Shown here in pieces: positions 1 through 64,000 of a DNA stretch of 64,000 bases. The notes beneath the pieces were generated by a model. That model made no database searches. It worked only from the letters and a program-made list of their open reading frames with translations, and was not told where the DNA came from. This DNA comes from Sediminispirochaeta bajacaliforniensis DSM 16054 (GTDB lineage: Bacteria > Spirochaetota > Spirochaetia > DSM-16054 > Sediminispirochaetaceae). Position numbers and translations under genes: made by a program. Numbering within the stretch: the first letter of the stretch is position 1; every line of letters begins with the position of its first letter. The stretch lies in assembly GCF_000378205.1 (NCBI RefSeq), contig NZ_KB899408.1:62001-126000 (forward strand), given 5' to 3'.

Positions 1-1053
1 ACCCACCATCAGGCCCAATCCCCTTGGGGCGTTCAGAAAGGGGGCAGTCTTTGCCACCTGACGAAGTTCGCTCATGAGCAGGTCTCCGTATTCCGCAGCC
101 CGGGACACAAGGTTTTCCGATTTGATGAAATCAAGTACGGCAAGACCTGCCGTGCATGATACGGGATTTCCTCCGAGGGTGGATGCCGAGGGCTTTGTAA
201 AGGCGTTGGCGATTTCCGGCCTTGCAGCGAAGAATCCGATGGGAAAGCCGTTGCCGAGGGCCTTGGCCCCGGTAATCATGTCCGGCTCCACCGGGTAGTG
301 TTCTATGGCAAACATCTTACCGCTTCTTCCAAAGCCGCTTTGAATCTCGTCGCTGATCAGGAGTACCCCCTGGCGTTTTAATTCGACAGCTATGCGGTCG
401 AAAAAGGATGGGGGAAGCGGTCTGATCCCTCCGTTGCCCTGAATGGGTTCGACGATTAGGGCGGCCGTTTCCGCTCCCTCATTGCGGAGCAGTTCCATCA
501 CCGCCGCCTCATCTGAGGCGAAACTGACGGGTACCTCGTCTACAAAGGGATCGGTTCTCCACATGGGGATTGCCGTTACCCCTGTTGTGAGAAAGGTACG
601 ACCGTGAAGGGATCCCTCCATGGCGATGAATTTTCGTTTCTGGGTAAACAATCGTGCCGCCAGCAGGGCGCTTTCGTTGGCCTCTGATCCGGAATTGCAG
701 AAAAAGCTTCGACTTATAGTTCCCGGAAGTATTTCTGCGAGACGACGGGCAAGCTCGACAACCGGTTGGGTAAGGTAGATGGAGGTGGTATGCTGAAGGG
801 TGTTCAGCTGCTGTATAACACGATTGTTGATCTGCGGATTGCAGTGTCCGCAGCTCATGACCGAAACCCCGGCGAAGAAATCGGTGTAAACCTTGCCGGT
901 GCTGTCGTAGACCTTGGTCCCTGAAGCCTGCACGATTTGGGGCGGCCTTCGGTAGAAATGATAGGAACAGGGAATCAAGTATTCTTGCTTCAACCCGATA
1001 ATCTTTTCCGGACCAAGATACTCACTGTTTTTGTCAGAATTGATATGCGCCAT
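1..1053 (-). CDS. Class-III PLP aminotransferase (C-terminus cut by window edge)
   Basis: A pyridoxal-phosphate aminotransferase of the acetylornithine/4-aminobutyrate/alanine-glyoxylate group, which moves an amino group to a 2-oxoacid in the cytoplasm. Seen: 351 codons are open to the window edge. The N-terminal GHCNP segment and a central CNSGSEANE phosphate-binding segment precede a DEIQSGFGR segment. Lys264 lies in TGAKALGNG and should form the Schiff base. Family members have about 430-450 residues, so roughly 80-100 residues lie outside the window. The ATG at 1053 has AAAGGA just upstream and lies inside the end of the U32 gene (20-bp overlap), so the two are probably translationally coupled. 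Substrate is not determinable; the class is sure, the exact enzyme is not. Confidence 0.9.
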   Translation of the reverse strand, partial: MAHINSDKNSEYLGPEKIIGLKQEYLIPCSYHFYRRPPQIVQASGTKVYDSTGKVYTDFFAGVSVMSCGHCNPQINNRVIQQLNTLQHTTSIYLTQPVVELARRLAEILPGTISRSFFCNSGSEANESALLAARLFTQKRKFIAMEGSLHGRTFLTTGVTAIPMWRTDPFVDEVPVSFASDEAAVMELLRNEGAETAALIVEPIQGNGGIRPLPPSFFDRIAVELKRQGVLLISDEIQSGFGRSGKMFAIEHYPVEPDMITGAKALGNGFPIGFFAARPEIANAFTKPSASTLGGNPVSCTAGLAVLDFIKSENLVSRAAEYGDLLMSELRQVAKTAPFLNAPRGLGLMVG

Positions 1054-2947
1054 AGGTATATCCTTTCGATTGAGTTTGTAATGATTCCAGAATGAGATCT
1101 CCCTTTTCGGGATGATCCATACAGGTGAGGGCGGCTTTCATGATACTGCTTGTCTCTTCCGGCCCATAGGCCTGCAACTCCAACCTCAGCAAGTCGTATC
1201 CCGACTTCATGAAGATATCCGTAAGGGGCATCAGCGTCAGTTCCTTTACCGGTAACAGGTGATAATGGTTCCAGCAATCTCTCTTGATCCGGAGTCTTCC
1301 GGCCTCTGTCTCCAAGAACCAGGAGTCCGCTTTACGACCGCTAACGTCATGATCAAGATACATGACGTCGGGTAATCCGTGATAGATAAGTTCGGCCTCA
1401 CCTGTGCAACCGGCTGCGGCAGCCTGGGTCGGCAAGCGTATCAGGGAAAGGGCGGGCAGCTCTATCGAAGAGGTCCAGCCCTTCGCTCCCGCTTTTTCAT
1501 AAAAGGCGACAGCCTGTGGGTTGTATATATTCATCGAACTGTCACAGGTTAGATGATACTCTTCTCCTTCGAAAAGGCGGAAGAGCCCAAGATTGCTCAA
1601 AAGAAAACCATCGGCCGAAGGCTTTTGGGCAAGATAGGCTCTGAAAAGAGAGAACTGGCTATCTGTTACCATTCTGGGAAAGGCAAGAAAAAGCGTGATG
1701 TCACTCTTTCCGCACTCCTTGCGAAAGCCGTCAAGTTCGGCTAGGGTAAAGGGCATCGCCGGTGCAAAGGGCTCACTCGAGAGGTAGATCCTTCTTATCC
1801 CGCTCCCCGATTTGAGAACACGTCGTCCCTGTTCGATAGAATTGACCCGCACCGATAACCCCGGCTGCTCCGGGGAGGGCTTTAGAGCCCCACGTATTTC
1901 GAGGAGCCGTGCACGGAGTTTTTCGGTTTGTATCGCATCTACCTCCCGCTCCTTTGTCGGGGTACTGAACATCTTTTTTGTAGAGTAGAAATCTCCTGTG
2001 CCTTCTCCCCTTGTATTGATATTCTCCAAACCCGGAACCCCGAAAGCATAGCCTGTGGAAAAATCCCGCTTTTTAAAGGGCTCGACAGCGGAGCTTTTCG
2101 GCCGCATCTGCCCAAGAGGATCGGCAAGAAATGCATCAAGGGCCCTGCCGTAGACATCGACGAGCCCCGTAATAAACTCCTTTGAACGCATCCTTCCTTC
2201 TATTTTAAAGGATACGACTCCGGCATCCAGAAGCTCCCACAGATGGGCGTAGAGGTTCATATCCTTAACCGCAAGAGGGAAAGGATGGCCGGAGGAGGTC
2301 CCTTGTGACTGTGCAGGCTGTGCATAGGGCCATCGACAAGGCTTGAGGCAACGGCCCCTGTTACTCGACATCCCGAAGAGATAGGAGCTGTAGTAGCACA
2401 GTGAGCCATGTGCAACACACATATCACCATGGGTAAAATATTCGAGTTCCACATTTGTCTGCCCGGCTATGGACTTGACCTCGAAGAGCGGCATCTCCCT
2501 GGAGAGCACAACCCGTTTGATGCCATGTGCTTCAAGAACATTAATCATTTCGGTGTTGTGGACATTCATCATCACCGATGCATGGAGTGGTATACTAAGC
2601 TTCAGGCGTTTGATAAGTGAGAGAATCGCCGTGTCCTGAATGATAATGGCATCGGGGTCGATCTCTTCCAGAAAAACCAGATATTCTTCTGCCTCGGCCA
2701 GTTCGCTTTCATCAAGTAAGCTGTTTACCGTGATGTATATGTTTTTACCGGCTTCCCGTGCCAAAAAGACGGCCTCTCTTAATTCTTCCCTGGAAAGGTT
2801 GTAGCCCTTCCGTATCATTCTCATATTCAGCTGACTTCCCCCGCAATAGACGGCATCGCAGGAAGTGTGAATGATTTCCTTGAAAATATCGAAGGTTCCG
2901 GCCGGTGCAAGAAGCTCTATCTGTTTGTTGTTATACACTCTGCTCAT
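1034..2947 (-). CDS. U32-family peptidase / RNA hydroxylation protein (637 aa)
   Basis: A member of the U32 'collagenase-like' family. Characterised relatives (RlhA, TrhP) hydroxylate rRNA or tRNA using an iron-sulfur cluster rather than cutting proteins. Seen: the family opening ELLAPAG near residue 12, the DAVYCGG segment near residue 32, and the cysteine-rich signature (HGDMCVAHGSLCYY, then NRGRCLKPCRW) near residues 173-205. At 637 residues it is longer than TrhP-type proteins and has a C-terminal extension. No clear Shine-Dalgarno precedes the ATG; a TATACT hexamer ends 6 bp before it within the inverted repeat CGGTA-N3-TACCG (2949-2961), so the message could be nearly leaderless. It is the first gene of a pair with the aminotransferase. 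Confidence 0.88.
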   Translation of the reverse strand: MSRVYNNKQIELLAPAGTFDIFKEIIHTSCDAVYCGGSQLNMRMIRKGYNLSREELREAVFLAREAGKNIYITVNSLLDESELAEAEEYLVFLEEIDPDAIIIQDTAILSLIKRLKLSIPLHASVMMNVHNTEMINVLEAHGIKRVVLSREMPLFEVKSIAGQTNVELEYFTHGDMCVAHGSLCYYSSYLFGMSSNRGRCLKPCRWPYAQPAQSQGTSSGHPFPLAVKDMNLYAHLWELLDAGVVSFKIEGRMRSKEFITGLVDVYGRALDAFLADPLGQMRPKSSAVEPFKKRDFSTGYAFGVPGLENINTRGEGTGDFYSTKKMFSTPTKEREVDAIQTEKLRARLLEIRGALKPSPEQPGLSVRVNSIEQGRRVLKSGSGIRRIYLSSEPFAPAMPFTLAELDGFRKECGKSDITLFLAFPRMVTDSQFSLFRAYLAQKPSADGFLLSNLGLFRLFEGEEYHLTCDSSMNIYNPQAVAFYEKAGAKGWTSSIELPALSLIRLPTQAAAAGCTGEAELIYHGLPDVMYLDHDVSGRKADSWFLETEAGRLRIKRDCWNHYHLLPVKELTLMPLTDIFMKSGYDLLRLELQAYGPEETSSIMKAALTCMDHPEKGDLILESLQTQSKGYTYGAYQF

Positions 2948-3057
2948 AGCGGTAGTATACCGAATCGAAGCGGTTTCTTCTTCCCCTCCCTAAGGGAGAG
3001 GCAACCAGCCGACGATAACCGCCCATGTATGGAGAAAAGGCCTGCTTTATCAGTAAC

Positions 3058-3084
3058 GGAGGTATCCGATCGGCGGATACCTCC
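3058..3084 (-). terminator. Perfect 11-bp hairpin after the importer operon
   Basis: GGAGGTATCCG, 5-nt loop, CGGATACCTCC. It sits 21 bp past the last gene of the minus-strand importer operon. The following bases are only weakly T-rich on that strand, so termination is likely but not certain. Confidence 0.5.
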
Positions 3085-3105
3085 TATCTGTTCAATGCAA
3101 TCTGA

Positions 3106-3507
3106 TTATTGTAGCGAGGGCGGTGTAAAGGGGATAATCCACCCTTCGGCGTCCTGGGCCAGAGCCGGGAAGGAGAGCAAAAACATCTCTCCTTTTTCCT
3201 TGATATGAAAACTGAGCTTTTTAGCGGCTATCTCATTGTACTGCTTATCGTAGATGGTAACCGTTGCCTTATGACCTTTCCCCGGAACAAGGACCATATC
3301 ACGATCCCGGGGATAAAGCTCGACAGGCTCGTGATGGTCTATCCGGACCGTTACCATCTCCAGTGCCTGATAGCTGATACCGTCGATCTCCATATCTTTA
3401 TTATCGAGCAGGAGGGTGTAGCCTTTGCCGTTTGTATACAGCAATACGGCAATAAGTACGACTATGATGAGCCCCGCCGAGCGGACGAGAAGTTTTCGTT
3501 TTATCAC
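3106..3507 (-). CDS. Small membrane-anchored accessory protein (DUF6672-like)
   Basis: A 133-residue protein with one N-terminal membrane helix (about residues 9-25, GLIIVVLIAVLLY) and a 100-residue domain rich in beta-type segments, presumably outside the membrane. It starts at a GTG that overlaps the stop of the upstream permease (GTGA) with GGAGG 7 nt upstream; an earlier in-frame ATG at 3585 would place 26 residues inside the permease gene and is less likely. As last gene of an ABC importer operon it is probably an accessory subunit. I recall uncharacterised proteins of this type (DUF6672) beside similar transporters; that name is from memory and the function is unknown. Confidence 0.75.
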   Translation of the reverse strand: MIKRKLLVRSAGLIIVVLIAVLLYTNGKGYTLLLDNKDMEIDGISYQALEMVTVRIDHHEPVELYPRDRDMVLVPGKGHKATVTIYDKQYNEIAAKKLSFHIKEKGEMFLLSFPALAQDAEGWIIPFTPPSLQ

Positions 3508-4655
3508 GCTTCTGCCTCCTCTGTAGGGCTGTCGCCTCCTTGCAGGCCTGCCCTTGCCCGTTCCTGCTCTTTCAGCCGTTTCCATGCGTGCAGTACCAGG
3601 GCTATGGAGATGACACCGTAAGAGATAAATACCCTGAAATACTCACCGAGCATTGCGGAACCGATGAGGTTCTTACCTGCCATGGGACTGACGATGAACA
3701 TCAGGTGGAAAAGAATAACGCCGAGAAAGACGTTTCCGATTTTCGCTTTGCTCACCGTTGCCCCGCCGATAAGAATGGCTGCGATGGAAAACATGCCGAT
3801 CTGCTCATGGCTGTTATAGGTATTCATGGTTCCGATGTTTTGCAGATAAATGACCTGCCCGATCCCCGCCAATACGGTTGAGATGATAATAGCGGTGATT
3901 CTCGTCTTTTCCACGGCGATTCCCGCGGCATCGGCCACGGCCATATCCTGACCGATGGCCCTCATGTCCTGGCCAAGTTTTGTCTTCTTGAACCAGAGGA
4001 TGAAAAGACAAAGCAGGGTTATAAACATGAAGGTTGCAAGCGGAACATTAATGCCAAATATCTTAAGGGGAATGAGATTATCCATTACCTGCCGCACATT
4101 GATCAGGTTTACGGCATTTCTGATACCGTAGCCCCTGCTGAGCACTAAGGCATTACTTCCGATCTTAATGACACTTCCCATGCCGTAGAGGACGATCAGC
4201 TGATAAATGCCGTTTGCAAAGAAAGCAAGAATGAAACTGGTGACCATCTCCCGACCTTTTGCCTTGTTCAGGATTTGTCCCGTGGCATAACCGAAGATAA
4301 GGGACATGGGGATCGAGAGAATCATAGCCAGGAAAAGTCCGTTTAGGCCGATGATGTTCCAATCTGTGACGAAGATCAGGGCGATCTGGCCTGCCATGGC
4401 CCCGAGGGTCATCCCGAAATTGAGCCCCATACCGGCCATAATGGGAATGATCAGGCTCAAAACAAGGAAGCTGTTACGAACCAGTCTGGTTATCAGTTCC
4501 TGGATAAGATATCCTGCGGAGAATCCTGAAGCCGGAATGGCCAGTATACTGATGATAATAAAGAGTGTGGGAACCGGATATTCGGAAATGAGAAGCTTCG
4601 CCTGTTTGAGGAGAGATCCTTTGGGAGCGCTTGTCGTTTTTCTTTCTTTCATCAT
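3504..4655 (-). CDS. ABC importer permease, BPD_transp_2 family (383 aa)
   Basis: Inner-membrane permease of the branched-chain/sugar/nucleoside (BPD_transp_2) type. Seen: eight or more hydrophobic helices, a glycine-rich IMAGMGLNFGMTLGAMAGQ stretch near residue 70, and the cytoplasmic coupling loop GQDMRAIGQD...ADAAGI near residues 229-246, which contacts the ATPase. It follows its sister permease directly (start at 4655, the base after which that gene ends) and overlaps the next gene by 4 bp. Two different permeases of this type with one tandem ATPase and one binding protein form a complete importer. The substrate is unknown; binding proteins of the DUF3798 family have no assigned ligand that I know of. 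Confidence 0.93.
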   Translation of the reverse strand: MMKERKTTSAPKGSLLKQAKLLISEYPVPTLFIIISILAIPASGFSAGYLIQELITRLVRNSFLVLSLIIPIMAGMGLNFGMTLGAMAGQIALIFVTDWNIIGLNGLFLAMILSIPMSLIFGYATGQILNKAKGREMVTSFILAFFANGIYQLIVLYGMGSVIKIGSNALVLSRGYGIRNAVNLINVRQVMDNLIPLKIFGINVPLATFMFITLLCLFILWFKKTKLGQDMRAIGQDMAVADAAGIAVEKTRITAIIISTVLAGIGQVIYLQNIGTMNTYNSHEQIGMFSIAAILIGGATVSKAKIGNVFLGVILFHLMFIVSPMAGKNLIGSAMLGEYFRVFISYGVISIALVLHAWKRLKEQERARAGLQGGDSPTEEAEA

Positions 4656-5705
4656 CTACCCCCTGCTTCCGCTTCGAGTGACTCTGGTGAGAGCGTAGAG
4701 GATCATGCCGTTTGATACGATGATCCTGATTACTTCCGACATATCGGTGTTGATGATGCTGTTCATGACCGACGGCGTCATGGTAAGTATCCCCTGAAAG
4801 AGAAAGGTTCCGATCAGGACATTGTAGATGGATGCCTTATGGACGCTGGCTCCGCCGATGAGGATGGCGGCCACAGCCGGAAATGCCATATAGAAGGGGC
4901 CCATGTAGAGCTGAATGAATCCGAAGCTTTGCTGGTAAACCAGGATGCCGACGCCTCCGAGCCAGGTGGACATCATGACGCTTATGGTCCGCATTTTATC
5001 CACGCTGATGCCGGCTGCCCGTGCATAATCGGGATTGGAACCGACGGCTGTCATCGCGGTACCGGTTTTTGTATGAAAAAAGGCCCAGACAAGAAGACAT
5101 ATTACGGCAAGAAAGAGGATCATGCCTGTGGGAAAAGAAAAGTCCTGTCCGATATGAACGGCAAGGAAGTTATTGAGAACGTGAAGGTAGAATCCCTCGG
5201 TGCTGATGGTGGTACGAAGACCTTCTCCTCCGTAGCCCCACACCATGGTGGGACTTTTGAGCGGCAAAAGAAGCCACATCATGCACATAAATGCGACCGA
5301 GGAAAAGCCGACGTAGGTGGCGATAACCATTTCGTTCCCCTTAACGCGGTTGAGGAGTTTGCCATAACCAAAACCGAACAGCAGGGCAAAGGGGGTTGTA
5401 ATGGCTATAGCCGTCAGAAAAGCGGGAAACCCGGTTATCCCGAGCTCGATGGTGAGGACCGCACCGAGTAGGCCGCTGATAATTCCTAAAGGAAGGCCGA
5501 AGTTGAGGCCGCAGCCCGACTGTACCATGGGAACCATGGCGAGAACCATAACCCCGTTCATGCCGAAACGGATCAGCGTGTCGCTGATAGAGGTCGATAC
5601 CTTGACCTCTACAAAGGGAGCGGCAATAAAAAGGGTAAACAAAAAGATTGCAATAATGATGCGTGGCCATCCGACCCGCTCTATAAATGTTCGTATCGAT
5701 TCCAT
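4656..5705 (-). CDS. ABC importer permease, BPD_transp_2 family (349 aa)
   Basis: First permease of the importer. Seen: multiple membrane helices, the family segment MVQSGCGLNFGLPLGI near residue 60, the FGYGKLLNRVKGNEMV loop near residue 112 (a similar loop occurs in the sister permease) and the coupling loop AVGSNPDYARAAGI near residue 220. The two permeases are diverged paralogues, so the channel is a heterodimer. The gene starts 4 bp after the ATPase gene ends, as expected for a single transcript read from the DUF3798 gene down to the small membrane protein. Confidence 0.93.
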   Translation of the reverse strand: MESIRTFIERVGWPRIIIAIFLFTLFIAAPFVEVKVSTSISDTLIRFGMNGVMVLAMVPMVQSGCGLNFGLPLGIISGLLGAVLTIELGITGFPAFLTAIAITTPFALLFGFGYGKLLNRVKGNEMVIATYVGFSSVAFMCMMWLLLPLKSPTMVWGYGGEGLRTTISTEGFYLHVLNNFLAVHIGQDFSFPTGMILFLAVICLLVWAFFHTKTGTAMTAVGSNPDYARAAGISVDKMRTISVMMSTWLGGVGILVYQQSFGFIQLYMGPFYMAFPAVAAILIGGASVHKASIYNVLIGTFLFQGILTMTPSVMNSIINTDMSEVIRIIVSNGMILYALTRVTRSGSRG

Positions 5706-5709
5706 AGTG

Positions 5710-7311
5710 CTATACCTCGGCTTGTGCGCGTCGACTGCGGCCGATCATCATCAGCCCGAACTCTGTCGATTTCTCGGTAGCCGGCTTGATTCCTCCGATC
5801 CGTCCTTCATCGACAATGGCAATACGGTCGCAGAGGCTCCGAAGCTCTTCGAGCTCCGAAGATACCATGACAACGGTTATTCCGTTTTCCCTGTTGTAGC
5901 GGCGAATGGTGTCGAGAACCAATTTTTTCGCTCCGACATCGATGCCTCTGGTGGGTTCTGATACAAAAAGCAGCTTCGGTTTCACTGCAAAGGCCTTTGC
6001 AAGGCAGACTTTTTGTTGATTCCCACCGGATAATTCCACCGCATGTTGCCATGGGCCTGTACAGCGAATCTGGAGTGACTCTATGTATTCCTGGGCAAGA
6101 TCTTCGATTGCCTTGTCGTCACGCCATTTTATGAGCCCCCCCAGGATCGGTTTGATGAAGCGATCCTGGGTCTGCATTGCCGTAAAGGCAATATTCCAGT
6201 CCAGCGGCTCTTCGAGCAGTAAGCCGACTCCTCGTCTGTCTTCACTGACGAAGCTCATCCCCGCCATCAAAGCCGCGTTGGGATCGTTGAGAACTACCGG
6301 CTTCCCTTCGAATGTAACGATACCGCCGGCTTTGTAGAGGCCCATGATCCCGTTCGGGATGCCGAGTTTTCCCTGACCTGCCAGGCCTCCTATTCCGAAT
6401 ATTTCACCGCTTCGTACCGAAAAGCTCACATCCCGGACCGTTTCTCCCGGCATGTCGACCCAGAGGTGCTTCACCTCCAGGACCGCTTCTTCCTTGAGTT
6501 CCGACTCGCGCGACACCGGTGCATAACCTTCGAGACTTCTGCCTACCATTGCCTCGGCAATCTGTTCGACACTTGTTTCTGTTACATGTTTCTCTTCTAC
6601 GATTTCTCCGTCCCGCAGGATCACGACTTTATCACAAAGGGCGATGATTTCATCCAGCCTGTGGCTGATGAAGATGACTGAAATTCCTCGTTTTGCAAGG
6701 TTGCGTACCGCCGAGATCAGAATTTCGGCCTCCGATTCGGTGAGGACAGCCGTAGGCTCGTCAAGTACCAGAAGTTTAATCTGCTTACGTGCGAGTTCTC
6801 TGGCGATTTCGGTAAATTGTTTGTGTCCGACAGGCATTTCGCTCACAGGCATATCTTCGTCGAGGTCGATTCCCAGAAGCCTGATAGCTTCCAGTGCCCG
6901 TTTTTGCATATCCTCTCTGTCCAGAGTCCTCATCCTGTCGTTAAAGATTTCAACAAGAAAATTGTATCGGGTTGATTCTCGATTAAGCAGAATGTTTTCC
7001 GTTGCGCTGAAGCCGGGAATGAGGCTGAACTCCTGGTGTACCATACCAATTCCCGCCTTGAGGGCGTCAAAAGGGCTCTGGAAGGAAACCTCTTCACCTT
7101 CAAGAAGTATTTTCCCACCGTAGCCACCGGTTTCACGGATGACACCCATTCCGAAGATAATCTTCATCAACGTGGTTTTTCCTGCCCCGTTTTCTCCAAC
7201 CAGCCCGAGGATTTCTCCCCTTTCAAGATTGAAGCTGACATCGGTGAGCACTTGGTTACCGAAAAAATCTTTCGTTATCGAGCGCAGCTCAAGAAGCGGC
7301 GTAGTGTTCAT
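5710..7311 (-). CDS. Tandem-domain ABC ATPase, RbsA/MglA type (533 aa)
   Basis: Energy-coupling ATPase with two fused nucleotide-binding domains. Seen: domain 1 has Walker A GENGAGKTTL, Walker B LLVLDEPTA and the degenerate signature PVGHKQ; domain 2 has a degenerate Walker A (GGLAGQGKLG), a canonical signature LSGGNQQKV and Walker B LLFVSEPTRG. This asymmetry is usual for the RbsA/MglA/NupO group and implies one main hydrolysis site. The start is the ATG at 7311, with AGGAG 7 nt upstream; an earlier in-frame ATG at 7386 lacks such a site. It lies between the binding-protein gene (85 bp upstream) and the permeases (4 bp downstream). Confidence 0.95.
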   Translation of the reverse strand: MNTTPLLELRSITKDFFGNQVLTDVSFNLERGEILGLVGENGAGKTTLMKIIFGMGVIRETGGYGGKILLEGEEVSFQSPFDALKAGIGMVHQEFSLIPGFSATENILLNRESTRYNFLVEIFNDRMRTLDREDMQKRALEAIRLLGIDLDEDMPVSEMPVGHKQFTEIARELARKQIKLLVLDEPTAVLTESEAEILISAVRNLAKRGISVIFISHRLDEIIALCDKVVILRDGEIVEEKHVTETSVEQIAEAMVGRSLEGYAPVSRESELKEEAVLEVKHLWVDMPGETVRDVSFSVRSGEIFGIGGLAGQGKLGIPNGIMGLYKAGGIVTFEGKPVVLNDPNAALMAGMSFVSEDRRGVGLLLEEPLDWNIAFTAMQTQDRFIKPILGGLIKWRDDKAIEDLAQEYIESLQIRCTGPWQHAVELSGGNQQKVCLAKAFAVKPKLLFVSEPTRGIDVGAKKLVLDTIRRYNRENGITVVMVSSELEELRSLCDRIAIVDEGRIGGIKPATEKSTEFGLMMIGRSRRAQAEV

Positions 7312-7396
7312 TGGATTGCTCCTATAGGAAGAAGCGATATCCCGCCGAAGCCGACGAGATATCGCATTGCATTGTTCCACATGCAAGAAAGAGAAC

Positions 7397-8617
7397 TTAC
7401 TTTACTGTAAAGTATTTTTCCGGAACCTTGATATCGGTCGTATGCATGTAACCCCTTCCCATGACGTAGGTGTCCTGGTAGATGAGAACATGGTTTTTGG
7501 CCCGAACCCCGGTGTTTGCGTCGGTGTAAAAGGAACCGTTCCACTGTGCGTCGGGTGTATACTTATTATAAGCACTCATCAGATCGGGGAGACTCGTGAG
7601 CTTGGCATCGCCTTCGATGACGCGCTTTGCCAGTTCGCCGAGGCCTGCGGTCGTCGTATAGCCGTAGGAGTAAGCCCACGTTCCGAAGCGGCCGGCTCCT
7701 CCCTTCTCGACGATGGTCTGTTCAACCTTTTTGAGAATGGCGGGGAAATCACCCTGTTCGGCGGAAAGGTCGATTCCGAGGGCTCCGGGATAACCCATCA
7801 GGGGACTCGGGAGGTCTGCCTCGACGAAGTACCCGCCGTACTCGATCAGCTGCTTAAGCAAAGGTTCGGTATGGGCATCGTTTGTACAGAAAAAGGCGGT
7901 GTCCTTTCCGTATTTATCAACCCAGGCCGGAACTTTTTCAAGAATGAACTGCTGCGCACCCGCAACACCGACGTCGCTGGTCGGATCGGGAGCGGTCTCA
8001 AAGACGAATTTCAGACCGAGATCGTTACAGGCCACTTCCATGATGGCCCGGCGACGTGCCAGGGTCTCATAGCTCATGTGGCGGGGAAAGGAAATGTGGA
8101 CGAAGGTTTTCGCACCCATCTCCTTGGCCGTGTGGATAATGAGGTATCCACGGGCGACAAAGTCGTTGTTTACCGCAAGGTCTGCAGCACTCTCGATAAC
8201 AAGAGGGTCTTCGTGGGCTTCACCTGCGATCAAAAGGATATCGGATCGCTTTTCCTTTACCCGGCGGAAAGCCTCGGTGGTTCCAGGGATGGCCTGGTTA
8301 ACCACGATTGCTTTCATGAGCGGATCATCCGCCAATCCCACGATCTGGGTGATGGTGGTTTCCATTTCCTGCATGAAATTGTCGGGGTAGGTGATGTGCT
8401 GAATCATTCCGCCGTCGGCGACGGCACCGTACTCCTCGATGAGCCGTTCGGCCCCGCGCAGGTCGTCCTCTGACTGGGAAACCGTTCCCGTTACAACGCC
8501 GATATGAAATGCGGCGCCTTCGCTGCCTGTTGCGGCAGCCTGCTCCTGGTTCCCGCCGGCAAATAGCATACCGGTCGCCAGAAGTAAGCAGGCAAGGATA
8601 ATAAGACTTTTCTTCAT
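7397..8617 (-). CDS. DUF3798 substrate-binding protein (406 aa)
   Basis: Periplasmic binding protein of the DUF3798 family. Seen: a signal peptide of about 21 residues ending in MLFAGGNQEQ, which lacks a lipobox cysteine and suits signal peptidase I; the mature part has a type-1 periplasmic-binding appearance (FHIGVVTGTVSQSE, later FFCTNDAHTEPLL). Start: ATG at 8617 with AGGAGAGG directly upstream. It heads an operon with a tandem ATPase and two BPD_transp_2 permeases, which supports a ligand-capture role although the family name is 'unknown function'. The promoter and structured leader upstream suggest control at the RNA level. Ligand unknown; nucleoside, sugar or small cofactor are possible. 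Confidence 0.88.
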   Translation of the reverse strand: MKKSLIILACLLLATGMLFAGGNQEQAAATGSEGAAFHIGVVTGTVSQSEDDLRGAERLIEEYGAVADGGMIQHITYPDNFMQEMETTITQIVGLADDPLMKAIVVNQAIPGTTEAFRRVKEKRSDILLIAGEAHEDPLVIESAADLAVNNDFVARGYLIIHTAKEMGAKTFVHISFPRHMSYETLARRRAIMEVACNDLGLKFVFETAPDPTSDVGVAGAQQFILEKVPAWVDKYGKDTAFFCTNDAHTEPLLKQLIEYGGYFVEADLPSPLMGYPGALGIDLSAEQGDFPAILKKVEQTIVEKGGAGRFGTWAYSYGYTTTAGLGELAKRVIEGDAKLTSLPDLMSAYNKYTPDAQWNGSFYTDANTGVRAKNHVLIYQDTYVMGRGYMHTTDIKVPEKYFTVK

Positions 8618-8649
8618 CCTCTCCTCTCTCCTTTTTCTATTCTTTGATA

Positions 8650-8695
8650 TCTGCGTCGAACCGACGCACCTTCGTAAAACGAAGTAATACGCAGA
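8650..8695 (-). promoter_or_regulatory. Structured 5' leader with mutually exclusive stems
   Basis: Three stems can be drawn in the leader of the DUF3798 gene. Hairpin A pairs TGCGTCG (8652-8658) with CGACGCA (8662-8668) around 3 nt. Hairpin B pairs CTTCGT (8670-8675) with ACGAAG (8679-8684) around 3 nt. A long-range stem pairs TCTGCGT (8650-8656) with ACGCAGA (8689-8695). The long-range stem and hairpin A use the same bases (8652-8656), so only one can form. This is switch- or attenuator-like, but no terminator U-run follows. It ends about 33 nt before the start codon. Confidence 0.5.
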
Positions 8696-8705
8696 CTTAA
8701 GGTTC

Positions 8706-8733
8706 ATTTTACCACGGGAGTAGTGTCCGTCAA
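8706..8733 (-). promoter_or_regulatory. Predicted promoter of the DUF3798 importer operon
   Basis: On the minus strand TTGACG (8728-8733), a 16-bp spacer and TAAAAT (8706-8711) form a good sigma-70-type promoter. Transcription would begin near 8699, just before the structured leader. Confidence 0.55.
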
Positions 8734-8791
8734 GAAAAAGGAGAATATTATGAGCACCGTGGCTATGTGCAGTTTGTCCTTACTTCGTCCC

Positions 8792-8857
8792 AAATTGTAT
8801 GCACTTGTACATTGAGAAATCATTTTTATGCAGATAAAATGAATCAATATACAATTT
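8792..8857. promoter_or_regulatory. Inverted repeat AAATTGTAT / ATACAATTT before the DUF1177 gene
   Basis: AAATTGTAT at 8792-8800 is repeated as its exact complement ATACAATTT at 8849-8857, 48 bp apart, in the AT-rich 160-bp stretch ahead of the DUF1177 gene. The spacing would suit two operator half-regions joined by a loop. The TGTAT/ATACA core also occurs in the palindrome at 22410-22433. No convincing promoter was found between; TTGTAC (8805-8810) is a possible -35 with a poor -10. Confidence 0.35.
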
Positions 8858-8877
8858 TATTTGCAAGGTTGGCAGGA

Positions 8878-9819
8878 ATGTTGATTCGACAAATCACGGA
8901 GCTCTTCGATATTCTCGATGCTCCAAGTGCTTCTGGTGAAAGGGTTAAGGCTCTTTTTTTAGATCACGGAGCCCAAGATGTTAATGTGCGCCGGGTCCAG
9001 GGCGAAAAGGGACATACTGACTGTATTTTAATTACAATACAAGGCCATAGGGGAAAGAGCCGAGGGGGAAATATCCCCACATTGGGTATAATAGGCCGCT
9101 TGGGAGGGCTTGGCGCTCGCCCGGATATGACCGGCTTTGTGTCCGATGGCGACGGAGCTTTGGCTGTTTTGGCTTGTGCTCTCAAATTGGTTGAGATGAA
9201 AAGAAATGGTGATGGCCTTGCCGGAGATGTTATGATCTCCACTCATATCTGTCCCAATGCGCCAACGCTTGAACATTTTCCCGTTCCCTTTATGGATTCT
9301 CCCATCAATATGGATCAGATGAACGATGCCGAAGTGAATGAACAGATGGATATGATCATTTCTGTCGACACTACCAAGGGCAATGAGATTGTAAACCATA
9401 CCGGCATTGCACTATCTCCCACGGTAAAGGAGGGCTACATCTTGCCGGTCAGTAACGATCTCCTTCAGGTCTACAAACGTGTTACAGGCCATCTTCCGGT
9501 GATACTGCCGCTCTCTATTCAGGATATTACTCCGTATGCGAATAATCTTTCCCACATAAACAGTATCTTGCAGCCGTCTACTGTTACGAAAGCACCTGTT
9601 GTAGGGTTGGCTATAACCTCACAAACAGCGATTGCCGGCTGTGCAACCGGAGCATCGCATGTTTCCAGCGTCGAACAAGCGGCCCGTTTTTCTGTTGAGG
9701 TGGCAAAAGATATCGGTAAGGGAATATGTCACTTTTATTCAGAGGAAAATTTTCTGAGCTTGCATGAAAGGTATGGCAGCCTGAGCAGGTTTCAAACAAG
9801 TGGTGATAGTCATGATTGA
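8878..9819 (+). CDS. DUF1177 family protein (313 aa)
   Basis: A member of the DUF1177 family, for which no biochemical role is known to me. Seen in it: ISTHICPNAPTLEH near residue 120, EVNEQMDMIISVDTTKGNE near residues 152-170, ITPYANNLSHINSILQP near residue 225 and an AGCATGASH segment near residue 260, all looking like conserved active-site loops with His, Asp and Cys. No signal peptide or membrane segment, so cytoplasmic. The ATG at 8878 was chosen because the length then fits the family (about 300-315); the in-frame ATG at 8839 has no ribosome site. It opens the plus-strand cluster that continues with a Dpp-type importer. An aroM-family gene, which I recall as a frequent neighbour, is 11 kb away in the same cluster. 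Confidence 0.85.
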   Translation: MLIRQITELFDILDAPSASGERVKALFLDHGAQDVNVRRVQGEKGHTDCILITIQGHRGKSRGGNIPTLGIIGRLGGLGARPDMTGFVSDGDGALAVLACALKLVEMKRNGDGLAGDVMISTHICPNAPTLEHFPVPFMDSPINMDQMNDAEVNEQMDMIISVDTTKGNEIVNHTGIALSPTVKEGYILPVSNDLLQVYKRVTGHLPVILPLSIQDITPYANNLSHINSILQPSTVTKAPVVGLAITSQTAIAGCATGASHVSSVEQAARFSVEVAKDIGKGICHFYSEENFLSLHERYGSLSRFQTSGDSHD

Positions 9820-9858
9820 AAGTCCGTAAAGGCTTGCAAATAAAAGGAGGAAGAACAA

Positions 9859-11466
9859 ATGAAGAAAAGGTTTTGGCTGGCTTTGTGTATTCTTATGCTT
9901 ATGGGTGTGCACCTGCTTCTGGCACAGGGCAACGGGGAACATGCGAATACCGAAACACAACCCCCCAAAGGTTCATCGATTTCCAGAGGAGATAGAGGGA
10001 ATGTCTTAACTATTGCCCTTTCTGCTTCTCCCAAGAATCTTGATCCAATAAAGTATACAGGAGTGTATGAGGGCAACATCATTCGTAATGTTGCCGATAC
10101 CGTTGTACGGTACAATAAAGACTTGTCTGCAATCGTACCTTCGCTGGCCACCGAGTGGTCGGTGAGCGATGACGGTACCGTGTATACCTTCAAACTTAGA
10201 GACGATGTCTATTTCCAGCCTGGTACCTATCAGGATGGGAAAAAGATGACCGCTGCCGATGTGAAGTTTTCTTTGGAACGATCGGCCGAGAAATCGGCGA
10301 TGAACCGCCTGGGGATGCTCAAATCTGTCGAAATCGTAAACGATTATGAGATCAAATGCCACCTCGACCACCCTAATGCCGCTTTTCTGACCGTACTGAC
10401 GGATGCGGGAAACGTTATCGTTTCTCCTGAAGATGCCAAGGGCTGGGGAGAAAGCTTTGGTGCTCATCTTGTAGGTACAGGGGCATTTTCCCTTTCTGAG
10501 TTTAAGCCTGATCAGGAAGCAATTCTCAACAGATTCGATCATTATTGGGGGCCTAAACCGAACCTCGACGGTGCTATTTTCAAATTCATTACCGATGCCG
10601 CTCAGATGACCAACGCCTTACGGAGCGGTGAAATCGATGTTGCGACCGATCTCGGCGGTGAGAATGTGAAGGTCGTTTCCGATGACCCCAATTTGGTGCT
10701 TGATGCTGTTCCGGGACTCCACGTTGCATATGTTTACATGAATCTGATGCATGGACCTACCGCCGATAAGAGGGTCAGGGAGGCCATCATAAAGGCCATC
10801 GATATTAATGCATTGATTAAGGGGGTATACCCCTACAATGAGGCTCAGCGTGCCTATCTGCCGCTGCCTCCTGGATCCTGGGGATACGATGCTTCTCTGG
10901 AAAAATTGATTCCTTCCTATGACCCCGAAGGGGCAAAGAGCTTATTGAAAGATGCCGGTTATCCCGATGGTTTTCATATCGATGTTTATGTTGCCAACAA
11001 GCCTGCCAGGGTGAAGATGTGTACCATTCTTCAGGCCTATCTAAAAAAGAACCTGAACGTTGATTTGGAGATAAAGACTGCTGAATGGGGAACGTTTAGT
11101 GAAGTTGCATCCAGTGGAAAGGCCGGGATGTACGCCATGTCATGGACCTGGTATCCTGATCCCTTTTTCTTCCTTAACAAGATGTTCCACAGTTCGGAAA
11201 TCGGAGCGTTAGGGAATGGACAGGGATTCAACAACCCCGAGGTCGATATGCTCCTCGATAAGGCCCTCACGGTGCCGGATCTTGAATCACGAAAGGTTCT
11301 GTATCAGAAGGCCCTGAAACTGATCGTCTCCGAATATCCACGGATAGATTACTCCAACGAGAAGGTTATCTATGGTTTCAATCCGTCGGTTAAGGGCTTT
11401 GTTGTAACGGCTGACAATTCAATTGATCTTGTTTCACCTGAGGTGAACGTCTATCTGGAAGATTAG
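9859..11466 (+). CDS. Family-5 peptide-type substrate-binding protein (535 aa)
   Basis: Periplasmic solute-binding protein of the DppA/OppA (SBP_bac_5) family. Seen: a hydrophobic signal peptide ending near LLLAQG, then the family pattern LTIALSASPKNLDP (about residue 50), the segment KMTAADVKFSLER (near 129) and the NPEVDMLLDKAL segment late in the protein. AAAGGAGG lies 8 nt before the ATG. It is 39 bp behind the DUF1177 gene and 6 bp before the permease, so it belongs to one transcript. The family binds peptides, nickel, opines or glycosides; the flanking M20 and amidohydrolase genes favour a peptide-like or amide ligand. Confidence 0.94.
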   Translation: MKKRFWLALCILMLMGVHLLLAQGNGEHANTETQPPKGSSISRGDRGNVLTIALSASPKNLDPIKYTGVYEGNIIRNVADTVVRYNKDLSAIVPSLATEWSVSDDGTVYTFKLRDDVYFQPGTYQDGKKMTAADVKFSLERSAEKSAMNRLGMLKSVEIVNDYEIKCHLDHPNAAFLTVLTDAGNVIVSPEDAKGWGESFGAHLVGTGAFSLSEFKPDQEAILNRFDHYWGPKPNLDGAIFKFITDAAQMTNALRSGEIDVATDLGGENVKVVSDDPNLVLDAVPGLHVAYVYMNLMHGPTADKRVREAIIKAIDINALIKGVYPYNEAQRAYLPLPPGSWGYDASLEKLIPSYDPEGAKSLLKDAGYPDGFHIDVYVANKPARVKMCTILQAYLKKNLNVDLEIKTAEWGTFSEVASSGKAGMYAMSWTWYPDPFFFLNKMFHSSEIGALGNGQGFNNPEVDMLLDKALTVPDLESRKVLYQKALKLIVSEYPRIDYSNEKVIYGFNPSVKGFVVTADNSIDLVSPEVNVYLED

Positions 11467-11472
11467 TACATC

Positions 11473-12438
11473 ATGATCGGAATAGTTTTAAAAACTTTCG
11501 TTCGGCGTTTGTGGCAGCTCATTCCGATCCTTCTTATTGTTGCTACCATTATCTTTGTTATTACAAGGATGATTCCCGGAGATCCTGCGGTTACCATGTT
11601 GGGACCGCAGGCCTCCGCGGAAGCTGTACAAAATCTTAGAGAAGAACTTGGTTTGGATCAGAATATTTTTGTTCAGTATGCAATCTATTTGAAGGATGTT
11701 GTACAAGGTGATTTTGGGACCTCGTATGCATATAATGAGCCTGTTACCACACTTATTTGGAAGCGATTTCCCAATACCGTATTGCTGAGTCTTTTTGCCC
11801 TGGTATTGGCATTGCTTATCGGTATCCCTGTGGGAGTAGTTTCTGCTACGCGACAGTATTCGATTTTTGATTATGTATCGATGGTTCTCGCCCTTGTGGG
11901 GGTATCGATGCCGATATTTTGGCTTGGTTTGATGCTTGTTCTTGTATTCAGCGTCAACCTCGGATGGCTACCTTCTTTGGGGATGGGAAGCCTCGCAAAA
12001 GGCCTCGGTGATGTTTTTCGGCATCTGCTTCTTCCTGGGTTGTGCATTGCGACGATTCCCATGGCAACCTTTGCAAGGATTACTCGTGCGAGCATGCTGG
12101 AGGTGGTGAACCAAGAGTATATCAAGGCTCTCAGGGCGAGGGGTATCCGTGAATATTTGGTTATCTGGAAGCATGGCCTCAAGAATGCCTTACCACCAAT
12201 CATCACCGTCATTGGACTCCAGGTTTCCTACTTGCTGGCTGGTGCAATCTTGACTGAAACGATTTTCAGCTGGCCGGGTATGGGAAGGTTGATCTATGAC
12301 GCAATAGAAAATCGGGATTATCTCCTTATCCAGGGCACCGTTCTCTTTGTTGCTTTCATTTATGTAATGATCAACCTGTTCGTTGATATTGTGTACATCA
12401 TCGTAAATCCAAAGATCTCTTATGCGAAACAAGGCTGA
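11473..12438 (+). CDS. Dpp/Opp-type ABC permease 1 (321 aa)
   Basis: DppB/OppB-type inner-membrane permease. Seen: six hydrophobic segments, an N-terminal helix followed by the family motif TRMIPGDPA (about residues 31-39), and the coupling loop YIKALRARGIREYLVIWKH near residues 216-234. It would pair with the next gene to form the translocation pore. Start ATG at 11473, 6 bp behind the binding-protein stop; the short gaps throughout this block indicate one operon. Confidence 0.95.
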   Translation: MIGIVLKTFVRRLWQLIPILLIVATIIFVITRMIPGDPAVTMLGPQASAEAVQNLREELGLDQNIFVQYAIYLKDVVQGDFGTSYAYNEPVTTLIWKRFPNTVLLSLFALVLALLIGIPVGVVSATRQYSIFDYVSMVLALVGVSMPIFWLGLMLVLVFSVNLGWLPSLGMGSLAKGLGDVFRHLLLPGLCIATIPMATFARITRASMLEVVNQEYIKALRARGIREYLVIWKHGLKNALPPIITVIGLQVSYLLAGAILTETIFSWPGMGRLIYDAIENRDYLLIQGTVLFVAFIYVMINLFVDIVYIIVNPKISYAKQG

Positions 12439-12444
12439 CCTGCT

Positions 12445-13311
12445 ATGAAAAAGAGTATGAAAAGGAAAGAAGGCAATGCAAACAGTGTATGGAAGATGCT
12501 TTCTAGAAACAAAACGGCCCTGATCGGACTTGTCATAGTTTTGATGGTAGTTGCAATGGCCCTGTTTGCTCCATGTATCAGCCCTTATGACCCCGATGCG
12601 ATGGACCTTTCCTATATGTTTTCCAAGCCGGGAACGGCTGGCCATCTTCTTGGTACCGATGAGTTTGGACGTGACCTTCTCAGTCGTATGATTTACGGAG
12701 CCAGAGTTTCCATCGCCGTTGCGTTTGGCGGGACCATAGTGGGAGGGGGGCTTGGCATTATTCTGGGGCTCATATCCGGTTTTAAGGGAGGGGTAGTCGA
12801 TTCTGTGATTATGCGTTTTATCGACGGTATGTTTGCCTTCCCCTTTGTCCTTCTTGCGATTGTACTTATGACGGTCTTGGGAAGCGGACTGCGCAATGTG
12901 ATACTGGCCATCGGAATTGCCAATATCCCGGGTTGTGCAAGGCTTGTCAGAGGACAGGTCCATGTGGTTAAAAACGAGGAATACTGTAAAGCGATTGAAG
13001 CCCTCGGCGGATCGGAATGGCGATTATTGTTTCACCATATCCTTCCCAATATTCTTTCTCCCGTTATTGTTTTCATCACCTTAAATATTGCCAGTGCCAT
13101 TATTTCCGAAGCGGCTTTAAGTTTTCTTGGGCTTGGTATCCAGCCTCCGCAGGCCTCCTGGGGAAATATATTGAGAGCGGGGAAAGATTATCTTAATACG
13201 GCCCCCCATATTGCCACGATTTCCGGGCTTTTTATCCTGCTGAGTGTGCTTGGATTCAACCTTTTAGGGGATGGAATTCGTGATGTGCTCGATCCGAGAA
13301 TGAAGAGGTAG
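12445..13311 (+). CDS. Dpp/Opp-type ABC permease 2 (288 aa)
   Basis: DppC/OppC-type permease. Seen: a cytoplasmic N-terminus, the ISPYDPDAMD and LLGTDEFGRDLLSRMIYGAR motifs (residues about 49-90) typical of the family, and the coupling loop EEYCKAIEALGGSEWRLLFH near residues 178-197. The last helices are followed by a short DVLDPRMKR end, common to DppC-type proteins. It sits 6 bp behind permease 1 and 3 bp before the first ATPase. Confidence 0.95.
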   Translation: MKKSMKRKEGNANSVWKMLSRNKTALIGLVIVLMVVAMALFAPCISPYDPDAMDLSYMFSKPGTAGHLLGTDEFGRDLLSRMIYGARVSIAVAFGGTIVGGGLGIILGLISGFKGGVVDSVIMRFIDGMFAFPFVLLAIVLMTVLGSGLRNVILAIGIANIPGCARLVRGQVHVVKNEEYCKAIEALGGSEWRLLFHHILPNILSPVIVFITLNIASAIISEAALSFLGLGIQPPQASWGNILRAGKDYLNTAPHIATISGLFILLSVLGFNLLGDGIRDVLDPRMKR

Positions 13312-13314
13312 GGT

Positions 13315-14343
13315 ATGGAGACAAACGAGAAAGATCCGTCGGTCGTTTTATCCGTAGAGGAGCTCCGTACCTACTTTTTTATGATGGCCGGCGTTGTAAA
13401 AGCGGTAGATGGCGTGAGTTTTTCTTTGCGAAAGGGTGAAACTCTCGGCATTGTAGGAGAGTCCGGTTCCGGAAAGAGTATGACGGCTCTCTCCATCATG
13501 AACTTGATCCCAAAGCCTTCTGCAAAAGTTGTGGGCGGACGGATCATGTTCGAAGAAAAGAATCTACTTGAACTTAAACAAAAAGAGATGGAAAAAATCA
13601 GAGGAAAAGATATTTCCATGATTTTTCAAGATCCTATGACCTCCATCGATCCTGTTTTTCCGATCGGTAAGCAGATGATCGAGGTGATTCGATCGCATAT
13701 GAATCTCACTCCTGCACAAGCCAAGGAGCGTGCATTGCATGCTCTCCGGCTGGTGGGTATCCCCGATGTCGAAAAGCGTTTTTATTCGTATGCCCATGAA
13801 TTTTCGGGAGGAATGCGACAAAGGGTTATCATTGCTATGGCGATTGTATGTGAATCAAAGCTTATCATCGCCGATGAGCCCACTACCGCTTTGGATGTGA
13901 CGGTCCAGGCACAGGTTCTTAATCTATTGAAGGAACTTCAAAAGCGGCTGGGAACTCCGATGATTCTCATCACCCATAACATCTGTGTGATATGGGAGAT
14001 GTGCGATACCGTTATGGTGATGTACGCCGGCAAGACCGTGGAGCATGCCTCCGTTGCTTCCCTCTATGAGACTCCCCTTCATCCATATACCTGGGGGCTA
14101 TTGGATTCGGTCCCGCGGCTAAATCAGGATACAAGTAAGCCGCTGGCAGTCATAGAAGCCATTCCCTCTGAAGAAGAAAGTACAGGTGATTCCTGCTGCT
14201 TCTATGATCGATGCCCGTACAGAAAAAAAATCTGTCTTGAGAAAAGTCCACGTCTGAAAGAGCTTTCGAAAGGACATTTTGTGGCTTGTCATTTACAGGA
14301 ATCTCAAGAGGTGATGCTGAAAAGAGAAGGAGGCTCGAATTGA
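13315..14343 (+). CDS. Dpp/Opp-type ABC ATPase 1 (342 aa)
   Basis: DppD/OppD-type ATPase. Seen: Walker A GESGSGKSMT near residue 48, Q-loop FQDPMTSIDP near residue 103, signature FSGGMRQRV near residue 163, Walker B LIIADEPTTALDV near residue 182, and the C-terminal oligopeptide-transporter domain with a cysteine cluster (CCFYDRCPYRKKIC, near residue 296), which in relatives binds an iron-sulfur cluster. Its stop overlaps the start of ATPase 2 by 4 bp (TTGA). Confidence 0.95.
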   Translation: METNEKDPSVVLSVEELRTYFFMMAGVVKAVDGVSFSLRKGETLGIVGESGSGKSMTALSIMNLIPKPSAKVVGGRIMFEEKNLLELKQKEMEKIRGKDISMIFQDPMTSIDPVFPIGKQMIEVIRSHMNLTPAQAKERALHALRLVGIPDVEKRFYSYAHEFSGGMRQRVIIAMAIVCESKLIIADEPTTALDVTVQAQVLNLLKELQKRLGTPMILITHNICVIWEMCDTVMVMYAGKTVEHASVASLYETPLHPYTWGLLDSVPRLNQDTSKPLAVIEAIPSEEESTGDSCCFYDRCPYRKKICLEKSPRLKELSKGHFVACHLQESQEVMLKREGGSN

Positions 14344-15329
14344 GAGATGCACTGTTACATATCGAGCATCTAACTACCGCATATACGTTAACAAGTAAAA
14401 ATCTTTTTGAAAAGAAAAAGGTGCTGAAGGCTGTTAACGATGTTACTTTCCAGATTTTTAAGGGGGAAACCTTAGGGGTGATCGGAGAATCCGGTTGCGG
14501 AAAATCCACCCTTGGGAAGACTATTTTACATATCGTCAAACCGGCTTCCGGGACCGTGTCGTTTCGTGATGAGAATATTACGGCCAAGACAACGGCCGAG
14601 ATGAAGCCCTTCCGAAAGAAGATGCAGATTATTTTCCAAGACCCCTATTCTTCCCTTGATCCCAGAAAAACGGCCTTTCAGTTGATAGAAGAACCGATGA
14701 TCATTCACCGGATGTATAATAAAGCGGCTAGGAAAGAACGGGTTTTTGGGCTCCTGGAAGATGTCGGCCTTAAAAAAGAGCATGCTTTCCGTTATCCCCA
14801 CGAATTCTCCGGGGGCCAGCGGCAGAGGATTAATGTGGCCAGGGCCCTTGCTCTTGAGCCTGAATTTATTGTCTGTGACGAACCTGTATCGGCCCTTGAT
14901 GTTTCTGTTCAGGCCCAAGTCCTGAATTTATTAAAAAATATTCAGCAAAAGTATCATTTTACCTATTTGTTTATATCTCACGATCTTAGTGTCGTGAAGT
15001 ACCTAAGCGATAGGCTCCTCATTATGTATTTAGGATATATCGTGGAAGAGGGGACCGCGAGGGCCATCTATCAGGAGCCTTGCCATCCCTATACCAAGGC
15101 CCTTTTCGCCTCGATTCCTCCGGAAAGTCCTTTTGAAAAGAAAAAAGAGGCTGCCCTTTCTGGAGAGCTTCCCAGTCCCTTAAACCTTCCCGCTGGCTGC
15201 CCACTGTCGACGCGTTGCCCGCTCAGTAGGGATATTTGTCGCGAGAAAAAGCCTGAATTGCTTGCCATTGATGAGGAGCATCGAGTGGCCTGTCATTTTC
15301 CAGAGGAGGGAAAAGTATTATGGGCATAG
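14340..15329 (+). CDS. Dpp/Opp-type ABC ATPase 2 (329 aa, TTG start)
   Basis: DppF/OppF-type ATPase, partner of the preceding one. Seen: Walker A GESGCGKSTLGK, Q-loop IFQDPYSSLDP, signature FSGGQRQRI, Walker B FIVCDEPVSALDV and the C-terminal cysteine pattern CPLSTRCPLSRDIC. The start is taken as TTG at 14340: AAGGAGG lies 6 nt upstream and the TTGA overlap with the previous stop is typical of coupled genes. An upstream in-frame ATG at 14286 would run 54 bp into the previous gene and lacks a ribosome site. Confidence 0.92.
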   Translation: MRDALLHIEHLTTAYTLTSKNLFEKKKVLKAVNDVTFQIFKGETLGVIGESGCGKSTLGKTILHIVKPASGTVSFRDENITAKTTAEMKPFRKKMQIIFQDPYSSLDPRKTAFQLIEEPMIIHRMYNKAARKERVFGLLEDVGLKKEHAFRYPHEFSGGQRQRINVARALALEPEFIVCDEPVSALDVSVQAQVLNLLKNIQQKYHFTYLFISHDLSVVKYLSDRLLIMYLGYIVEEGTARAIYQEPCHPYTKALFASIPPESPFEKKKEAALSGELPSPLNLPAGCPLSTRCPLSRDICREKKPELLAIDEEHRVACHFPEEGKVLWA

Positions 15330-16591
15330 AAGATCAAAAGAAAGCTGTATGGATGCTTGTGCAGGAAAGGAAAGAGGAGCTTATCGGCCTTTGTTCTGAC
15401 CTGCTTCAGATCCCCAGCGAGAATCCACCGGGAAATGTAGCCGCTATTGTATCGTATATAACGGCCTATCTCGAGAAAAGTGGAATATCGTTTCAGATTG
15501 TTGGCCCCGATGAAGGTCATCCCATTGTGATTGCCCATATCGGAGATACGGCAGGAAATGAGCTTGTATTTAATGGCCATTGCGATGTCGTCCCGGCCGG
15601 TGATCGAAGCCAGTGGGATTTCGATCCCTATAGTGGCGAGGTGACGGAGAAAAGGATACGTGGACGAGGTGCCTCGGACATGAAATGCGGTCTTGGTGGG
15701 GCCCTGTTTATCATGAGACTTCTGGCGGAAAAGAATACCAAGCTGAAGGGGACATTAACTCTCCATATTGTTCCCGATGAGGAATCTGGCGGACGATTGG
15801 GTACAAAATGGCTTGTGGATCAGGGCTTTACTCAAGATACCTTTGCCTGTGTCGTGGCAGAGCCGACCTCTTCCGACAATTGCGAGGTGGGACAGAAGGG
15901 GTCTCTGCAAATACGTATCAAGATAAAAGGCAAATCTGCCCATGGAAGTCTGGGGAAATACAAGGGTGATAATGCGATACGCAGAATGGCCGACCTTGTT
16001 ACAAGACTCGGTGTCCTTGAAGAGATGACAGGACGATACACTGAGGAACAGCTACCGGTCCTCGCCGATTCAAAGCGGATTGCTTTTACGGCCCAGGGAG
16101 GAAGCCCTGGTGTTGAAAATATTATCGACCACGTTACCGTTAACCTTGGTACCATTAAGGGTGGGACAAAAACAAATATGGTTGCCGATTATTGCGAGGC
16201 CGAGATAGATGTTCGAGTCCCCATCGGCCTTCCCGTGCAGGAAGTTCTGCACACATTCTATTCCATTGTAGAGGAGATCGGAATTCCTGAGATCGGATAT
16301 GATATCAATTGGAATTCTGAAGCAAATTACACAGATGTTAACGAACCACTTATTCAAAAGGTAGTTGATAACGCCAACGCTGTGTGGGAAAGTTCCATTA
16401 CTCCTGCCTACCAGTGGGCATCCAGCGATGCCCGCTATTACCGAGAGGCCGGTATCCCGACTGTCCAGTATGGTCCTGCAAATACCGTTGGAATCCATTC
16501 TTATAATGAAGATGTAGATATTGAGGATGTGGTGAATTCGGCTAAGGTTTATGCAGGAGTGATCCTTGATTTGATTGGCTGTGAGGAATAG
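15320..16591 (+). CDS. M20-family metallopeptidase/deacylase (423 aa)
   Basis: Zinc-dependent amidohydrolase of the ArgE/DapE/CPG2 group (M20), which removes acyl or amino-acid groups from small amides. Seen: GHCDVV (His87, Asp89), the second metal Asp120 in GASDMKCG, catalytic Glu at 154-155 in PDEES, and a dimerisation domain beginning near EVGQKGSLQIRIKIKG (about residue 193). All catalytic positions look intact and no signal peptide is present. It overlaps the last transporter gene by 10 bp, so uptake and hydrolysis are coupled. N-acyl amino acid, dipeptide and carbamoyl amino acid are all possible substrates. Confidence 0.93.
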   Translation: MGIEDQKKAVWMLVQERKEELIGLCSDLLQIPSENPPGNVAAIVSYITAYLEKSGISFQIVGPDEGHPIVIAHIGDTAGNELVFNGHCDVVPAGDRSQWDFDPYSGEVTEKRIRGRGASDMKCGLGGALFIMRLLAEKNTKLKGTLTLHIVPDEESGGRLGTKWLVDQGFTQDTFACVVAEPTSSDNCEVGQKGSLQIRIKIKGKSAHGSLGKYKGDNAIRRMADLVTRLGVLEEMTGRYTEEQLPVLADSKRIAFTAQGGSPGVENIIDHVTVNLGTIKGGTKTNMVADYCEAEIDVRVPIGLPVQEVLHTFYSIVEEIGIPEIGYDINWNSEANYTDVNEPLIQKVVDNANAVWESSITPAYQWASSDARYYREAGIPTVQYGPANTVGIHSYNEDVDIEDVVNSAKVYAGVILDLIGCEE

Positions 16592-16594
16592 AAA

Positions 16595-17764
16595 ATGGAT
16601 ACGGTAATCGAGGGCGGGCTTGTTTTTGACGCCGAGCATGGGAGCTATGCTAAGCAAGACCTGGTAATACGGGAAGGGCGTATTGCTTCGCTTTTGCCTG
16701 AGGGAGAGGGGCCATCCTCCCTTGACGGAAAAGCGGTCAGGATTGTAGACGCCAGGGACCGGTTTGTCCTTCCCGGACTGATTGATGCCCATAGTCATAT
16801 GGGCATGTGGGTCTCTCGTCCCCTTGGAAATGATTGCAATGAGTGTTCCAATCCCATGACACCTGGGGTACGTGCCATCGACGGGATTAATCCCAGAGAT
16901 CCCGATTTTCAAAAGGCTCTGCAGGCCGGTTTTACCACCATGATGCTCACTCCCGGAAGCGGTAACCTGATCGGGGGGCAGGCGGCCACCCTTCGGCTCT
17001 GCGGAAAGACGGTCAGGGATATGACATGGCAGCCCTACAGTGCTTTGAAGGCGGCCCTTGGAGAGAACCCTATATCCGTTTACGGCCCTGTTGGAAAAAG
17101 TCCTGCAAGTAGAATGGCCAATGCCGCTCTTCTGGAAGAAACCTTGGCTTGTGCCTGGGAATATAGCAAAATATCCGAGGCGGACCAAAATGATGCCTAT
17201 TGGGATATATTTCTTCCGCTTTTTCAGAAGCTTGTCCCTTTAAAGATACATGCCCACAGGGCAGACGACATTCTGACAGCCATACGAATCGTGGAGAAGT
17301 TTCCCATCCGGTATACCCTCGATCATTGTACCGAAGGCTACCTGATTGCCGATGAATTGGCAGCCCGGAATGTCCCGCTTCTTGTCGGACCTCTTTTTAT
17401 GTTCAAAACAAAGGATGAGTTGAAGAACAAATCTGAATATAATCCCGTCAGCCTTGTCGAGCGGGGATGCTCTGTCTCTCTTATCTCCGATCATCCTTTT
17501 GCAGGGACCATGTTTCTTCCTGCTCAGGCCGGACTGCTTGTAAAAGCGGGACTTCCTGAACAGGAGGCGTTAAAGTTGTTGACCATTAATCCGGCACGGG
17601 CCTTGGGGCTGGATCATGAAATCGGAAGTCTGACTCCTGGAAAGCGGGCCGATGTCGTTCTCTATCAAGGGAATCCCCTGGAGATCAGGTCTTGTTGTAC
17701 CATGACCATGATGGATGGCGTTGTCATTTATAATGCCGAGGAAGAGAGAATACGATGCTGTTAA
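16595..17764 (+). CDS. Amidohydrolase with intact metal site (389 aa)
   Basis: Metal-dependent hydrolase of the amidohydrolase superfamily (imidazolonepropionase/adenine deaminase-like grouping). Seen: the beta-strand end LPGLIDAHSHMG with His66 and His68, then His219/His221 in KIHAHR, Asp243-His244 in LDHCTEGY and Asp299 in ISDHPF, followed by the family C-terminal LTPGKRADVVLYQG. These are the expected metal and catalytic positions. It starts 3 bp after the M20 gene and overlaps its paralogue by 10 bp. It probably opens a cyclic amide or deaminates a small substrate; the exact reaction is unknown. Confidence 0.88.
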   Translation: MDTVIEGGLVFDAEHGSYAKQDLVIREGRIASLLPEGEGPSSLDGKAVRIVDARDRFVLPGLIDAHSHMGMWVSRPLGNDCNECSNPMTPGVRAIDGINPRDPDFQKALQAGFTTMMLTPGSGNLIGGQAATLRLCGKTVRDMTWQPYSALKAALGENPISVYGPVGKSPASRMANAALLEETLACAWEYSKISEADQNDAYWDIFLPLFQKLVPLKIHAHRADDILTAIRIVEKFPIRYTLDHCTEGYLIADELAARNVPLLVGPLFMFKTKDELKNKSEYNPVSLVERGCSVSLISDHPFAGTMFLPAQAGLLVKAGLPEQEALKLLTINPARALGLDHEIGSLTPGKRADVVLYQGNPLEIRSCCTMTMMDGVVIYNAEEERIRCC

Positions 17765-18918
17765 AAAACGGAAATATTTACACTGCTGAAAATGATTGTC
17801 CTATCGAGGCCGATATGGTGATAAGCGATGGTAGGATAGAAGAAATCGCCCAAAAGATTCCTGATAATGGTACCTATGGGGAGGTCCTTGACCTCCAGGG
17901 AAAGGCTCTTCTTCCGGGATTCATAGATATCAGCACCTGCCTTGGCATTGTGGAGGCCGGAAAGCGAATAGAAGAAACGAACCAGACGGATAAAACCAAC
18001 CGCTTCACACCGAATTTTCGGATGATAGACGGTGTGTACTGGCAGGACGACTATTTTAGAAAAGCCGCTGAGAACGGGGTGACCACCGTGGTCGTAAACT
18101 CAAAGTATGAAAGCCCGCTCGGCGGACAGAGCTGTGCAGTTAAGACCGGAGGGGAAGGCGTAACTTGTAATCGGATACTATCATCATATATAGACATGCA
18201 TGGCACCCTGGGAAATCGTGTTAAAAACAATTACGACACCTTACGGGTTTCTCCTCTTTCACGTATGGGAATTATGCGCGGAATTCGCGATGTGCTTTTG
18301 CAGAAGAATACCCGGGAGCCCGGTTCTGTACGGCAAAGAACTTCGGCGACGAGTGATGTTGGAGAAGATGGTCCAATTCGTTCTCTTATGACGAAGGATA
18401 AACCTCTGAAAATGACGGCTTCTTTATTTCAGGACATCCAGGCGCTTATTGATCTTTCCGATGAATTGGGGATACGTGTTATATTGGATGAGGGTACCGA
18501 ATCCTATATGCTCATTGATGAATTAAAGGAGCGTATGATTCCGGTGGTCCTTGGTTCTCTTTTGGAAGAAACCTCTCGGGAGGAACTTTCCAATCGTCGT
18601 GACGATATCGGTGTTATGTTGGAAAAGGCGGGGCTCCCTTTCTGCTTTTCTACCCACCATCCTCACGTTTCGATAGAGTTGTACCACATGTCTGCTTGCC
18701 TTCACATTCGTAACGGTGTATCTGAAACGGCGGCATTAAAGGCCATGACTATACATCCCGCCGCTGCCTTGGGACTAAGCGACCGCATTGGTTCTTTGCG
18801 CAAGGGTAAAGATGCCGATATCCTTGTTTTTGATGGCGATCCCTTTAGGAGTTTGACGCCCCTTTTGTTGACCATCATTAATGGTCGGGTCATCTATGAG
18901 AACCGAAAAAGGGATTGA
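17755..18918 (+). CDS. Amidohydrolase paralogue lacking metal ligands (387 aa)
   Basis: A full-length paralogue of the preceding enzyme. Seen by alignment with it: the fold landmarks are kept (LPGFID, LGGQ, SYMLIDEL, LRKGKDADILVFDGDP) but the metal residues are gone. HSH becomes STC (Ser60, Cys62), HAH becomes TAS (Thr221, Ser223), DH becomes DE (245-246) and the final Asp is His301. The frame is intact and start codon, overlap (10 bp) and length are normal, so it does not look like a decaying gene. It may be a non-catalytic partner subunit, a binding protein, or use different chemistry. Last gene of the plus-strand cluster; it converges on the PucR gene with 11 bp between stops. Confidence 0.85.
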   Translation: MLLKNGNIYTAENDCPIEADMVISDGRIEEIAQKIPDNGTYGEVLDLQGKALLPGFIDISTCLGIVEAGKRIEETNQTDKTNRFTPNFRMIDGVYWQDDYFRKAAENGVTTVVVNSKYESPLGGQSCAVKTGGEGVTCNRILSSYIDMHGTLGNRVKNNYDTLRVSPLSRMGIMRGIRDVLLQKNTREPGSVRQRTSATSDVGEDGPIRSLMTKDKPLKMTASLFQDIQALIDLSDELGIRVILDEGTESYMLIDELKERMIPVVLGSLLEETSREELSNRRDDIGVMLEKAGLPFCFSTHHPHVSIELYHMSACLHIRNGVSETAALKAMTIHPAAALGLSDRIGSLRKGKDADILVFDGDPFRSLTPLLLTIINGRVIYENRKRD

Positions 18919-18929
18919 GCGAATGATGA

Positions 18930-20501
18930 TTATTCTTGCTTTAAAAAGCCCTTCATGATGAGATCTAGGGTTTCTCCCAATTGTAAAACAAGCCTACCCC
19001 TGCTGCTTCTGAGGGAGAATCCTAGAATTTCTTCAATCTTTTCTATGCGTTGATAAAGAGTGTTTCGATGGATGTTCAGTGCGTTTGCTGCCTGTTTCAT
19101 GTTGTAGTTGTGCTCAATTAAGGCCTTGATTGTTTCTCTCAGGAGATCATCCTTGTCTCTGTCATGGATGTCGATAAGTTTTATCGTATTTGCAAATAGG
19201 CGATGAAGGATTGGATTATCGACCTGATCGTAGAGTAAGTGGTAGATCAACAGATCATCATAACTGCAAAATTTCTTGTTTTCTTTAAAGATCAGTCTCG
19301 CCATTCGTACACTGAATAGGGCATCGTTATAGGCCTTTTTTAGGTCGTAAAGGTTCCCGTATGCCCTGCTGACGCCTATCATGCAGGAGAAACCTTGAAG
19401 ATGTTCCTCTATTCTTCTGATAAGCTTATTATACTTTGTTGTCAGCGATTCATCTTTTTCATTGTCTTTGACATGAATGCAGATAATTTGTGTGTGATCA
19501 TAAATGGAAACATCTTTTGGAAAAAAGGCCGCGATGATATTGGTAATACGATTTACAAAGACCTGGGGAACGGAATAGTTTGTTGTTGCATCTATTCCGT
19601 CGGGAAAAATGCGGAGGATCCAGACAAAACGATTGAGGGTATATTGAATATCATAAAGGTCGGCTTCTCCTACCAGGGTCCTGTCATTATTATAATAGCC
19701 GAACAAAACTCGCCAGAGAAACTCTTCCTTGCGCCGTTTTGAATTTATCCTCTTGTCGATTTCGACGGTGAGGTTCATGAGAATAAAGGGTATGATATCA
19801 ATATATGTTTCCGAATTCAGATACATGGAAGGAAGTTCGGTTCGGAAAAAGATAACGCCCTGGCAGAAGGAATGTACAAAGAGGGGATATCCGAAATAAT
19901 GATTTCCTCCGAAGCTAAAGCTCCTCGGACTGTAAGAATCCGTTTCCTGACTGGGGAGATTTTGGATCTCCCAGGCCCATTCTGAAAAGGGAGGCTCATG
20001 CTGTAATGGTTCCCTTCGATACCCTGGGCTGATCAGTGTTCCCAAAGAGAAAGAGAATATTTCACTCTCCGTCCCCAGCGTAAAATCAATCATACGGAGA
20101 ATATTAATAAGTGAGCAGTTTTCATTTCGACTCAACTCTATGAGGTTTTCCTTGAGCTCTTTCATGAGTGCTGAAGGGGAAAAAAGTCCTCGAACATCCT
20201 CAATGGAGGCATATGCCCCGGGAATCGCAATATCATGTATGTATTGAACTATATCTTTGGATATCTCACTTCCCGGTTGTATAAGGATACAAATCCCCAT
20301 TACCTTTTTTCCCCTCAGCGAAGTCAGGGAGGGGATAACATCATCCTCAGCGAGGAAGAGGGGGGGGAGAAAAACAATATCGCCTTCTTGTACCCAGTGT
20401 CCACCTTTGGGAAGGAATACTATGTGAAGATGTTTTTGGATGATGGTATCTGGGTCGAATGCACGTGCCGGATCGAACCAGTGTATTTTCGCCTGTTCCA
20501 T
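18930..20501 (-). CDS. PucR-family transcriptional regulator (523 aa)
   Basis: DNA-binding regulator of the PucR/CdaR type. Seen: the C-terminal helix-turn-helix (about residues 452-515) with NMKQAANALNIHRNTLYQR followed by IEEILG, diagnostic of this family; a long N-terminal sensory region (residues 1-400) without a domain I can name, including a GGDEF-like-fold segment typical of the family's middle part (VGEADLYDIQYTLNRFV onward). No membrane segment. AAGGAAC precedes the ATG. It lies 9 bp behind the aroM-family gene and points at the end of the catabolic cluster, which it probably controls in response to a pathway metabolite. Confidence 0.9.
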   Translation of the reverse strand: MEQAKIHWFDPARAFDPDTIIQKHLHIVFLPKGGHWVQEGDIVFLPPLFLAEDDVIPSLTSLRGKKVMGICILIQPGSEISKDIVQYIHDIAIPGAYASIEDVRGLFSPSALMKELKENLIELSRNENCSLINILRMIDFTLGTESEIFSFSLGTLISPGYRREPLQHEPPFSEWAWEIQNLPSQETDSYSPRSFSFGGNHYFGYPLFVHSFCQGVIFFRTELPSMYLNSETYIDIIPFILMNLTVEIDKRINSKRRKEEFLWRVLFGYYNNDRTLVGEADLYDIQYTLNRFVWILRIFPDGIDATTNYSVPQVFVNRITNIIAAFFPKDVSIYDHTQIICIHVKDNEKDESLTTKYNKLIRRIEEHLQGFSCMIGVSRAYGNLYDLKKAYNDALFSVRMARLIFKENKKFCSYDDLLIYHLLYDQVDNPILHRLFANTIKLIDIHDRDKDDLLRETIKALIEHNYNMKQAANALNIHRNTLYQRIEKIEEILGFSLRSSRGRLVLQLGETLDLIMKGFLKQE

Positions 20502-20510
20502 CTGTTCCTT

Positions 20511-21191
20511 TTATGGGCAGATTAAATCAACGATGATCCTCATGATCATTGTCCGTGGCAAAATAATATGTTTCCTTGTTACCTCCTGCACTATCTGCCG
20601 CATCGCTTTAGAATACCCCATACAATCCATGATAATATAATGAATATCACTTTTTTTCGCTAAAGGTGTTAGGGCCGTTTGCCAGTGACCTTTTTCTTTT
20701 TGATAGGGTGACAAGGCAATCGGAACAGCTTTCACACCTGCTTGGGCCCATCGTGAAAGGGCCTCTTTTTTTTGCTCCTCCTCGGGAACAATAACACCAA
20801 CAGGAGAGCCTGCACTCAAGGAACCGACAAGACCTTGTATAATGGGCTGGGGGACAAGTACGGGGACAGATGAAACGATATGAGGGAAAGGGGCAGTACA
20901 CAAGATGAGGATGATATCGAGTTTTTTTTCTTCACGGGAAACGACTTCCTGCATCCTTATTTGGATTTTTTCATCGCTCAATTTTATTCCGCGACCGTCG
21001 CGCATTCGGGAAACCAATATAGACTCGTGGTTTGATGGGCCGTAACGCTTTTCAGCCTCGTCATAGGAGTACTCGTCCAAAAGACCAATTTCCCGAATGG
21101 TGATCGAATTACCGGTTATCTCTTTGATATCACCGCTTACATCGGTACGTGGAGCTTGTCCAATAGTAATGATGCCAAGTGTTGCCTTCAT
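20511..21191 (-). CDS. AroM-family protein (226 aa)
   Basis: AroM family, named from a gene beside shikimate kinase in enteric bacteria; biochemical role unknown to me. Seen: the opening LGIITIGQAPRTDV, Cys98 in ILCTAPFP and Cys190 in IIMDCMGYSKAMR. Two cysteines about 90 residues apart at strand ends resemble the acid/base pair of Asp/Glu/hydantoin racemases, so a racemase or related activity is possible (inference). The ATG has GGAAG upstream. It forms a two-gene unit with the PucR regulator, divergent from the GntR gene, and shares the cluster with DUF1177. Confidence 0.87.
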   Translation of the reverse strand: MKATLGIITIGQAPRTDVSGDIKEITGNSITIREIGLLDEYSYDEAEKRYGPSNHESILVSRMRDGRGIKLSDEKIQIRMQEVVSREEKKLDIILILCTAPFPHIVSSVPVLVPQPIIQGLVGSLSAGSPVGVIVPEEEQKKEALSRWAQAGVKAVPIALSPYQKEKGHWQTALTPLAKKSDIHYIIMDCMGYSKAMRQIVQEVTRKHIILPRTMIMRIIVDLICP

Positions 21192-21336
21192 TATTCTTCC
21201 TCAAGGGACTTGATCAAAATCTTAATCATGGCTACATAACTCCACCATAGTATGTCCTTTTCTTGCTGGATATGCAAGAAACAGCAAACTGGTTTATAAG
21301 CTTGCCAGCCTAGCTAATTTTAGGTACTCTTTCTTC

Positions 21337-22023
21337 ATGAAATTGGAAAAAGAGCGGATCATTTCCACAATCATGGATCAGGTCTATGAGGTACTCAAAG
21401 AAAACATTGTAAACGGGACCTTGGAACCTGGACAGCGTATTCAGGAACTTCAGATTGCCAAGGAACTTAACGTCAGCCGTTCACCGGTTCGCAGTGCTAT
21501 TACGCGCTTGATTGGAGAGGGGCTTCTGGAAAGTATTCCGAACAAAAGCGTCTGTGTACGCAGATTGGGCGAACGCGATATCATTGAAGCCTACGAATTT
21601 CGCCTTATCGTTGAGCAGTATGCTGTTAGAAAGGTTATCGATCACTTCAATGATGAAATTAAGGGTCGCCTTAGCCAGTTTCGAATCGCTTTCAAAACTT
21701 ATTCGAATATAGATCAGTTAGGTGACTATATGAGGATTGATTCGGAATTCCACGAATATATTGTGGTAGTATCCGGTAACAAGGTGATAAAAGAGGCCCT
21801 GGATAAGGTTTCTATGCTCATTAATCCCTTTCGTGTTTTTGCATTATCTAGTCCAAATCGTTTTTACGATTCTATCGAAGAACATACCGATATCGTTGAT
21901 GCTATCCTGCGTCTCGATTCCAAAGCAGCGGTGGAGTTGTGCAGTAGACATCTCACGCTTGCCAAGGAAGCGATCCTTCGCCATCTGAAAGAAAAAAAAG
22001 AACCGGCTTCCATCTCTTCATAA
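21337..22023 (+). CDS. GntR-family regulator, FCD subgroup (228 aa)
   Basis: Transcription factor with an N-terminal winged helix (residues about 10-75: IVNGTLEPGQRIQELQIAKE, then NVSRSPVRSAITRLIGEGLL) and an all-helical FCD ligand domain (about 85-215) containing the metal/acid-binding residues of FadR-C domains (Asp/His in SEFHEYIV, His in EEHTDIVDAI, His in SRHLTLAKE). It sits between the AroM/DUF1177 cluster and the LarA operon and could regulate either. The palindrome at 22410-22433 has TGTAT/ATACA arms similar to operators of this family, which favours control of the LarA operon. Start ATG at 21337 has only a weak ribosome site (AGG, 12 nt). Confidence 0.92.
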   Translation: MKLEKERIISTIMDQVYEVLKENIVNGTLEPGQRIQELQIAKELNVSRSPVRSAITRLIGEGLLESIPNKSVCVRRLGERDIIEAYEFRLIVEQYAVRKVIDHFNDEIKGRLSQFRIAFKTYSNIDQLGDYMRIDSEFHEYIVVVSGNKVIKEALDKVSMLINPFRVFALSSPNRFYDSIEEHTDIVDAILRLDSKAAVELCSRHLTLAKEAILRHLKEKKEPASISS

Positions 22024-22080
22024 CCACTGCAACCCCCTTATTTTTGCGTCATTTGCTGTTTTGAACAGTTTTTTCCTGCC

Positions 22081-22236
22081 TTAATAAAGACCTTTATTGT
22101 GCATGGGTGGGGCAGGCGGAAGGTCGTAACCGGTGCTCAAGATAAAATTCCTGTACGGTTCCATGGTCCGTATCACGTTTTGTGTTACGGTTTCTATCTC
22201 TTCCGACGGGATTGATGTTCCTAACTGGAATCGAAG
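22081..22236 (-). pseudogene. C-terminal remnant of a uroporphyrinogen-decarboxylase-like protein
   Basis: Minus-strand reading gives about 51 residues ending in a stop, with TSIPSEEIE, VIRTMEPYRNFILSTGYDLP and PPMHN. This resembles the C-terminal end of URO-D family proteins (uroporphyrinogen decarboxylase and corrinoid methyltransferases), where a G-C/Y-D-L-P-P segment is typical. There is no start codon or N-terminal part, and a stop lies upstream in the same frame, so it is read as a gene remnant in the intergenic region between the GntR gene and the LarA operon. Confidence 0.45.
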
Positions 22237-22390
22237 AGCATGTGTGAGTAATGCTGCGCAATGGTAAAGGCTAATTCGAGGGTTTGCTTAGCAACATCCT
22301 TTTTCAGGATTCCGAACACTACAAAAAGGCCACTCATCATTTTTATTTTTGAAATTTCTTTCGTTTTGTAGATCTTTTTTGAGAAAAACT

Positions 22391-22418
22391 TTGACAAAAT
22401 AGAGATTACATGTATTAT
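22391..22418 (+). promoter_or_regulatory. Predicted promoter of the LarA-UxaA-GntP operon
   Basis: TTGACA (22391-22396), 16-bp spacer, TATTAT (22413-22418). The consensus -35 is the best in the window. The -10 lies inside the palindrome at 22410-22433, so a bound protein would block it. Confidence 0.6.
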
Positions 22419-22433
22419 GTATACATAATACAT
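22410..22433. promoter_or_regulatory. Perfect 24-bp palindrome: probable repressor operator
   Basis: ATGTATTATGTA followed immediately by its exact reverse complement, with no mismatch. It covers the -10 and the expected start of transcription of the LarA operon. Position and TGTAT/ATACA arms suit a dimeric repressor; the GntR/FCD gene just upstream is the obvious candidate. Confidence 0.6.
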
Positions 22434-22464
22434 TATAAATAATACGCATCGAGGTTTTGTGTGC

Positions 22465-23742
22465 ATGAAAACGATTCATCTTCCATATGATAAGAAAACC
22501 CTCAAGGTCGACGTCTCGGATCTTCATATAAAGGCTCTTCTTACTCCGCAGCACCAAGAAGAAGGAAGTGTTATAAATGAATCGGAGCTTGTGAAACGTG
22601 CTTTGGAGCACCCTATCGGGACAAAGCGCCTTTCCGAAATGGCCGAAGGGAAGGACAGGGTTGTAATCATCACCAGTGACCATACCAGAGCGGTACCGAG
22701 TGGGATTACCATGCCTCTTCTTCTTGATGAGATACGGAAGGGTAATCCCTCGGCCGATATCACGATCATTATTGCAACGGGACTTCACCGAGGCATGACG
22801 AGGGAAGAAATGATCGACCGCTTTGGCAAAGAGATTGTGGAGCGTGAAAAGATTATCAACCACGATGCCTTTGAGAAAACGCAGTTTGTGAATCTCGGTA
22901 CCCTTCCTTCGGGGAGTAAATGCGAGATCAACAGAATTGCGGTGGAGGCCGACCTTCTTGTGGCCGAGGGCTTTATCGAACCCCATTTCTTCGCCGGCTT
23001 TTCCGGCGGCAGAAAGAGTGTCTTGCCTGGGATCGCCTCTCAGGAGTGCGTCAATATCAATCATAGTGCCAAGGCCATCCAGCATCCCATGAGTGCCACC
23101 GGTGTGCTCGACGGTAATCCGATCCATGAGGATATGATCAAGGCGGCGAGACTTGCCGGCCTTGCCTGTATCCTCAATGTTCTGCTCGACGAGAAGAAGA
23201 AGGTGAGTGCCGCATTCTTTGGAGATGTGGATCAGGCCCACCGGGCCGGTTGTGCCCATTTGCTTTCAAGTTGTGGGGTTGATGCTGCCCCTGCCGATAT
23301 CGTTATTACAAGCAACGGCGGTTATCCCCTGGACCAGAACCTCTATCAATGCCCTAAGGGGCTTGATGCGGCACGTGCCTGCGCGAAAGAGGGGGGCGTT
23401 ATCATTCTCGTCGCCGCCTGTTCCGAGGGATTGGGAGGTGAAAATTTCGGTCGTCTTATGCTCTCCGCGCCACCTTCGCAGTTGCTTGAATCGATACTGG
23501 CGACCCCTCCGGAGAAGACCATTTCCGAGCAGTGGTGTGCACAACGCTTTGCCGATGCGCTTATCAAATACGACATCATTCTGGTAAGCCAGGGACTGGA
23601 ACGGTCCCGGGTTGAGCAGATGAATTTTATCTACGCAGGAACCGTCGAGGAAGCACTGGATAAGGCCCTTGCCCTCAAGGGAAAGGATGCCTCCGTTACG
23701 GTGATTCCCGATGGCGTCGGCGTAATTGTAAGGAGATCTTAG
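22465..23742 (+). CDS. LarA-family nickel-pincer racemase/epimerase (425 aa)
   Basis: Member of the lactate racemase (LarA) family, which moves a hydride at the C2 hydroxyl of 2-hydroxy acids using a nickel-pincer nucleotide. Seen: SDHTR (Asp72, Arg75), GLHRG (His108), EPHFFAGFSGGRKSVLPG (His174, Lys184) and His200. With the ATG at 22465 these numbers match the published positions in Lactiplantibacillus LarA, including the lysine that carries the cofactor. GAGG lies 10 nt upstream; a GTG at 22459 is the alternative. Known family activities include lactate, malate, phenyllactate and D-gluconate 2-epimerisation. The aldonate-type dehydratase and GntP permease downstream favour a sugar acid. Cofactor genes larB, larC and larE are not in the window. 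Confidence 0.9.
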   Translation: MKTIHLPYDKKTLKVDVSDLHIKALLTPQHQEEGSVINESELVKRALEHPIGTKRLSEMAEGKDRVVIITSDHTRAVPSGITMPLLLDEIRKGNPSADITIIIATGLHRGMTREEMIDRFGKEIVEREKIINHDAFEKTQFVNLGTLPSGSKCEINRIAVEADLLVAEGFIEPHFFAGFSGGRKSVLPGIASQECVNINHSAKAIQHPMSATGVLDGNPIHEDMIKAARLAGLACILNVLLDEKKKVSAAFFGDVDQAHRAGCAHLLSSCGVDAAPADIVITSNGGYPLDQNLYQCPKGLDAARACAKEGGVIILVAACSEGLGGENFGRLMLSAPPSQLLESILATPPEKTISEQWCAQRFADALIKYDIILVSQGLERSRVEQMNFIYAGTVEEALDKALALKGKDASVTVIPDGVGVIVRRS

Positions 23743-23744
23743 CA

Positions 23745-24062
23745 ATGCAGGAACAGGTAAAAGCGATTCAGAATCATCCCTTGGATAATGTGGCAACGCT
23801 TTTCGATACTGCCAAGGCTGAAACCCTTGTCATGGTCATAGACAAGAAAGGCGGCAGCAGCGAGGTGAAGGTACTGAATGATATTCCTTTCGGGCATAAG
23901 ATTGCCCTCTCTCCCATCAAGGTGGGTGAACAGGTGACCAAGTATGGCGAAGAGATTGGTATTGCCACCAGGGATATCGCCGTGGGGGAGCATGTGCATA
24001 TACACAATATCGACAGCATCCGGGGCCGTGGCGACTGGACAAAGGAAGGGGCAAAAAAATGA
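23745..24062 (+). CDS. UxaA-type dehydratase small subunit, SAF domain (105 aa)
   Basis: A stand-alone SAF domain equal to the N-terminal part of altronate/galactarate-type dehydratases (UxaA, GarD; SuyA for sulfolactate). Seen: HPLDNVAT, IPFGHKIAL and the metal-contact segment GEHVHIHN near residues 81-88. Split small and large subunits are common outside enteric bacteria. It begins 2 bp after the LarA gene and overlaps the large subunit by 4 bp (ATGA), so equal production is likely. Confidence 0.9.
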   Translation: MQEQVKAIQNHPLDNVATLFDTAKAETLVMVIDKKGGSSEVKVLNDIPFGHKIALSPIKVGEQVTKYGEEIGIATRDIAVGEHVHIHNIDSIRGRGDWTKEGAKK

Positions 24063-25222
24063 GTAGTTATATGGGATATCGCAGGAAAGACGGAAAGGTC
24101 GGTGTTCGCAATCATGTCGCCGTTATTCCTTCGGTGGTATGTGCAAACGAGGTTGTTGAGAGCATCGTACACAATACCGTTATGACTCAGGGGATCATCC
24201 ACCATCAGGGGTGTTGCCAGACACCTCCCGACCTCGAGCGGGTGACCAATTGTCTTATCAAGATAGGCGAAAACCCCAATGTAGGTGCGGCCCTGATCGT
24301 GAGCCTCGGTTGCGAAGGTGTGGATACCGATCGCTTAGAAGCGGAAATTCGCGCTACGGGAAAACCGGTGGAGCGGATCAATATCCAGGAGCTGGGAGGC
24401 ACCAGTGCGGCGATCCAGGCCGGGATCGACAAGGCTCAGAAGCTTATTAGGCAGATTTCCGGTTGCCAGCGGACCGAAATCGATATGTCGAATTTCGTCA
24501 TGGGGATCAAATGCGGCGCCTCGGATACCACTTCCGGCGTTGCTTCCAATCCTGTTATCGGCTATGTCGCCGATAAGATCGTGGACCTCGGTGGTACCGT
24601 CATCTTTGGAGAGACCACGGAATTCATCGGGGCCGAGCATATTCTCAAGCGGCGGGCAAAGGACGAGAAGGTCGCTTCCGAGATCGATCGAATCGTTACC
24701 GAGATGGAAAATCGTGCAAAGGCGATCGGGGTCGATATGAGAAAGGGGCAGCCGACGCCGGGTAATATTGCCGGAGGTTTGAGCACCATCGAGGAAAAAT
24801 CCCTTGGTGCAATCGTGAAGTCAGGAACGAAAACGATCGAAGGGGTGATCGGCTATACCGAAGCTCCCACGGGAAAAGGGCTTTGGATCAAGGATTCACC
24901 GGGCCGGGAAATCGAACTATTATCCGGTATGGCGGTTGGAGGAGCCCAGGTGATACTCTTTTCCACCGGTAGAGGGGCTCCTCAGGGGTTCCCTGTCGTT
25001 CCGGTGATAAAAATATGCGGTAATCCCGTTACCTATGATCGCATGGACAAGGATATGGATATTAATGCAGGAAAGGTTGTAACCGGTGAAAAGTCCATCG
25101 AGGAGGTTGGAGAAGAGACCTTCGACATGCTCATGCGTGTGGCTTGCGGGGAAACGAGCAAGGGTGAAGCAATCAAGTATACAAAGTCCATGGATTTCTA
25201 TTGTTTAGGCCCGGTTATCTAA
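24059..25222 (+). CDS. UxaA-type dehydratase large subunit (387 aa)
   Basis: C-terminal catalytic part of the UxaA/GarD/SuyB family, which removes water (or sulfite) from 2,3-dihydroxy acids to give 2-keto-3-deoxy acids. Seen: opening GYRRKDGKVGVRNHV, cysteine segments HHQGCCQTPPD and SLGCEG, then IKCGASDTTSG and the late CGNPVTY. Cysteines of this type bind iron in relatives. With the LarA-family gene it forms a plausible two-step route: epimerise C2, then dehydrate. Substrate (aldonate, sulfolactate, tartrate-like acid) is undecided; the GntP neighbour favours an aldonate. Confidence 0.9.
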   Translation: MSSYMGYRRKDGKVGVRNHVAVIPSVVCANEVVESIVHNTVMTQGIIHHQGCCQTPPDLERVTNCLIKIGENPNVGAALIVSLGCEGVDTDRLEAEIRATGKPVERINIQELGGTSAAIQAGIDKAQKLIRQISGCQRTEIDMSNFVMGIKCGASDTTSGVASNPVIGYVADKIVDLGGTVIFGETTEFIGAEHILKRRAKDEKVASEIDRIVTEMENRAKAIGVDMRKGQPTPGNIAGGLSTIEEKSLGAIVKSGTKTIEGVIGYTEAPTGKGLWIKDSPGREIELLSGMAVGGAQVILFSTGRGAPQGFPVVPVIKICGNPVTYDRMDKDMDINAGKVVTGEKSIEEVGEETFDMLMRVACGETSKGEAIKYTKSMDFYCLGPVI

Positions 25223-25232
25223 AAAGTTTTTT

Positions 25233-25282
25233 AGAAGGCTCTGTACAAAAGATGCGTACGACCTTTGTCCGGGGCCTTCTTA
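25233..25282 (+). terminator. Long imperfect hairpin between uxaA-type and gntP-type genes
   Basis: AGAAGGC (25233-25239) pairs with GCCTTCT (25274-25280), and the stem continues inward for ten more positions with two G-U pairs and one mismatch, closing a 14-nt loop. The tail is only TTAT. It may partly stop or stabilise the message ahead of the permease gene. Confidence 0.45.
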
Positions 25283-25310
25283 TCATTACTAATTCATGGG
25301 AGTGTCCAAC

Positions 25311-26687
25311 ATGACAGATGCAAACGTGTTACGGGTGGTAATTGGTCTTGTTGTCGCCATCGGACTCATTCTTTACCTCGTAACAAGAACGAAAGTTCAT
25401 GTCTTTCCGTCGATGATTATAGGTGCCCTCATTGCGGGCCTTGTTGCCGGACTGCCGCCTGCCGATGTACTTTCTGCGATCCAGAGCGGTTTCGGGGGGA
25501 CCCTGGGGAGTATCGGTATTATCATCGGCTTCGGCGTGATGATGGGAGCCATTTTCGAAATCAGCGGCGCGGCCAAACGTATGGCGGTAACCTTTATTAA
25601 GCTTTTGGGAAAAGGAAAAGAAGATGTGGCAATGATGATTACGGGTTTTATTGTTTCTATTCCCGTATTTTGTGATTCCGCCTTTGTGGTTCTTTCTCCT
25701 TTGGCAAAATCACTCGCGAGGAATACCGGGCGCAGCCTTATCACCATCAGCTGTGCCCTTGGGACGGCTTTGCTCGTTACCCATTCGTTGATTCCTCCTA
25801 CACCTGGCCCCCTGGCCATAACGAACTACTTCAAACTGGATATCGGGGTCTTTATGCTCTACAGCCTCATCGCGGCGATCCCCATTTCGATAGCCGGCTT
25901 GTTCTATGCCAAGTGGATCGGCAAAAAACTATTCAAGCTTCCCAGCCCCGAGGATTCTGCAGTATTGATCGACCGGCCCTATACCGAGGCTGAAATGGCC
26001 GAAGAGACCGCTGTTTCCGAATCTGACCTGCCTGGTACCTTTGTCTCGTTTGCCCCGATTCTTATTCCGATCGTCCTCATCCTGTTGAATACGGTAGGAA
26101 AGATGGTCGGCTTTAGCGATGGCATGCTGACGGTCGTCGGCACCATAGGCCATCCTGTTGTGGCCGTTGGTATTGGTGTCCTCATTGCAATCTACGGCCT
26201 TGCAGGCAAAATGGAACGAAAAAAGGTTGTCGATGTCCTTGATGATTCCATCAAACAGGCCGGTATTATTGTGTTTGTTACCGGAGCTGGTGGGGCCCTC
26301 GGTGCAGTTTTGAAGGCAAGCGGTGCCGGAAACCAAATCGCACAGGCCCTTGTCGCCGCCCACATCCCCGGCATCGTACTTCCGTATCTTATGGCGTTTC
26401 TCCTAAGAATAGTGACAGGATCCGCTACCGTGGGGATGCTTACCGCAGGTTCCATTTCTGCGCCTATTCTTCTTAGCATGGCCAATGTGAATCCCTATAT
26501 TGCAGGACTTGCCTGCTGTATCGGATCCATCGGTATCACAAACCTTCACGACAGCTACTTTTGGGTGGTTAACCGAACAACCGGACTTACCGACGTAAAG
26601 GAGATGTTGTGGAACTGGTTTGGCGCGGTTCTTTCGCTTTCCGCAATGGGGGCGGTTGTGCTGTTTGTCATGAACGCAATCGTCTGA
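25311..26687 (+). CDS. GntP-family organic acid permease (458 aa)
   Basis: Inner-membrane proton symporter of the GntP family (gluconate, fructuronate, glycerate, lactate-type acids). Seen: about 12-14 hydrophobic segments; the family segments SIGIIIGFGVMMGAIFEISG near residue 65 and VTHSLIPPTPGPLAI near residue 158; a C-terminal half with GSATVGMLTAGSISAPI and SCIGSIGITNLHDSYFW-type sequence near residue 410. Start ATG at 25311 has GGGAG 8 nt upstream; the ATG at 25296 has none. It is the import step for the LarA/UxaA pathway. Confidence 0.92.
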   Translation: MTDANVLRVVIGLVVAIGLILYLVTRTKVHVFPSMIIGALIAGLVAGLPPADVLSAIQSGFGGTLGSIGIIIGFGVMMGAIFEISGAAKRMAVTFIKLLGKGKEDVAMMITGFIVSIPVFCDSAFVVLSPLAKSLARNTGRSLITISCALGTALLVTHSLIPPTPGPLAITNYFKLDIGVFMLYSLIAAIPISIAGLFYAKWIGKKLFKLPSPEDSAVLIDRPYTEAEMAEETAVSESDLPGTFVSFAPILIPIVLILLNTVGKMVGFSDGMLTVVGTIGHPVVAVGIGVLIAIYGLAGKMERKKVVDVLDDSIKQAGIIVFVTGAGGALGAVLKASGAGNQIAQALVAAHIPGIVLPYLMAFLLRIVTGSATVGMLTAGSISAPILLSMANVNPYIAGLACCIGSIGITNLHDSYFWVVNRTTGLTDVKEMLWNWFGAVLSLSAMGAVVLFVMNAIV

Positions 26688-26727
26688 TTAGGAGATCCTA
26701 AACGTTCTGTTTCGTATCAAAGCAATG

Positions 26728-26765
26728 AACATCGGCCCTCTTCTTATAGGGGGCCGATGTTTGTG
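26728..26765. terminator. Bidirectional terminator between gntP-type and chemoreceptor genes
   Basis: AACATCGGCCC (26728-26738) and GGGCCGATGTT (26751-26761) form a perfect 11-bp stem with a 12-nt loop, followed by TGTG on the plus strand. It separates two convergent genes. Confidence 0.7.
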
Positions 26766-26776
26766 TTCATACCTTC

Positions 26777-28873
26777 TTAAAACTCTTCGAAGTCATCATC
26801 GAGCTTATCTGGCCCTCCGGGGACGGGTTTGTCTCCCAATATCGCCGACATTGGAATACCTTTTACCGGCTTCGTCTCCTGCTTATCCTTCGCTTTTTCT
26901 TTCGCCTGGGAAGGCTGTGGTTTTGCCGGGACAATGCCTGTTTGCTCTCTTTTAGTAGTTGCAGGTTTCTTTATTTTCTTGGGTGCGGGAATAGATTTAG
27001 GCGGCGAAGGCAAGGCTTTCTTCTGCTCTATCCTTGTTTCGGACCGATTCTCGGTAAGTGAGAAAAAGGAGATCGTGTCCGAAAGATTAACAGCTTGTCC
27101 GGCAAGCTCTTCGCTCATGGATGCCAACTCTTCGCTGAAGCTTGCATTTTGCTGAATGACCTGATCAAGCTGGATAATTGCCTGGTTGATCTGGCTTGCG
27201 CCCGAATCCTGTTCTCCCGAAGCAGCACTGATCTCCTGAACAAGATCCGCTGTTTTTCTGATTTCCGGCACGATCTGTTCGAGGAGTTTTCCCGCATCTT
27301 CTGCTACGGAAACACTGCTCTTTGTCAGAGTGATAATTTCCGAAGCCGCACTCTGGCTTCTTTCCGCCAGCTTGCGGACCTCGGCGGCAACTACGGCAAA
27401 GCCTTTACCCTGTTCTCCTGCCCTTGCTGCCTCAATCGCTGCGTTAAGGGCAAGAAGATTTGTCTGGCGGCTGATCTCGTTGATAACCTGGATCTTTTCG
27501 CTGATTTGCCGCATTGCAGCTACCGTTTCGAATACTGCTTTCCCACCGGTCTCCGCATCTTCGGCAACTTTCTTCGCAATCTGTTCGGTCTGGGTCGAAT
27601 TATCGGCATTCTGTTTAATACTGGAACTCATCTCTTCCATTGAGGAAGAGACCTGTTCGGCGGCTGATGCCTGCTCCGTTGCTCCCTGACTCAGCTGCTG
27701 AGCCGCACTGCTGATTTCTTCACTTCCGGTTCGCACGCCCACCGATGCAGAGTTTACATCCTGAACAATGTCCCTGAGTTTGGCCACCATTTCTCTCATT
27801 GCATTGGCAAGAGCACCAATTTCATCTTTGCTGTTATAAGATAGCCTCGCGCTAAGGTTCCCCTTTGCGATCTCCTTCGCAAATGCCACACCCTGAGCCA
27901 TTGCCGTGGTTATTGAACGGGTGATGAGAATGGCTAGAATAACACCGAAAAGCAGGACAATAATGAGAAAGGTTAGGATAAGCGAACGGGCCTGGAGTCG
28001 TGCATTGGTTCTGTCGGCCTCGAGATTATCCAATGCCTTTTGGATCAGATCCTGCCCTGATCGTGCAGCCTCTACAAGGCTTTGTTCCAACTTTCGTTGG
28101 GTTAATGACTCGTTTCTGAAATTCTGGGAGGCCTCCCGGTAATCGGCTAAAGCCTTTCTGATAACCGTAACGGCCGAGCCTATCTGCTCTTCGCCCGTGC
28201 TGATCTCTTCCCATCTGGTAAGATTTGCCTCGAATTCATCGATGACCCTATTGAATTGTTCCCACTTTTCGTCGCTCTTGTCTGTGTATGCGTAAGCCAG
28301 GGCGTGATAGCGTACCTGCCAGAACTTTGAAATAACGGAATTGGCGAGATAGGTTTCAATGCGTTGCCATTTCATGAGAGTGTCGAAGTCTCTGGATTGC
28401 ATGGCTTCGGCGACACTCGGAGCTATAGTCGACTTCTGTATCTTGCCGGTGGTATCGGTGAAAATACTACCCACATCGACCCACACACCTACTGCCTGGT
28501 TTTCCCTGCCGATACTGGCAGTCATCTCATCAAACGCCTTTATATAAGCCTCCCCGCCGGTGCCAACTTCACGCATGAGTGCTTTGTTTTCTTTATCCGC
28601 CAGTATGGCAGTGGTTTCCTCGGCGAGAGAGGTAATTCCCTGCATCTGTTTTTTCAGCAGATCAATATCCGAACTGTTTTTTCTTAGGAGGTAATTCTTT
28701 TCCGTTTTGCGTACTTCGAGAATCATTTCATTGATCATATGCGCATTCGTAGCCGCTTCCACGCTACTACGGTAGCGTTCGAGTGAGAAAATCCCGACTC
28801 CCCCCACAATGAGCGCTAATAAAATTATTATGGCAAAACTACCGCCGATCTTGGTTGCTATGCTAAGTTTCAT
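26777..28873 (-). CDS. Methyl-accepting chemotaxis protein with HBM-type sensor (698 aa)
   Basis: Inner-membrane chemoreceptor. Seen in order: TM helix 1 (about 10-30), a long all-helical periplasmic region (31-295) containing [16 protein letters not shown], typical of the helical bimodular (HBM) or four-helix sensor; TM helix 2 (about 300-318); HAMP; then the signalling domain with the conserved tip [20 protein letters not shown]. After it comes a 90-residue Pro/Lys/Ala-rich linker ending in DDDFEEF. HBM receptors known elsewhere detect TCA-cycle acids or toluene. Start is ATG 28873 with GGAGG 5 nt upstream. Monocistronic, with its own promoter. Confidence 0.94.
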
Positions 28874-28899
28874 GGCCACCTCCTATCCCTAACACTATA

Positions 28900-28928
28900 A
28901 TAGTAGATAAGGGTACGGTTCTTTTCAA
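28900..28928 (-). promoter_or_regulatory. Predicted promoter of the HBM chemoreceptor gene
   Basis: Minus strand: TTGAAA (28923-28928), 17-bp spacer, TACTAT (28900-28905), 26 bp before the start codon. It is a housekeeping-type signal; no flagellar sigma-28 pattern was seen. Confidence 0.5.
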
Positions 28929-28968
28929 TAAAAGACAATGAAAAAGACTAATAGCTTTTATACTTTGC

Positions 28969-29658
28969 CTACTGCTGCTGTCTGAAATGTTCCTCCAAGG
29001 AATCGGCACTTTTTATGCTCTTTCTGAGCCAGGTAAGCAGAATTTGGCCTTTTTCTTCTTCATTAAGTTTCCAAAGGGATGGATCAAGCTCCCGGAGTTT
29101 CCAGCTGAGATGGTGAAGCACAATGGCACAGGAGACACTGATATTGAAGCTTTCTACAAAGCCGCGCATGGGGATTTTCATGAATTCGTCGGCAAGGGCC
29201 ATTGCCTGCTGACTTGCTCCTTCAAGCTCATTACCGAAAAGGAAAGCGCTCTTTCCAGCCGATATGTCAAAATCTTCCAGATTGATATCTTGGGCGTGAG
29301 GGCTCGTTGCCACAATCCGATATCCTTTTGCCTTTAGCGCTTGAACGGCTTTAAGGGTGTTCTCTGCTCCATCTTCCCGATAGCGGTGGATGTCGAGCCA
29401 ACTGCTTGTGCCGAGTGCCACCCCGCTGGAAATAGTAAACCGGTTTCGGTTTTCGATCACATGTACATCCTGGATTCCGAAGCCTTCACAACTGCGAAGG
29501 ACCGCACTGGCGTTGTGCGGCTGATAGATATCTTCAAGCACGACGGTGATATATCGAGTACGCTCTTCAAGAATCGAGGTTATTCGTTCCCATCGCCTGG
29601 TGGTGACGAACTGTTTGAGATATGCAATAAGGGCTTCGTCGCTTTTTGCTTCGCTCAT
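28969..29658 (-). CDS. trmH: TrmH-like tRNA (Gm18) 2'-O-methyltransferase (229 aa)
   Basis: SPOUT-class RNA ribose methylase. Seen: motif 1 EDIYQPHNASAVLRSCEGFG (residues about 38-57; Asn45 and Arg52 correspond to conserved residues), motif 2 FLFGNELEGAS and motif 3 GFVESFNISVSCAIVL, which together build the trefoil-knot SAM site. The length of 229 equals E. coli TrmH when the ATG at 29658 is used; the open frame continues 60 residues upstream but without a conserved part. No clear ribosome site precedes that ATG. Acts on G18 of tRNA by family precedent; other SPOUT targets cannot be excluded. Confidence 0.88.
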   Translation of the reverse strand: MSEAKSDEALIAYLKQFVTTRRWERITSILEERTRYITVVLEDIYQPHNASAVLRSCEGFGIQDVHVIENRNRFTISSGVALGTSSWLDIHRYREDGAENTLKAVQALKAKGYRIVATSPHAQDINLEDFDISAGKSAFLFGNELEGASQQAMALADEFMKIPMRGFVESFNISVSCAIVLHHLSWKLRELDPSLWKLNEEEKGQILLTWLRKSIKSADSLEEHFRQQQ

Positions 29659-29774
29659 GGCTGAACACGTTATCGTATCTTTCCCATATGATGCAAGACG
29701 GGAGGCGGTGGATTGACGCGGGGGCCTTTGAGAATTAGGCTTTTCACATACATGATTGGCAAAGGAGCGCGGCG

Positions 29775-30350
29775 ATGTATAAAGAAATCGGCCATGTAGC
29801 GGGGGGAGGTTTGTATCTCTATCGATTACGATCCTCACGTCGCCTCTTTTCTCGCATCTATTGTTCGTTCATTTTGTGGTTTTTAGGGCGGGCCCTTGCC
29901 TCTGCCTCCCTTCGTGATAGGGAAATCCGACAGGAATTGGAGTTTCTTCCGGAGAACTTTGGCTTTGCGCTTCAGGTTGCCGGGAATGGGCCGGCCATGG
30001 TTGTGACGAAAAACGGGGATGGAACGGCATCCTACCTCGGAGGAGCTGCTGCGATGCGAGGGCGGAAGCTTGCCTTGACCATGCGGGTGAAAACCCTTGC
30101 CTCTGCTGTTTTGCTTTTTACCTTCAGGGAGGGTACCGCAGTCAGTATGGCCAGGGATCGTTTTGCAACGGACGGACCGCTTCCCGAAACCTGTACGATT
30201 GTGCGTGCCCTGAACCGTCTCGAGACGCTGTTGCTTCCCGGCTGCCTGGCCAGGCGTGCGGTCAAGCGTTATCGGAAACCCTCCGGGCTCTTTTGGTTGA
30301 GAGTATCGATCTATCTGGGAACTTTTTTCGGAAGAAGGGGAAAGAGGTGA
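29775..30350 (+). CDS. SCP2-like sterol-carrier-type protein (191 aa)
   Basis: A protein whose middle (about residues 65-155) resembles bacterial SCP2 domains: a beta-rich start NGPAMVVTKNGDG, then a helical part VKTLASAVLLFTFREG and the end GPLPETCTIVRALNRLETLLLPG. A hydrophobic stretch near residues 30-45 may bind lipid or membrane. GGAG precedes the ATG. The stop overlaps the GTG start of the alcohol dehydrogenase by 4 bp, so the two are co-translated. Function unknown; a lipid- or hydrophobic-substrate carrier for the dehydrogenase is a guess. It is divergent from trmH. Confidence 0.7.
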   Translation: MYKEIGHVAGGGLYLYRLRSSRRLFSRIYCSFILWFLGRALASASLRDREIRQELEFLPENFGFALQVAGNGPAMVVTKNGDGTASYLGGAAAMRGRKLALTMRVKTLASAVLLFTFREGTAVSMARDRFATDGPLPETCTIVRALNRLETLLLPGCLARRAVKRYRKPSGLFWLRVSIYLGTFFGRRGKR

Positions 30351-32233
30351 AGGATTTTTGGAACCCGACAAAACTCAATGCAGGCCTAAAAGCTCTGGAC
30401 ACTCTTGCTGGAGAGCTGGCCTCCAGAAGCTCTTTTCGTCCCCTGTTCCTGCTTTCTCCCGAGCTTGGGGCCTCTTTCCGACGTCTTCTTCGCAGAGGAA
30501 CGGAGCTCCGTGAGCTTTTGCTGGTATACGTGCCTGAAGCGGTTGGGGATACTGATCTGGTACGATTGAAGGATATGCTCTTGGAGCAGGAGTGCGATGG
30601 GTTAGTTGCCGTCGGTGGTTTTCCTGCACTCTCGGCCGCACGCCGTGTTGCCCTTCAGGGGACGGATGCGCTTCCCGTTGTTGCGCTTCCTTGCGGGAGC
30701 TATCGCGGAAGTGGTGTCGGACATATGAGTGAGGAAGCCGTCGCCGATGTCGATGTGGCGATCCTTGATCCCCGTCTGTTTCGGTATGGGTGCGGAAATA
30801 ATTTATCTGCAGAACAGAACCGATTGACCGATACCTCTTCCGGTTCCTTGCATGGCCAGGTGTGGGCACACGTCGGAAACGATCTCTGGGTCGGTTCTTT
30901 GTCGGCCCGTTCCTCCGTTATGAAGCGCTACCTGCAGGCTCTCTCCCTTGTCGTCCGGGAACTCTCCTCTTGTCCTATTGCCGCAAACGGCGCCCCTTCT
31001 TCTATCCTCCCGGCCAAGCGGGTTCCTGCATACTTCGAATTTACCGGCCGGGGCAGGGTTGTTTCGGGGCAAGGGGCTCTCTCCCGACTGCCTGAGCTTC
31101 TTGTGGACGCAGGAGGGGCCCGGCCCATGCTGCTTTCGGATCCGGGCGTGGCAGCCGCCGGTTTGACTACACGGGTGGAGAAGCTTCTTTCCGGAGCAGG
31201 CATCCCTCCTGCTGTTGTCGATACCGCCATTCCGAGCGACTCCGACATAGAGACGGTACGCAGGCTTGCCAGCCTCTACCGTGAACGTCATTGTGACGCC
31301 CTCGTTGCGGTTGGCGGTGGCTCTGTTATTGATACGGCAAAGGGGGTGAATATCCTTGCCGGCTATGGTGGGGAAAGTCTCTCCGATTTTGCCGGAGCGG
31401 GTAAGATAAACCGCCGCCTGCCCCCCCTTGTTGTCCTGCCTAGTACCAGTGGGACCGGGAGTGAGGCAACCCTGGTTGCGGTCATTGCCGATCATGCCGA
31501 AGGGAAAAAGTTACTTTATACCAGCCCGTTCCTCCAGCCCGATATCGCCCTGCTTGATCCTGAGATGACCTTATCCTTACCGCCTTTTCTTACCGCTGCT
31601 ACGGGGATGGATGCGTTGACCCACGCCGTGGAGGCATGGTTTTGTCTGGGGCACAATCCTGTCAGCGATCGCCATGCCCTGACGGCGATCTCGCTTGTAG
31701 GAGAACATCTTTTACATGTGGTTGCCAATCCCGACGATGTTTCCGGCAGAACGGCATTGGCGCAGGCCAGTAACCTGGCGGGGCTTGCCTTTTCCAATTC
31801 CATGGTCGGTATGATCCACACTCTGGGGCATTCGGTAGGGGCTGCATGCGGAGTACATCACGGAATGGCTATGGCCATACTCCTGCCCCTGGGAATCGAG
31901 TACAACCTCTCTCGTATCGGAGGTGATTTGGGTCCTGTCCTGGAAGCCCTGACCGGAACCTCTTCATCGCCGGCCGGGCCTGCCCTTATTGCCGAGGTCC
32001 GTCGCATGAACGAAGAGCTTCATCGCATAACGGAAGGCCTCCATCCCCGTTCCTTTTCCGAAGTCCGGGACAGGAAGGGCAATCCTTTGGTAAGGGAGGA
32101 GGATCTTCCCCGCATAGCAATGCTCTCGCAGGGGGATGGATCTGTGCTCTATAATCCTGAGGAACTTGATTACGATGACGCCCTTCGCGTTCTCAAGGCT
32201 GCCTATGAGGGCGTTTCGTTGCACGCTTCATAA
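30347..32233 (+). CDS. Iron-containing alcohol dehydrogenase with extra degenerate N-terminal half (628 aa)
   Basis: Group III Fe-dependent alcohol dehydrogenase, oxidising alcohols or reducing aldehydes with NAD(P). Seen: residues about 225-628 form a complete enzyme with GGGSVID (323-329), STSGTGSE and metal ligands Asp422, His426, His491 and His505, spaced as in FucO. Residues 1-222 look like a second, worn nucleotide-binding domain: LVAVGGFPALSAA and VVALPCGSYRGSG mirror LVAVGGGSVIDTA and VVLPSTSGTGSE, but no second metal domain follows. Normal family length is about 380-400. GTG start at 30347 gives the 4-bp overlap with the SCP2-like gene. Confidence 0.88.
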   Translation: MKDFWNPTKLNAGLKALDTLAGELASRSSFRPLFLLSPELGASFRRLLRRGTELRELLLVYVPEAVGDTDLVRLKDMLLEQECDGLVAVGGFPALSAARRVALQGTDALPVVALPCGSYRGSGVGHMSEEAVADVDVAILDPRLFRYGCGNNLSAEQNRLTDTSSGSLHGQVWAHVGNDLWVGSLSARSSVMKRYLQALSLVVRELSSCPIAANGAPSSILPAKRVPAYFEFTGRGRVVSGQGALSRLPELLVDAGGARPMLLSDPGVAAAGLTTRVEKLLSGAGIPPAVVDTAIPSDSDIETVRRLASLYRERHCDALVAVGGGSVIDTAKGVNILAGYGGESLSDFAGAGKINRRLPPLVVLPSTSGTGSEATLVAVIADHAEGKKLLYTSPFLQPDIALLDPEMTLSLPPFLTAATGMDALTHAVEAWFCLGHNPVSDRHALTAISLVGEHLLHVVANPDDVSGRTALAQASNLAGLAFSNSMVGMIHTLGHSVGAACGVHHGMAMAILLPLGIEYNLSRIGGDLGPVLEALTGTSSSPAGPALIAEVRRMNEELHRITEGLHPRSFSEVRDRKGNPLVREEDLPRIAMLSQGDGSVLYNPEELDYDDALRVLKAAYEGVSLHAS

Positions 32234-32253
32234 AAAAAGACGAAGATAGGGAT

Positions 32254-33231
32254 ATGAAGAAAACCTTTCCGCGGCCGAAGTTGTTTGTTTCCCGGTGCCT
32301 TGGTTTTGATGCCTGTCGTTACAACGGTTTGAAGATTATCGACAGGAGCGTCGAATTATTGAAATCCCACGCCGATATCGTGACGGCTTGTCCCGAACTT
32401 GCCATCGGGCTGGGAGTCCCTCGTAAACCGATTCGAGTTGTCGAGGAGGAGGGCCGACGGATGCTCTATCAGCCTGCAACGGAAAATGACTATGCCGCCG
32501 CTATGGAGACATGGCTTGGCGACTATCTCGATGCTCTGGGCCCTGTGGATGGTTTTATCCTTAAGGCGAAGAGCCCTTCCTGCGGCCCCTGGGGTGTCAA
32601 ACTCTTTACGAACAGATATCAGCCTGGAACTTCGAAGATCGGCACCGGTTTTTTCGGTGGCGAGGTTGTCCATCGTTTTATCGGCTGTCCCATAGAAGAG
32701 GAAGGGCGACTGAGGAACTTCACTATTCGTGAACACTTTTTGACATTTCTCTTTACCCTTGCATCCTTTCGGGAATCTGTGCTTCGTCCTGGAGCCGGAG
32801 CGAAAGATCTTGTGCGTTTTCATACAACAAATAAATTGCTTTTTCTTGCATATAATCAGCGCATCATGCGGGAGATGGGAAAACTCGTGGCACGGGCGGG
32901 ATCGGAAAGCTTTGACCGCTTGACCGAAGAATACCGAGTTTCCCTTGGTCGGCTCTTTTCCAAGCCTCCGAAACCGAATGCCATGATCAATGCCTTTGAA
33001 CACGCGTTCGGCGGTCTTTCCGACAAACTTTCTCCGTCCGAGCGGTCATTTTTCATCGACACACTGGAAGAGTATCGTGACGAACGAATACCGGTAAGTA
33101 CGATCGTCCATCTTCTTGTTGGATGGGCCCTCCGATTCGGCAACGATTATTTGTTGGAACAAAGCCTCATAGCGCCTTTTCCCTCAGATCTTGTAGAGAT
33201 AACAGATAGTGGAAAAGGGAGGAACCGATAA
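32254..33231 (+). CDS. DUF523 (TudS-like) - DUF1722 fusion protein (325 aa)
   Basis: Two domains. Residues 1-150 are DUF523, the family of thiouracil desulfidase TudS, which binds a [4Fe-4S] cluster; Cys15, Cys21, Cys46 (TACPE) and Cys110 (SPSCG) are in the expected motifs. Residues about 190-310 are DUF1722 (YbgA-type helical domain: KLLFLAYNQ, NAFEHAFGG). The fused arrangement is common (YbgA-like proteins). Role of the fusion is unknown; sulfur removal from a nucleobase or tRNA salvage is plausible from the TudS precedent. It follows the alcohol dehydrogenase by 20 bp, possibly in one transcript. Confidence 0.88.
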   Translation: MKKTFPRPKLFVSRCLGFDACRYNGLKIIDRSVELLKSHADIVTACPELAIGLGVPRKPIRVVEEEGRRMLYQPATENDYAAAMETWLGDYLDALGPVDGFILKAKSPSCGPWGVKLFTNRYQPGTSKIGTGFFGGEVVHRFIGCPIEEEGRLRNFTIREHFLTFLFTLASFRESVLRPGAGAKDLVRFHTTNKLLFLAYNQRIMREMGKLVARAGSESFDRLTEEYRVSLGRLFSKPPKPNAMINAFEHAFGGLSDKLSPSERSFFIDTLEEYRDERIPVSTIVHLLVGWALRFGNDYLLEQSLIAPFPSDLVEITDSGKGRNR

Positions 33232-33309
33232 TACTGCATCTGACATCCTCTCTGCCTGCAGCATGACATCATCAATATTCGGAACACTCCCCTTTCTTTT
33301 CCCTGTATG

Positions 33310-33323
33310 CCAGTGTACAATGG
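33310..33323. promoter_or_regulatory. Possible GntR operator (CCA-N-TGTACA-N-TGG)
   Basis: A 14-bp near-palindrome with only positions 4 and 11 unmatched, 46 bp before the start of the second GntR-family gene. It would suit autoregulation. Confidence 0.35.
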
Positions 33324-33369
33324 CCCAATAACGAAAAAACCATCAGCCGTTTTCCGGAAGGAAGGAGCC

Positions 33370-34077
33370 ATGGGCGATTGTATCCCTCGTAAAGCAAAAA
33401 GCCTAAAAGAGCAGTGCATCGATTACCTTGAAGAACGTATCATCTCAGGCGACTTCCCAAGCGGCCATCGCCTTCCCTCCGAGCGGGCGCTCGCCGATAT
33501 GCTCCGGGTCAGCAGGCCCGTCGTTCATGAAAGTGTGGTGGAGCTTTCCAACCGGGGATTGATCACGATTCTTCCGAGACGGGGCTGCATCGTGAATGAT
33601 TTTCGAACCACTGGATCCTCAGAGCTCCTCTCTTCCCTTTTTCGGTACGCAGGCGGTTCTCTGCGGCCCGATATCCTCAGCGGCATGGCAGAGATGCGTC
33701 TTCTTTTTGAAACCGAGATGGCTCGTCTCGCGGCCCTGCGACGAAGTAGCGAAGGCATAGTCAGACTTAAGGCCGCTCTCAGGCAGGAAGTCAAGGCCGC
33801 CGAATCGCTTGATTGGAGGGGGAAAGTCATTGCTGAAGCAGATTATGCTTTTCATCACGCCATAGCCCTGGCCGGGGAAAATATCGTGTATCAAATGCTG
33901 ATGAACAGTTTCAGAACCCTTTTCCTCAATGTTCTTTCCCGCTTTTATGGCAAGCGTTTTGATCTTCGTCCGATCCTCGACAAACATCGGGCTTTGTTGG
34001 CGAACATTGTCGAAGGGAAAGGGGAAGATGCAGCCTGGGAAATGAAGGGGTTATTGACGATGAACAAGGCAGTGTAG
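33370..34077 (+). CDS. GntR-family regulator, FCD/FadR subgroup (235 aa)
   Basis: Winged-helix repressor. Seen: DNA-binding domain (about residues 10-75) with ISGDFPSGHRLPSERALADM and VSRPVVHESVVELSNRGL, then an FCD domain with the metal-type residues (His in DYAFHHAIALAG, His in LDKHRALL). The ATG at 33370 has AAGGAG 2 nt upstream and a GGAAGG farther back; the upstream in-frame ATG at 33307 lies in the likely operator region. It precedes a small membrane protein by 32 bp (or 5 bp) and may control it or the dehydrogenase cluster upstream. Confidence 0.9.
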   Translation: MGDCIPRKAKSLKEQCIDYLEERIISGDFPSGHRLPSERALADMLRVSRPVVHESVVELSNRGLITILPRRGCIVNDFRTTGSSELLSSLFRYAGGSLRPDILSGMAEMRLLFETEMARLAALRRSSEGIVRLKAALRQEVKAAESLDWRGKVIAEADYAFHHAIALAGENIVYQMLMNSFRTLFLNVLSRFYGKRFDLRPILDKHRALLANIVEGKGEDAAWEMKGLLTMNKAV

Positions 34078-34109
34078 GCGCCTTGATAGGTGATCGTCGG
34101 AAAACCGGT

Positions 34110-34718
34110 ATGTATACCAGGAGAATCATTGCGCATCGACTGTACAGGGTGAGGAGAATCTTAGGTTCCGGTATCGCCATGATCCTGGCCATTGCCTTGA
34201 ATATCCTGCTGATCCGTCTCAATCTGCTTTTTGATTCTCCGCTCTATCTCAATACCATAGGATCCTTTTCAGTCACTTTGCTATATGGAGTAGTCCCCGC
34301 CCTTTTTACGGCTTTTTTCACCCATCTTATCGGAGCCCTCTTTTTTTCATGGCAGGTAGCTTTCTTTCCCTTTCTTTTTTCTCATCTTGTGGTACTTGTC
34401 CTTTTTTATGTGCTGCTTCGGCGGAACAATTTTGTCACAGTTGTCGATGTTGTCATTGCCGTAGCGATCATTGCCTTCGCAAATACCTTGACCTCTTCTA
34501 TCATAGCGGCGCTACTGTATCATGGCATAAGCGGTCACTCCAGCGACTATTTGATAATAGGTTTCATGTCCGCCGGAGTAGGCCCTTTCTGGGCAGGTTT
34601 CTGGGGGCGGTTTCCGATCAATCTTGTTGATAAAGGGCTTACCCTCTTTCTCGTTTACGGTCTGAAACGGATGATTGAATCAGGACGGGACCGGGAAAAG
34701 AAGGATATTCTGCCATAG
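34110..34718 (+). CDS. Polytopic membrane protein, ECF S-component-like (202 aa)
   Basis: Five to six hydrophobic helices, short loops and a basic N-terminus (RRIIAHRLYRVRR). The pattern (LNTIGSFSVTLLYGVVPA, then IGALFFSW, and a late FWGRFPINLVDKGL segment) resembles substrate-binding S components of energy-coupling-factor importers or the membrane part of some sensor kinases. No ECF ATPase or T component is nearby, so it would depend on shared ones. The ATG at 34110 was chosen although its ribosome site is weak; TTG at 34083 would add 9 residues. The ligand is unknown. Confidence 0.6.
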   Translation: MYTRRIIAHRLYRVRRILGSGIAMILAIALNILLIRLNLLFDSPLYLNTIGSFSVTLLYGVVPALFTAFFTHLIGALFFSWQVAFFPFLFSHLVVLVLFYVLLRRNNFVTVVDVVIAVAIIAFANTLTSSIIAALLYHGISGHSSDYLIIGFMSAGVGPFWAGFWGRFPINLVDKGLTLFLVYGLKRMIESGRDREKKDILP

Positions 34719-34723
34719 AAGAT

Positions 34724-35785
34724 CTATTGCTCAAGTTGTTCAATCTCGCTGGCACAGGTTGTTCGATTTCTTCCGTTCCGTTTTGAGTAATAGAGAGCAA
34801 CATCCGCTCTATGGATGCAGGCTTCGATGTTTTTATCCACGGATGGACGATAGTGGGCCACCCCTGCAGAGATTGTTACCTGCTCGGTACATGCCATAAG
34901 CTCCTCGTGGCAGGTCCCCACTTTTTTTCTCAGCCTTTCGGCGATGTCGTAGGCTGTCGTTTCGGGAATCTCTTCCAGAAAAACAAGAAACTCTTCGCCC
35001 CCGTAACGTACCCCCATATCCTGCTGGCGGAGATTGTCTCGTATGATTCTGCTCACACTTTTGATTACCTCGTCTCCTGCCGTATGGCCGTAGGTGTCGT
35101 TAACCTTCTTAAAATGATCGATATCCAACATTATGATGGAGAATGAATAGAAATCACCCTTTTCCATGAGTTTATCGGAGACGACTGTGGTGAAGTAATG
35201 CCTGAACCTAAGGTGGGTCATCATATCGGTGGTAGACATTTCAAAAAGGATGGCATTGTAAAGGGCGGAAGAGGCTAATCTCGAAATGTCCAGGAGGTAA
35301 CGCTCCTCTTTTGGGGTATAAAGCCCTCCCTCAATGCGTTCTCCAAGCAAAATGATACCGATAAGGTGGCCTCTTGCGATAAGGGGGATCAAAAGAGTTG
35401 GAGAGAGAAGGCCGATTATCTGTAAAGCTGGTGCCGAAGGGCAGAGATTCCTGCTCTCTTCCAGGGTATAGCAGCGCGGTTCGTGAAGAAATTGAAAGCT
35501 AAGAGGATCATCGATGCTAATCTGATAATCCCTGTTATGCTCGAGGAGGAAACCTTCCTGATTTCTGGTCAATCGTAAACTTTTCGAGTCAAGATCGTTT
35601 CTTGCGAAAAGAGCGGCCTGTGTGACCCTCATTTGGCCCATGCAGATATAAAGAATCGAGTCAAGAAGGCTTGAGAGATCCAGCTGGCTGCTGAGGCTTT
35701 TACTAATTTCCAAAAGCTGTCGGATATCAAAGAGTTCTTTTTCTAGTTCTTCATTGCTTTTCGGCTGATTCTGTGCTTCGGTCAT
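34724..35785 (-). CDS. GAF-GGDEF diguanylate cyclase (353 aa)
   Basis: Makes the second messenger cyclic di-GMP. Seen: a coiled-coil start (residues 8-35), a GAF domain (about 40-185) and a GGDEF domain (about 195-345) with FRHYF, the metal-binding IIMLDIDHFKKVNDTYGH and the active-site loop RYGGEEF. No RxxD inhibitory site precedes the loop. No membrane segment, so cytoplasmic. Start ATG 35785; an upstream TTG at 35833 would add 16 residues and has no ribosome site. The GAF ligand is unknown. Confidence 0.92.
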   Translation of the reverse strand: MTEAQNQPKSNEELEKELFDIRQLLEISKSLSSQLDLSSLLDSILYICMGQMRVTQAALFARNDLDSKSLRLTRNQEGFLLEHNRDYQISIDDPLSFQFLHEPRCYTLEESRNLCPSAPALQIIGLLSPTLLIPLIARGHLIGIILLGERIEGGLYTPKEERYLLDISRLASSALYNAILFEMSTTDMMTHLRFRHYFTTVVSDKLMEKGDFYSFSIIMLDIDHFKKVNDTYGHTAGDEVIKSVSRIIRDNLRQQDMGVRYGGEEFLVFLEEIPETTAYDIAERLRKKVGTCHEELMACTEQVTISAGVAHYRPSVDKNIEACIHRADVALYYSKRNGRNRTTCASEIEQLEQ

Positions 35786-35859
35786 CTGTATTCCATTGCC
35801 GTAATTGTAATCCGGAAAGGGGTGCTTCTTCAAGAAAAAATGTGATATCGTTTTTCATA

Positions 35860-36525
35860 ATGGAAATGAATCGGAATATACGACAACATTTTTTAGATAC
35901 CGGCCTGATGTGGCTTACACGTCCTCGACTTGAATCGGAAGCGCTTCGAAAACTAACGCCCGAGTTTATGCTGAGCCTCGATTACTTTTTGGAAAACCGG
36001 GAGGAATTTCTTGCTCTTGAGCGACTCTATGGAGATGACGTTCGAAATGGTGTACTTGCTTCCTTCGGTATTGCGCCTGTTGATAAGGATATAGGTCTCG
36101 GCCTTTTTGCTGCAGAATCCCTGAAACGTGGAGACTTTGTTGGCGAGTATACTGGTATCGTTCGGGAAGCTAGAGAGATTGATGCCGATGAAATTGATGA
36201 GGCTGGCCATTATCCCGACGATTGGGCATGGGATTACCCCGTCGATATTCCCGGCCTTCCTCCCCTGGAGATTGATGCTGTGGCGGAGGGAAATCCCCTT
36301 CGCTATGTAAATCATTCTCTGTTTCCCAATCTTCATCCCGACCATTTCCTCCTCGATGGCGTCTGGGTTATTATTTTTGTTGCCGACAGGGATATCGAAA
36401 TAGGAGAAGAGCTGACTATCGATTATGGAGATGCCTATTGGAGTGACGGTTTCCGGGAACTTGTGCTACGGGAAGACGAACTTGAAAAACTTGGCCTCCG
36501 TGATCACATCGACCATATGGAATAG
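35860..36525 (+). CDS. SET-domain protein methyltransferase-like (221 aa)
   Basis: A SET domain, the fold of lysine methyltransferases common in eukaryotes and rarer in bacteria. Seen: the start GLGLFAAESLKRGDFVGEYTGIV (residues about 78-100 in two parts), the pseudoknot NHSLFPNL near residue 153 and EIGEELTIDYGDAYW near residue 183 with the conserved tyrosine. There is no post-SET cysteine cluster. Residues 1-60 are a helical N-terminus I do not recognise. The ATG at 35860 (alternative 35866) has a poor ribosome site. It is divergent from the cyclase gene. Target protein is unknown. Confidence 0.82.
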   Translation: MEMNRNIRQHFLDTGLMWLTRPRLESEALRKLTPEFMLSLDYFLENREEFLALERLYGDDVRNGVLASFGIAPVDKDIGLGLFAAESLKRGDFVGEYTGIVREAREIDADEIDEAGHYPDDWAWDYPVDIPGLPPLEIDAVAEGNPLRYVNHSLFPNLHPDHFLLDGVWVIIFVADRDIEIGEELTIDYGDAYWSDGFRELVLREDELEKLGLRDHIDHME

Positions 36526-36585
36526 TGATCGCGGGGCCTGGTGCCGCCCATGGCTGTTACCGGTACACAGGTACAGGTGACTTGC

Positions 36586-37341
36586 CTATGCATCCGGCGG
36601 CAGGATTTGTCTGAGGAAGGCCTGGGTTCTCTCTTCGACGGGGTTTGAAAAGATTTTTTCCGGAGTACCCTCTTCGAGGATGGTTCCTTCATCCATAAAC
36701 ACGACCCGATGGGCCGCCTCTTTTGCAAACCACATCTCGTGAGTGACGACTACCATGGTCATTCCTTCCTTCCCTAACTCTTCCATAACGCCGAGTACCT
36801 CGCCGACGAGTTCAGGATCAAGGGCGCTGGTCGGTTCATCGAATAACATCACCTTAGGCTGCATGGCCAAGGCCCTGGCAATTGCCACCCGCTGTTTCTG
36901 TCCCCCGGAGAGCATGGCAGGGTAGGTCTCCGGCTTGTCTTCAAGACCGACCTTTTCCAAAAGATGCAGTCCCAGTTCCCGGGCTTCTTTTTTTGGCATG
37001 CCTTTTACATGGACCGGTCCCTCAATCACGTTTTGCAAGACCGACATATGGGGAAAGAGGTTGAAATGCTGGAACACCATTCCCATATCCTGCCGCACCC
37101 TGTTGAGCAACTTGTTTATTGGCTTTATATGCTCTCCGTCGAGGTAAATTTTTCCTTGCTGTGCAATCTCAAGAAAATTCATGCAGCGGAGCAGCGTGCT
37201 TTTTCCGGAGCCGCTGGCCCCGATGATGACGACAACCTCACCTTCAGCCACATCGAGGCTGAGGCCCTTCAACACATGCAGCTCTCCGTACCATTTGTCT
37301 ATCGCTTCGACACGGATGAGCGGTTCTTTAAGTCTGGTCAC
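36586..37341 (-). CDS. Polar amino-acid ABC importer ATPase, GlnQ/HisP type (251 aa)
   Basis: Seen: Walker [15 protein letters not shown]-loop [15 protein letters not shown], signature LSGGQKQRV, Walker [14 protein letters not shown] and the VVTHEM switch. These are typical of the GlnQ/HisP/ArtP group. The GTG start at 37341 lies inside the permease end (14-bp overlap) with GAGGG 9 nt upstream. It is the last gene of a three-gene importer (binding protein, permease, ATPase). Only one permease is present, so the channel is a homodimer. Confidence 0.94.
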
Positions 37342-38005
37342 GGTCGCTAACCCTCAATCGTTTTTCCAAGCGGTGAACACCGATGGTGAGCACGCTTGTC
37401 ATAATCAAATACCAGATGGCGACAATGATCAGCATTTCCATGTACATGAATGTGGAACTGCCGAGTTGCCGCCCCTTAAGAAGCAGCTCAGGAACCGCGA
37501 TGGTACTGGCCAGGGAACTGTCTTTCAGGGCGATGATAAACTGGTTGCCCAGCGACGGTACGGCCCGTTTAAAGGCTTGAGGAAGGATGATCCTTCGCAT
37601 TGCCTTTCGCCTGGGCATTCCAAGACTTCTTGCAGCTTCCATCTGGCCATAGTGGATCGACTGAATGGAGCCCCGGAAGATTTCGGCTATATAGGCACCG
37701 TTATGAACACCGAGGGCAATGATAGCCGACGGGAAAGGGGGGATGGTCACCACCGTAGTGAGGCCGTAGTAGATGATGAAAAGCTGAAGCAGCAGCGGTG
37801 TTCCCCGAATAAGAAAGATGTAGGCCGACGATACACCTTGAGCCACCTTGTTTCTCGATATTTTCCCAAGCGCGGCTATCAGCCCGAGAACCAGGCCTGT
37901 GAGAATACCAAGTGTCGTGATTTCCAACGTGAGGAGGGCGGCATCCCGGAAAAATAAAAACTTTGCCGGGATGACCGAAAAATCCCAAGGGAAGATATGT
38001 TCCAC
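37328..38005 (-). CDS. Polar amino-acid ABC importer permease (225 aa)
   Basis: HisM/GlnP-type permease of the His/Glu/Gln/Arg/opine family. Seen: five hydrophobic helices, the segment [17 protein letters not shown] near residue 67 and the coupling loop [20 protein letters not shown] near residues 119-138, both typical. GTG start at 38005. It begins 12 bp after the binding-protein gene. Confidence 0.94.
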
Positions 38006-38017
38006 GATCGTTTCCGC

Positions 38018-38791
38018 TTATTCTACGGTGATATCTTCGCCGTTAAACCATTTTTCGCTAATGCGTTTCAATGTTCCGTCCGAGCGCATCTCTGCAAGAA
38101 TCGTATTTACCTTTTCACGTAGCTCGTCATCATCGGCTTGGAAGGCTATACCCATTTTTTCGGTTCGGAGAACAGAGCCCACCAGGGTCAGCTTATCTCC
38201 TTCCTTGAGTTTACCGATGGCGTTTAGTCCGACGATACGATCGGTGAGGACTCCGTCTACACGGCCGTTGAGGAGTTCCATAAGGGTCTGATTGTCGTCT
38301 TCGTACAACTTAACCTTTACACCGAGGGCATTGGCATCTTTTTCAAAGGTTGTTCCTGTCACAAGCCCGATGGTATTGTCGGCACTTAGTTCGGAAGGGT
38401 CGTTGATACCGCTGTCTTTTCTTACGATCAGCTGTGGACCCGAATAGTAATAGGGATCGGAGAAGTCGACAACCTTTTCCCGCTCTTCGGTTATGCCCAT
38501 GCTGCCGAGAATACCATCATAGCGGCGGGCCCGCAGTCCCTCAATGATACCATCCCAGGCAGTTGTTTTGTATTCTAGGGTTTTCCCCATCCTCTTTGCA
38601 ATTTCTGCTGCGACGTCGACGTCGAATCCCTCTACATCACCATTTTCAGTGATGAAATTGAAGGGAGGATACCCACCAGAGCCTGCAAAGCTTATCGTGT
38701 TGTCCGATGATTCCTGTTTTCCCCCGGCAAAAAGGGTGGCTGCCGGAAGCAGCAATGCAATCATAAGTAGCACGCTAGTAATTCGTTTCAT
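38018..38791 (-). CDS. Amino-acid binding protein, family 3 (257 aa)
   Basis: Periplasmic binding protein (SBP_bac_3) for polar amino acids. Seen: a signal peptide ending in TLFAGGKQES without a lipobox cysteine; then GGYPPFNFITENGDVEGFDVD (ligand and family signature, in two parts) near residue 38, and GSMGITEEREKVVDFSDPYY near residues 95-115. AGGAGG lies 4 nt before the ATG. The exact ligand (glutamate, glutamine, cystine, arginine) is not clear from the sequence. Confidence 0.94.
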   Translation of the reverse strand: MKRITSVLLMIALLLPAATLFAGGKQESSDNTISFAGSGGYPPFNFITENGDVEGFDVDVAAEIAKRMGKTLEYKTTAWDGIIEGLRARRYDGILGSMGITEEREKVVDFSDPYYYSGPQLIVRKDSGINDPSELSADNTIGLVTGTTFEKDANALGVKVKLYEDDNQTLMELLNGRVDGVLTDRIVGLNAIGKLKEGDKLTLVGSVLRTEKMGIAFQADDDELREKVNTILAEMRSDGTLKRISEKWFNGEDITVE

Positions 38792-38837
38792 GTTACCTCC
38801 TGATATTTATAGTACTTATATTTAGTATACTATGAAT

Positions 38838-38866
38838 ATAATAACCACATTTCATATAATCATCAA
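38838..38866 (-). promoter_or_regulatory. Predicted promoter of the amino-acid importer operon
   Basis: Minus strand: TTGATG (38861-38866), 17-bp spacer, TATTAT (38838-38843). The perfect 10-bp palindrome TAGTATACTA (38824-38833) lies at the expected transcription start and may be an operator. Confidence 0.55.
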
Positions 38867-39255
38867 GATGCTAAACACAATTTAGCCTTAATTTATTGTT
38901 TATAAATGATATATGAATCGATATGGAGTTGTTTGTGTTGGTATTTTCATTATACCAGTAATTATATCTCTTGAGTTGATAATGAATTTATTTGCTATTT
39001 ATTTGATCAGTAAACCAAGAGGCGCCTTTGTACCGTGGGTAGAAAAACGCTTTCGATGAAACTTGAAAAAGATCACCGAAAGCGCGAGGAGGAAGTGAAG
39101 AGCCAGCAGGATGTGTTCCCCCCTGATGCTGCGCGAACTACATGACTCTCTTCTTTGATACTACAGTATTTATAAGGGAAATGCCAGCGAGAGAAGGGAT
39201 TATAAGGAACTATTTGCCAGATCCTCTTCCTTCGGATAGAGTAAGGGGAAATACC
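38867..39255. other. AT-rich intergenic region with one hairpin
   Basis: Separates divergent genes. No coding sequence is convincing here; an in-frame 38-residue extension of the downstream kinase from 39142 has no ribosome site. CGCTTTCG (39048-39055) and CGAAAGCG (39077-39084) form a hairpin with a 21-nt gap, preceding a GAGGAGG (39086 onward) that no start codon uses. Confidence 0.4.
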
Positions 39256-40995
39256 ATGGAGCAGATTCGTTGCAGTATCAAGACAAAACTGAATCTTAGC
39301 ATCGGTAGTGCCGTGCTTTTTTTTCTGGTGCTTCTTCTTGTCATTAGTTATGGTCTTTTCAAGGATAGTGCACTGAAAAGTACCGAAGCGTTGAGCCTTG
39401 CCCTTCTTGACGGTACGGATAAGCAGATTGATGCCTTTTTCGGGGAGCTTGAGAGAATCACCCGCTCGGTGGCCGAATTCCCATCGGTCCGAGGGGTCGA
39501 AACGGAGCGCATGCGATTGGAATTTCTCGCTACGGTTCGTGCACGGAAGAGGATGTTGAGGGCCGTCTATCTCGGAACGGCGGAGGGGCAGATGTATGAA
39601 TGGGGCTACGGTCCCGGTTTTGTCGATAATGCCCCGGTTTTCCCCTCCGATTACGATCCAAGAGAGCGACCGTGGTACAAGGCGGCATTGACTGCCGGGG
39701 ATTACACCATAACCCGTCCCTATCTGTATGCCAGTGTTCCGGCAATTGGTATTACCGCGGTCATTCCCGTACGTACGGAAGGGGGGCGTTTTGTCGGGAT
39801 TCTCGGCGTAGACGTCATGCTTTCCGACCTCCAGCAAATCGTCGATGAGATGGATATGCATCACATCGGCAAGGTTGTATTGCTCAACAAAGATCAGATT
39901 CCCATTGTCAATCAATTTGCGGAAGGGGTTTTTGATCCTTCGGTGGTACCGAGTGAAGGGGACGGAAGCTTTATCCATACCTTCGGTGATCAGCTTTTCT
40001 ATGTGGCGAGCAAGCAGAATACAAGTAGCGGCTGGACCTTGCTTTTGGCGCTTCCCTATCGAAACATCATGGAACGACCAATGGCGACGATTCGCTTGAT
40101 GATTATGCTTGATGTTATGCTTATGCTTTTCCTCTTTGTTGCCCTGGGGGTAATTGTCAACGGCTTTATCATTCATCCGTTACTCGCCATTGTAAAGGTG
40201 ATACGAACCGTTGAGTCGGGAAAACAGGATATTTCAATGGCCGTTGATACGGGAGATGAGATTGCCCTCCTCGCAGATGAGCTCAATGCCCTGGTCGTTC
40301 GTGTGAATGATTATTCTCGGAAAATGGAGGAGGAGGTTCGACGCAGGACAAAACAATTGACGGCATTACAACAGGAAAATCTTCGGCTCAGAGTCATTGA
40401 AGAAAAAGAACGAATTTACGGTTACCTCCACGACTCCCTTGGGGCACGGCTGACAAATATTTTTCTTTCCAACAGTGTCGCCCAAAATTCTCACGACCCG
40501 GAACTCTTGAAAAACATGCATGAACGGATAGAAGATAATACCCAGCTTGCCATAGGAGATCTGAAGGAAATCCTTGCCGGGGCGGATACGGACACCAGGC
40601 GGATTATCGACTTTCGGCGTTTGGTCACCCACACCCTCGGCGATCGTCTGAAGCTGCGGTATATTACTTTTCAGTGCAACATCGAAGATTCCGAACCCCT
40701 GAACGAGCTTCCCTATGCCTTACGTTTCGAGTTTGAAAATATCCTGCAGGAGCTGGTCAGCAATGTGTTAAAGCACTCGGGAGCCAAGTCCGTTACCCTC
40801 GATATCTCGGTTCATGATGGAGCGGTCAGAATCGCTTTTGAAGATGATGGAAAGGGCTTCGATCCTTCGGAGGCCTCCATTGGTTTCGGGATCAGAAATA
40901 TGATGAACAGGGTCCGGGGAATGGGCGGCCGTTTTTCCCTCGACAGCAAGCCGGGAGGTGGCACCAGGGTGACCATTGAGGTAGAGGCAAGATGA
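39256..40995 (+). CDS. Sensor histidine kinase with Cache domain, HPK7/NarX type (579 aa)
   Basis: Seen in order: TM helix 1 (about 14-34), a double-Cache extracellular domain (about 40-285; contains the family segment DYDPRERPWYKAAL near residue 133), TM helix 2 (about 290-310), HAMP (to about 365), a coiled coil, the HisKA_3 box GYLHDSLGARLTN with the phospho-acceptor His, and an ATPase domain with ELVSNVLKHSG, DDGKGFD and GFGIRNM. The ATG at 39256 has AAGGGG 7 nt upstream. It is followed with a 4-bp overlap by its response regulator and then by a dicarboxylate symporter, suggesting it senses an organic acid or amino acid outside the cell. Confidence 0.93.
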   Translation: MEQIRCSIKTKLNLSIGSAVLFFLVLLLVISYGLFKDSALKSTEALSLALLDGTDKQIDAFFGELERITRSVAEFPSVRGVETERMRLEFLATVRARKRMLRAVYLGTAEGQMYEWGYGPGFVDNAPVFPSDYDPRERPWYKAALTAGDYTITRPYLYASVPAIGITAVIPVRTEGGRFVGILGVDVMLSDLQQIVDEMDMHHIGKVVLLNKDQIPIVNQFAEGVFDPSVVPSEGDGSFIHTFGDQLFYVASKQNTSSGWTLLLALPYRNIMERPMATIRLMIMLDVMLMLFLFVALGVIVNGFIIHPLLAIVKVIRTVESGKQDISMAVDTGDEIALLADELNALVVRVNDYSRKMEEEVRRRTKQLTALQQENLRLRVIEEKERIYGYLHDSLGARLTNIFLSNSVAQNSHDPELLKNMHERIEDNTQLAIGDLKEILAGADTDTRRIIDFRRLVTHTLGDRLKLRYITFQCNIEDSEPLNELPYALRFEFENILQELVSNVLKHSGAKSVTLDISVHDGAVRIAFEDDGKGFDPSEASIGFGIRNMMNRVRGMGGRFSLDSKPGGGTRVTIEVEAR

Positions 40996-41642
40996 TCAGG
41001 ATCATGATATGCGAAGATGAACGGGAGGCGAGGGACGGTTTTCGTTATCTCTTGGGGCTTGATGAGGAGATACGAGTGGTCGGGGCCTTTGCTTCCGCCG
41101 AGCAGTTAATCGATTCGATTCGTGAGGTGGGAATTCCCGACGTGGTAATGATGGATATCGGTCTACCCGAGATGAGCGGCATCGAGGCAACCAGGATCAT
41201 CCATGAAACGTGGCCTCAGATTAATATTTTGATTCTTACCATCTTCGAAGAGGAGGAGAAAATTCTTTCCGCCATTCAGGCCGGAGCATCGGGCTATGTA
41301 CTAAAGAATACCAGGCCGGGCGAGCTGACCAGTCAGATAAAAGCACTCTATCGGGGCGGCAGTCCGATCAGTCCGCAGATTGCACGGACCCTTCTCGGAG
41401 AGCTTCGAAAAGAAAAATCTCCAGCCGGCCATGTTGATTATAATTTAACTCCTCGGGAGCTTGATGTAGTAAAAGGGATTGTCGCCGGTTACACCTACAG
41501 GGAGATTGCCGATCGCTACAATATTTCCGGTTCTACGGTGAAAAAGCATATCCTGCATATCTATAAAAAACTCAATGTAAGCAGTAAGGTCGAGTTCATG
41601 AAAAAGATGTATGGGCCAAATGGCCCATTGTCTGCTTTATAA
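40992..41642 (+). CDS. NarL/LuxR-type response regulator (216 aa)
   Basis: Seen: receiver domain (1-120) with acidic pair Glu8-Asp9, phospho-acceptor Asp in VVMMDIGLPEMSG (about residue 54) and the Lys in GYVLKNTRPGE; LuxR-type helix-turn-helix (about 150-210) with LTPRELDVVKGIVAGYTYRE and STVKKHILHIYKKLNVSSK. It overlaps the kinase gene by 4 bp (ATGA) and is its partner. The likely target is the symporter gene 118 bp downstream. Confidence 0.94.
   Translation: MIRIMICEDEREARDGFRYLLGLDEEIRVVGAFASAEQLIDSIREVGIPDVVMMDIGLPEMSGIEATRIIHETWPQINILILTIFEEEEKILSAIQAGASGYVLKNTRPGELTSQIKALYRGGSPISPQIARTLLGELRKEKSPAGHVDYNLTPRELDVVKGIVAGYTYREIADRYNISGSTVKKHILHIYKKLNVSSKVEFMKKMYGPNGPLSAL
41611..41628 (+). 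terminator. Hairpin over the 3' end of the response-regulator gene
   Basis: ATGGGCC, 4-nt loop, GGCCCAT, followed by a moderately T-rich stretch and the stop codon. It may weaken read-through from the two-component genes into the symporter. Confidence 0.35.
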
Positions 41643-41760
41643 GCTCCCCACCTATCGATTCTTTAAAAGAAAAATTCTCCTCCTGGCCCCTGGCCCCGTT
41701 CGATTTTCCATGATGAAATGATAACTAAGGAAAATACACAAATAAAGGAGGCTTGTGCCT

Positions 41761-43053
41761 ATGAGCGCACAGGAAAAAAAGGGCGTAATGGACTGGTATT
41801 TTAAATCAAATCTTCTGATGAGGATCTTGATTGGCCTAGTCCTTGGTGCCATTGTCGGGATTATTTTCGGCTCATCAATTCTCTGGATCTCTCCTTTCGG
41901 TGATCTGTTTGTCAGGCTTCTTAAGATGATCGTGATGCCGGTGATCTTTGCCACCCTGGTTGTGGGGGCGGCGAGTATCAGTCCTGCTCGGCTCGGGAAG
42001 GTCGGTATCAAGATTGTACTGTTTTATCTGCTGACCTCAGCCTTTGCCGTGGCTATCGGCCTTATTTTCGGGAACCTTTTTCATCCTGGTACCGGACTTG
42101 ATCTTGCTTCGGTAGCCAATGCCTCTGGACGTGAGCTTGTGAAGCCTTCGCTGACTTCGACACTGCTTAATATTGTTCCCACCAATCCCTTCAGCGCCAT
42201 TGCCGGAGGCGATGTTCTACCTACGATCTTCTTTGCCATTATCTTCGGTATTGGGATCAGCTATCTGAAAATCAGCGAGAACGACAGAATCAAGCAGGCT
42301 GGAGATGTCCTGTTCCGCGTCTTTGACGGAGCCGCCGAGGTTATGTACATGGTGGTTCGCTGGGTGCTGCAGTATGCCCCCGTCGGAGTCTTTGCCCTGA
42401 TAGCCGTGGTTTTCGCCAAACAGGGAGCCGCTGCGGTCGGCCCTCTTGGAAAGGTCACCCTTGCCGTCTATATTGCCTTGGCTGTGCACGTGTTTTTGGT
42501 GTATGGCGGCCTGCTCACGGCAAACAAATTTAATCTTTTTCATTTCCTCTCCGGGGCCAAAGAGGCGATGTTGACCGCCTTTGTCACCCGTTCTTCCAGC
42601 GGTACTCTGCCGGTAACCATGAAGTGCAGTGAGGAAAACCATGGGGTTGACCGGAATATTTACTCCTTTACCCTCCCGCTTGGTGCTACCATCAACATGG
42701 ACGGTACTGCCATCTACCAGGGGGTCTGTGCCCTTTTTATCGGTTTTGCCATCGGCTTACCGCTGAATTTTACCCAGCAGATTACCATTATCATTACCGC
42801 TGTGCTTGCATCGATCGGTACGGCAGGAGTTCCCGGAGCCGGTGCCATCATGCTTTTGATGGTTATGGATTCGGTCGGTCTTCCCATTACCGAAGGAAGT
42901 CCGGTTGCTGCCGCATATGCCATGATCCTTGGAATCGATGCCATCCTTGATATGGGGCGGACCTGCATCAACGTCACCGGCGATATGACCGGAACCTTAC
43001 TAATCGCCAAAAGTGAAAAACAGGTTGATATGACTAAATGGCAGAAAAAATAG
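41761..43053 (+). CDS. Dicarboxylate/amino acid:cation symporter, DAACS family (430 aa)
   Basis: Membrane transporter of the GltP/DctA family (glutamate, aspartate or C4-dicarboxylates with protons or sodium). Seen: about eight helices plus re-entrant loops, the tip sequence [11 protein letters not shown] near residue 280, and the substrate region [14 protein letters not shown] near residue 308, followed by [17 protein letters not shown]. The ATG at 41761 has AAAGGAGG 9 nt upstream; a GTG at 41755 is too close. It ends in a strong terminator and is probably controlled by the kinase-regulator pair before it. Confidence 0.94.
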
Positions 43054-43076
43054 TACGCTGACTCTACCTGATTCAG

Positions 43077-43104
43077 AGGCCGCCCGAATGTGGGCGGCCT
43101 TTTT
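43077..43104 (+). terminator. Rho-independent terminator of the symporter gene
   Basis: AGGCCGCCC, 6-nt loop, GGGCGGCCT, then TTTTT. Textbook structure; it also lies at the end of the convergent MFS gene. Confidence 0.9.
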
Positions 43105-43115
43105 CATCGCTTTAT

Positions 43116-44318
43116 TCAGCGGCGTTTTTTATAGTTTGAGCGGGCAACAAAGGATGCAAGAAGAAGAAAGCCGGACATCGCCACAAAGACCGAGGGGATG
43201 GAGAAATGAATGGAAAGCACGGATCCGATTAGCGGGCTTATGGCCCATCCTAGGCTTCCCACCGTTGTTTGTATGCCGAAAAGGGTACCTCGATTTTCTG
43301 CGCTGGTTAAACTGGTAAGATGACTTTGCATCAACGGCTCAAGACCTCCGGCAAAGAAAGAGCCTGCGACGAAAAATACGGTGAATCCCATTATACTGTT
43401 CATGACCGAAGCAGGCAAAACCAGGATTGATGCCGCCAGAGCAAAGATCGATATAAGTTTTAGCCGGGGATGACGATCACCCAGTTTACCGAGCAGAATT
43501 CCGGAGATGGCGGTTACCAGTCCTATGACTCCCGAGATGGCCCCCATAATGGCAGCAGCTCCCTCTACCTTGCCCCGAAGCAGTTGAACCTGGATCGGCA
43601 GAAATGGGGTAGGCATACTTCTTGCGGCCCTGAGGAGAAAAAGGATGATGAGGAGGGGGGCTATTTGTTGCCAGGGCAATGCCCTGACCGCTTCGCCGAA
43701 TGCGGAAATACCCCGTTTCCCTTCTTCTTTATCCCTCTGTTTTCGTCCCTCTTTCGGTTCCCGTACCAGAAAAAGAACGAGAATAAAGCTGGTAAGCATG
43801 ACACCGCTGCCGATCAGAAAGCTTACCCGATAGCCCAGATATTCGGCAGAGAGTCCTCCTATTGTGGGCCCGATGATATACCCGATGAAGGTACTGGAGG
43901 CAAGAAGGCCAAGAGATGAGGATAGCTTATCCGAGGGCGTTCCTGCCGCAACTAAGGTTGCGGCTGCGGTTACTGTTCCCGTAAAAAAGCCTTGACAAAG
44001 TCGGAGTAAGAGGACCGACATGGGGCTATGAACGGTACTCATAATCGCGAGAATGATGGTTCCCGTTGCCATCGCGCGAAGCATCATCAGTTTTCTTCCG
44101 TAACGATCCGAAAGTGCTCCCCATATCGGAGCTGCGATTCCCATGGAAATACCGGGAACCGCACTGATCCAGCCAACCCACTGTTTCAACTCAACGGGAT
44201 CGGTGACCCCCAGTTCCTGAAGAAAAAAGGGAATAAAAGGAAGTACGAAGCCAAATCCCGTGAGACTGAGGATCTGGGTGAACCAAACTGTATAGAGATT
44301 TCGTTGCCAGTGTTCCAT
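43116..44318 (-). CDS. MFS transporter, DHA1-type exporter (400 aa)
   Basis: Major facilitator with about 12 hydrophobic segments. Seen: the loop 2-3 motif GALSDRYGRKLMML near residue 68, and GFFTGTVTAAATLVAAGTP and a motif-C-like GYIIGPTIGG (about residue 145), which mark drug:proton antiporters of the DHA1/TetA group; a second-half copy GKLGDRHPRLKL lies near residue 274. Exported compound is unknown. No ribosome site is evident before the ATG. It is convergent with the symporter gene across the terminator. Confidence 0.92.
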   Translation of the reverse strand: MEHWQRNLYTVWFTQILSLTGFGFVLPFIPFFLQELGVTDPVELKQWVGWISAVPGISMGIAAPIWGALSDRYGRKLMMLRAMATGTIILAIMSTVHSPMSVLLLRLCQGFFTGTVTAAATLVAAGTPSDKLSSSLGLLASSTFIGYIIGPTIGGLSAEYLGYRVSFLIGSGVMLTSFILVLFLVREPKEGRKQRDKEEGKRGISAFGEAVRALPWQQIAPLLIILFLLRAARSMPTPFLPIQVQLLRGKVEGAAAIMGAISGVIGLVTAISGILLGKLGDRHPRLKLISIFALAASILVLPASVMNSIMGFTVFFVAGSFFAGGLEPLMQSHLTSLTSAENRGTLFGIQTTVGSLGWAISPLIGSVLSIHFSIPSVFVAMSGFLLLASFVARSNYKKRR

Positions 44319-44401
44319 TTATGTGAGATTATCATGAAGAATCAAAAGGGTGAATCTATCTGACTGCATCTTGCGGTTTTTTTGCAAGGACAAGGAGAGG
44401 G

Positions 44402-45646
44402 ATGATGTCGCCACAAAACGAACGGGAAGCGTTCCGGGGTCTTGCGGTCAAGCGGCGAGGCACAAAGCCGTGGGCGCGGGATCTGAAACGATATATCAGG
44501 GGGCCGCGGCATCGCTGGATCGTAACCGCTCCTTTCTCATTTCGTCCTTCTCTTCGCCGAGAGCTGGAGGAGCTGGCTCTGCAATCGATTGAGAAGCATG
44601 GAGCCGGTTTTTGCTTCGAGGCAAGGATTTCCGAGATATATTCCGTTTTGATGCGCCTTCAATGTGCTTCGAGGCTCTTTCTTCTGGTCGACAGCTTTCG
44701 TGCGGGGGCAGCGGAAGAACTTTACCGAAGGATCGTTACCATTCCCTGGGAATTACTGCTCCACGACGGAATCGCTCTTTCTGTACATGTCTCCCTGCGT
44801 CGCTGCAGAATCGAGCACGAAGGAGCTGCTGAACATACCCTCTACCAGGCTCTGGAACGACGTGCTGAAGAGGCTGGAGTCTTCCTTTCCGTATCCACTG
44901 ATGCTCCTTCTCAGATGATTGAGCTCTTCGGAGAGGATAACCATTTTGAACTGCGCCTGGATGCCTGCGGGGATCAGCTTTATCGCCGCGGTTATCGTCC
45001 GCTGGTCGGTCCTGCTCCGATTCGGGAGAATGTTGCCGCTTCGCTTCTGCAATGGTACCGCATAGAACGTGGTCCTTTTTCCCTCTTTGTCGATCCCATG
45101 TGCGGATCAGGAACCTTTCCTATTGAAGCTTGGGCAATGGCCGCCCGCTTTCCTCTTGCCGGCCACCGCCGTTTTTCCATCTTTTTGTGGCCGGTTTTTT
45201 CCAAGGCTGCATGGAACTGGGAAGCGCAACGACTTTATGACGAGGCAGATACCACCGCGACGGATGAACCGTTATTCTGGGGCTGTGATAGGGACCAGAA
45301 GATGGTGCACATCAGCAAGTTGAATGGAGAGCGGGCCGGGGCTGCCGGGAATGTAGGTTTCTTGCATGAGGAGTTTTTTCATCTTAGCCCCCAGTCCCTT
45401 TTTTCTTCAAATCACTTATCTCGGATCGGAGGGAAAGGAGGGGCCCTCTTGGCCATCAATCCTCCCTACGGTGTGAGATTGAAGGGAGGTGATAATCTGT
45501 TTGTGCGTATTATCGATAGAAAAGAGCAGGTATGGGAGGGGTGGGACCTTCTCCTTCTTGCCCCCCGTTCTCTCTCTCTGCCTTCCGGGAAAAAGAGCAT
45601 AGATTTCGAGAACGGCGGAATCCCGATGAAGTGTATACTTTTCTAA
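44402..45646 (+). CDS. RlmL/Trm14-like RNA guanine-N2 methyltransferase (414 aa)
   Basis: SAM-dependent RNA methylase. Seen: N-terminal RNA-binding region (about 38-195; starts RHRWIVTAPFSFRPSLRREL as in THUMP-containing RlmL proteins) and a Rossmann domain with PIRENVAASLL, motif I DPMCGSGTFPIEA (about residue 228) and catalytic NPPYGVRLK near residue 358, which fits N2-methylation of guanine. AGGAG lies 4 nt before the ATG at 44402 (44405 is also possible). Its stop overlaps the convergent ferritin-like gene by 4 bp. Target base is unknown; 23S rRNA G2445-type is likely. Confidence 0.88.
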   Translation: MMSPQNEREAFRGLAVKRRGTKPWARDLKRYIRGPRHRWIVTAPFSFRPSLRRELEELALQSIEKHGAGFCFEARISEIYSVLMRLQCASRLFLLVDSFRAGAAEELYRRIVTIPWELLLHDGIALSVHVSLRRCRIEHEGAAEHTLYQALERRAEEAGVFLSVSTDAPSQMIELFGEDNHFELRLDACGDQLYRRGYRPLVGPAPIRENVAASLLQWYRIERGPFSLFVDPMCGSGTFPIEAWAMAARFPLAGHRRFSIFLWPVFSKAAWNWEAQRLYDEADTTATDEPLFWGCDRDQKMVHISKLNGERAGAAGNVGFLHEEFFHLSPQSLFSSNHLSRIGGKGGALLAINPPYGVRLKGGDNLFVRIIDRKEQVWEGWDLLLLAPRSLSLPSGKKSIDFENGGIPMKCILF

Positions 45647-46494
45647 GCATCTATGCCGAAGACCGTTCTTACCAGTGCTGCCAGGGCAAAACTAATGGCG
45701 GCAACACCAAAGCTTAAAGAGATCATCTCAAGAAAGCGGCGCCGGAATGGAAGCTCCTTCGCCACCGAGATGTAGAAGGTAAAGCCGAGAATAATAAGTG
45801 CCGCCACCAGCAGTGTTACTCCAAGACTTACATAGCTGTTCGAGAAGATGAAAAAGGGAAGAATCAGCAGCGTCACTGTCACAATGTAGGCGATACCCGT
45901 ATAAACGGCAGAGGTTAATGCCTTTTCATGATTACCTTCGGACTGATTGGAAAGATATTCGCTTGCCGCCATTGAAAAGGAAGCGGCAATTCCGGTAATA
46001 AGACCTGCAGCTGCAATCATGCTTCCGTTTCGAAAGGCGAAGGTAAGACCGGCCAAGGCCCCGGTCAGTTCGACCAATGCATCATTAAGCCCCAGCACGA
46101 TGGAGCCGACATAATCCAATCGTTGTTCATTCAAGAGCCGTAACAGTTCTGCTTCGTGCCGCTCTTCATCGTCTACAATATTTTTTGCTTCAGGAACCGT
46201 TTCGGCCAACTTGGTGTAAGCCTGGACAGCGGAGGATTCGCCGAGTTCCATCAGTTTTACCGCAAAGGTAAGACCGAGAAGCCTCGCCAAAAAGGGAAAA
46301 AACCAGACCTTAAACCGTTTCGGCTTTGCATTGCCCCCTGTATATCGTGCCCAGATATCATGATGTCGCTTTTCTTCTTCGGCAATCCGCAGAAGCACCT
46401 TTTGGTTTTCCGGATCCTTCTCTCGCTTGGCGATTTTTCGGTAAACCTCGTATTCGGTGATCTCGTTCCGCTGCATCTCGGCTATCATGTCCAT
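45643..46494 (-). CDS. Ferritin-like / VIT1-type membrane iron protein (283 aa)
   Basis: Fusion of an N-terminal diiron ferritin-like domain (about residues 1-135) with a CCC1/VIT1-type membrane domain (about 140-283). Seen: EITEYEVYRKIAKREKD and AEEEKRHHDIW, then DDEERHEAELL, supply the Glu/His iron ligands; the membrane part has about four to five helices with IVLGLNDALVELTGALAGL. Relatives (MbfA) export or sequester iron under stress. The ATG at 46494 has GGAG 6 nt upstream; a longer open frame to 46641 would run into the neighbouring gene. It sits alone between convergent and tandem neighbours. Confidence 0.88.
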   Translation of the reverse strand: MDMIAEMQRNEITEYEVYRKIAKREKDPENQKVLLRIAEEEKRHHDIWARYTGGNAKPKRFKVWFFPFLARLLGLTFAVKLMELGESSAVQAYTKLAETVPEAKNIVDDEERHEAELLRLLNEQRLDYVGSIVLGLNDALVELTGALAGLTFAFRNGSMIAAAGLITGIAASFSMAASEYLSNQSEGNHEKALTSAVYTGIAYIVTVTLLILPFFIFSNSYVSLGVTLLVAALIILGFTFYISVAKELPFRRRFLEMISLSFGVAAISFALAALVRTVFGIDA

Positions 46495-46561
46495 ACTTTT
46501 CTCCTTGACACTATCGAAAGTATATACTTTTTTGGGCAAGAAGAGAAGCTGAGGTCGGAAA

Positions 46562-49500
46562 CTATGGGCCTGTCTTCTCCAGCAGATGTTCGATTTCCTC
46601 GATATCCAGTTCGTCACAGGCCCTTTCCAGCTGGTTCGCAAAATCTATCAGTTCGGGGTGCTCTTCTTTCGATGCCTCACGCTTAAGGAGTTCGGCAAAG
46701 TCGGCTATTTCATCGATGGCCCTCACCGATCTGACCGCTTCCCATTGCTTTTGCAGCGATGCCGGCAACACTATACTGGATTGTCGCTTGGAATAGTGTT
46801 CCTTTGCAGGCCCCTCATCCGGCTGTGCCGCCTCTTCTTCGTCATCTGCCGATCGCCATTCCACCGAATCGAAGGAGAGGGTGAAGGTCGATCCAAAACC
46901 CACATTACTCTTTATATCGATACTCCCTTCCATCCCTTCCGCGAGATTTTTCGAAATTGCCAAACCAAGGCCGGTTCCCCCGTATTTTCTGGTGCTTTGG
47001 CCTTCCTGCTGACGAAAAGCCTCGAAAATAACATGCTGCTCTTTCTCCGGGATTCCAATACCGGTATCTATTACCGAGAAAGTGAGATCACATCGTTGGT
47101 CCCTCTGCTTTATATAGACAGCATGAATTTCAAGGCAGACGCTGCCTTCTTCTGTGAATTTTAGGGCATTACTTAGGAGATTAATAAGAATCTGGCGCAC
47201 CCGGTCCTCATCAAGTTTTATCTGCTTGGGAATGGGGTTTCTCTCTTTTGTGACAAGGTCGATCCCTCGTTTTTTTGCCTCCATCTCGAAAAGTGCGGTA
47301 ACTTCCCGAACAAGATGACGAGGAGAGAAAAAGTCGTAATTGAATTGAACTCCTCCTGCTTCTATTTTTGAAAAATCAAGGATATCACCAATAAGAGTAA
47401 GAAGATTTTTTCCCGAAAGATCGATCTGTGCAGCATACTCTCTTAGTTTGGGATCGCTCGTATTTCTTGCTATCAGATCATTGAAACCGAGAACTGCATT
47501 CAACGGCGTACGGATTTCATGGCTCATATTGGCAAGGAACATGCTTTTTGCTCTATTGGCTTCCTCAAGTCCCCGCTCCATGGCGATGCGTTCACTGATA
47601 TCCCGGCTGATGGCGATGATTTCCCGACTGTCCGTTCTCCTGCTGTGGGTTTCAAACCAGGTATATGATCCATCTTTTTTCTGAACGCGGTAGACCATGG
47701 TCGTGATCCTTTCGCTGGGACTACCCAGATGGCTTTTCCCGACTTCAATAACCCTGTCTATATCATCCGGATGTATCATTTCCACGAGACGTTTTCCTAC
47801 TAACTCTTCCTGTTTATAGCCAAGCAATCGTATACAGGCGGGGCTTGCGTAGAGATAGACCCCTTGGGGATCATGCAGGCTGATCATATCGGAGGAGTTC
47901 TCGGCAAGCATACGATATTTTTTCTCACTTTGCTGTATGGCAAGCTCGGCCTGACGATGCTCGGTCACATCGTGTATAATTGCCAGCAAGAGCTTTCGCT
48001 GGTCGAGATTAAGAAGCGTCATATGCACGTTGACTTCTCGTATGTCTCCCGTCATTGTTGTATGCTGGGTATCAAAGGTTATCTGATCGAATTCGGAAAC
48101 ACCTTGTATCAGTTCTTTCACTCGTTGTTGGTGGTCGAAAGGCTGTATGTCGAGATAGCTTAACTGTTTTATCTCGTCTTTATCGTATCCGAGGGATTCG
48201 ATAGTGGCCTGGTTACATTCGCTGATCCCTAATGTTTCCGGATCAATAAGGAGAATCGAATCGGCTGCCGTCTCAAAAAGATTACGATAGAGAGTCTCCG
48301 ATTCCCATAGCCGCCGTTCCGATTCGCGTTGTTGGGTAACATCATTTTGGATTGCGACAAAACTCATCACCATGCCAAAATCGGAGAAAATCGGTGCTAT
48401 GGTTTGATGTGCATGATAAATCGTCCCATCTTGTTTTCGATTGATGATCTCCTCTTCCCAAAGCTCTCCCGCAAGGATACTTTCCCAGAGTCTTGCAAAA
48501 TAGCTCTCGGGCATCATACCGCTGTTCAGGATGTTTGGGGTCTTGCCCTTTGCCTCTTCCCAACTGTATCCGGTAATCCTCTCAAAGGCAGGGTTTGTGT
48601 AGGTAATGATCCCTTCCCTGTCGGTCATGTAGATTGCGTGTCCCGCCTCCCGAACCGCCCGCTTGAACTCAATTAATGACAGGGTCTTCTGCCGTATTGT
48701 TTTCGACAATCTATTGAATACCTTTCGCATGGTTTCGAGCTCTGAAAAGCTGTTTGCTATGACACCGATATTCTGGGGCGTTTTCTCGATAACCGACTGT
48801 TCGATGATATGCTGCATCAGGGTGAGGGGCCGTACAATGTTGTTTTCTAAGGTCCTTTTGAGAATGATCAGCATTGATCCAATGAAAAAAAGGAAAAGGA
48901 GGGTGGTAAGGACCAATGAACCGATTATTTCAAGGGCGGTGGTCGCTGTCGGTACAGCATAGGTAAGTATCCAATGGGTTTCGGGGATGGAGCGGGCCAC
49001 TGCTATGTAGAATCTCTGGCCAATAGAGACGAAAGCACTTGTTTCGCCGCCATTTTGCCTGATGTCGTGAATAACCGAAAGATCACTCCAATTGGCTTTT
49101 TGCCGGAGAAGTTGAGGATCGGGGTGGAGCAAAAGATTTCCTGACTGGTCGGTCACAAAGACAAGATTTTCGATATTCCCCATTCCAATGGTCTGCATCA
49201 TCTGATCGAAAAGATAACTGTTGTTAAGCTCGGCGACGATGTTTCCTTCTCCTTCAAGGGGATGTACCAAAAAAATGCAAAGCTTTCCTGTGTGAGGGCT
49301 GATGATCGGCCCCGTACACAAGGAGGCAAGCCCGGGAGTTGGGGTTGCAGTGAGCAATAGATTGGAGACATTCTGGTGGGCTTCTGTTTTTGAGCTTCTT
49401 GCTATAATGGTTCCGTCTGTATCGGTAAACGCAATTTTGCTGAAGATCTTAAACGATTCTTGAAACGAGGCAAGAAGGTCCTGCATATTCTCTTGGTGTT

Positions 49501-49720
49501 CTTTGGAGAGAAACGTGAGAGAGGTATCGGCCAGCGTCAAATACTTTTGAATCGTTGATGCTATGGTTGCCGTTACTATCTTTTGCTGGTCCCGATGAAA
49601 ACGATAGGCGGTAAGTGTTTGAAGCGGAATGATCGTTACAAGGAGCGCCAGAATAGAGCCGAAAATAAAGGGATATAGTGACTTTCTTAATGTGATAATC
49701 AAGGGCTTTGGCATACTCAT
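46562..49720 (-). CDS. Multi-PAS sensor histidine kinase without receiver (1052 aa)
   Basis: Seen in order: TM helix 1 (about 14-34); Cache-type extracellular domain (about 40-265); TM helix 2 (about 272-293); a HAMP-like linker; three PAS domains (about 350-470, 475-590, 597-715; the third has HPDDIDRV and a PAC-type DGSYTWFETHSRRTDSREI tail); HisKA with MSHEIRTPLNAVLGF; ATPase with NLLSNALKFTEEG, DTGIGIP and GGTGLGLAI. The last 100 residues are acidic then helical (PELIDFANQLERACDELDIE) and resemble the helical tail that follows the receiver in hybrid kinases, yet no receiver is present. No response regulator gene is adjacent. Start ATG at 49720. Confidence 0.92.
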   Translation of the reverse strand: MSMPKPLIITLRKSLYPFIFGSILALLVTIIPLQTLTAYRFHRDQQKIVTATIASTIQKYLTLADTSLTFLSKEHQENMQDLLASFQESFKIFSKIAFTDTDGTIIARSSKTEAHQNVSNLLLTATPTPGLASLCTGPIISPHTGKLCIFLVHPLEGEGNIVAELNNSYLFDQMMQTIGMGNIENLVFVTDQSGNLLLHPDPQLLRQKANWSDLSVIHDIRQNGGETSAFVSIGQRFYIAVARSIPETHWILTYAVPTATTALEIIGSLVLTTLLFLFFIGSMLIILKRTLENNIVRPLTLMQHIIEQSVIEKTPQNIGVIANSFSELETMRKVFNRLSKTIRQKTLSLIEFKRAVREAGHAIYMTDREGIITYTNPAFERITGYSWEEAKGKTPNILNSGMMPESYFARLWESILAGELWEEEIINRKQDGTIYHAHQTIAPIFSDFGMVMSFVAIQNDVTQQRESERRLWESETLYRNLFETAADSILLIDPETLGISECNQATIESLGYDKDEIKQLSYLDIQPFDHQQRVKELIQGVSEFDQITFDTQHTTMTGDIREVNVHMTLLNLDQRKLLLAIIHDVTEHRQAELAIQQSEKKYRMLAENSSDMISLHDPQGVYLYASPACIRLLGYKQEELVGKRLVEMIHPDDIDRVIEVGKSHLGSPSERITTMVYRVQKKDGSYTWFETHSRRTDSREIIAISRDISERIAMERGLEEANRAKSMFLANMSHEIRTPLNAVLGFNDLIARNTSDPKLREYAAQIDLSGKNLLTLIGDILDFSKIEAGGVQFNYDFFSPRHLVREVTALFEMEAKKRGIDLVTKERNPIPKQIKLDEDRVRQILINLLSNALKFTEEGSVCLEIHAVYIKQRDQRCDLTFSVIDTGIGIPEKEQHVIFEAFRQQEGQSTRKYGGTGLGLAISKNLAEGMEGSIDIKSNVGFGSTFTLSFDSVEWRSADDEEEAAQPDEGPAKEHYSKRQSSIVLPASLQKQWEAVRSVRAIDEIADFAELLKREASKEEHPELIDFANQLERACDELDIEEIEHLLEKTGP

Positions 49721-49790
49721 GTGACCATAAGTAACTATATGTTTTTTTTAGTCGATTGCAAGGTGGCGTCCGAATGGCTACAATGACGAG

Positions 49791-50807
49791 ATGGAGAATG
49801 AGAAGCCCCCAGCTGGTATCTTTGACTATATTGAGCCTGACGGAATCATCTCTGCTGTTGAGATGTCTTACGGCATTAATCTGGACGGTACATGGAGTGC
49901 GTTTCCCAGCTACGTAAATCGTGTATACGGACTTCGTGATGAAGATGGTAATCGGTATGTGGTGAAACTTTATCGTCCGGGGCGCTGGTCCGTTTCGGCG
50001 ATAGAGGAAGAACACGGCTTTTTGCTGGAGTGTGTCGCAGAAGAGGTTCCTGTCGTTGCACCTCTTTCGGGAGTAGATGGAAGGACACTTCATTTTCTGG
50101 AGTGTTCTGCCATATCTGGTTCCTATCCCTTTGCTCTTTTCCCTCTTCGGGCGGGACGACTTTTCGAAACGGATCGTGATGAAGATTATCTGCGTATCGG
50201 CTCCCTGATCGGGCGCCTTCATCGAATTTCCCGCCAGAGGAAAGCTCAAGCCAGGCAGGAATGGCTTCCCTCTCTTAGTAAGAAGCACCTTGAGATGCTG
50301 CTCGAACAAAACCTGGTTCCCTCTTCTTTACGTCGGCATTTCGAGGAATTATGCCTCCACTGCATTGAAACAATCGAACCGCTTTTCTCACGGCAGCCCC
50401 TTTTGCGTCTTCATGGTGACTGCCATAGAGGTAATATCCTGGAACGGCCGGGGGAAGGCTTGGTGCTTATCGATTTTGACGATATGTCAAACGGCCCGGC
50501 GGTACAAGATCTTTGGTTGCTGCTTCCCGATCGGATTGGGGCTTGTGAATATCAGTTTTCGCTTTTGCAGGAAGGCTACGGTCAGTTTTCGACCCTTTCC
50601 CCTGGTTCCACGCTTCTCATAGAGCCTCTGCGCTTTATGCGAATGCTTCACTATCTCGCATGGACCGCCCATCAGCAATGTGACCATGATTTTTCCCTGC
50701 GTCACCCACAGTGGGGAAGCGAGGCATTCTGGATTCGTGAGCTTGCGGATTTTGAAGAGCAATTCGACTATGTCCGAACGATTCTCGATTCTTCTTACAC
50801 CGGATAG
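49791..50807 (+). CDS. SrkA/YihE-like stress-response kinase (338 aa)
   Basis: Protein kinase of the APH/choline-kinase fold like SrkA (YihE), which in E. coli limits stress-induced death. Seen: the beta-rich nucleotide lobe with VVKLYRPGRWS (Lys near residue 59), the catalytic loop HGDCHRGNIL (about residue 206) and the metal aspartate in LIDFDDM (about 224). Total length is close to SrkA (328). A short 13-bp tail overlap with the convergent PilZ gene is seen. GAG precedes the ATG. Substrates are unknown. Confidence 0.9.
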   Translation: MENEKPPAGIFDYIEPDGIISAVEMSYGINLDGTWSAFPSYVNRVYGLRDEDGNRYVVKLYRPGRWSVSAIEEEHGFLLECVAEEVPVVAPLSGVDGRTLHFLECSAISGSYPFALFPLRAGRLFETDRDEDYLRIGSLIGRLHRISRQRKAQARQEWLPSLSKKHLEMLLEQNLVPSSLRRHFEELCLHCIETIEPLFSRQPLLRLHGDCHRGNILERPGEGLVLIDFDDMSNGPAVQDLWLLLPDRIGACEYQFSLLQEGYGQFSTLSPGSTLLIEPLRFMRMLHYLAWTAHQQCDHDFSLRHPQWGSEAFWIRELADFEEQFDYVRTILDSSYTG

Positions 50808-51559
50808 CTTTCGATAAAGCGCTGAAGATTTCCTCTGATATAGCGGAAAATTCTAAGCCGTTTCTCTCCATCGGTGGATTTAGGATCGAAGAGAATAACA
50901 TGCACCCTGCCATCGTCTTGTCTGGTCCCCATAACGATGGCATTGAGCATGATTCGTGCTCCCCGTAGTTGCAACTGGATATCACTCAGGTAGCTCTTCG
51001 GAGAAAAGAGCCCTTCCTGGGGAAAGGCGCAGGCCGCCCCGGCACTGCTGATGTCGAGTAGCTTCCCCTGAATGATGGAACCGTCTCTCGAAACGTTGAT
51101 CGTCGCCTGAGCATCCTTGGCACACAATGCCCTTACGAATTTTCTTCGTCCCTTTGCCTCATTAGCCTTGAGAACGTCCAGCAATATCTTTTTTGTTTCC
51201 GCGAAGCCCAACTTCAGCCGTATAAAGCCTGCGGGAAGCGAATATTCAATCAAATATTTTCTTGCCAGTTCCTGGTTCTCATCGTAGGTAAAGATACCGA
51301 TTCGAGGATCATTATATTGGTCGGAGTTTTTCATTTCGAGTATGTAGCGTTCCCATTCCGGTTCTTTCATGGTCGAATCGATGTTGATGAAGAGCACCGA
51401 TCCCGGGAAGGCCTTCATGAGGCGTGCTGCCCGATTATGATCTTTTAGAACATAGGCCTCGTATTCCTCCGAGACAATTTCTTCAATCATTTCATCCTTG
51501 ATGACACTGTGTGGATATAAGAAAAAGACTTTCCTTCCAAGCAGGGAGGGATTACTCAT
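50795..51559 (-). CDS. PilZ-domain c-di-GMP-binding protein (254 aa)
   Basis: Seen: an N-terminal part (1-140) without a named domain but with an alternating helix-strand layout like a receiver domain (GRKVFFLYPH, SVLFINIDST, IGIFTYDEN) lacking a clear phospho-acceptor pattern; and a PilZ domain (about 145-254) with an RKFVRA N-terminal arginine motif and DISSAGAACAF, the expected cyclic di-GMP contact. Cytoplasmic. Two diguanylate-related genes (cyclase at 34724-35785 and this effector) are in the window but not linked. It may link c-di-GMP to motility in this spirochaete-like cell. Confidence 0.82.
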   Translation of the reverse strand: MSNPSLLGRKVFFLYPHSVIKDEMIEEIVSEEYEAYVLKDHNRAARLMKAFPGSVLFINIDSTMKEPEWERYILEMKNSDQYNDPRIGIFTYDENQELARKYLIEYSLPAGFIRLKLGFAETKKILLDVLKANEAKGRRKFVRALCAKDAQATINVSRDGSIIQGKLLDISSAGAACAFPQEGLFSPKSYLSDIQLQLRGARIMLNAIVMGTRQDDGRVHVILFDPKSTDGEKRLRIFRYIRGNLQRFIESYPV

Positions 51560-51626
51560 GATTCTATGATAGTAACTTTACCTTTAAAAGAAAAGTTCCT
51601 ACCTTATAAAATAAGGAGGAAATGCC

Positions 51627-52148
51627 ATGCTACATGTAGTATCACTGGTACATGACCAATTTGAGGATCTGGAACTCTGGTATCCTGTTTTGCGTCTTCG
51701 GGAGGCCGGCGCATCGGTCTTGCTTGCCGGAGAAAAAGCGGAAGCCGAGTATCATGGAAAATATGGAGTTCCTGCACGCGCAGACATCTCCTTCGATGAG
51801 GTCGATCCTGATAGCATTGATGCCCTACTGGTCCCCGGTGGTTGGGCTCCCGATAAGCTGCGGAGATTTCCCAAGGTCCTCGATGCGGTCAGGGCGATGT
51901 TCAGGCAGGAAAAAGTCGTCGGCCAAATATGCCATGCCGGATGGGTGCTTGTGTCCGCCGGAGTTCTCAATGGCTACCGTGTAACATCAACCCCCGGAAT
52001 TCGGGACGATATGACAAATGCCGGAGCCGTCTGGCTTGATGAACCGGTGGTTGTCGACCGGAATCTTGTTTCAAGCCGACGACCTCCCGACTTACCGGAC
52101 TATTTGAAGGCCCTTGTAAAGCTTCTGCAAGAAAAGACGGTTCGATAG
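51627..52148 (+). CDS. DJ-1/PfpI-family protein (173 aa)
   Basis: Class-I glutamine-amidotransferase-like fold. Seen: start VVSLVHDQFEDLELWYP with the acidic residue (Glu14) used by the family, LLVPGGWAPDKLR near residue 69 and the nucleophile Cys in GQICHAGWVL (about residue 101). YraA/PfpI-type relatives act as deglycases, chaperones or proteases; which applies is unclear. GGAGG lies 7 nt before the ATG. It is a single gene. Confidence 0.9.
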   Translation: MLHVVSLVHDQFEDLELWYPVLRLREAGASVLLAGEKAEAEYHGKYGVPARADISFDEVDPDSIDALLVPGGWAPDKLRRFPKVLDAVRAMFRQEKVVGQICHAGWVLVSAGVLNGYRVTSTPGIRDDMTNAGAVWLDEPVVVDRNLVSSRRPPDLPDYLKALVKLLQEKTVR

Positions 52149-52156
52149 GCGATCCG

Positions 52157-53038
52157 TTATTCTCTAACTGATAAGCTTACCCCCGAAAGGACCAATACGC
52201 TTCCAATCGCAAGGGGCATAGTCACCTCTTCGCCAAGGAGGACCATACCGAAAAAGAGGGCCGAAATCGGTTCGAGATTCATGAAGATGGCCGATTTGCT
52301 GGGGCCTATTTTGCTGATTCCGTAATAGTAAAAAACGTGGGCCACTCCGGCGGCTCCGATGCTCATGTAAAGGAGTCCGGCCCAGGCAGAGGGAGAAGCC
52401 GTAAAAACACGGGGAAGACCTCCCTCGAGAAAAGCGGGAATCGCCAAAAGCAGGGCTCCGAAAAAGCTGCTGTACATGATAGCCGGCAATGGCGAAAAAC
52501 TCTTAAGAACACGCTTTCCCGCGAAAGAGTATGCCGCCCAGCTGAAGACGCAACCGATCATAAAAAGTTCTCCCATGCCGGAAGGAGTACGAAAGAGTGA
52601 AAAGGGATCTCCCTCGGAAATCACGATTGCGGCTCCGAGAAAGGCAAGAATGAGCGCCAGAGGAAAGAGTTTCTGATGCTTTTCCTTGTAGATAATCGCG
52701 GAAATCATTGCCACCACTGCCGGAGTCATTGCTATGATGACGGCACTCCTGCCGGCACTGACAGTAGCAAGAGCGGAAAATAGGAAGACATTGAAGAGGG
52801 CCACTCCTGTTATCCCCGCGGCGATCAAGGCAGGAAGTATGTTTTTCTCAGGCTTCGGCAGCTTTCCCCCTCGAATTCTGAGAAAAAGAGCAAGGAGTGT
52901 CGTCGTAACCACAAATCTGACAAAGGCTGCCGATATCGGCGGCATCTCAGCCGATACCACGCGTCCCGCAACCAAGGCTCCTCCCCAAAGGATCGGGGCG
53001 GCGAAAAGTGCCAATACAGCAGTTTTCCTTGGGTCCAT
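52157..53038 (-). CDS. EamA/DMT-family permease (293 aa)
   Basis: Drug/metabolite transporter with ten hydrophobic helices in two similar halves. Seen: the paired EamA features, GGALVAGRVV and ISAAFVRFVVTTTLL early, and YMSIGAAGVAHVFYYYGISKIGPSKSAIF with LEPISALFFG late. Probably an exporter of amino acids or nucleosides. It is convergent with the DJ-1-family gene, 8 bp apart. Confidence 0.92.
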   Translation of the reverse strand: MDPRKTAVLALFAAPILWGGALVAGRVVSAEMPPISAAFVRFVVTTTLLALFLRIRGGKLPKPEKNILPALIAAGITGVALFNVFLFSALATVSAGRSAVIIAMTPAVVAMISAIIYKEKHQKLFPLALILAFLGAAIVISEGDPFSLFRTPSGMGELFMIGCVFSWAAYSFAGKRVLKSFSPLPAIMYSSFFGALLLAIPAFLEGGLPRVFTASPSAWAGLLYMSIGAAGVAHVFYYYGISKIGPSKSAIFMNLEPISALFFGMVLLGEEVTMPLAIGSVLVLSGVSLSVRE

Positions 53039-53538
53039 AGCTCTCCAATCGCAAAATTCGTTTTATGATCGCATTTTCAATGTCTGTTTCTGACATCTAC
53101 GAAATGAACTAAGAAAAAAGTCACGATAGCACTTAACCAGTCTCGCATTTTTAGTTTTAGACCTCAAGAGGGCTTATGCAATGGTTCCCACCAAGAGACA
53201 TCCCCATGACATTGATTTTGGTAGTGTCAATAATCTTGCGCAAATTCTTTTTGCCTCAAACTAAAGAATTTACTTATGAGACCTGATGTTCTTCCTGATC
53301 GAAGTCAATCAACAGGTCTATATTCAGATACTTCCGAACGCCCCATATAGCCGGCGACCGTTCCTCCGGCACCGTCCAAACCGTGATTGTCCCTGTGTTT
53401 TGAGTCGAATCCCTCTCTGGAAAGCCGCTTTTCGGTCGCGCTCGGAGATAGTTTTTCCTATGATTAAGTGGCACGTGCTCTCCGGGCGGCGCTATCTGCA
53501 GGCTCAGTGACAGCGCCCGAAGACGCTGATCTGAACGC
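53039..53538. other. 500-bp stretch with no recognised gene; left edge of mosaic region
   Basis: The first 230 bp are AT-rich, from about 53330 on the DNA is GC-rich like the chemoreceptor that follows. A minus-strand open frame of 66 codons (53274-53474) ends in LLIDFDQEEHQVS and is not recognised; it might be a fragment of an unknown gene. No repeat of the tRNA 3' end was seen. Confidence 0.4.
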
Positions 53539-55017
53539 CTATTCGTCGGCGAGTGCGAGAGCGTTGGCCGTCGTCATCAACCCCTCAGCGGACTCCACGG
53601 TATGGCTCGTGCCGTCGGCAAGGGTCTGGAGGGCGGCGCTGATCTGCTGGATGCCCTGAGATTGCTCGTTTACGGCGTCTCGAATCTCGTTGGAGATCGC
53701 CATCAGGTTCTTCGCGTCGTTGAGGATGTCGGAGTTGGCCGAGGACTGCTCCTTCGTCGTTGTCTCGATGCCGGCGAGCATGTCATTTATCAGCTCGACT
53801 CCGTTGACGATCCGACCGAGCGCCTCCAGCGAGGTCTCGACGACCGAAGCGTTTTTCGTCGCGATCTCACGACCGCTGATCGACAGATTGAGCGCCTTGC
53901 TGATGTCGAGCTTGATCTCTTCGATAATCTGCTCGATTTCCTTCGACGACGTCTGCGAGTTTTCGGCGAGCTTGCGGATCTCGGTGGCGACCACGCTGAA
54001 CCCGCGACCGGCATCCCCGGCGTGCGCTGCCTCAATCGCCGCGTTCATCGAGAGTAAGTTGGTCTGTGCGGCGATCGAATTGATGACCTGAAGAATCTCG
54101 TCCACGGCGGCTGCCTTGTCGCTCAGTCTCGATATCTCGTCCGAGATCGCTATCAGACTGTCCGAGATCTCCTTGATTCCGCGAACCGATTCGCCGATCT
54201 CGGCTCTGCCGGCTTCTGCTGTCTCCACGCTCTCGCGAGACGCACTGGATGCCTTTGCCGCGTTGGTTGCGACGGACTGGACGCTCGCGGCCATCTCCTC
54301 GAGTCCCGAGACGGTCTCTTCGATCGTTCGGAACTGCCGTTCGGTGTTGCTGGAGATACTCTTGATGTTCTGAGCAAACTCCTCCGCCGTCGCCGAGATC
54401 TCGGTAGTGGTGGATGCTTCCTGCTCGATCGTCGACGCGAGTGTTTGCGACGACAGTTTGAGCTGATCCACGGCGGTCCCTAGTCGCACCTTCGTCGTCA
54501 CGTCGGAGACGAGCTCAAGATGGCCGATCCGCTTTTCCTTGTTGCGTCGGTCGTAGAGATACGTCGTGTCGACCTGGAAATTGCGATTGACGCCTTCGTT
54601 GGTGAAATAGGACCGGCTCAAACCACGCCGAAGCATCATGACTCCGCATTTTTCGGTATTGCAGATATCGGCGTTCCAGCGCGAGCAGTGCTCACCGAGC
54701 ACCTCCTCGCGGGTCACGCCGATGATGTTCTTCACCGGTTCGTTGATAAACGTCCACTTCATGTCCATGTCGGTTATCGACATCGGCAGATAGACGAAGT
54801 CGAGTACTTGCTCGTACCAGTGGTTCAGGTCCTTTGCGCCACCGGTTGCCCACAGTGCGGTGGTCGCTACCGACCCGCCGACGGCGACGAAGGTAACGAT
54901 AGACAGCACGATCGAGTCGATGTCGGCGACTTCATGCAGTACCATCCCCGCACCCATAAGGGCAACCGAGACCGCCGAGCCAATGGCTGTACCAAGGTTC
55001 GCACGCTTCAGATACAT
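53539..55017 (-). CDS. GC-rich chemoreceptor with cysteine-containing PAS domain (492 aa)
   Basis: Methyl-accepting chemotaxis protein. Seen: two N-terminal membrane helices with a very short outside loop (about residues 10-60), a PAS-type cytoplasmic sensor (about 70-190) carrying Cys-X7-Cys-X4-Cys in [15 protein letters not shown], then a signalling domain with tip [19 protein letters not shown]. No HAMP domain. The sensing is thus internal (redox, gas or metal) rather than periplasmic. The gene is clearly richer in GC than its neighbours and uses other codons (many CTC, GTC, ATC, GCG), which points to transfer. It has its own promoter and a strong leader hairpin. Confidence 0.93.
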
Positions 55018-55032
55018 ACGTTCTCCTCGACG

Positions 55033-55057
55033 GTACCCGTGCGGATTGCACGGGTAC
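55033..55057 (-). promoter_or_regulatory. Perfect 10-bp hairpin in the leader of the GC-rich chemoreceptor
   Basis: GTACCCGTGC, 5-nt loop, GCACGGGTAC, placed at the predicted start of the transcript. It could be an operator or a 5' stabilising hairpin. Confidence 0.5.
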
Positions 55058-55065
55058 TAAACTCA

Positions 55066-55094
55066 ATTATAAATTTTAGGCATAGTGGATACAA
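55066..55094 (-). promoter_or_regulatory. Predicted promoter of the GC-rich chemoreceptor gene
   Basis: Minus strand: TTGTAT (55089-55094), 17-bp spacer, TATAAT (55066-55071), 49 bp before the start codon. Confidence 0.6.
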
Positions 55095-55364
55095 AGATCA
55101 AGAGGGAGTTCTGGGTTTTTCGTGCTCCGGCGCGACAGGGAATTACCCTTAAAACCGGGAGCTCTGTCCTGTCCGCTTCCCTCATCGTGAATGTGCTGCA
55201 GGCCGTGTTTTTCTCAAGTTTAGACGAATGTAAAAGAGTTGTACCCTTTTCATGGTCGGATTATAATACTCCCAGGTCATTTTGTTGGTTATCTACATGA
55301 ATTTCGTGATGATAAAGTGAGTTATATACAATTTCTTTTTTGAGAATTTATTGGAGTATTTTTC
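55095..55364. other. Intergenic junction region between GC-rich and AT-rich genes
   Basis: No gene is supported. GC content falls along the stretch, reaching a low AT-rich level just before the hydrolase gene. A 71-codon plus-strand frame (55085-55300) has no family features. Confidence 0.35.
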
Positions 55365-56282
55365 ATGAAGCAACTGAGGCTCTTTTCCATAATAATTATG
55401 GTTCTATTTATACTATCATGTTCTACAATTCCTTATTCAGGAATGGAGGTCATTTCAGAAACTGAAGGTTACAATTACTTTATTCGAAATAAAGAATCCA
55501 ACTCTTTGATCATTTATATTAATGGAAGTGGATATAAATCGGTTTTAGGCTTACAAGATCATAATCATAAATGGACTGAAACCACCTTATCCAATCCTCT
55601 TTCTCAGCATTTCAGAGATAGTTATAATATCCTTATCCCTGAGAAATTGGATTTTTCTCCAGGAGAAATATATTTGGACAATCCTGAAGTATTGAGTAAG
55701 TCGACAGTCCAAGCTCTTGGGCTAAGTTATTCTGGAAAAATTGACAGCTTCTTACGTAAGAACAATTTTGATGAGATTATTTTGATTGGAGCCTCAGAAG
55801 GCGGAGCACTGTTACCATTCATTTATAAGAATCTGGAATATAAAAATGAAATTGACAAGATGGTGATTTGGAGTGGAGGAGGTCTTAGCCAGCTGGAAGA
55901 ATTTCAAATTTTAAGAGATTCTTCTGTGGAAATGCCAGATCAATATCGTGAACTTTGCGGTCAAGTTATTGAGATGGCCGACACCATTAGTAAGGACCCC
56001 GAAGCTATCGATCGATATTACCTAGGACATCCATATATCCGCTGGAGTAGTTTTTTTGAGTATGAGCCCATTGAACTTATTAAAGACATAAAAATCCCTA
56101 TCCTTTTCATTCATGGTGAACTGGATTGGTCGACACCAGTTGAATCAACACGAATAATTGAAGACTCAAACATTTCAGATTTATTTGATTTCTACTATTA
56201 TCCCAAAATGGAACATGGTCCTTCATCATTTTCTGAATTAAAAAAAGTTCTTAAAGACATTGAAACATGGCTAATTGGTTGA
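55365..56282 (+). CDS. AT-rich lipoprotein alpha/beta hydrolase (305 aa)
   Basis: Secreted or membrane-anchored serine hydrolase. Seen: a lipoprotein signal with lipobox LFILSC (Cys19); LIIYINGSG near residue 49; nucleophile elbow GASEGG (Ser about 145); acid residue in HGELDWSTP; and His in MEHGPSS near residue 285. The triad is therefore complete. GGAG lies 9 nt before the ATG. Base composition is much lower in GC than the chromosome around it, suggesting recent acquisition. Substrate (lipid, peptide or ester) is unknown. Confidence 0.85.
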   Translation: MKQLRLFSIIIMVLFILSCSTIPYSGMEVISETEGYNYFIRNKESNSLIIYINGSGYKSVLGLQDHNHKWTETTLSNPLSQHFRDSYNILIPEKLDFSPGEIYLDNPEVLSKSTVQALGLSYSGKIDSFLRKNNFDEIILIGASEGGALLPFIYKNLEYKNEIDKMVIWSGGGLSQLEEFQILRDSSVEMPDQYRELCGQVIEMADTISKDPEAIDRYYLGHPYIRWSSFFEYEPIELIKDIKIPILFIHGELDWSTPVESTRIIEDSNISDLFDFYYYPKMEHGPSSFSELKKVLKDIETWLIG

Positions 56283-56494
56283 ACGTTCCCGACGGCTCTG
56301 CTTACTGCGTGCGTATCGGCACCTCCCTTAAGTGAAGCTAACAGTCGTTTTGAAGCAGAAGCCGGTACAACAATCTGGTACTCACTTCGAGGACTATATT
56401 CGACTGCGGGCAGATATGGCGCCAATTCTGTTCCCAAATCTGCTAACACTAAAGAAGTATAGCGATAACTACTTAATACAGCAACATTTACTTA
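56283..56494. other. Region between hydrolase and tRNA, no gene seen
   Basis: About 210 bp downstream of the tRNA 3' end, where elements often insert. A minus-strand 83-codon frame overlapping the hydrolase is not credible. No terminator or att-like direct repeat is evident. Confidence 0.35.
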
Positions 56495-56568
56495 TGGGCC
56501 CAGCAGGACTTGAACCTGCGACCCTCTGATTATGAGTCAGATGCTCTAACCAACTGAGCTATAGGCCC
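56495..56568 (-). tRNA. tRNA with CAT anticodon (Met elongator or Ile2)
   Basis: A 74-nt cloverleaf folds fully: acceptor GGGCCTA/TGGGCCC with one G-U pair, D-arm GCTC...GAGC, anticodon stem TCTGA/TCAGA with loop CTCATAA, T-arm GCAGG/CCTGC with TTCAAGT, discriminator A. The 3' CCA is not encoded. CAT reads AUG, or AUA if the C is lysidine-modified; the sequence alone does not settle which. Confidence 0.95.
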
Positions 56569-56629
56569 GAAGTGAGGCTTATCATAGCCTTCTCTTTTGC
56601 AGGCTGTCAAGAGATGATACGAGATGACA

Positions 56630-56658
56630 TTGACGATTGACCAATCGGGAACTACACT
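56630..56658 (+). promoter_or_regulatory. Predicted promoter of the GAF kinase/alarmone synthetase pair
   Basis: TTGACG (56630-56635), 17-bp spacer, TACACT (56653-56658), 33 bp before the kinase start. Confidence 0.5.
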
Positions 56659-56691
56659 AAAAGAAATGGGAGATCCTGCGCATAGTTACGT

Positions 56692-57879
56692 ATGAGAAAC
56701 CTTAATGATAAAAACTGTGGATCTGCTTATTCACGGTCGGATTTTTTTGCTTCGCTTGCGGTACGATATCTTCAATTTCCCTTAGGGGAGATCGACTATC
56801 GACAAGTAGGTCATGATCTTGTCTCTCTTTCAGGTGCTCAATCTGTCTTCCTCAATCTATATGTGGCAGATAAACATTGTATTGAAACCAAGGCCTTCGC
56901 TTCTTCCCTTGCAGAGGGTGCGGTGCCTTCTTGCGGCCCCTCTTTTGTCGGCCGATCTTGGCCTGTTGATGATGCGGCTGGTAAGATTTTTACATCCTCC
57001 GAGCTCATCCCTGTTAATGCCGAAACCGGTGGAGGGTCGGATACCATGGCACATAGTCTTTTTTCCCGTTTCGGGGAAGTCGGACTATGGGCTCTCGGCC
57101 TGTTCCATGATGGACGGTTTTTGGGGAATTTCTTCATGGTATTTGATGAAGGGAGGCAGAAACCGGATAGAAACGGTATCGGCACCTTTGCCGAGATTGT
57201 GGTTCACCTGCTGTTGCGAAAAGAGAGGGAGCGGCAATTGCAGCAGAACCTTACGGAGAAGGATCTGATCCTCAGGGAATCCCATCATCGCATTAAGAAT
57301 AATCTTTCGCTTATATCCAGCCTTGTCGCCTTGCAGGGAGAACTCCTTTCTCCTGAGCTGGCAGGCTTGCTGTATCCGATAATCAACAGGATCAATGCTA
57401 TTGTATTGATCCACGAGCAGCTCCACGAGGCGGGTAGCGATGGAAAACGGGTTTGTTTTGAAGCATATGTGAAACGTCTGGTGGGAGAGCTTGCCGATTC
57501 TTTTCGTTCTGACTACTCCGGAATAATGCTCTCACTTCTTCGTGCCGACCATGCCCTTTTTGAGGATGGGACCGCTATTCCCCTTGGCATTATTTTGACC
57601 GAGCTGGTAATGAACTCCTTTAAACACGCCTTTGAGGGCTTGTCTGGAGGACGAATAGATGTTTCTTTTATGTGTGAAGACCGGACCGCCCAATTGATTG
57701 TGCAAGACGATGGCAGGGGCATGGTCAGTTCGGAAATACCAAAACCGGACAGAGTAGGGGCCTCGCTCGGGCTTGTTTTGGTGGAATCCCTGACTGCTCA
57801 ACTTCAGGGGCACTGGGAACAATCGATGGGCGAGAACGGCAGAGGATTGAAGAATATCGTTGCTTTCCCTCTACCGTGA
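56692..57879 (+). CDS. Cytoplasmic GAF-type sensor histidine kinase, HisKA_2 (395 aa)
   Basis: Soluble kinase. Seen: a GAF-like sensory region (about 20-185), then the HisKA_2 box ESHHRIKNNLSLISSL (His near residue 199) as in the HWE/HisKA_2 kinases, and an ATPase domain with ILTELVMNSFKHAF, DDGRGM and a GASLGLVLVESL segment. No membrane helix, so the signal is internal. No response regulator gene follows; instead an alarmone synthetase gene starts 22 bp after it. The ribosome site at the ATG is weak. Confidence 0.9.
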   Translation: MRNLNDKNCGSAYSRSDFFASLAVRYLQFPLGEIDYRQVGHDLVSLSGAQSVFLNLYVADKHCIETKAFASSLAEGAVPSCGPSFVGRSWPVDDAAGKIFTSSELIPVNAETGGGSDTMAHSLFSRFGEVGLWALGLFHDGRFLGNFFMVFDEGRQKPDRNGIGTFAEIVVHLLLRKERERQLQQNLTEKDLILRESHHRIKNNLSLISSLVALQGELLSPELAGLLYPIINRINAIVLIHEQLHEAGSDGKRVCFEAYVKRLVGELADSFRSDYSGIMLSLLRADHALFEDGTAIPLGIILTELVMNSFKHAFEGLSGGRIDVSFMCEDRTAQLIVQDDGRGMVSSEIPKPDRVGASLGLVLVESLTAQLQGHWEQSMGENGRGLKNIVAFPLP

Positions 57880-57901
57880 CTCTACTTGGAGGTGCGCTTA
57901 T

Positions 57902-59098
57902 ATGGAGGTTCCGATTATTTATCCGGACAGGAAACGGCTTGAGGTCGCTTATAGAAAGAGATTGCCTTGTCTGGAACAAGAGCGTGAAGGCCTTGAATTA
58001 CAATTGAAAAACCTGCTTCAGACAGAAGAAATAAAAGCCACGGTAAAGGGCCGGATAAAGGCCTTCGACAGTTATTATGCAAAACTTCTTCGTAAACTCG
58101 CTTCGACGCCGGTGGAAAGCTTATCCGAGCAAGAGATTGATACGCTTATTCAGGACCTTGTCGGTGTTCGTATCTTAACACCTTTTCTTGAGTCTGTTAC
58201 GGATATAGAGCGGCTTGTACGTGGCCGTTTTTCAGTCTTTGAAGTTGAACGTAAAGGAGAGGAACAGAGCTTTTGTGAGTTTGGCTATCGTTCTATCCAT
58301 TTAAATATACGTCTTGATTCCGGACAGGTTTGTGAAATTCAGATACGAACGATCCTCCAGGATGCCTGGGCCGAGGTTGAGCATGAGCTGGTCTATAAAG
58401 GGAGCTTCAGTCCCTTCGATGAGCCGTTGAAACGTAAACTTGCAGCCCTCAATGCGACCCTGTCGCTTTCCGATATCATTTTCCAGGAGGTTCGCGATTA
58501 TCAAAGAAAGCTAAACAGGGAACTCAGGCATCGAAGGGAAACCTTCGAACGCCAGGTCAAAACAGAACTTTCCGGAACTTCTCCTCTAACGATGATGGAG
58601 AATCTTCCTTCCCATGAAAATATCGACGATTTAGACCAGTTGCTTTTACACGCTTTGCAGGTTCACAATAGTGGAGATTACGGCGGGGCCGTGGCTCTCT
58701 ATGGAAAGATCCTTGCCGGCCCCTTGTCTAAGGAGATCCGGGTTATAACCCTTATGCATCGCGGCATGGCCCGCTTCGCCGATGCCGACTACGCCGGGGC
58801 CGAAGAGGATTTTCTTGCGGCCCTCTCTTTGGAGGGACATAGGGGAAAAGCCCACTACTACCTTGGGATTTTATACCGGGTAACGGGTAGGCCCGGCCAA
58901 GCCCTTAAGGCATTTTCAACGGCTTTGGAGATAAATCCATACCACTTTGAATCGTTGCTGGGCTCGGCACGGGCTTTGTATGATCTTGGGGATACGGAAG
59001 AGGCTCTGAGTTGCTGCGATAACGCTTTAAGGCTTGTGCCTGATGACGAAGCTGCCCTCTTGTTGCGGCGGACTGTAGTCAGGAAACTTGGACTTTAA
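57902..59098 (+). CDS. (p)ppGpp synthetase-TPR fusion (398 aa)
   Basis: Small alarmone synthetase without the hydrolase (HD) domain, fused to tetratricopeptide repeats. Seen: synthetase (about 45-215) with KGRIKAFDSYYAKL, Asp85 in DLVGVRIL, FGYRSIH (127-133), EIQIRT (145-150) and AWAEVEHELVYK, all catalytic motifs being intact; then three to four TPR-like units (about 240-385; ALQVHNSGDYGGAVALYGKI, GKAHYYLGILYRVTGRPGQA, ESLLGSARALYDLGDTEEAL). The ATG at 57902 has GGAGGTG 7 nt upstream. No hydrolase is near. The TPR part probably binds a partner that tunes synthesis. The last 20 bp overlap the convergent gene. Confidence 0.9.
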   Translation: MEVPIIYPDRKRLEVAYRKRLPCLEQEREGLELQLKNLLQTEEIKATVKGRIKAFDSYYAKLLRKLASTPVESLSEQEIDTLIQDLVGVRILTPFLESVTDIERLVRGRFSVFEVERKGEEQSFCEFGYRSIHLNIRLDSGQVCEIQIRTILQDAWAEVEHELVYKGSFSPFDEPLKRKLAALNATLSLSDIIFQEVRDYQRKLNRELRHRRETFERQVKTELSGTSPLTMMENLPSHENIDDLDQLLLHALQVHNSGDYGGAVALYGKILAGPLSKEIRVITLMHRGMARFADADYAGAEEDFLAALSLEGHRGKAHYYLGILYRVTGRPGQALKAFSTALEINPYHFESLLGSARALYDLGDTEEALSCCDNALRLVPDDEAALLLRRTVVRKLGL

Positions 59099-59993
59099 CC
59101 TTGCTTTCGCTTTTCTCGTTGTTTTGGGTATCGGCAGCTGCGTTACGATCGTAGGTATAAAGGAAATTGAGCAGCACCTTGTCGACGGGGTTTTTTTCCC
59201 CCTCTTTTTCGAATCGGTTGTACAAAGCCAAGATGTAGTTCCGGATCTCCTCCGCTGCCCCGATACCGTTATCCGGTTTCGATAAAAGGTTGGTGATTAC
59301 CTTTCGGGCAAGTTCTGGAGAAACGCGGCTTTTGCCCGATGAGAGGACGAAAAGGCCTGCCGCCACACAGTTCACGCTGTGCTGTTTTAGAAAAAGGATG
59401 CTGTCGGTGATGGAGATTGCCTGTTCCCAAAGATAACGCTTTTCCTTCTCGTAGAGCGTCGGATCTTTGGCGTATCGATCGATAATGTCACAGATTTTGT
59501 GAAAATTGTAGCTCACAATCTCGACATGAAGGCTCGGAACGCAGAGAAGGTGAGGGTCGGAGAGATGTATCAGTCTGAAATAGAGACCGCCAACATGTTG
59601 CGGCCGGTCGGTGGTCGACATACAACGTCGATAGATCTTTGCGCTTTCGAGATAGAGTTCGCTGATCCCATCCACATAATCACTGATATCCTGGAGTACT
59701 ACTTCACCGAATTCCCGATAGAGAAAAAGAAGGGAACGTATCCAGAGATGGGTAAATGAAAGGTAGAGCTTTACCTGTTTTGGAGAAAAGGGGATCTTTC
59801 TATCCAGCGGGTGGTCGACGTTGACCACAGGGGTTTTGACCAACCGGAACTTTCTTGCAAACTGAGGCAGAAAAAAGTGGCGTACTATGACGTGTACGAC
59901 CCGAAAGGCGGCCTTGAAGCTTTTTTTTCGAGTCATGAAGATGAGGGCTCCCAAAACAGCAGGTTGCTTGCTGATACGGTTCGGAACATCCAT
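59079..59993 (-). CDS. Unrecognised protein in a radical SAM operon (304 aa)
   Basis: I do not recognise this protein. It is basic at the N-terminus, mainly helical in appearance, has aromatic-rich helices (LYLSFTHLWIRSLLFLY, residues about 77-93), the segment CVPSLHVEIVSYNFHK (about 155-170), which superficially recalls a PAP2-type PSxxH motif, and a charged C-terminal tail. No signal peptide or clear transmembrane helix. It starts 3 bp after the radical SAM gene with AGGA upstream, so it is in that operon and could be its substrate-binding partner or a modifying enzyme. Confidence 0.7.
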   Translation of the reverse strand: MDVPNRISKQPAVLGALIFMTRKKSFKAAFRVVHVIVRHFFLPQFARKFRLVKTPVVNVDHPLDRKIPFSPKQVKLYLSFTHLWIRSLLFLYREFGEVVLQDISDYVDGISELYLESAKIYRRCMSTTDRPQHVGGLYFRLIHLSDPHLLCVPSLHVEIVSYNFHKICDIIDRYAKDPTLYEKEKRYLWEQAISITDSILFLKQHSVNCVAAGLFVLSSGKSRVSPELARKVITNLLSKPDNGIGAAEEIRNYILALYNRFEKEGEKNPVDKVLLNFLYTYDRNAAADTQNNEKSESKVKVQVS

Positions 59994-59996
59994 GGC

Positions 59997-61190
59997 TTAG
60001 TATCCTATAATCTTTTTTCCAAAAAGCATATTTTGGTAGCAACGTACACACCCGGGCATCAACCCCTTTTCGCTTTCTTTCAAAACATGGCGAAATTTTC
60101 TTGCCCGTTCGTTATTGTAGATCTGATAAAAGGAATCTTCCTCCATGATATTTCCAAGGACGTAGTCGGGATAGTCGCTGCAGAAATAGACATCGCCGTT
60201 GTAATCTATATTTCCCTGGAACCAGGGAATGGCGCATTGGTCCCTGACCGGCTGCTCGAGTTGTGAATAGTAGGTGCCGATTTTTTCCGGCTTGATTGCA
60301 GGGACCGTGATGATGGGGTAGCCATTTTTCATCGAATGGACCTTCTTCAGTACCTCTGCAAAGCGCTCTCCATCGATCCCTTCGTTGTATCCGTTGGCAA
60401 AGCCCTCCAGGCAATGGATATCGGTATCAAGCTTCTCTTTCACAAAACGCTTATGCTGTCCGATGATGTTGCTATTTGTGTATGTTCCGAGATTGATGAT
60501 ATGCCATGCGATCCCGAAATCCCTTGCCGCTTCGGCCAGTTTGTCGAGGTATTGGTAGTTAAGCCGGCTGATGGTGGTGACGATGCCCATGTAGGGGCGA
60601 TTGCTTCCTTGTAACTTTTTTTGCTTGTTGATTTCTGCAAAACCTTCAACGACCCTTTTGTAGGAACCGGACCCACGAATCGTGTCGTTGATATCTTCAA
60701 AGCCGTCGAGACTGACGAAAAGTGCGTGCCACCTGTCCCTGACGATCTGCTCGGCTCGTGCCTTCAGAAAGGTTCCGTTGGTATTGACGCTTAAAAGATT
60801 TCCTTTCTCAACGACATACCTGCCGAACTCCATGATATCCGGATAGATAAATGGCTCACCACCCCAGACATAAAAAAGCGGCTTATGAGGGGATACCTCA
60901 TCGATAAGCCGCTTATAGCGCTCGATCGGGACCAGCTTTTTTGCCTCTTGGATCGCGTAATCACCTTTCAAAACACCGGCTTCTCCACGTTGATTACACA
61001 TAACGCAACGCAGATTACAGAGAGGGGTGATCCGAAAGGTCAGGAGACTCATCTCGTTACTGGTTTCGGGATGAAATCTTCGGTCGACTATTGCAGCCTT
61101 TTTCTTCCTGCCGAAACCGCTGACAAGCAGTTTTGCCATATCCGGATCTTTCAGCAGTACCTCCGGCACAACCGAGAAGTTATGTTTCAT
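59997..61190 (-). CDS. Radical SAM protein with SPASM-like domain (397 aa)
   Basis: Radical S-adenosylmethionine enzyme. Seen: the 4Fe-4S triad CNLRCVMC near residue 63 (C-x3-C-x2-C), the glycine motif YVWGGEPFIYPD (about 112) and SVNTNGTF; then a C-terminal extension with cysteines (CAIPW, VYFCSDYPD, PGCVRCYQN) like SPASM/twitch domains that hold auxiliary clusters. Such enzymes modify peptides, sugars or enzymes. Start ATG 61190 with AAGGAA 7 nt upstream. It lies 4 bp after the short-chain dehydrogenase gene, in a three-gene operon. Confidence 0.92.
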   Translation of the reverse strand: MKHNFSVVPEVLLKDPDMAKLLVSGFGRKKKAAIVDRRFHPETSNEMSLLTFRITPLCNLRCVMCNQRGEAGVLKGDYAIQEAKKLVPIERYKRLIDEVSPHKPLFYVWGGEPFIYPDIMEFGRYVVEKGNLLSVNTNGTFLKARAEQIVRDRWHALFVSLDGFEDINDTIRGSGSYKRVVEGFAEINKQKKLQGSNRPYMGIVTTISRLNYQYLDKLAEAARDFGIAWHIINLGTYTNSNIIGQHKRFVKEKLDTDIHCLEGFANGYNEGIDGERFAEVLKKVHSMKNGYPIITVPAIKPEKIGTYYSQLEQPVRDQCAIPWFQGNIDYNGDVYFCSDYPDYVLGNIMEEDSFYQIYNNERARKFRHVLKESEKGLMPGCVRCYQNMLFGKKIIGY

Positions 61191-61194
61191 GATG

Positions 61195-62019
61195 CTATTC
61201 CTTTTTGCCGGTAAGGCCCATAACTGAAATTCGCATAATTGTCGCAAGAAAGGTGTCGGAGAGCAATGCCCCGAAGAATGCCGAAATTTGGTTGCCGAAG
61301 CCAGGTATCACCCTTGCCTTTCCGGCAAGCAGCGCCCTGACCGCCGAGCGCGCAACTCGGTCGGCAGACATCCCCTTCCGAAATGAAAAGCTGCGGTACT
61401 TCTGGCTTTCGATTCCGGCAGCTACATCGAATCCTGTTCGTATGAATCCCGGCTCCAGCAAGGTGACGGAAACTCCGCTGCCGTATAACTCCGCCCGCAA
61501 GGCAAGAGTAAAGGTGTGAACAAAGCTTTTTGTCGCACCATAGCCGGCGAAAAAGGGCATCGGCTGTCCTCCCGCAAGGGAGCCGACATTCAGGACGTTT
61601 CCCTTTCCTCTATCCGTTAGCATCGGTACAAAAAGCCGACACATGTTTGCTAGGGACTCTATATTCAATTTGATCATTGCGGCGAGGTCGTCTTTGTTTT
61701 GTTTGATCACAGGACCAAAAAGCCCTCTTCCCGCATTGTTTACCAATATCTCCAGCGGCGTATCTTCCTCGGTACAGAGGGCGGAAACCTCTTCGGCAAG
61801 CCGTTCTATTGCCCCCTCTTCGACGAGATCGCAAGGTATGATCTTAACCTTCGGAGCGCCGCATGTAAGGCACTCTTGTGCCCCTGAAGCAAGAACCTCT
61901 TTCCTTCGTCCGCAGAGAATAAGAGGATAGGATCGGGCAGCCAGCAATTTTGCCATTTCCAGACCAAGCCCGGACCCCCCTCCTGTTATTAAGGCGTATC
62001 CTTTTTGGGTGCTTTCCAT
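61195..62019 (-). CDS. Short-chain dehydrogenase/reductase (274 aa)
   Basis: NAD(P)-dependent oxidoreductase of the SDR family. Seen: the cofactor motif TGGGSGLG, LVNNAGRG, catalytic Ser in NVGSLAGGQ, YGATK (Tyr and Lys) and the PGFIRTGF segment; the C-terminus is extended and hydrophobic (FGNQISAFFGALL, then MRISVMGL), a trait of lipid- or membrane-associated SDRs. The ATG at 62019 was chosen at the start of the Rossmann fold; no clear ribosome site is seen. First gene of an operon with the radical SAM protein. Confidence 0.9.
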   Translation of the reverse strand: MESTQKGYALITGGGSGLGLEMAKLLAARSYPLILCGRRKEVLASGAQECLTCGAPKVKIIPCDLVEEGAIERLAEEVSALCTEEDTPLEILVNNAGRGLFGPVIKQNKDDLAAMIKLNIESLANMCRLFVPMLTDRGKGNVLNVGSLAGGQPMPFFAGYGATKSFVHTFTLALRAELYGSGVSVTLLEPGFIRTGFDVAAGIESQKYRSFSFRKGMSADRVARSAVRALLAGKARVIPGFGNQISAFFGALLSDTFLATIMRISVMGLTGKKE

Positions 62020-62119
62020 GAAGAGAATATACGATCTGAGGCCGGAATAAACAAGGGCGCCGGTTACTATCAATATGATATTCTTGTTGTTTTGTGGCTT
62101 TGACAATACAATGGGTGCA

Positions 62120-63346
62120 ATGCATGAAAAAAAGATGGGGCGTGAAAGGCTATTTGCGATTTTTCTCATTGGTGTTTCTCTTTTATCGCATATGGGTGCC
62201 GGCCTTTTTTTCGGGGTCCAGGAGCAACATGTTGACTACCTGCGGATTCACTGGCACCTTTCCTTTTATCTCCTTCTTGCCGCTTCTGCCCTGCTTTCAA
62301 TCCTTATCAATCTAAAAATCGATAGTGGGAAAAAACAGGTTATTCTTCTTATTGACGTCTTGCTTTTTTTTCTTATCGGATACCCTCTGGGGCCTCATCT
62401 CGATATCGAAATTATTCTTGGGATTAATCTCATTACCATCTTGGTTTTTTCCTTTTCAGATCTTTACGGAGAGAAGATCGCCCTGATCATCATTGTCGTT
62501 ACCTTAATGCTTCAGGCTCCATACAGCCTCTGGTTTACACAGGTACCGGCCCCTTCGATGGAGAATATGATTTTCGCCGCCTTTATCCTCGTCGTCTTCA
62601 CCCTGTTTTTGTCGATTTTGAAGCGTGTGATGAACCGTCTGCATTATGAGGAGATCCGCAGCAGAAAGTACAACAGGGCCCTCGACGAACTGACGAACAA
62701 CTCTTTCGACTATCAGCATATCTCACGGCAGAACGCCATGGAACTGATTCAGATCGAAAAGCAATATATCACCAGGGAAGTTCATGATATCATCAGCTAC
62801 GCAATGACAAATCAGCTCATGTTGGTGCAGGCGGCCATGAGCATCAAGGATAAGAATTCTCCTGTGGTCGACGAATTACTGGAGAAGGCCAAGAATGAGA
62901 TCAACGGTGGAATGTCGAAGACCAGGGCTGCCTTGGGTGAACTTCGGGATCAGGAGTTTGATCAGGAAGATGTCAATCTCCTTGTCGAGCAACTGATTGC
63001 CAAGTTCAAGAATTTTTCGCATATCGATGTCCAGTTTAGGAAGGATGAGTTTTTTTCCCGCTTGCCCAGAAGTTATAATCAGACCATCTTTCATATCATT
63101 CAGCAGTGTATGACCAACACCTATCTTCACAGCAGTGCAGATGCAATAGAGATCCTTTGTGAACATGAGGGCAGATGTGTGGTTGTGGTGGTCAAGGACA
63201 ATGGCACCAATAGCCGGGGCTTCCGTGAAGGGATCGGTATCAAGGGTATGCGGGAACGGATCGAGATGTTTGGCGGTGTGCTGAAAATTTCTGCCTTAAG
63301 CCTGGGCTTTACCGTACGTGCCGAGATTCCCATAACAGAGGATTGA
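62120..63346 (+). CDS. Membrane sensor histidine kinase, LiaS/DesK-type (408 aa)
   Basis: Seen: about six to seven hydrophobic helices in the first 190 residues (for example LFAIFLIGVSLLSHMG, LLIDVLLFFLIGYPLG, MIFAAFILVVFTLFL), then a HisKA_3 box ITREVHDIISYAMTNQ with the phospho-acceptor His, and an ATPase domain containing IIQQCMTNTYLHS, DNGTNSRG and GIKGMRERIEMFGG. The membrane sensor lacks a large outside domain, as in DesK/LiaS-type kinases. ATG at 62120 is a choice among several in-frame ATGs (62111, 62135). A response regulator follows 5 bp later. Confidence 0.88.
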   Translation: MHEKKMGRERLFAIFLIGVSLLSHMGAGLFFGVQEQHVDYLRIHWHLSFYLLLAASALLSILINLKIDSGKKQVILLIDVLLFFLIGYPLGPHLDIEIILGINLITILVFSFSDLYGEKIALIIIVVTLMLQAPYSLWFTQVPAPSMENMIFAAFILVVFTLFLSILKRVMNRLHYEEIRSRKYNRALDELTNNSFDYQHISRQNAMELIQIEKQYITREVHDIISYAMTNQLMLVQAAMSIKDKNSPVVDELLEKAKNEINGGMSKTRAALGELRDQEFDQEDVNLLVEQLIAKFKNFSHIDVQFRKDEFFSRLPRSYNQTIFHIIQQCMTNTYLHSSADAIEILCEHEGRCVVVVVKDNGTNSRGFREGIGIKGMRERIEMFGGVLKISALSLGFTVRAEIPITED

Positions 63347-63351
63347 TAGTT

Positions 63352-64000
63352 GTGGATAAGGTAAGCGTTTTGTTGGTTGACGATCAGCTCCTTTTTCTGG
63401 AAAGTCTTAAAATCGTTCTGGAGAACCTTTCTGAAGAGATCGAGGTGTGCGGCCTTGCTTCTTCCGGCCTCGAAGCGATCAGCTTGGCGGCAACGTGTCG
63501 ACCCGATGTTATTTTGATGGATGTGAGCATGCCTGAGATGGACGGAATCGAAGCATCGGCGAGAATTAAGGCCGAGCGGCCCGATGTCAACATCATCATG
63601 CTGACCACCTTCGAGGAGAAGGATAAGGTCCAGGAAGCCATCAAGCTGGGGATAAACGGCTATCTGCTCAAGAATCTTAAACCCGAATTGCTTATCCAGT
63701 ATATCCTGCTCTCGGCTGAGGGCGGTGTTTTCCTTTCGACCGAGGTGGCGGACCGCTTATGCCGCCAGGGTGGGGATGAAAAGGCCGAGGATGAGCAAGC
63801 GGAACGCTGCCTGGATGAAGATGATAGTTCCTACAAGTTCCTCACGAGGCGGGAAAAAGAGGTGCTGAAATACCTTGCCATGGATATGACAAACATGGAG
63901 ATCGCCGAAAAAATCCATGTAGGCTATCAGACAATACGTAATTATATCAGCGTGATTTATTCTAAGCTGAACGTGTCGAATCGGATGGAAGTAATCAAGA
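63352..64000 (+). CDS. NarL/LuxR-type response regulator (C-terminus cut by window edge)
   Basis: 216 codons are present. Seen: receiver with the acidic pair DD in LLVDDQ, Asp in VILMDVSMPEMDG, Lys in GYLLKNLKPE; a glutamate/aspartate-rich linker (DEKAEDEQAERCLDEDD); and a LuxR-type domain FLTRREKEVLKYLAMDMTN and YQTIRNYISVIYSKLNVSN running to the edge. GTG start at 63352 with GAGG upstream. It is partner of the preceding kinase. Confidence 0.93.
   Translation, partial: MDKVSVLLVDDQLLFLESLKIVLENLSEEIEVCGLASSGLEAISLAATCRPDVILMDVSMPEMDGIEASARIKAERPDVNIIMLTTFEEKDKVQEAIKLGINGYLLKNLKPELLIQYILLSAEGGVFLSTEVADRLCRQGGDEKAEDEQAERCLDEDDSSYKFLTRREKEVLKYLAMDMTNMEIAEKIHVGYQTIRNYISVIYSKLNVSNRMEVIK

Follow-up and report, generated by a model that had tools for sequence, protein, structure and literature searches.

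The kinase and synthetase genes described here, from Sediminispirochaeta bajacaliforniensis DSM 16054, are best explained as a small alarmone synthetase that carries its own TPR brake (SAS-TPR) and a genus-specific, probably co-transcribed kinase neighbor, without invoking direct control of one by the other (probability about 0.8). The N-terminal domain of the synthetase would transfer pyrophosphate from ATP to GDP or GTP and, by extension from TDE1711 of Treponema denticola, the C-terminal TPR domain would restrain the synthetase within the same protein. The enzyme would act alongside a single long bifunctional RSH, the sole protein of this genome in which an HD_4 alarmone hydrolase domain was detected. 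The kinase, probably encoded on the synthetase transcript, more likely passes its signal to a response regulator whose gene lies elsewhere. Direct control by the kinase through the TPR part, as suggested by the initial annotation, is not needed to explain anything that we observed.

Locus organization and predicted transcript

The window analyzed is a stretch of 64,000 nucleotides from contig NZ_KB899408.1. Both open reading frames lie on the plus strand, with the kinase gene at 56692–57879 (395 aa) and the synthetase gene at 57902–59098 (398 aa). The synthetase start was assigned to the ATG at 57902, which follows, by about 9 bases, a GGAGG that is kept in the second Sediminispirochaeta species. 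A longer synthetase frame beginning at TTG 57860 is unlikely given the conserved GGAGG ahead of ATG 57902. With this start the gap between the genes is 22 bp, as originally annotated, and the junction is also conserved in the second species.

A promoter-like site (TTGACG, 17 nt, TACACT; 56630–56658, plus strand) precedes the kinase gene and is nearly unchanged in the second Sediminispirochaeta species. It was recognized by consensus match, and such sites are only slightly more frequent than chance in the stretch (5 found versus 3.5 expected). The same consensus search found no promoter-like site in the 22-bp gap. A site ahead of the kinase and none between the genes suggest that the two genes probably share one transcript, with 56630–56658 as its candidate promoter. 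Since the kinase probably shares this transcript, the promoter before it may set synthetase expression in Sediminispirochaeta.

Upstream of the kinase lies a tRNA-Met gene on the opposite strand. The end of the synthetase gene is overlapped by 20 bp by a minus-strand gene (59079–59993) for a 304-aa protein without a Pfam match, which is adjoined by a minus-strand radical SAM/SPASM protein gene (59997–61247); both genes are kept in the second Sediminispirochaeta species.

The synthetase is a probable member of the DsRel/SAS-TPR family

The protein was annotated as a (p)ppGpp synthetase without a hydrolase domain and with fused TPR repeats, and the domain searches bear this out. Pfam places RelA_SpoT at residues 50–167 (1.1e-19) and TPR families over residues ~280–388, and finds neither an HD hydrolase domain nor a receiver domain in the protein. 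From Pfam, alignment and model together, the synthetase domain and its following helices span residues ~1–230 (57902–58591), and the TPR domain spans residues ~241–398 (58622–59095). The AlphaFold model is confident for the TPR domain and less even for the catalytic half; in Foldseek searches the catalytic half matched B. subtilis SAS1 and the other half matched TPR proteins. A C-terminal TPR domain of ~180 aa characterizes DsRel (SAS-TPR) proteins, and Pfam, AlphaFold and Foldseek all find such a domain here.

The claim of complete catalytic motifs was likewise confirmed. In an alignment with RelQ, RelP and 3l9d the motifs are in place, and many of their positions are invariant among 35 synthetase relatives. 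Synthetase fold and motifs are common to this protein and to RelQ/RelP (B. subtilis SAS1/YjbM and YwaC), but sequence similarity to these enzymes is modest (E about 1e-12) and, unlike the protein here, they have no TPR domain.

The first DsRel protein studied was TDE1711 (Tde-SAS) of T. denticola (Wang et al. 2023; PMC10434055). Purified TDE1711 is a homotetramer that prefers GDP, and its TPR domain is an intramolecular brake, the removal of which raises the catalytic efficiency of ppGpp formation ~18-fold (PMC10434055). Like TDE1711, the synthetase described here comes from a spirochete, is ~400 aa long, lacks a hydrolase domain, and joins an N-terminal SAS domain that has every synthesis motif to a TPR domain at the C-terminus. 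Membership in DsRel/SAS-TPR, assigned by architecture and length, is strongly supported. Full-length homologs are treponeme and other spirochete proteins; identity outside the genus is only ~40–48%, which counts against simply carrying the TDE1711 brake over to this protein. Relatives occur in 141 of the 393 sampled Spirochaetota genomes (E ≤ 1e-40), as well as in genomes labeled Chitinispirillia and Fibrobacter. The fusion of a synthetase to TPR repeats is therefore not new, having already been described and assayed.

Besides the kinase gene upstream, two features set the Sediminispirochaeta system apart from TDE1711. While T. denticola has no long RSH (PMC10434055), the genome here also encodes one, a 670-aa frame that combines HD_4 with a synthetase domain; no further HD_4 match was found in the genome. 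Additionally, the stretch between FGYxSxH (FGYRSIH here) and EIQIRT is 11 residues long in both Sediminispirochaeta synthetases (58313–58345, residues ~134–149), compared with 21 residues in 88 of the 103 loci with both motifs matched. Apart from the two Sediminispirochaeta proteins, none of these loci has a stretch below 19 residues. The 10-residue-shorter loop thus appears specific to the genus, distinguishing its synthetases from TDE1711 and other DsRel proteins, and it may affect which substrates are used or how the enzyme is controlled, so that regulation of this synthetase could differ from that of its relatives.

Synthetases can also act as toxins, and some of these toxSAS enzymes are neutralized by a fused domain. 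If the protein here were a toxic small alarmone synthetase, its TPR part or the upstream gene would be the antidote. The synthetase part does give a weak PADLOC match (PDC-S33, 2.9e-10), and neutralization by a fused domain would suit the architecture. Against this, relatives of the gene occur in 141 of the 393 Spirochaetota genomes, the gene is under purifying selection, and the top-scoring synthetase profile was that of YjbM, an ordinary GTP diphosphokinase, with a score far under the profile cut-off. Furthermore, TDE1711 makes ppGpp and restores growth of ppGpp-deficient E. coli (PMC10434055). We consider a toxic role very improbable.

The TPR domain is constrained irrespective of the kinase

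Within the first two TPR repeats, H286-R287-G288 is invariant among 35 relatives and several other positions are kept, while the linker is poorly conserved. In a comparison limited to the two Sediminispirochaeta species, dN/dS was 0.15 for the synthetase and 0.16 for its TPR part, versus 0.23 for the catalytic part of the kinase and 0.74 for its sensor part. Judged from these alignments, the TPR domain is constrained irrespective of the kinase. Because the TPR part is constrained in relatives without such a kinase, its main role cannot depend on one. By analogy with TDE1711 (PMC10434055), the TPR part probably controls synthetase activity, and this portion of the signaling pair initially proposed is retained.

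An orphan HisKA_2 kinase with a genus-specific sensor region

HisKA_2 (1.6e-16) and HATPase_c both pass their Pfam cut-offs in the 395-aa soluble kinase. Its key residues are present, including the phospho-acceptor His of the HisKA_2 dimerization domain. The HisKA_2 portion of the initial GAF/HisKA_2 label therefore holds, while the GAF portion lacks Pfam support: the N-terminal 183 residues gave no Pfam match. A low-confidence model of the sensor region (~175 aa; 56692–57216) shows an order of elements compatible with GAF; since the model is poor in that region, GAF is only a possible assignment. The soluble HisKA_2 kinases EL346 (PDB 4r39) and PhyK share HisKA_2 and HATPase_c with this protein but differ in the N-terminal sensor region, which here is limited to Sediminispirochaeta. 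When the kinase alignment was used for a profile search of the PDB, coverage was limited to the catalytic part. Among 393 Spirochaetota genomes, the only full-length relative of the kinase is in the second Sediminispirochaeta species (88% identity), and the next best match covers residues 146–394 at 38%. As the kinase is found only in this genus, a kinase-enzyme pair is left without support beyond the probable shared transcript.

As annotated, no response regulator lies beside the kinase. The receiver domain nearest to the pair is ~6 kb downstream, next to its own HisKA_3 kinase. This HisKA_3 kinase and the response regulator that follows it (62075–64000) form an ordinary two-component pair that runs off the end of the window. 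With 29 HisKA_2 matches in the genome, one HisKA_2 neighbor is not striking in itself. No receiver domain was found within 3 kb of 17 of the 27 clear HisKA_2 kinases, an approximate count because some lie near contig ends. An orphan HisKA_2 kinase is nothing unusual here.

Kinase-synthetase linkage is not conserved outside the genus

Gene order was compared across 110 loci in which the SAS-TPR gene could be read, representing 103 distinct proteins, using a profile of 30 HisKA_2 kinases together with kinase ATPase motifs to search the neighboring genes. A kinase immediately precedes the synthetase at only two of the 110 loci, both from Sediminispirochaeta. Kinase ATPase motifs occur within four genes of the synthetase at four further loci, at none of them adjacent to it. 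The gene following the synthetase of one distant relative (L178) looked like a PAS-sensor protein, but at the sequence level it resembles a sigma-54-type activator rather than a kinase. Linkage of the kinase to the synthetase is therefore not conserved outside the genus, contrary to what the proposed pairing would lead one to expect. Its retention in the two species is uninformative, since the compared neighbors from −2 to +4 are equally collinear between them (88–97% identity).

The synthetase here is preceded by a kinase gene, whereas its DsRel relatives have flaA or other neighbors. The SAS-TPR gene follows flaA (PF04620), the gene for a flagellar sheath protein, at ~36–41 of the first 91 loci, many of them from treponemes or treponeme-like spirochetes (e.g. 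L012, L015 and L037), and the order amidase, small protein, flaA recurs upstream. We did not adopt a flaA operon as the context of the synthetase: the two genes often adjoin in treponemes, but a strong terminator-like hairpin sits in most of the gaps between them, so that adjacency does not establish cotranscription with flaA. The TDE1711 paper does not mention flaA (PMC10434055).

These results bear on the proposal that the two proteins form a direct signaling pair, in which the kinase, by binding or phosphotransfer, would loosen or tighten the TPR brake and thereby determine (p)ppGpp levels. The 22-bp gap, probable shared transcript and retention of both genes in two species are in its favor, as are the absence of a response regulator near the kinase, the braking role of the TPR domain in the T. 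denticola relative (PMC10434055) and the coincidence of a genus-specific shortened loop with a genus-specific kinase. However, the kinase is missing beside the synthetase at every other locus examined, the equal collinearity of neighboring genes deprives the linkage of weight, the synthetase has no receiver domain, and constraint on the TPR part is present where the kinase is absent. We regard a direct pair as unlikely, and it is equally doubtful that Sediminispirochaeta recruited a lineage-specific sensor kinase to release or tighten the SAS-TPR brake.

A further reading is that the genes only share a transcript or are neighbors by chance, with the kinase acting on an unrelated response regulator and affecting alarmones only via co-expression. 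The many HisKA_2 matches in the genome, most of them orphans, and the restriction of the linkage to one genus fit this reading, while, given the tight gap and the promoter-like site ahead of the kinase, co-expression is more likely than pure chance. We give it about even odds; it largely overlaps with the preferred explanation of a self-braked synthetase and a co-transcribed neighbor, which likewise retains co-expression but dispenses with direct control.

Implications for SAS-TPR regulation

We did not come across any published account of what releases the TPR brake in SAS-TPR synthetases. Were the kinase to act directly after all, it would represent an input to (p)ppGpp synthesis absent from other SAS-TPR proteins. 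The present result narrows the search for brake release: conservation of the TPR surface at loci that have no kinase makes it unlikely that a neighboring kinase generally plays this part. For mutational work on any SAS-TPR protein, the invariant His-Arg-Gly motif is a well-defined target.
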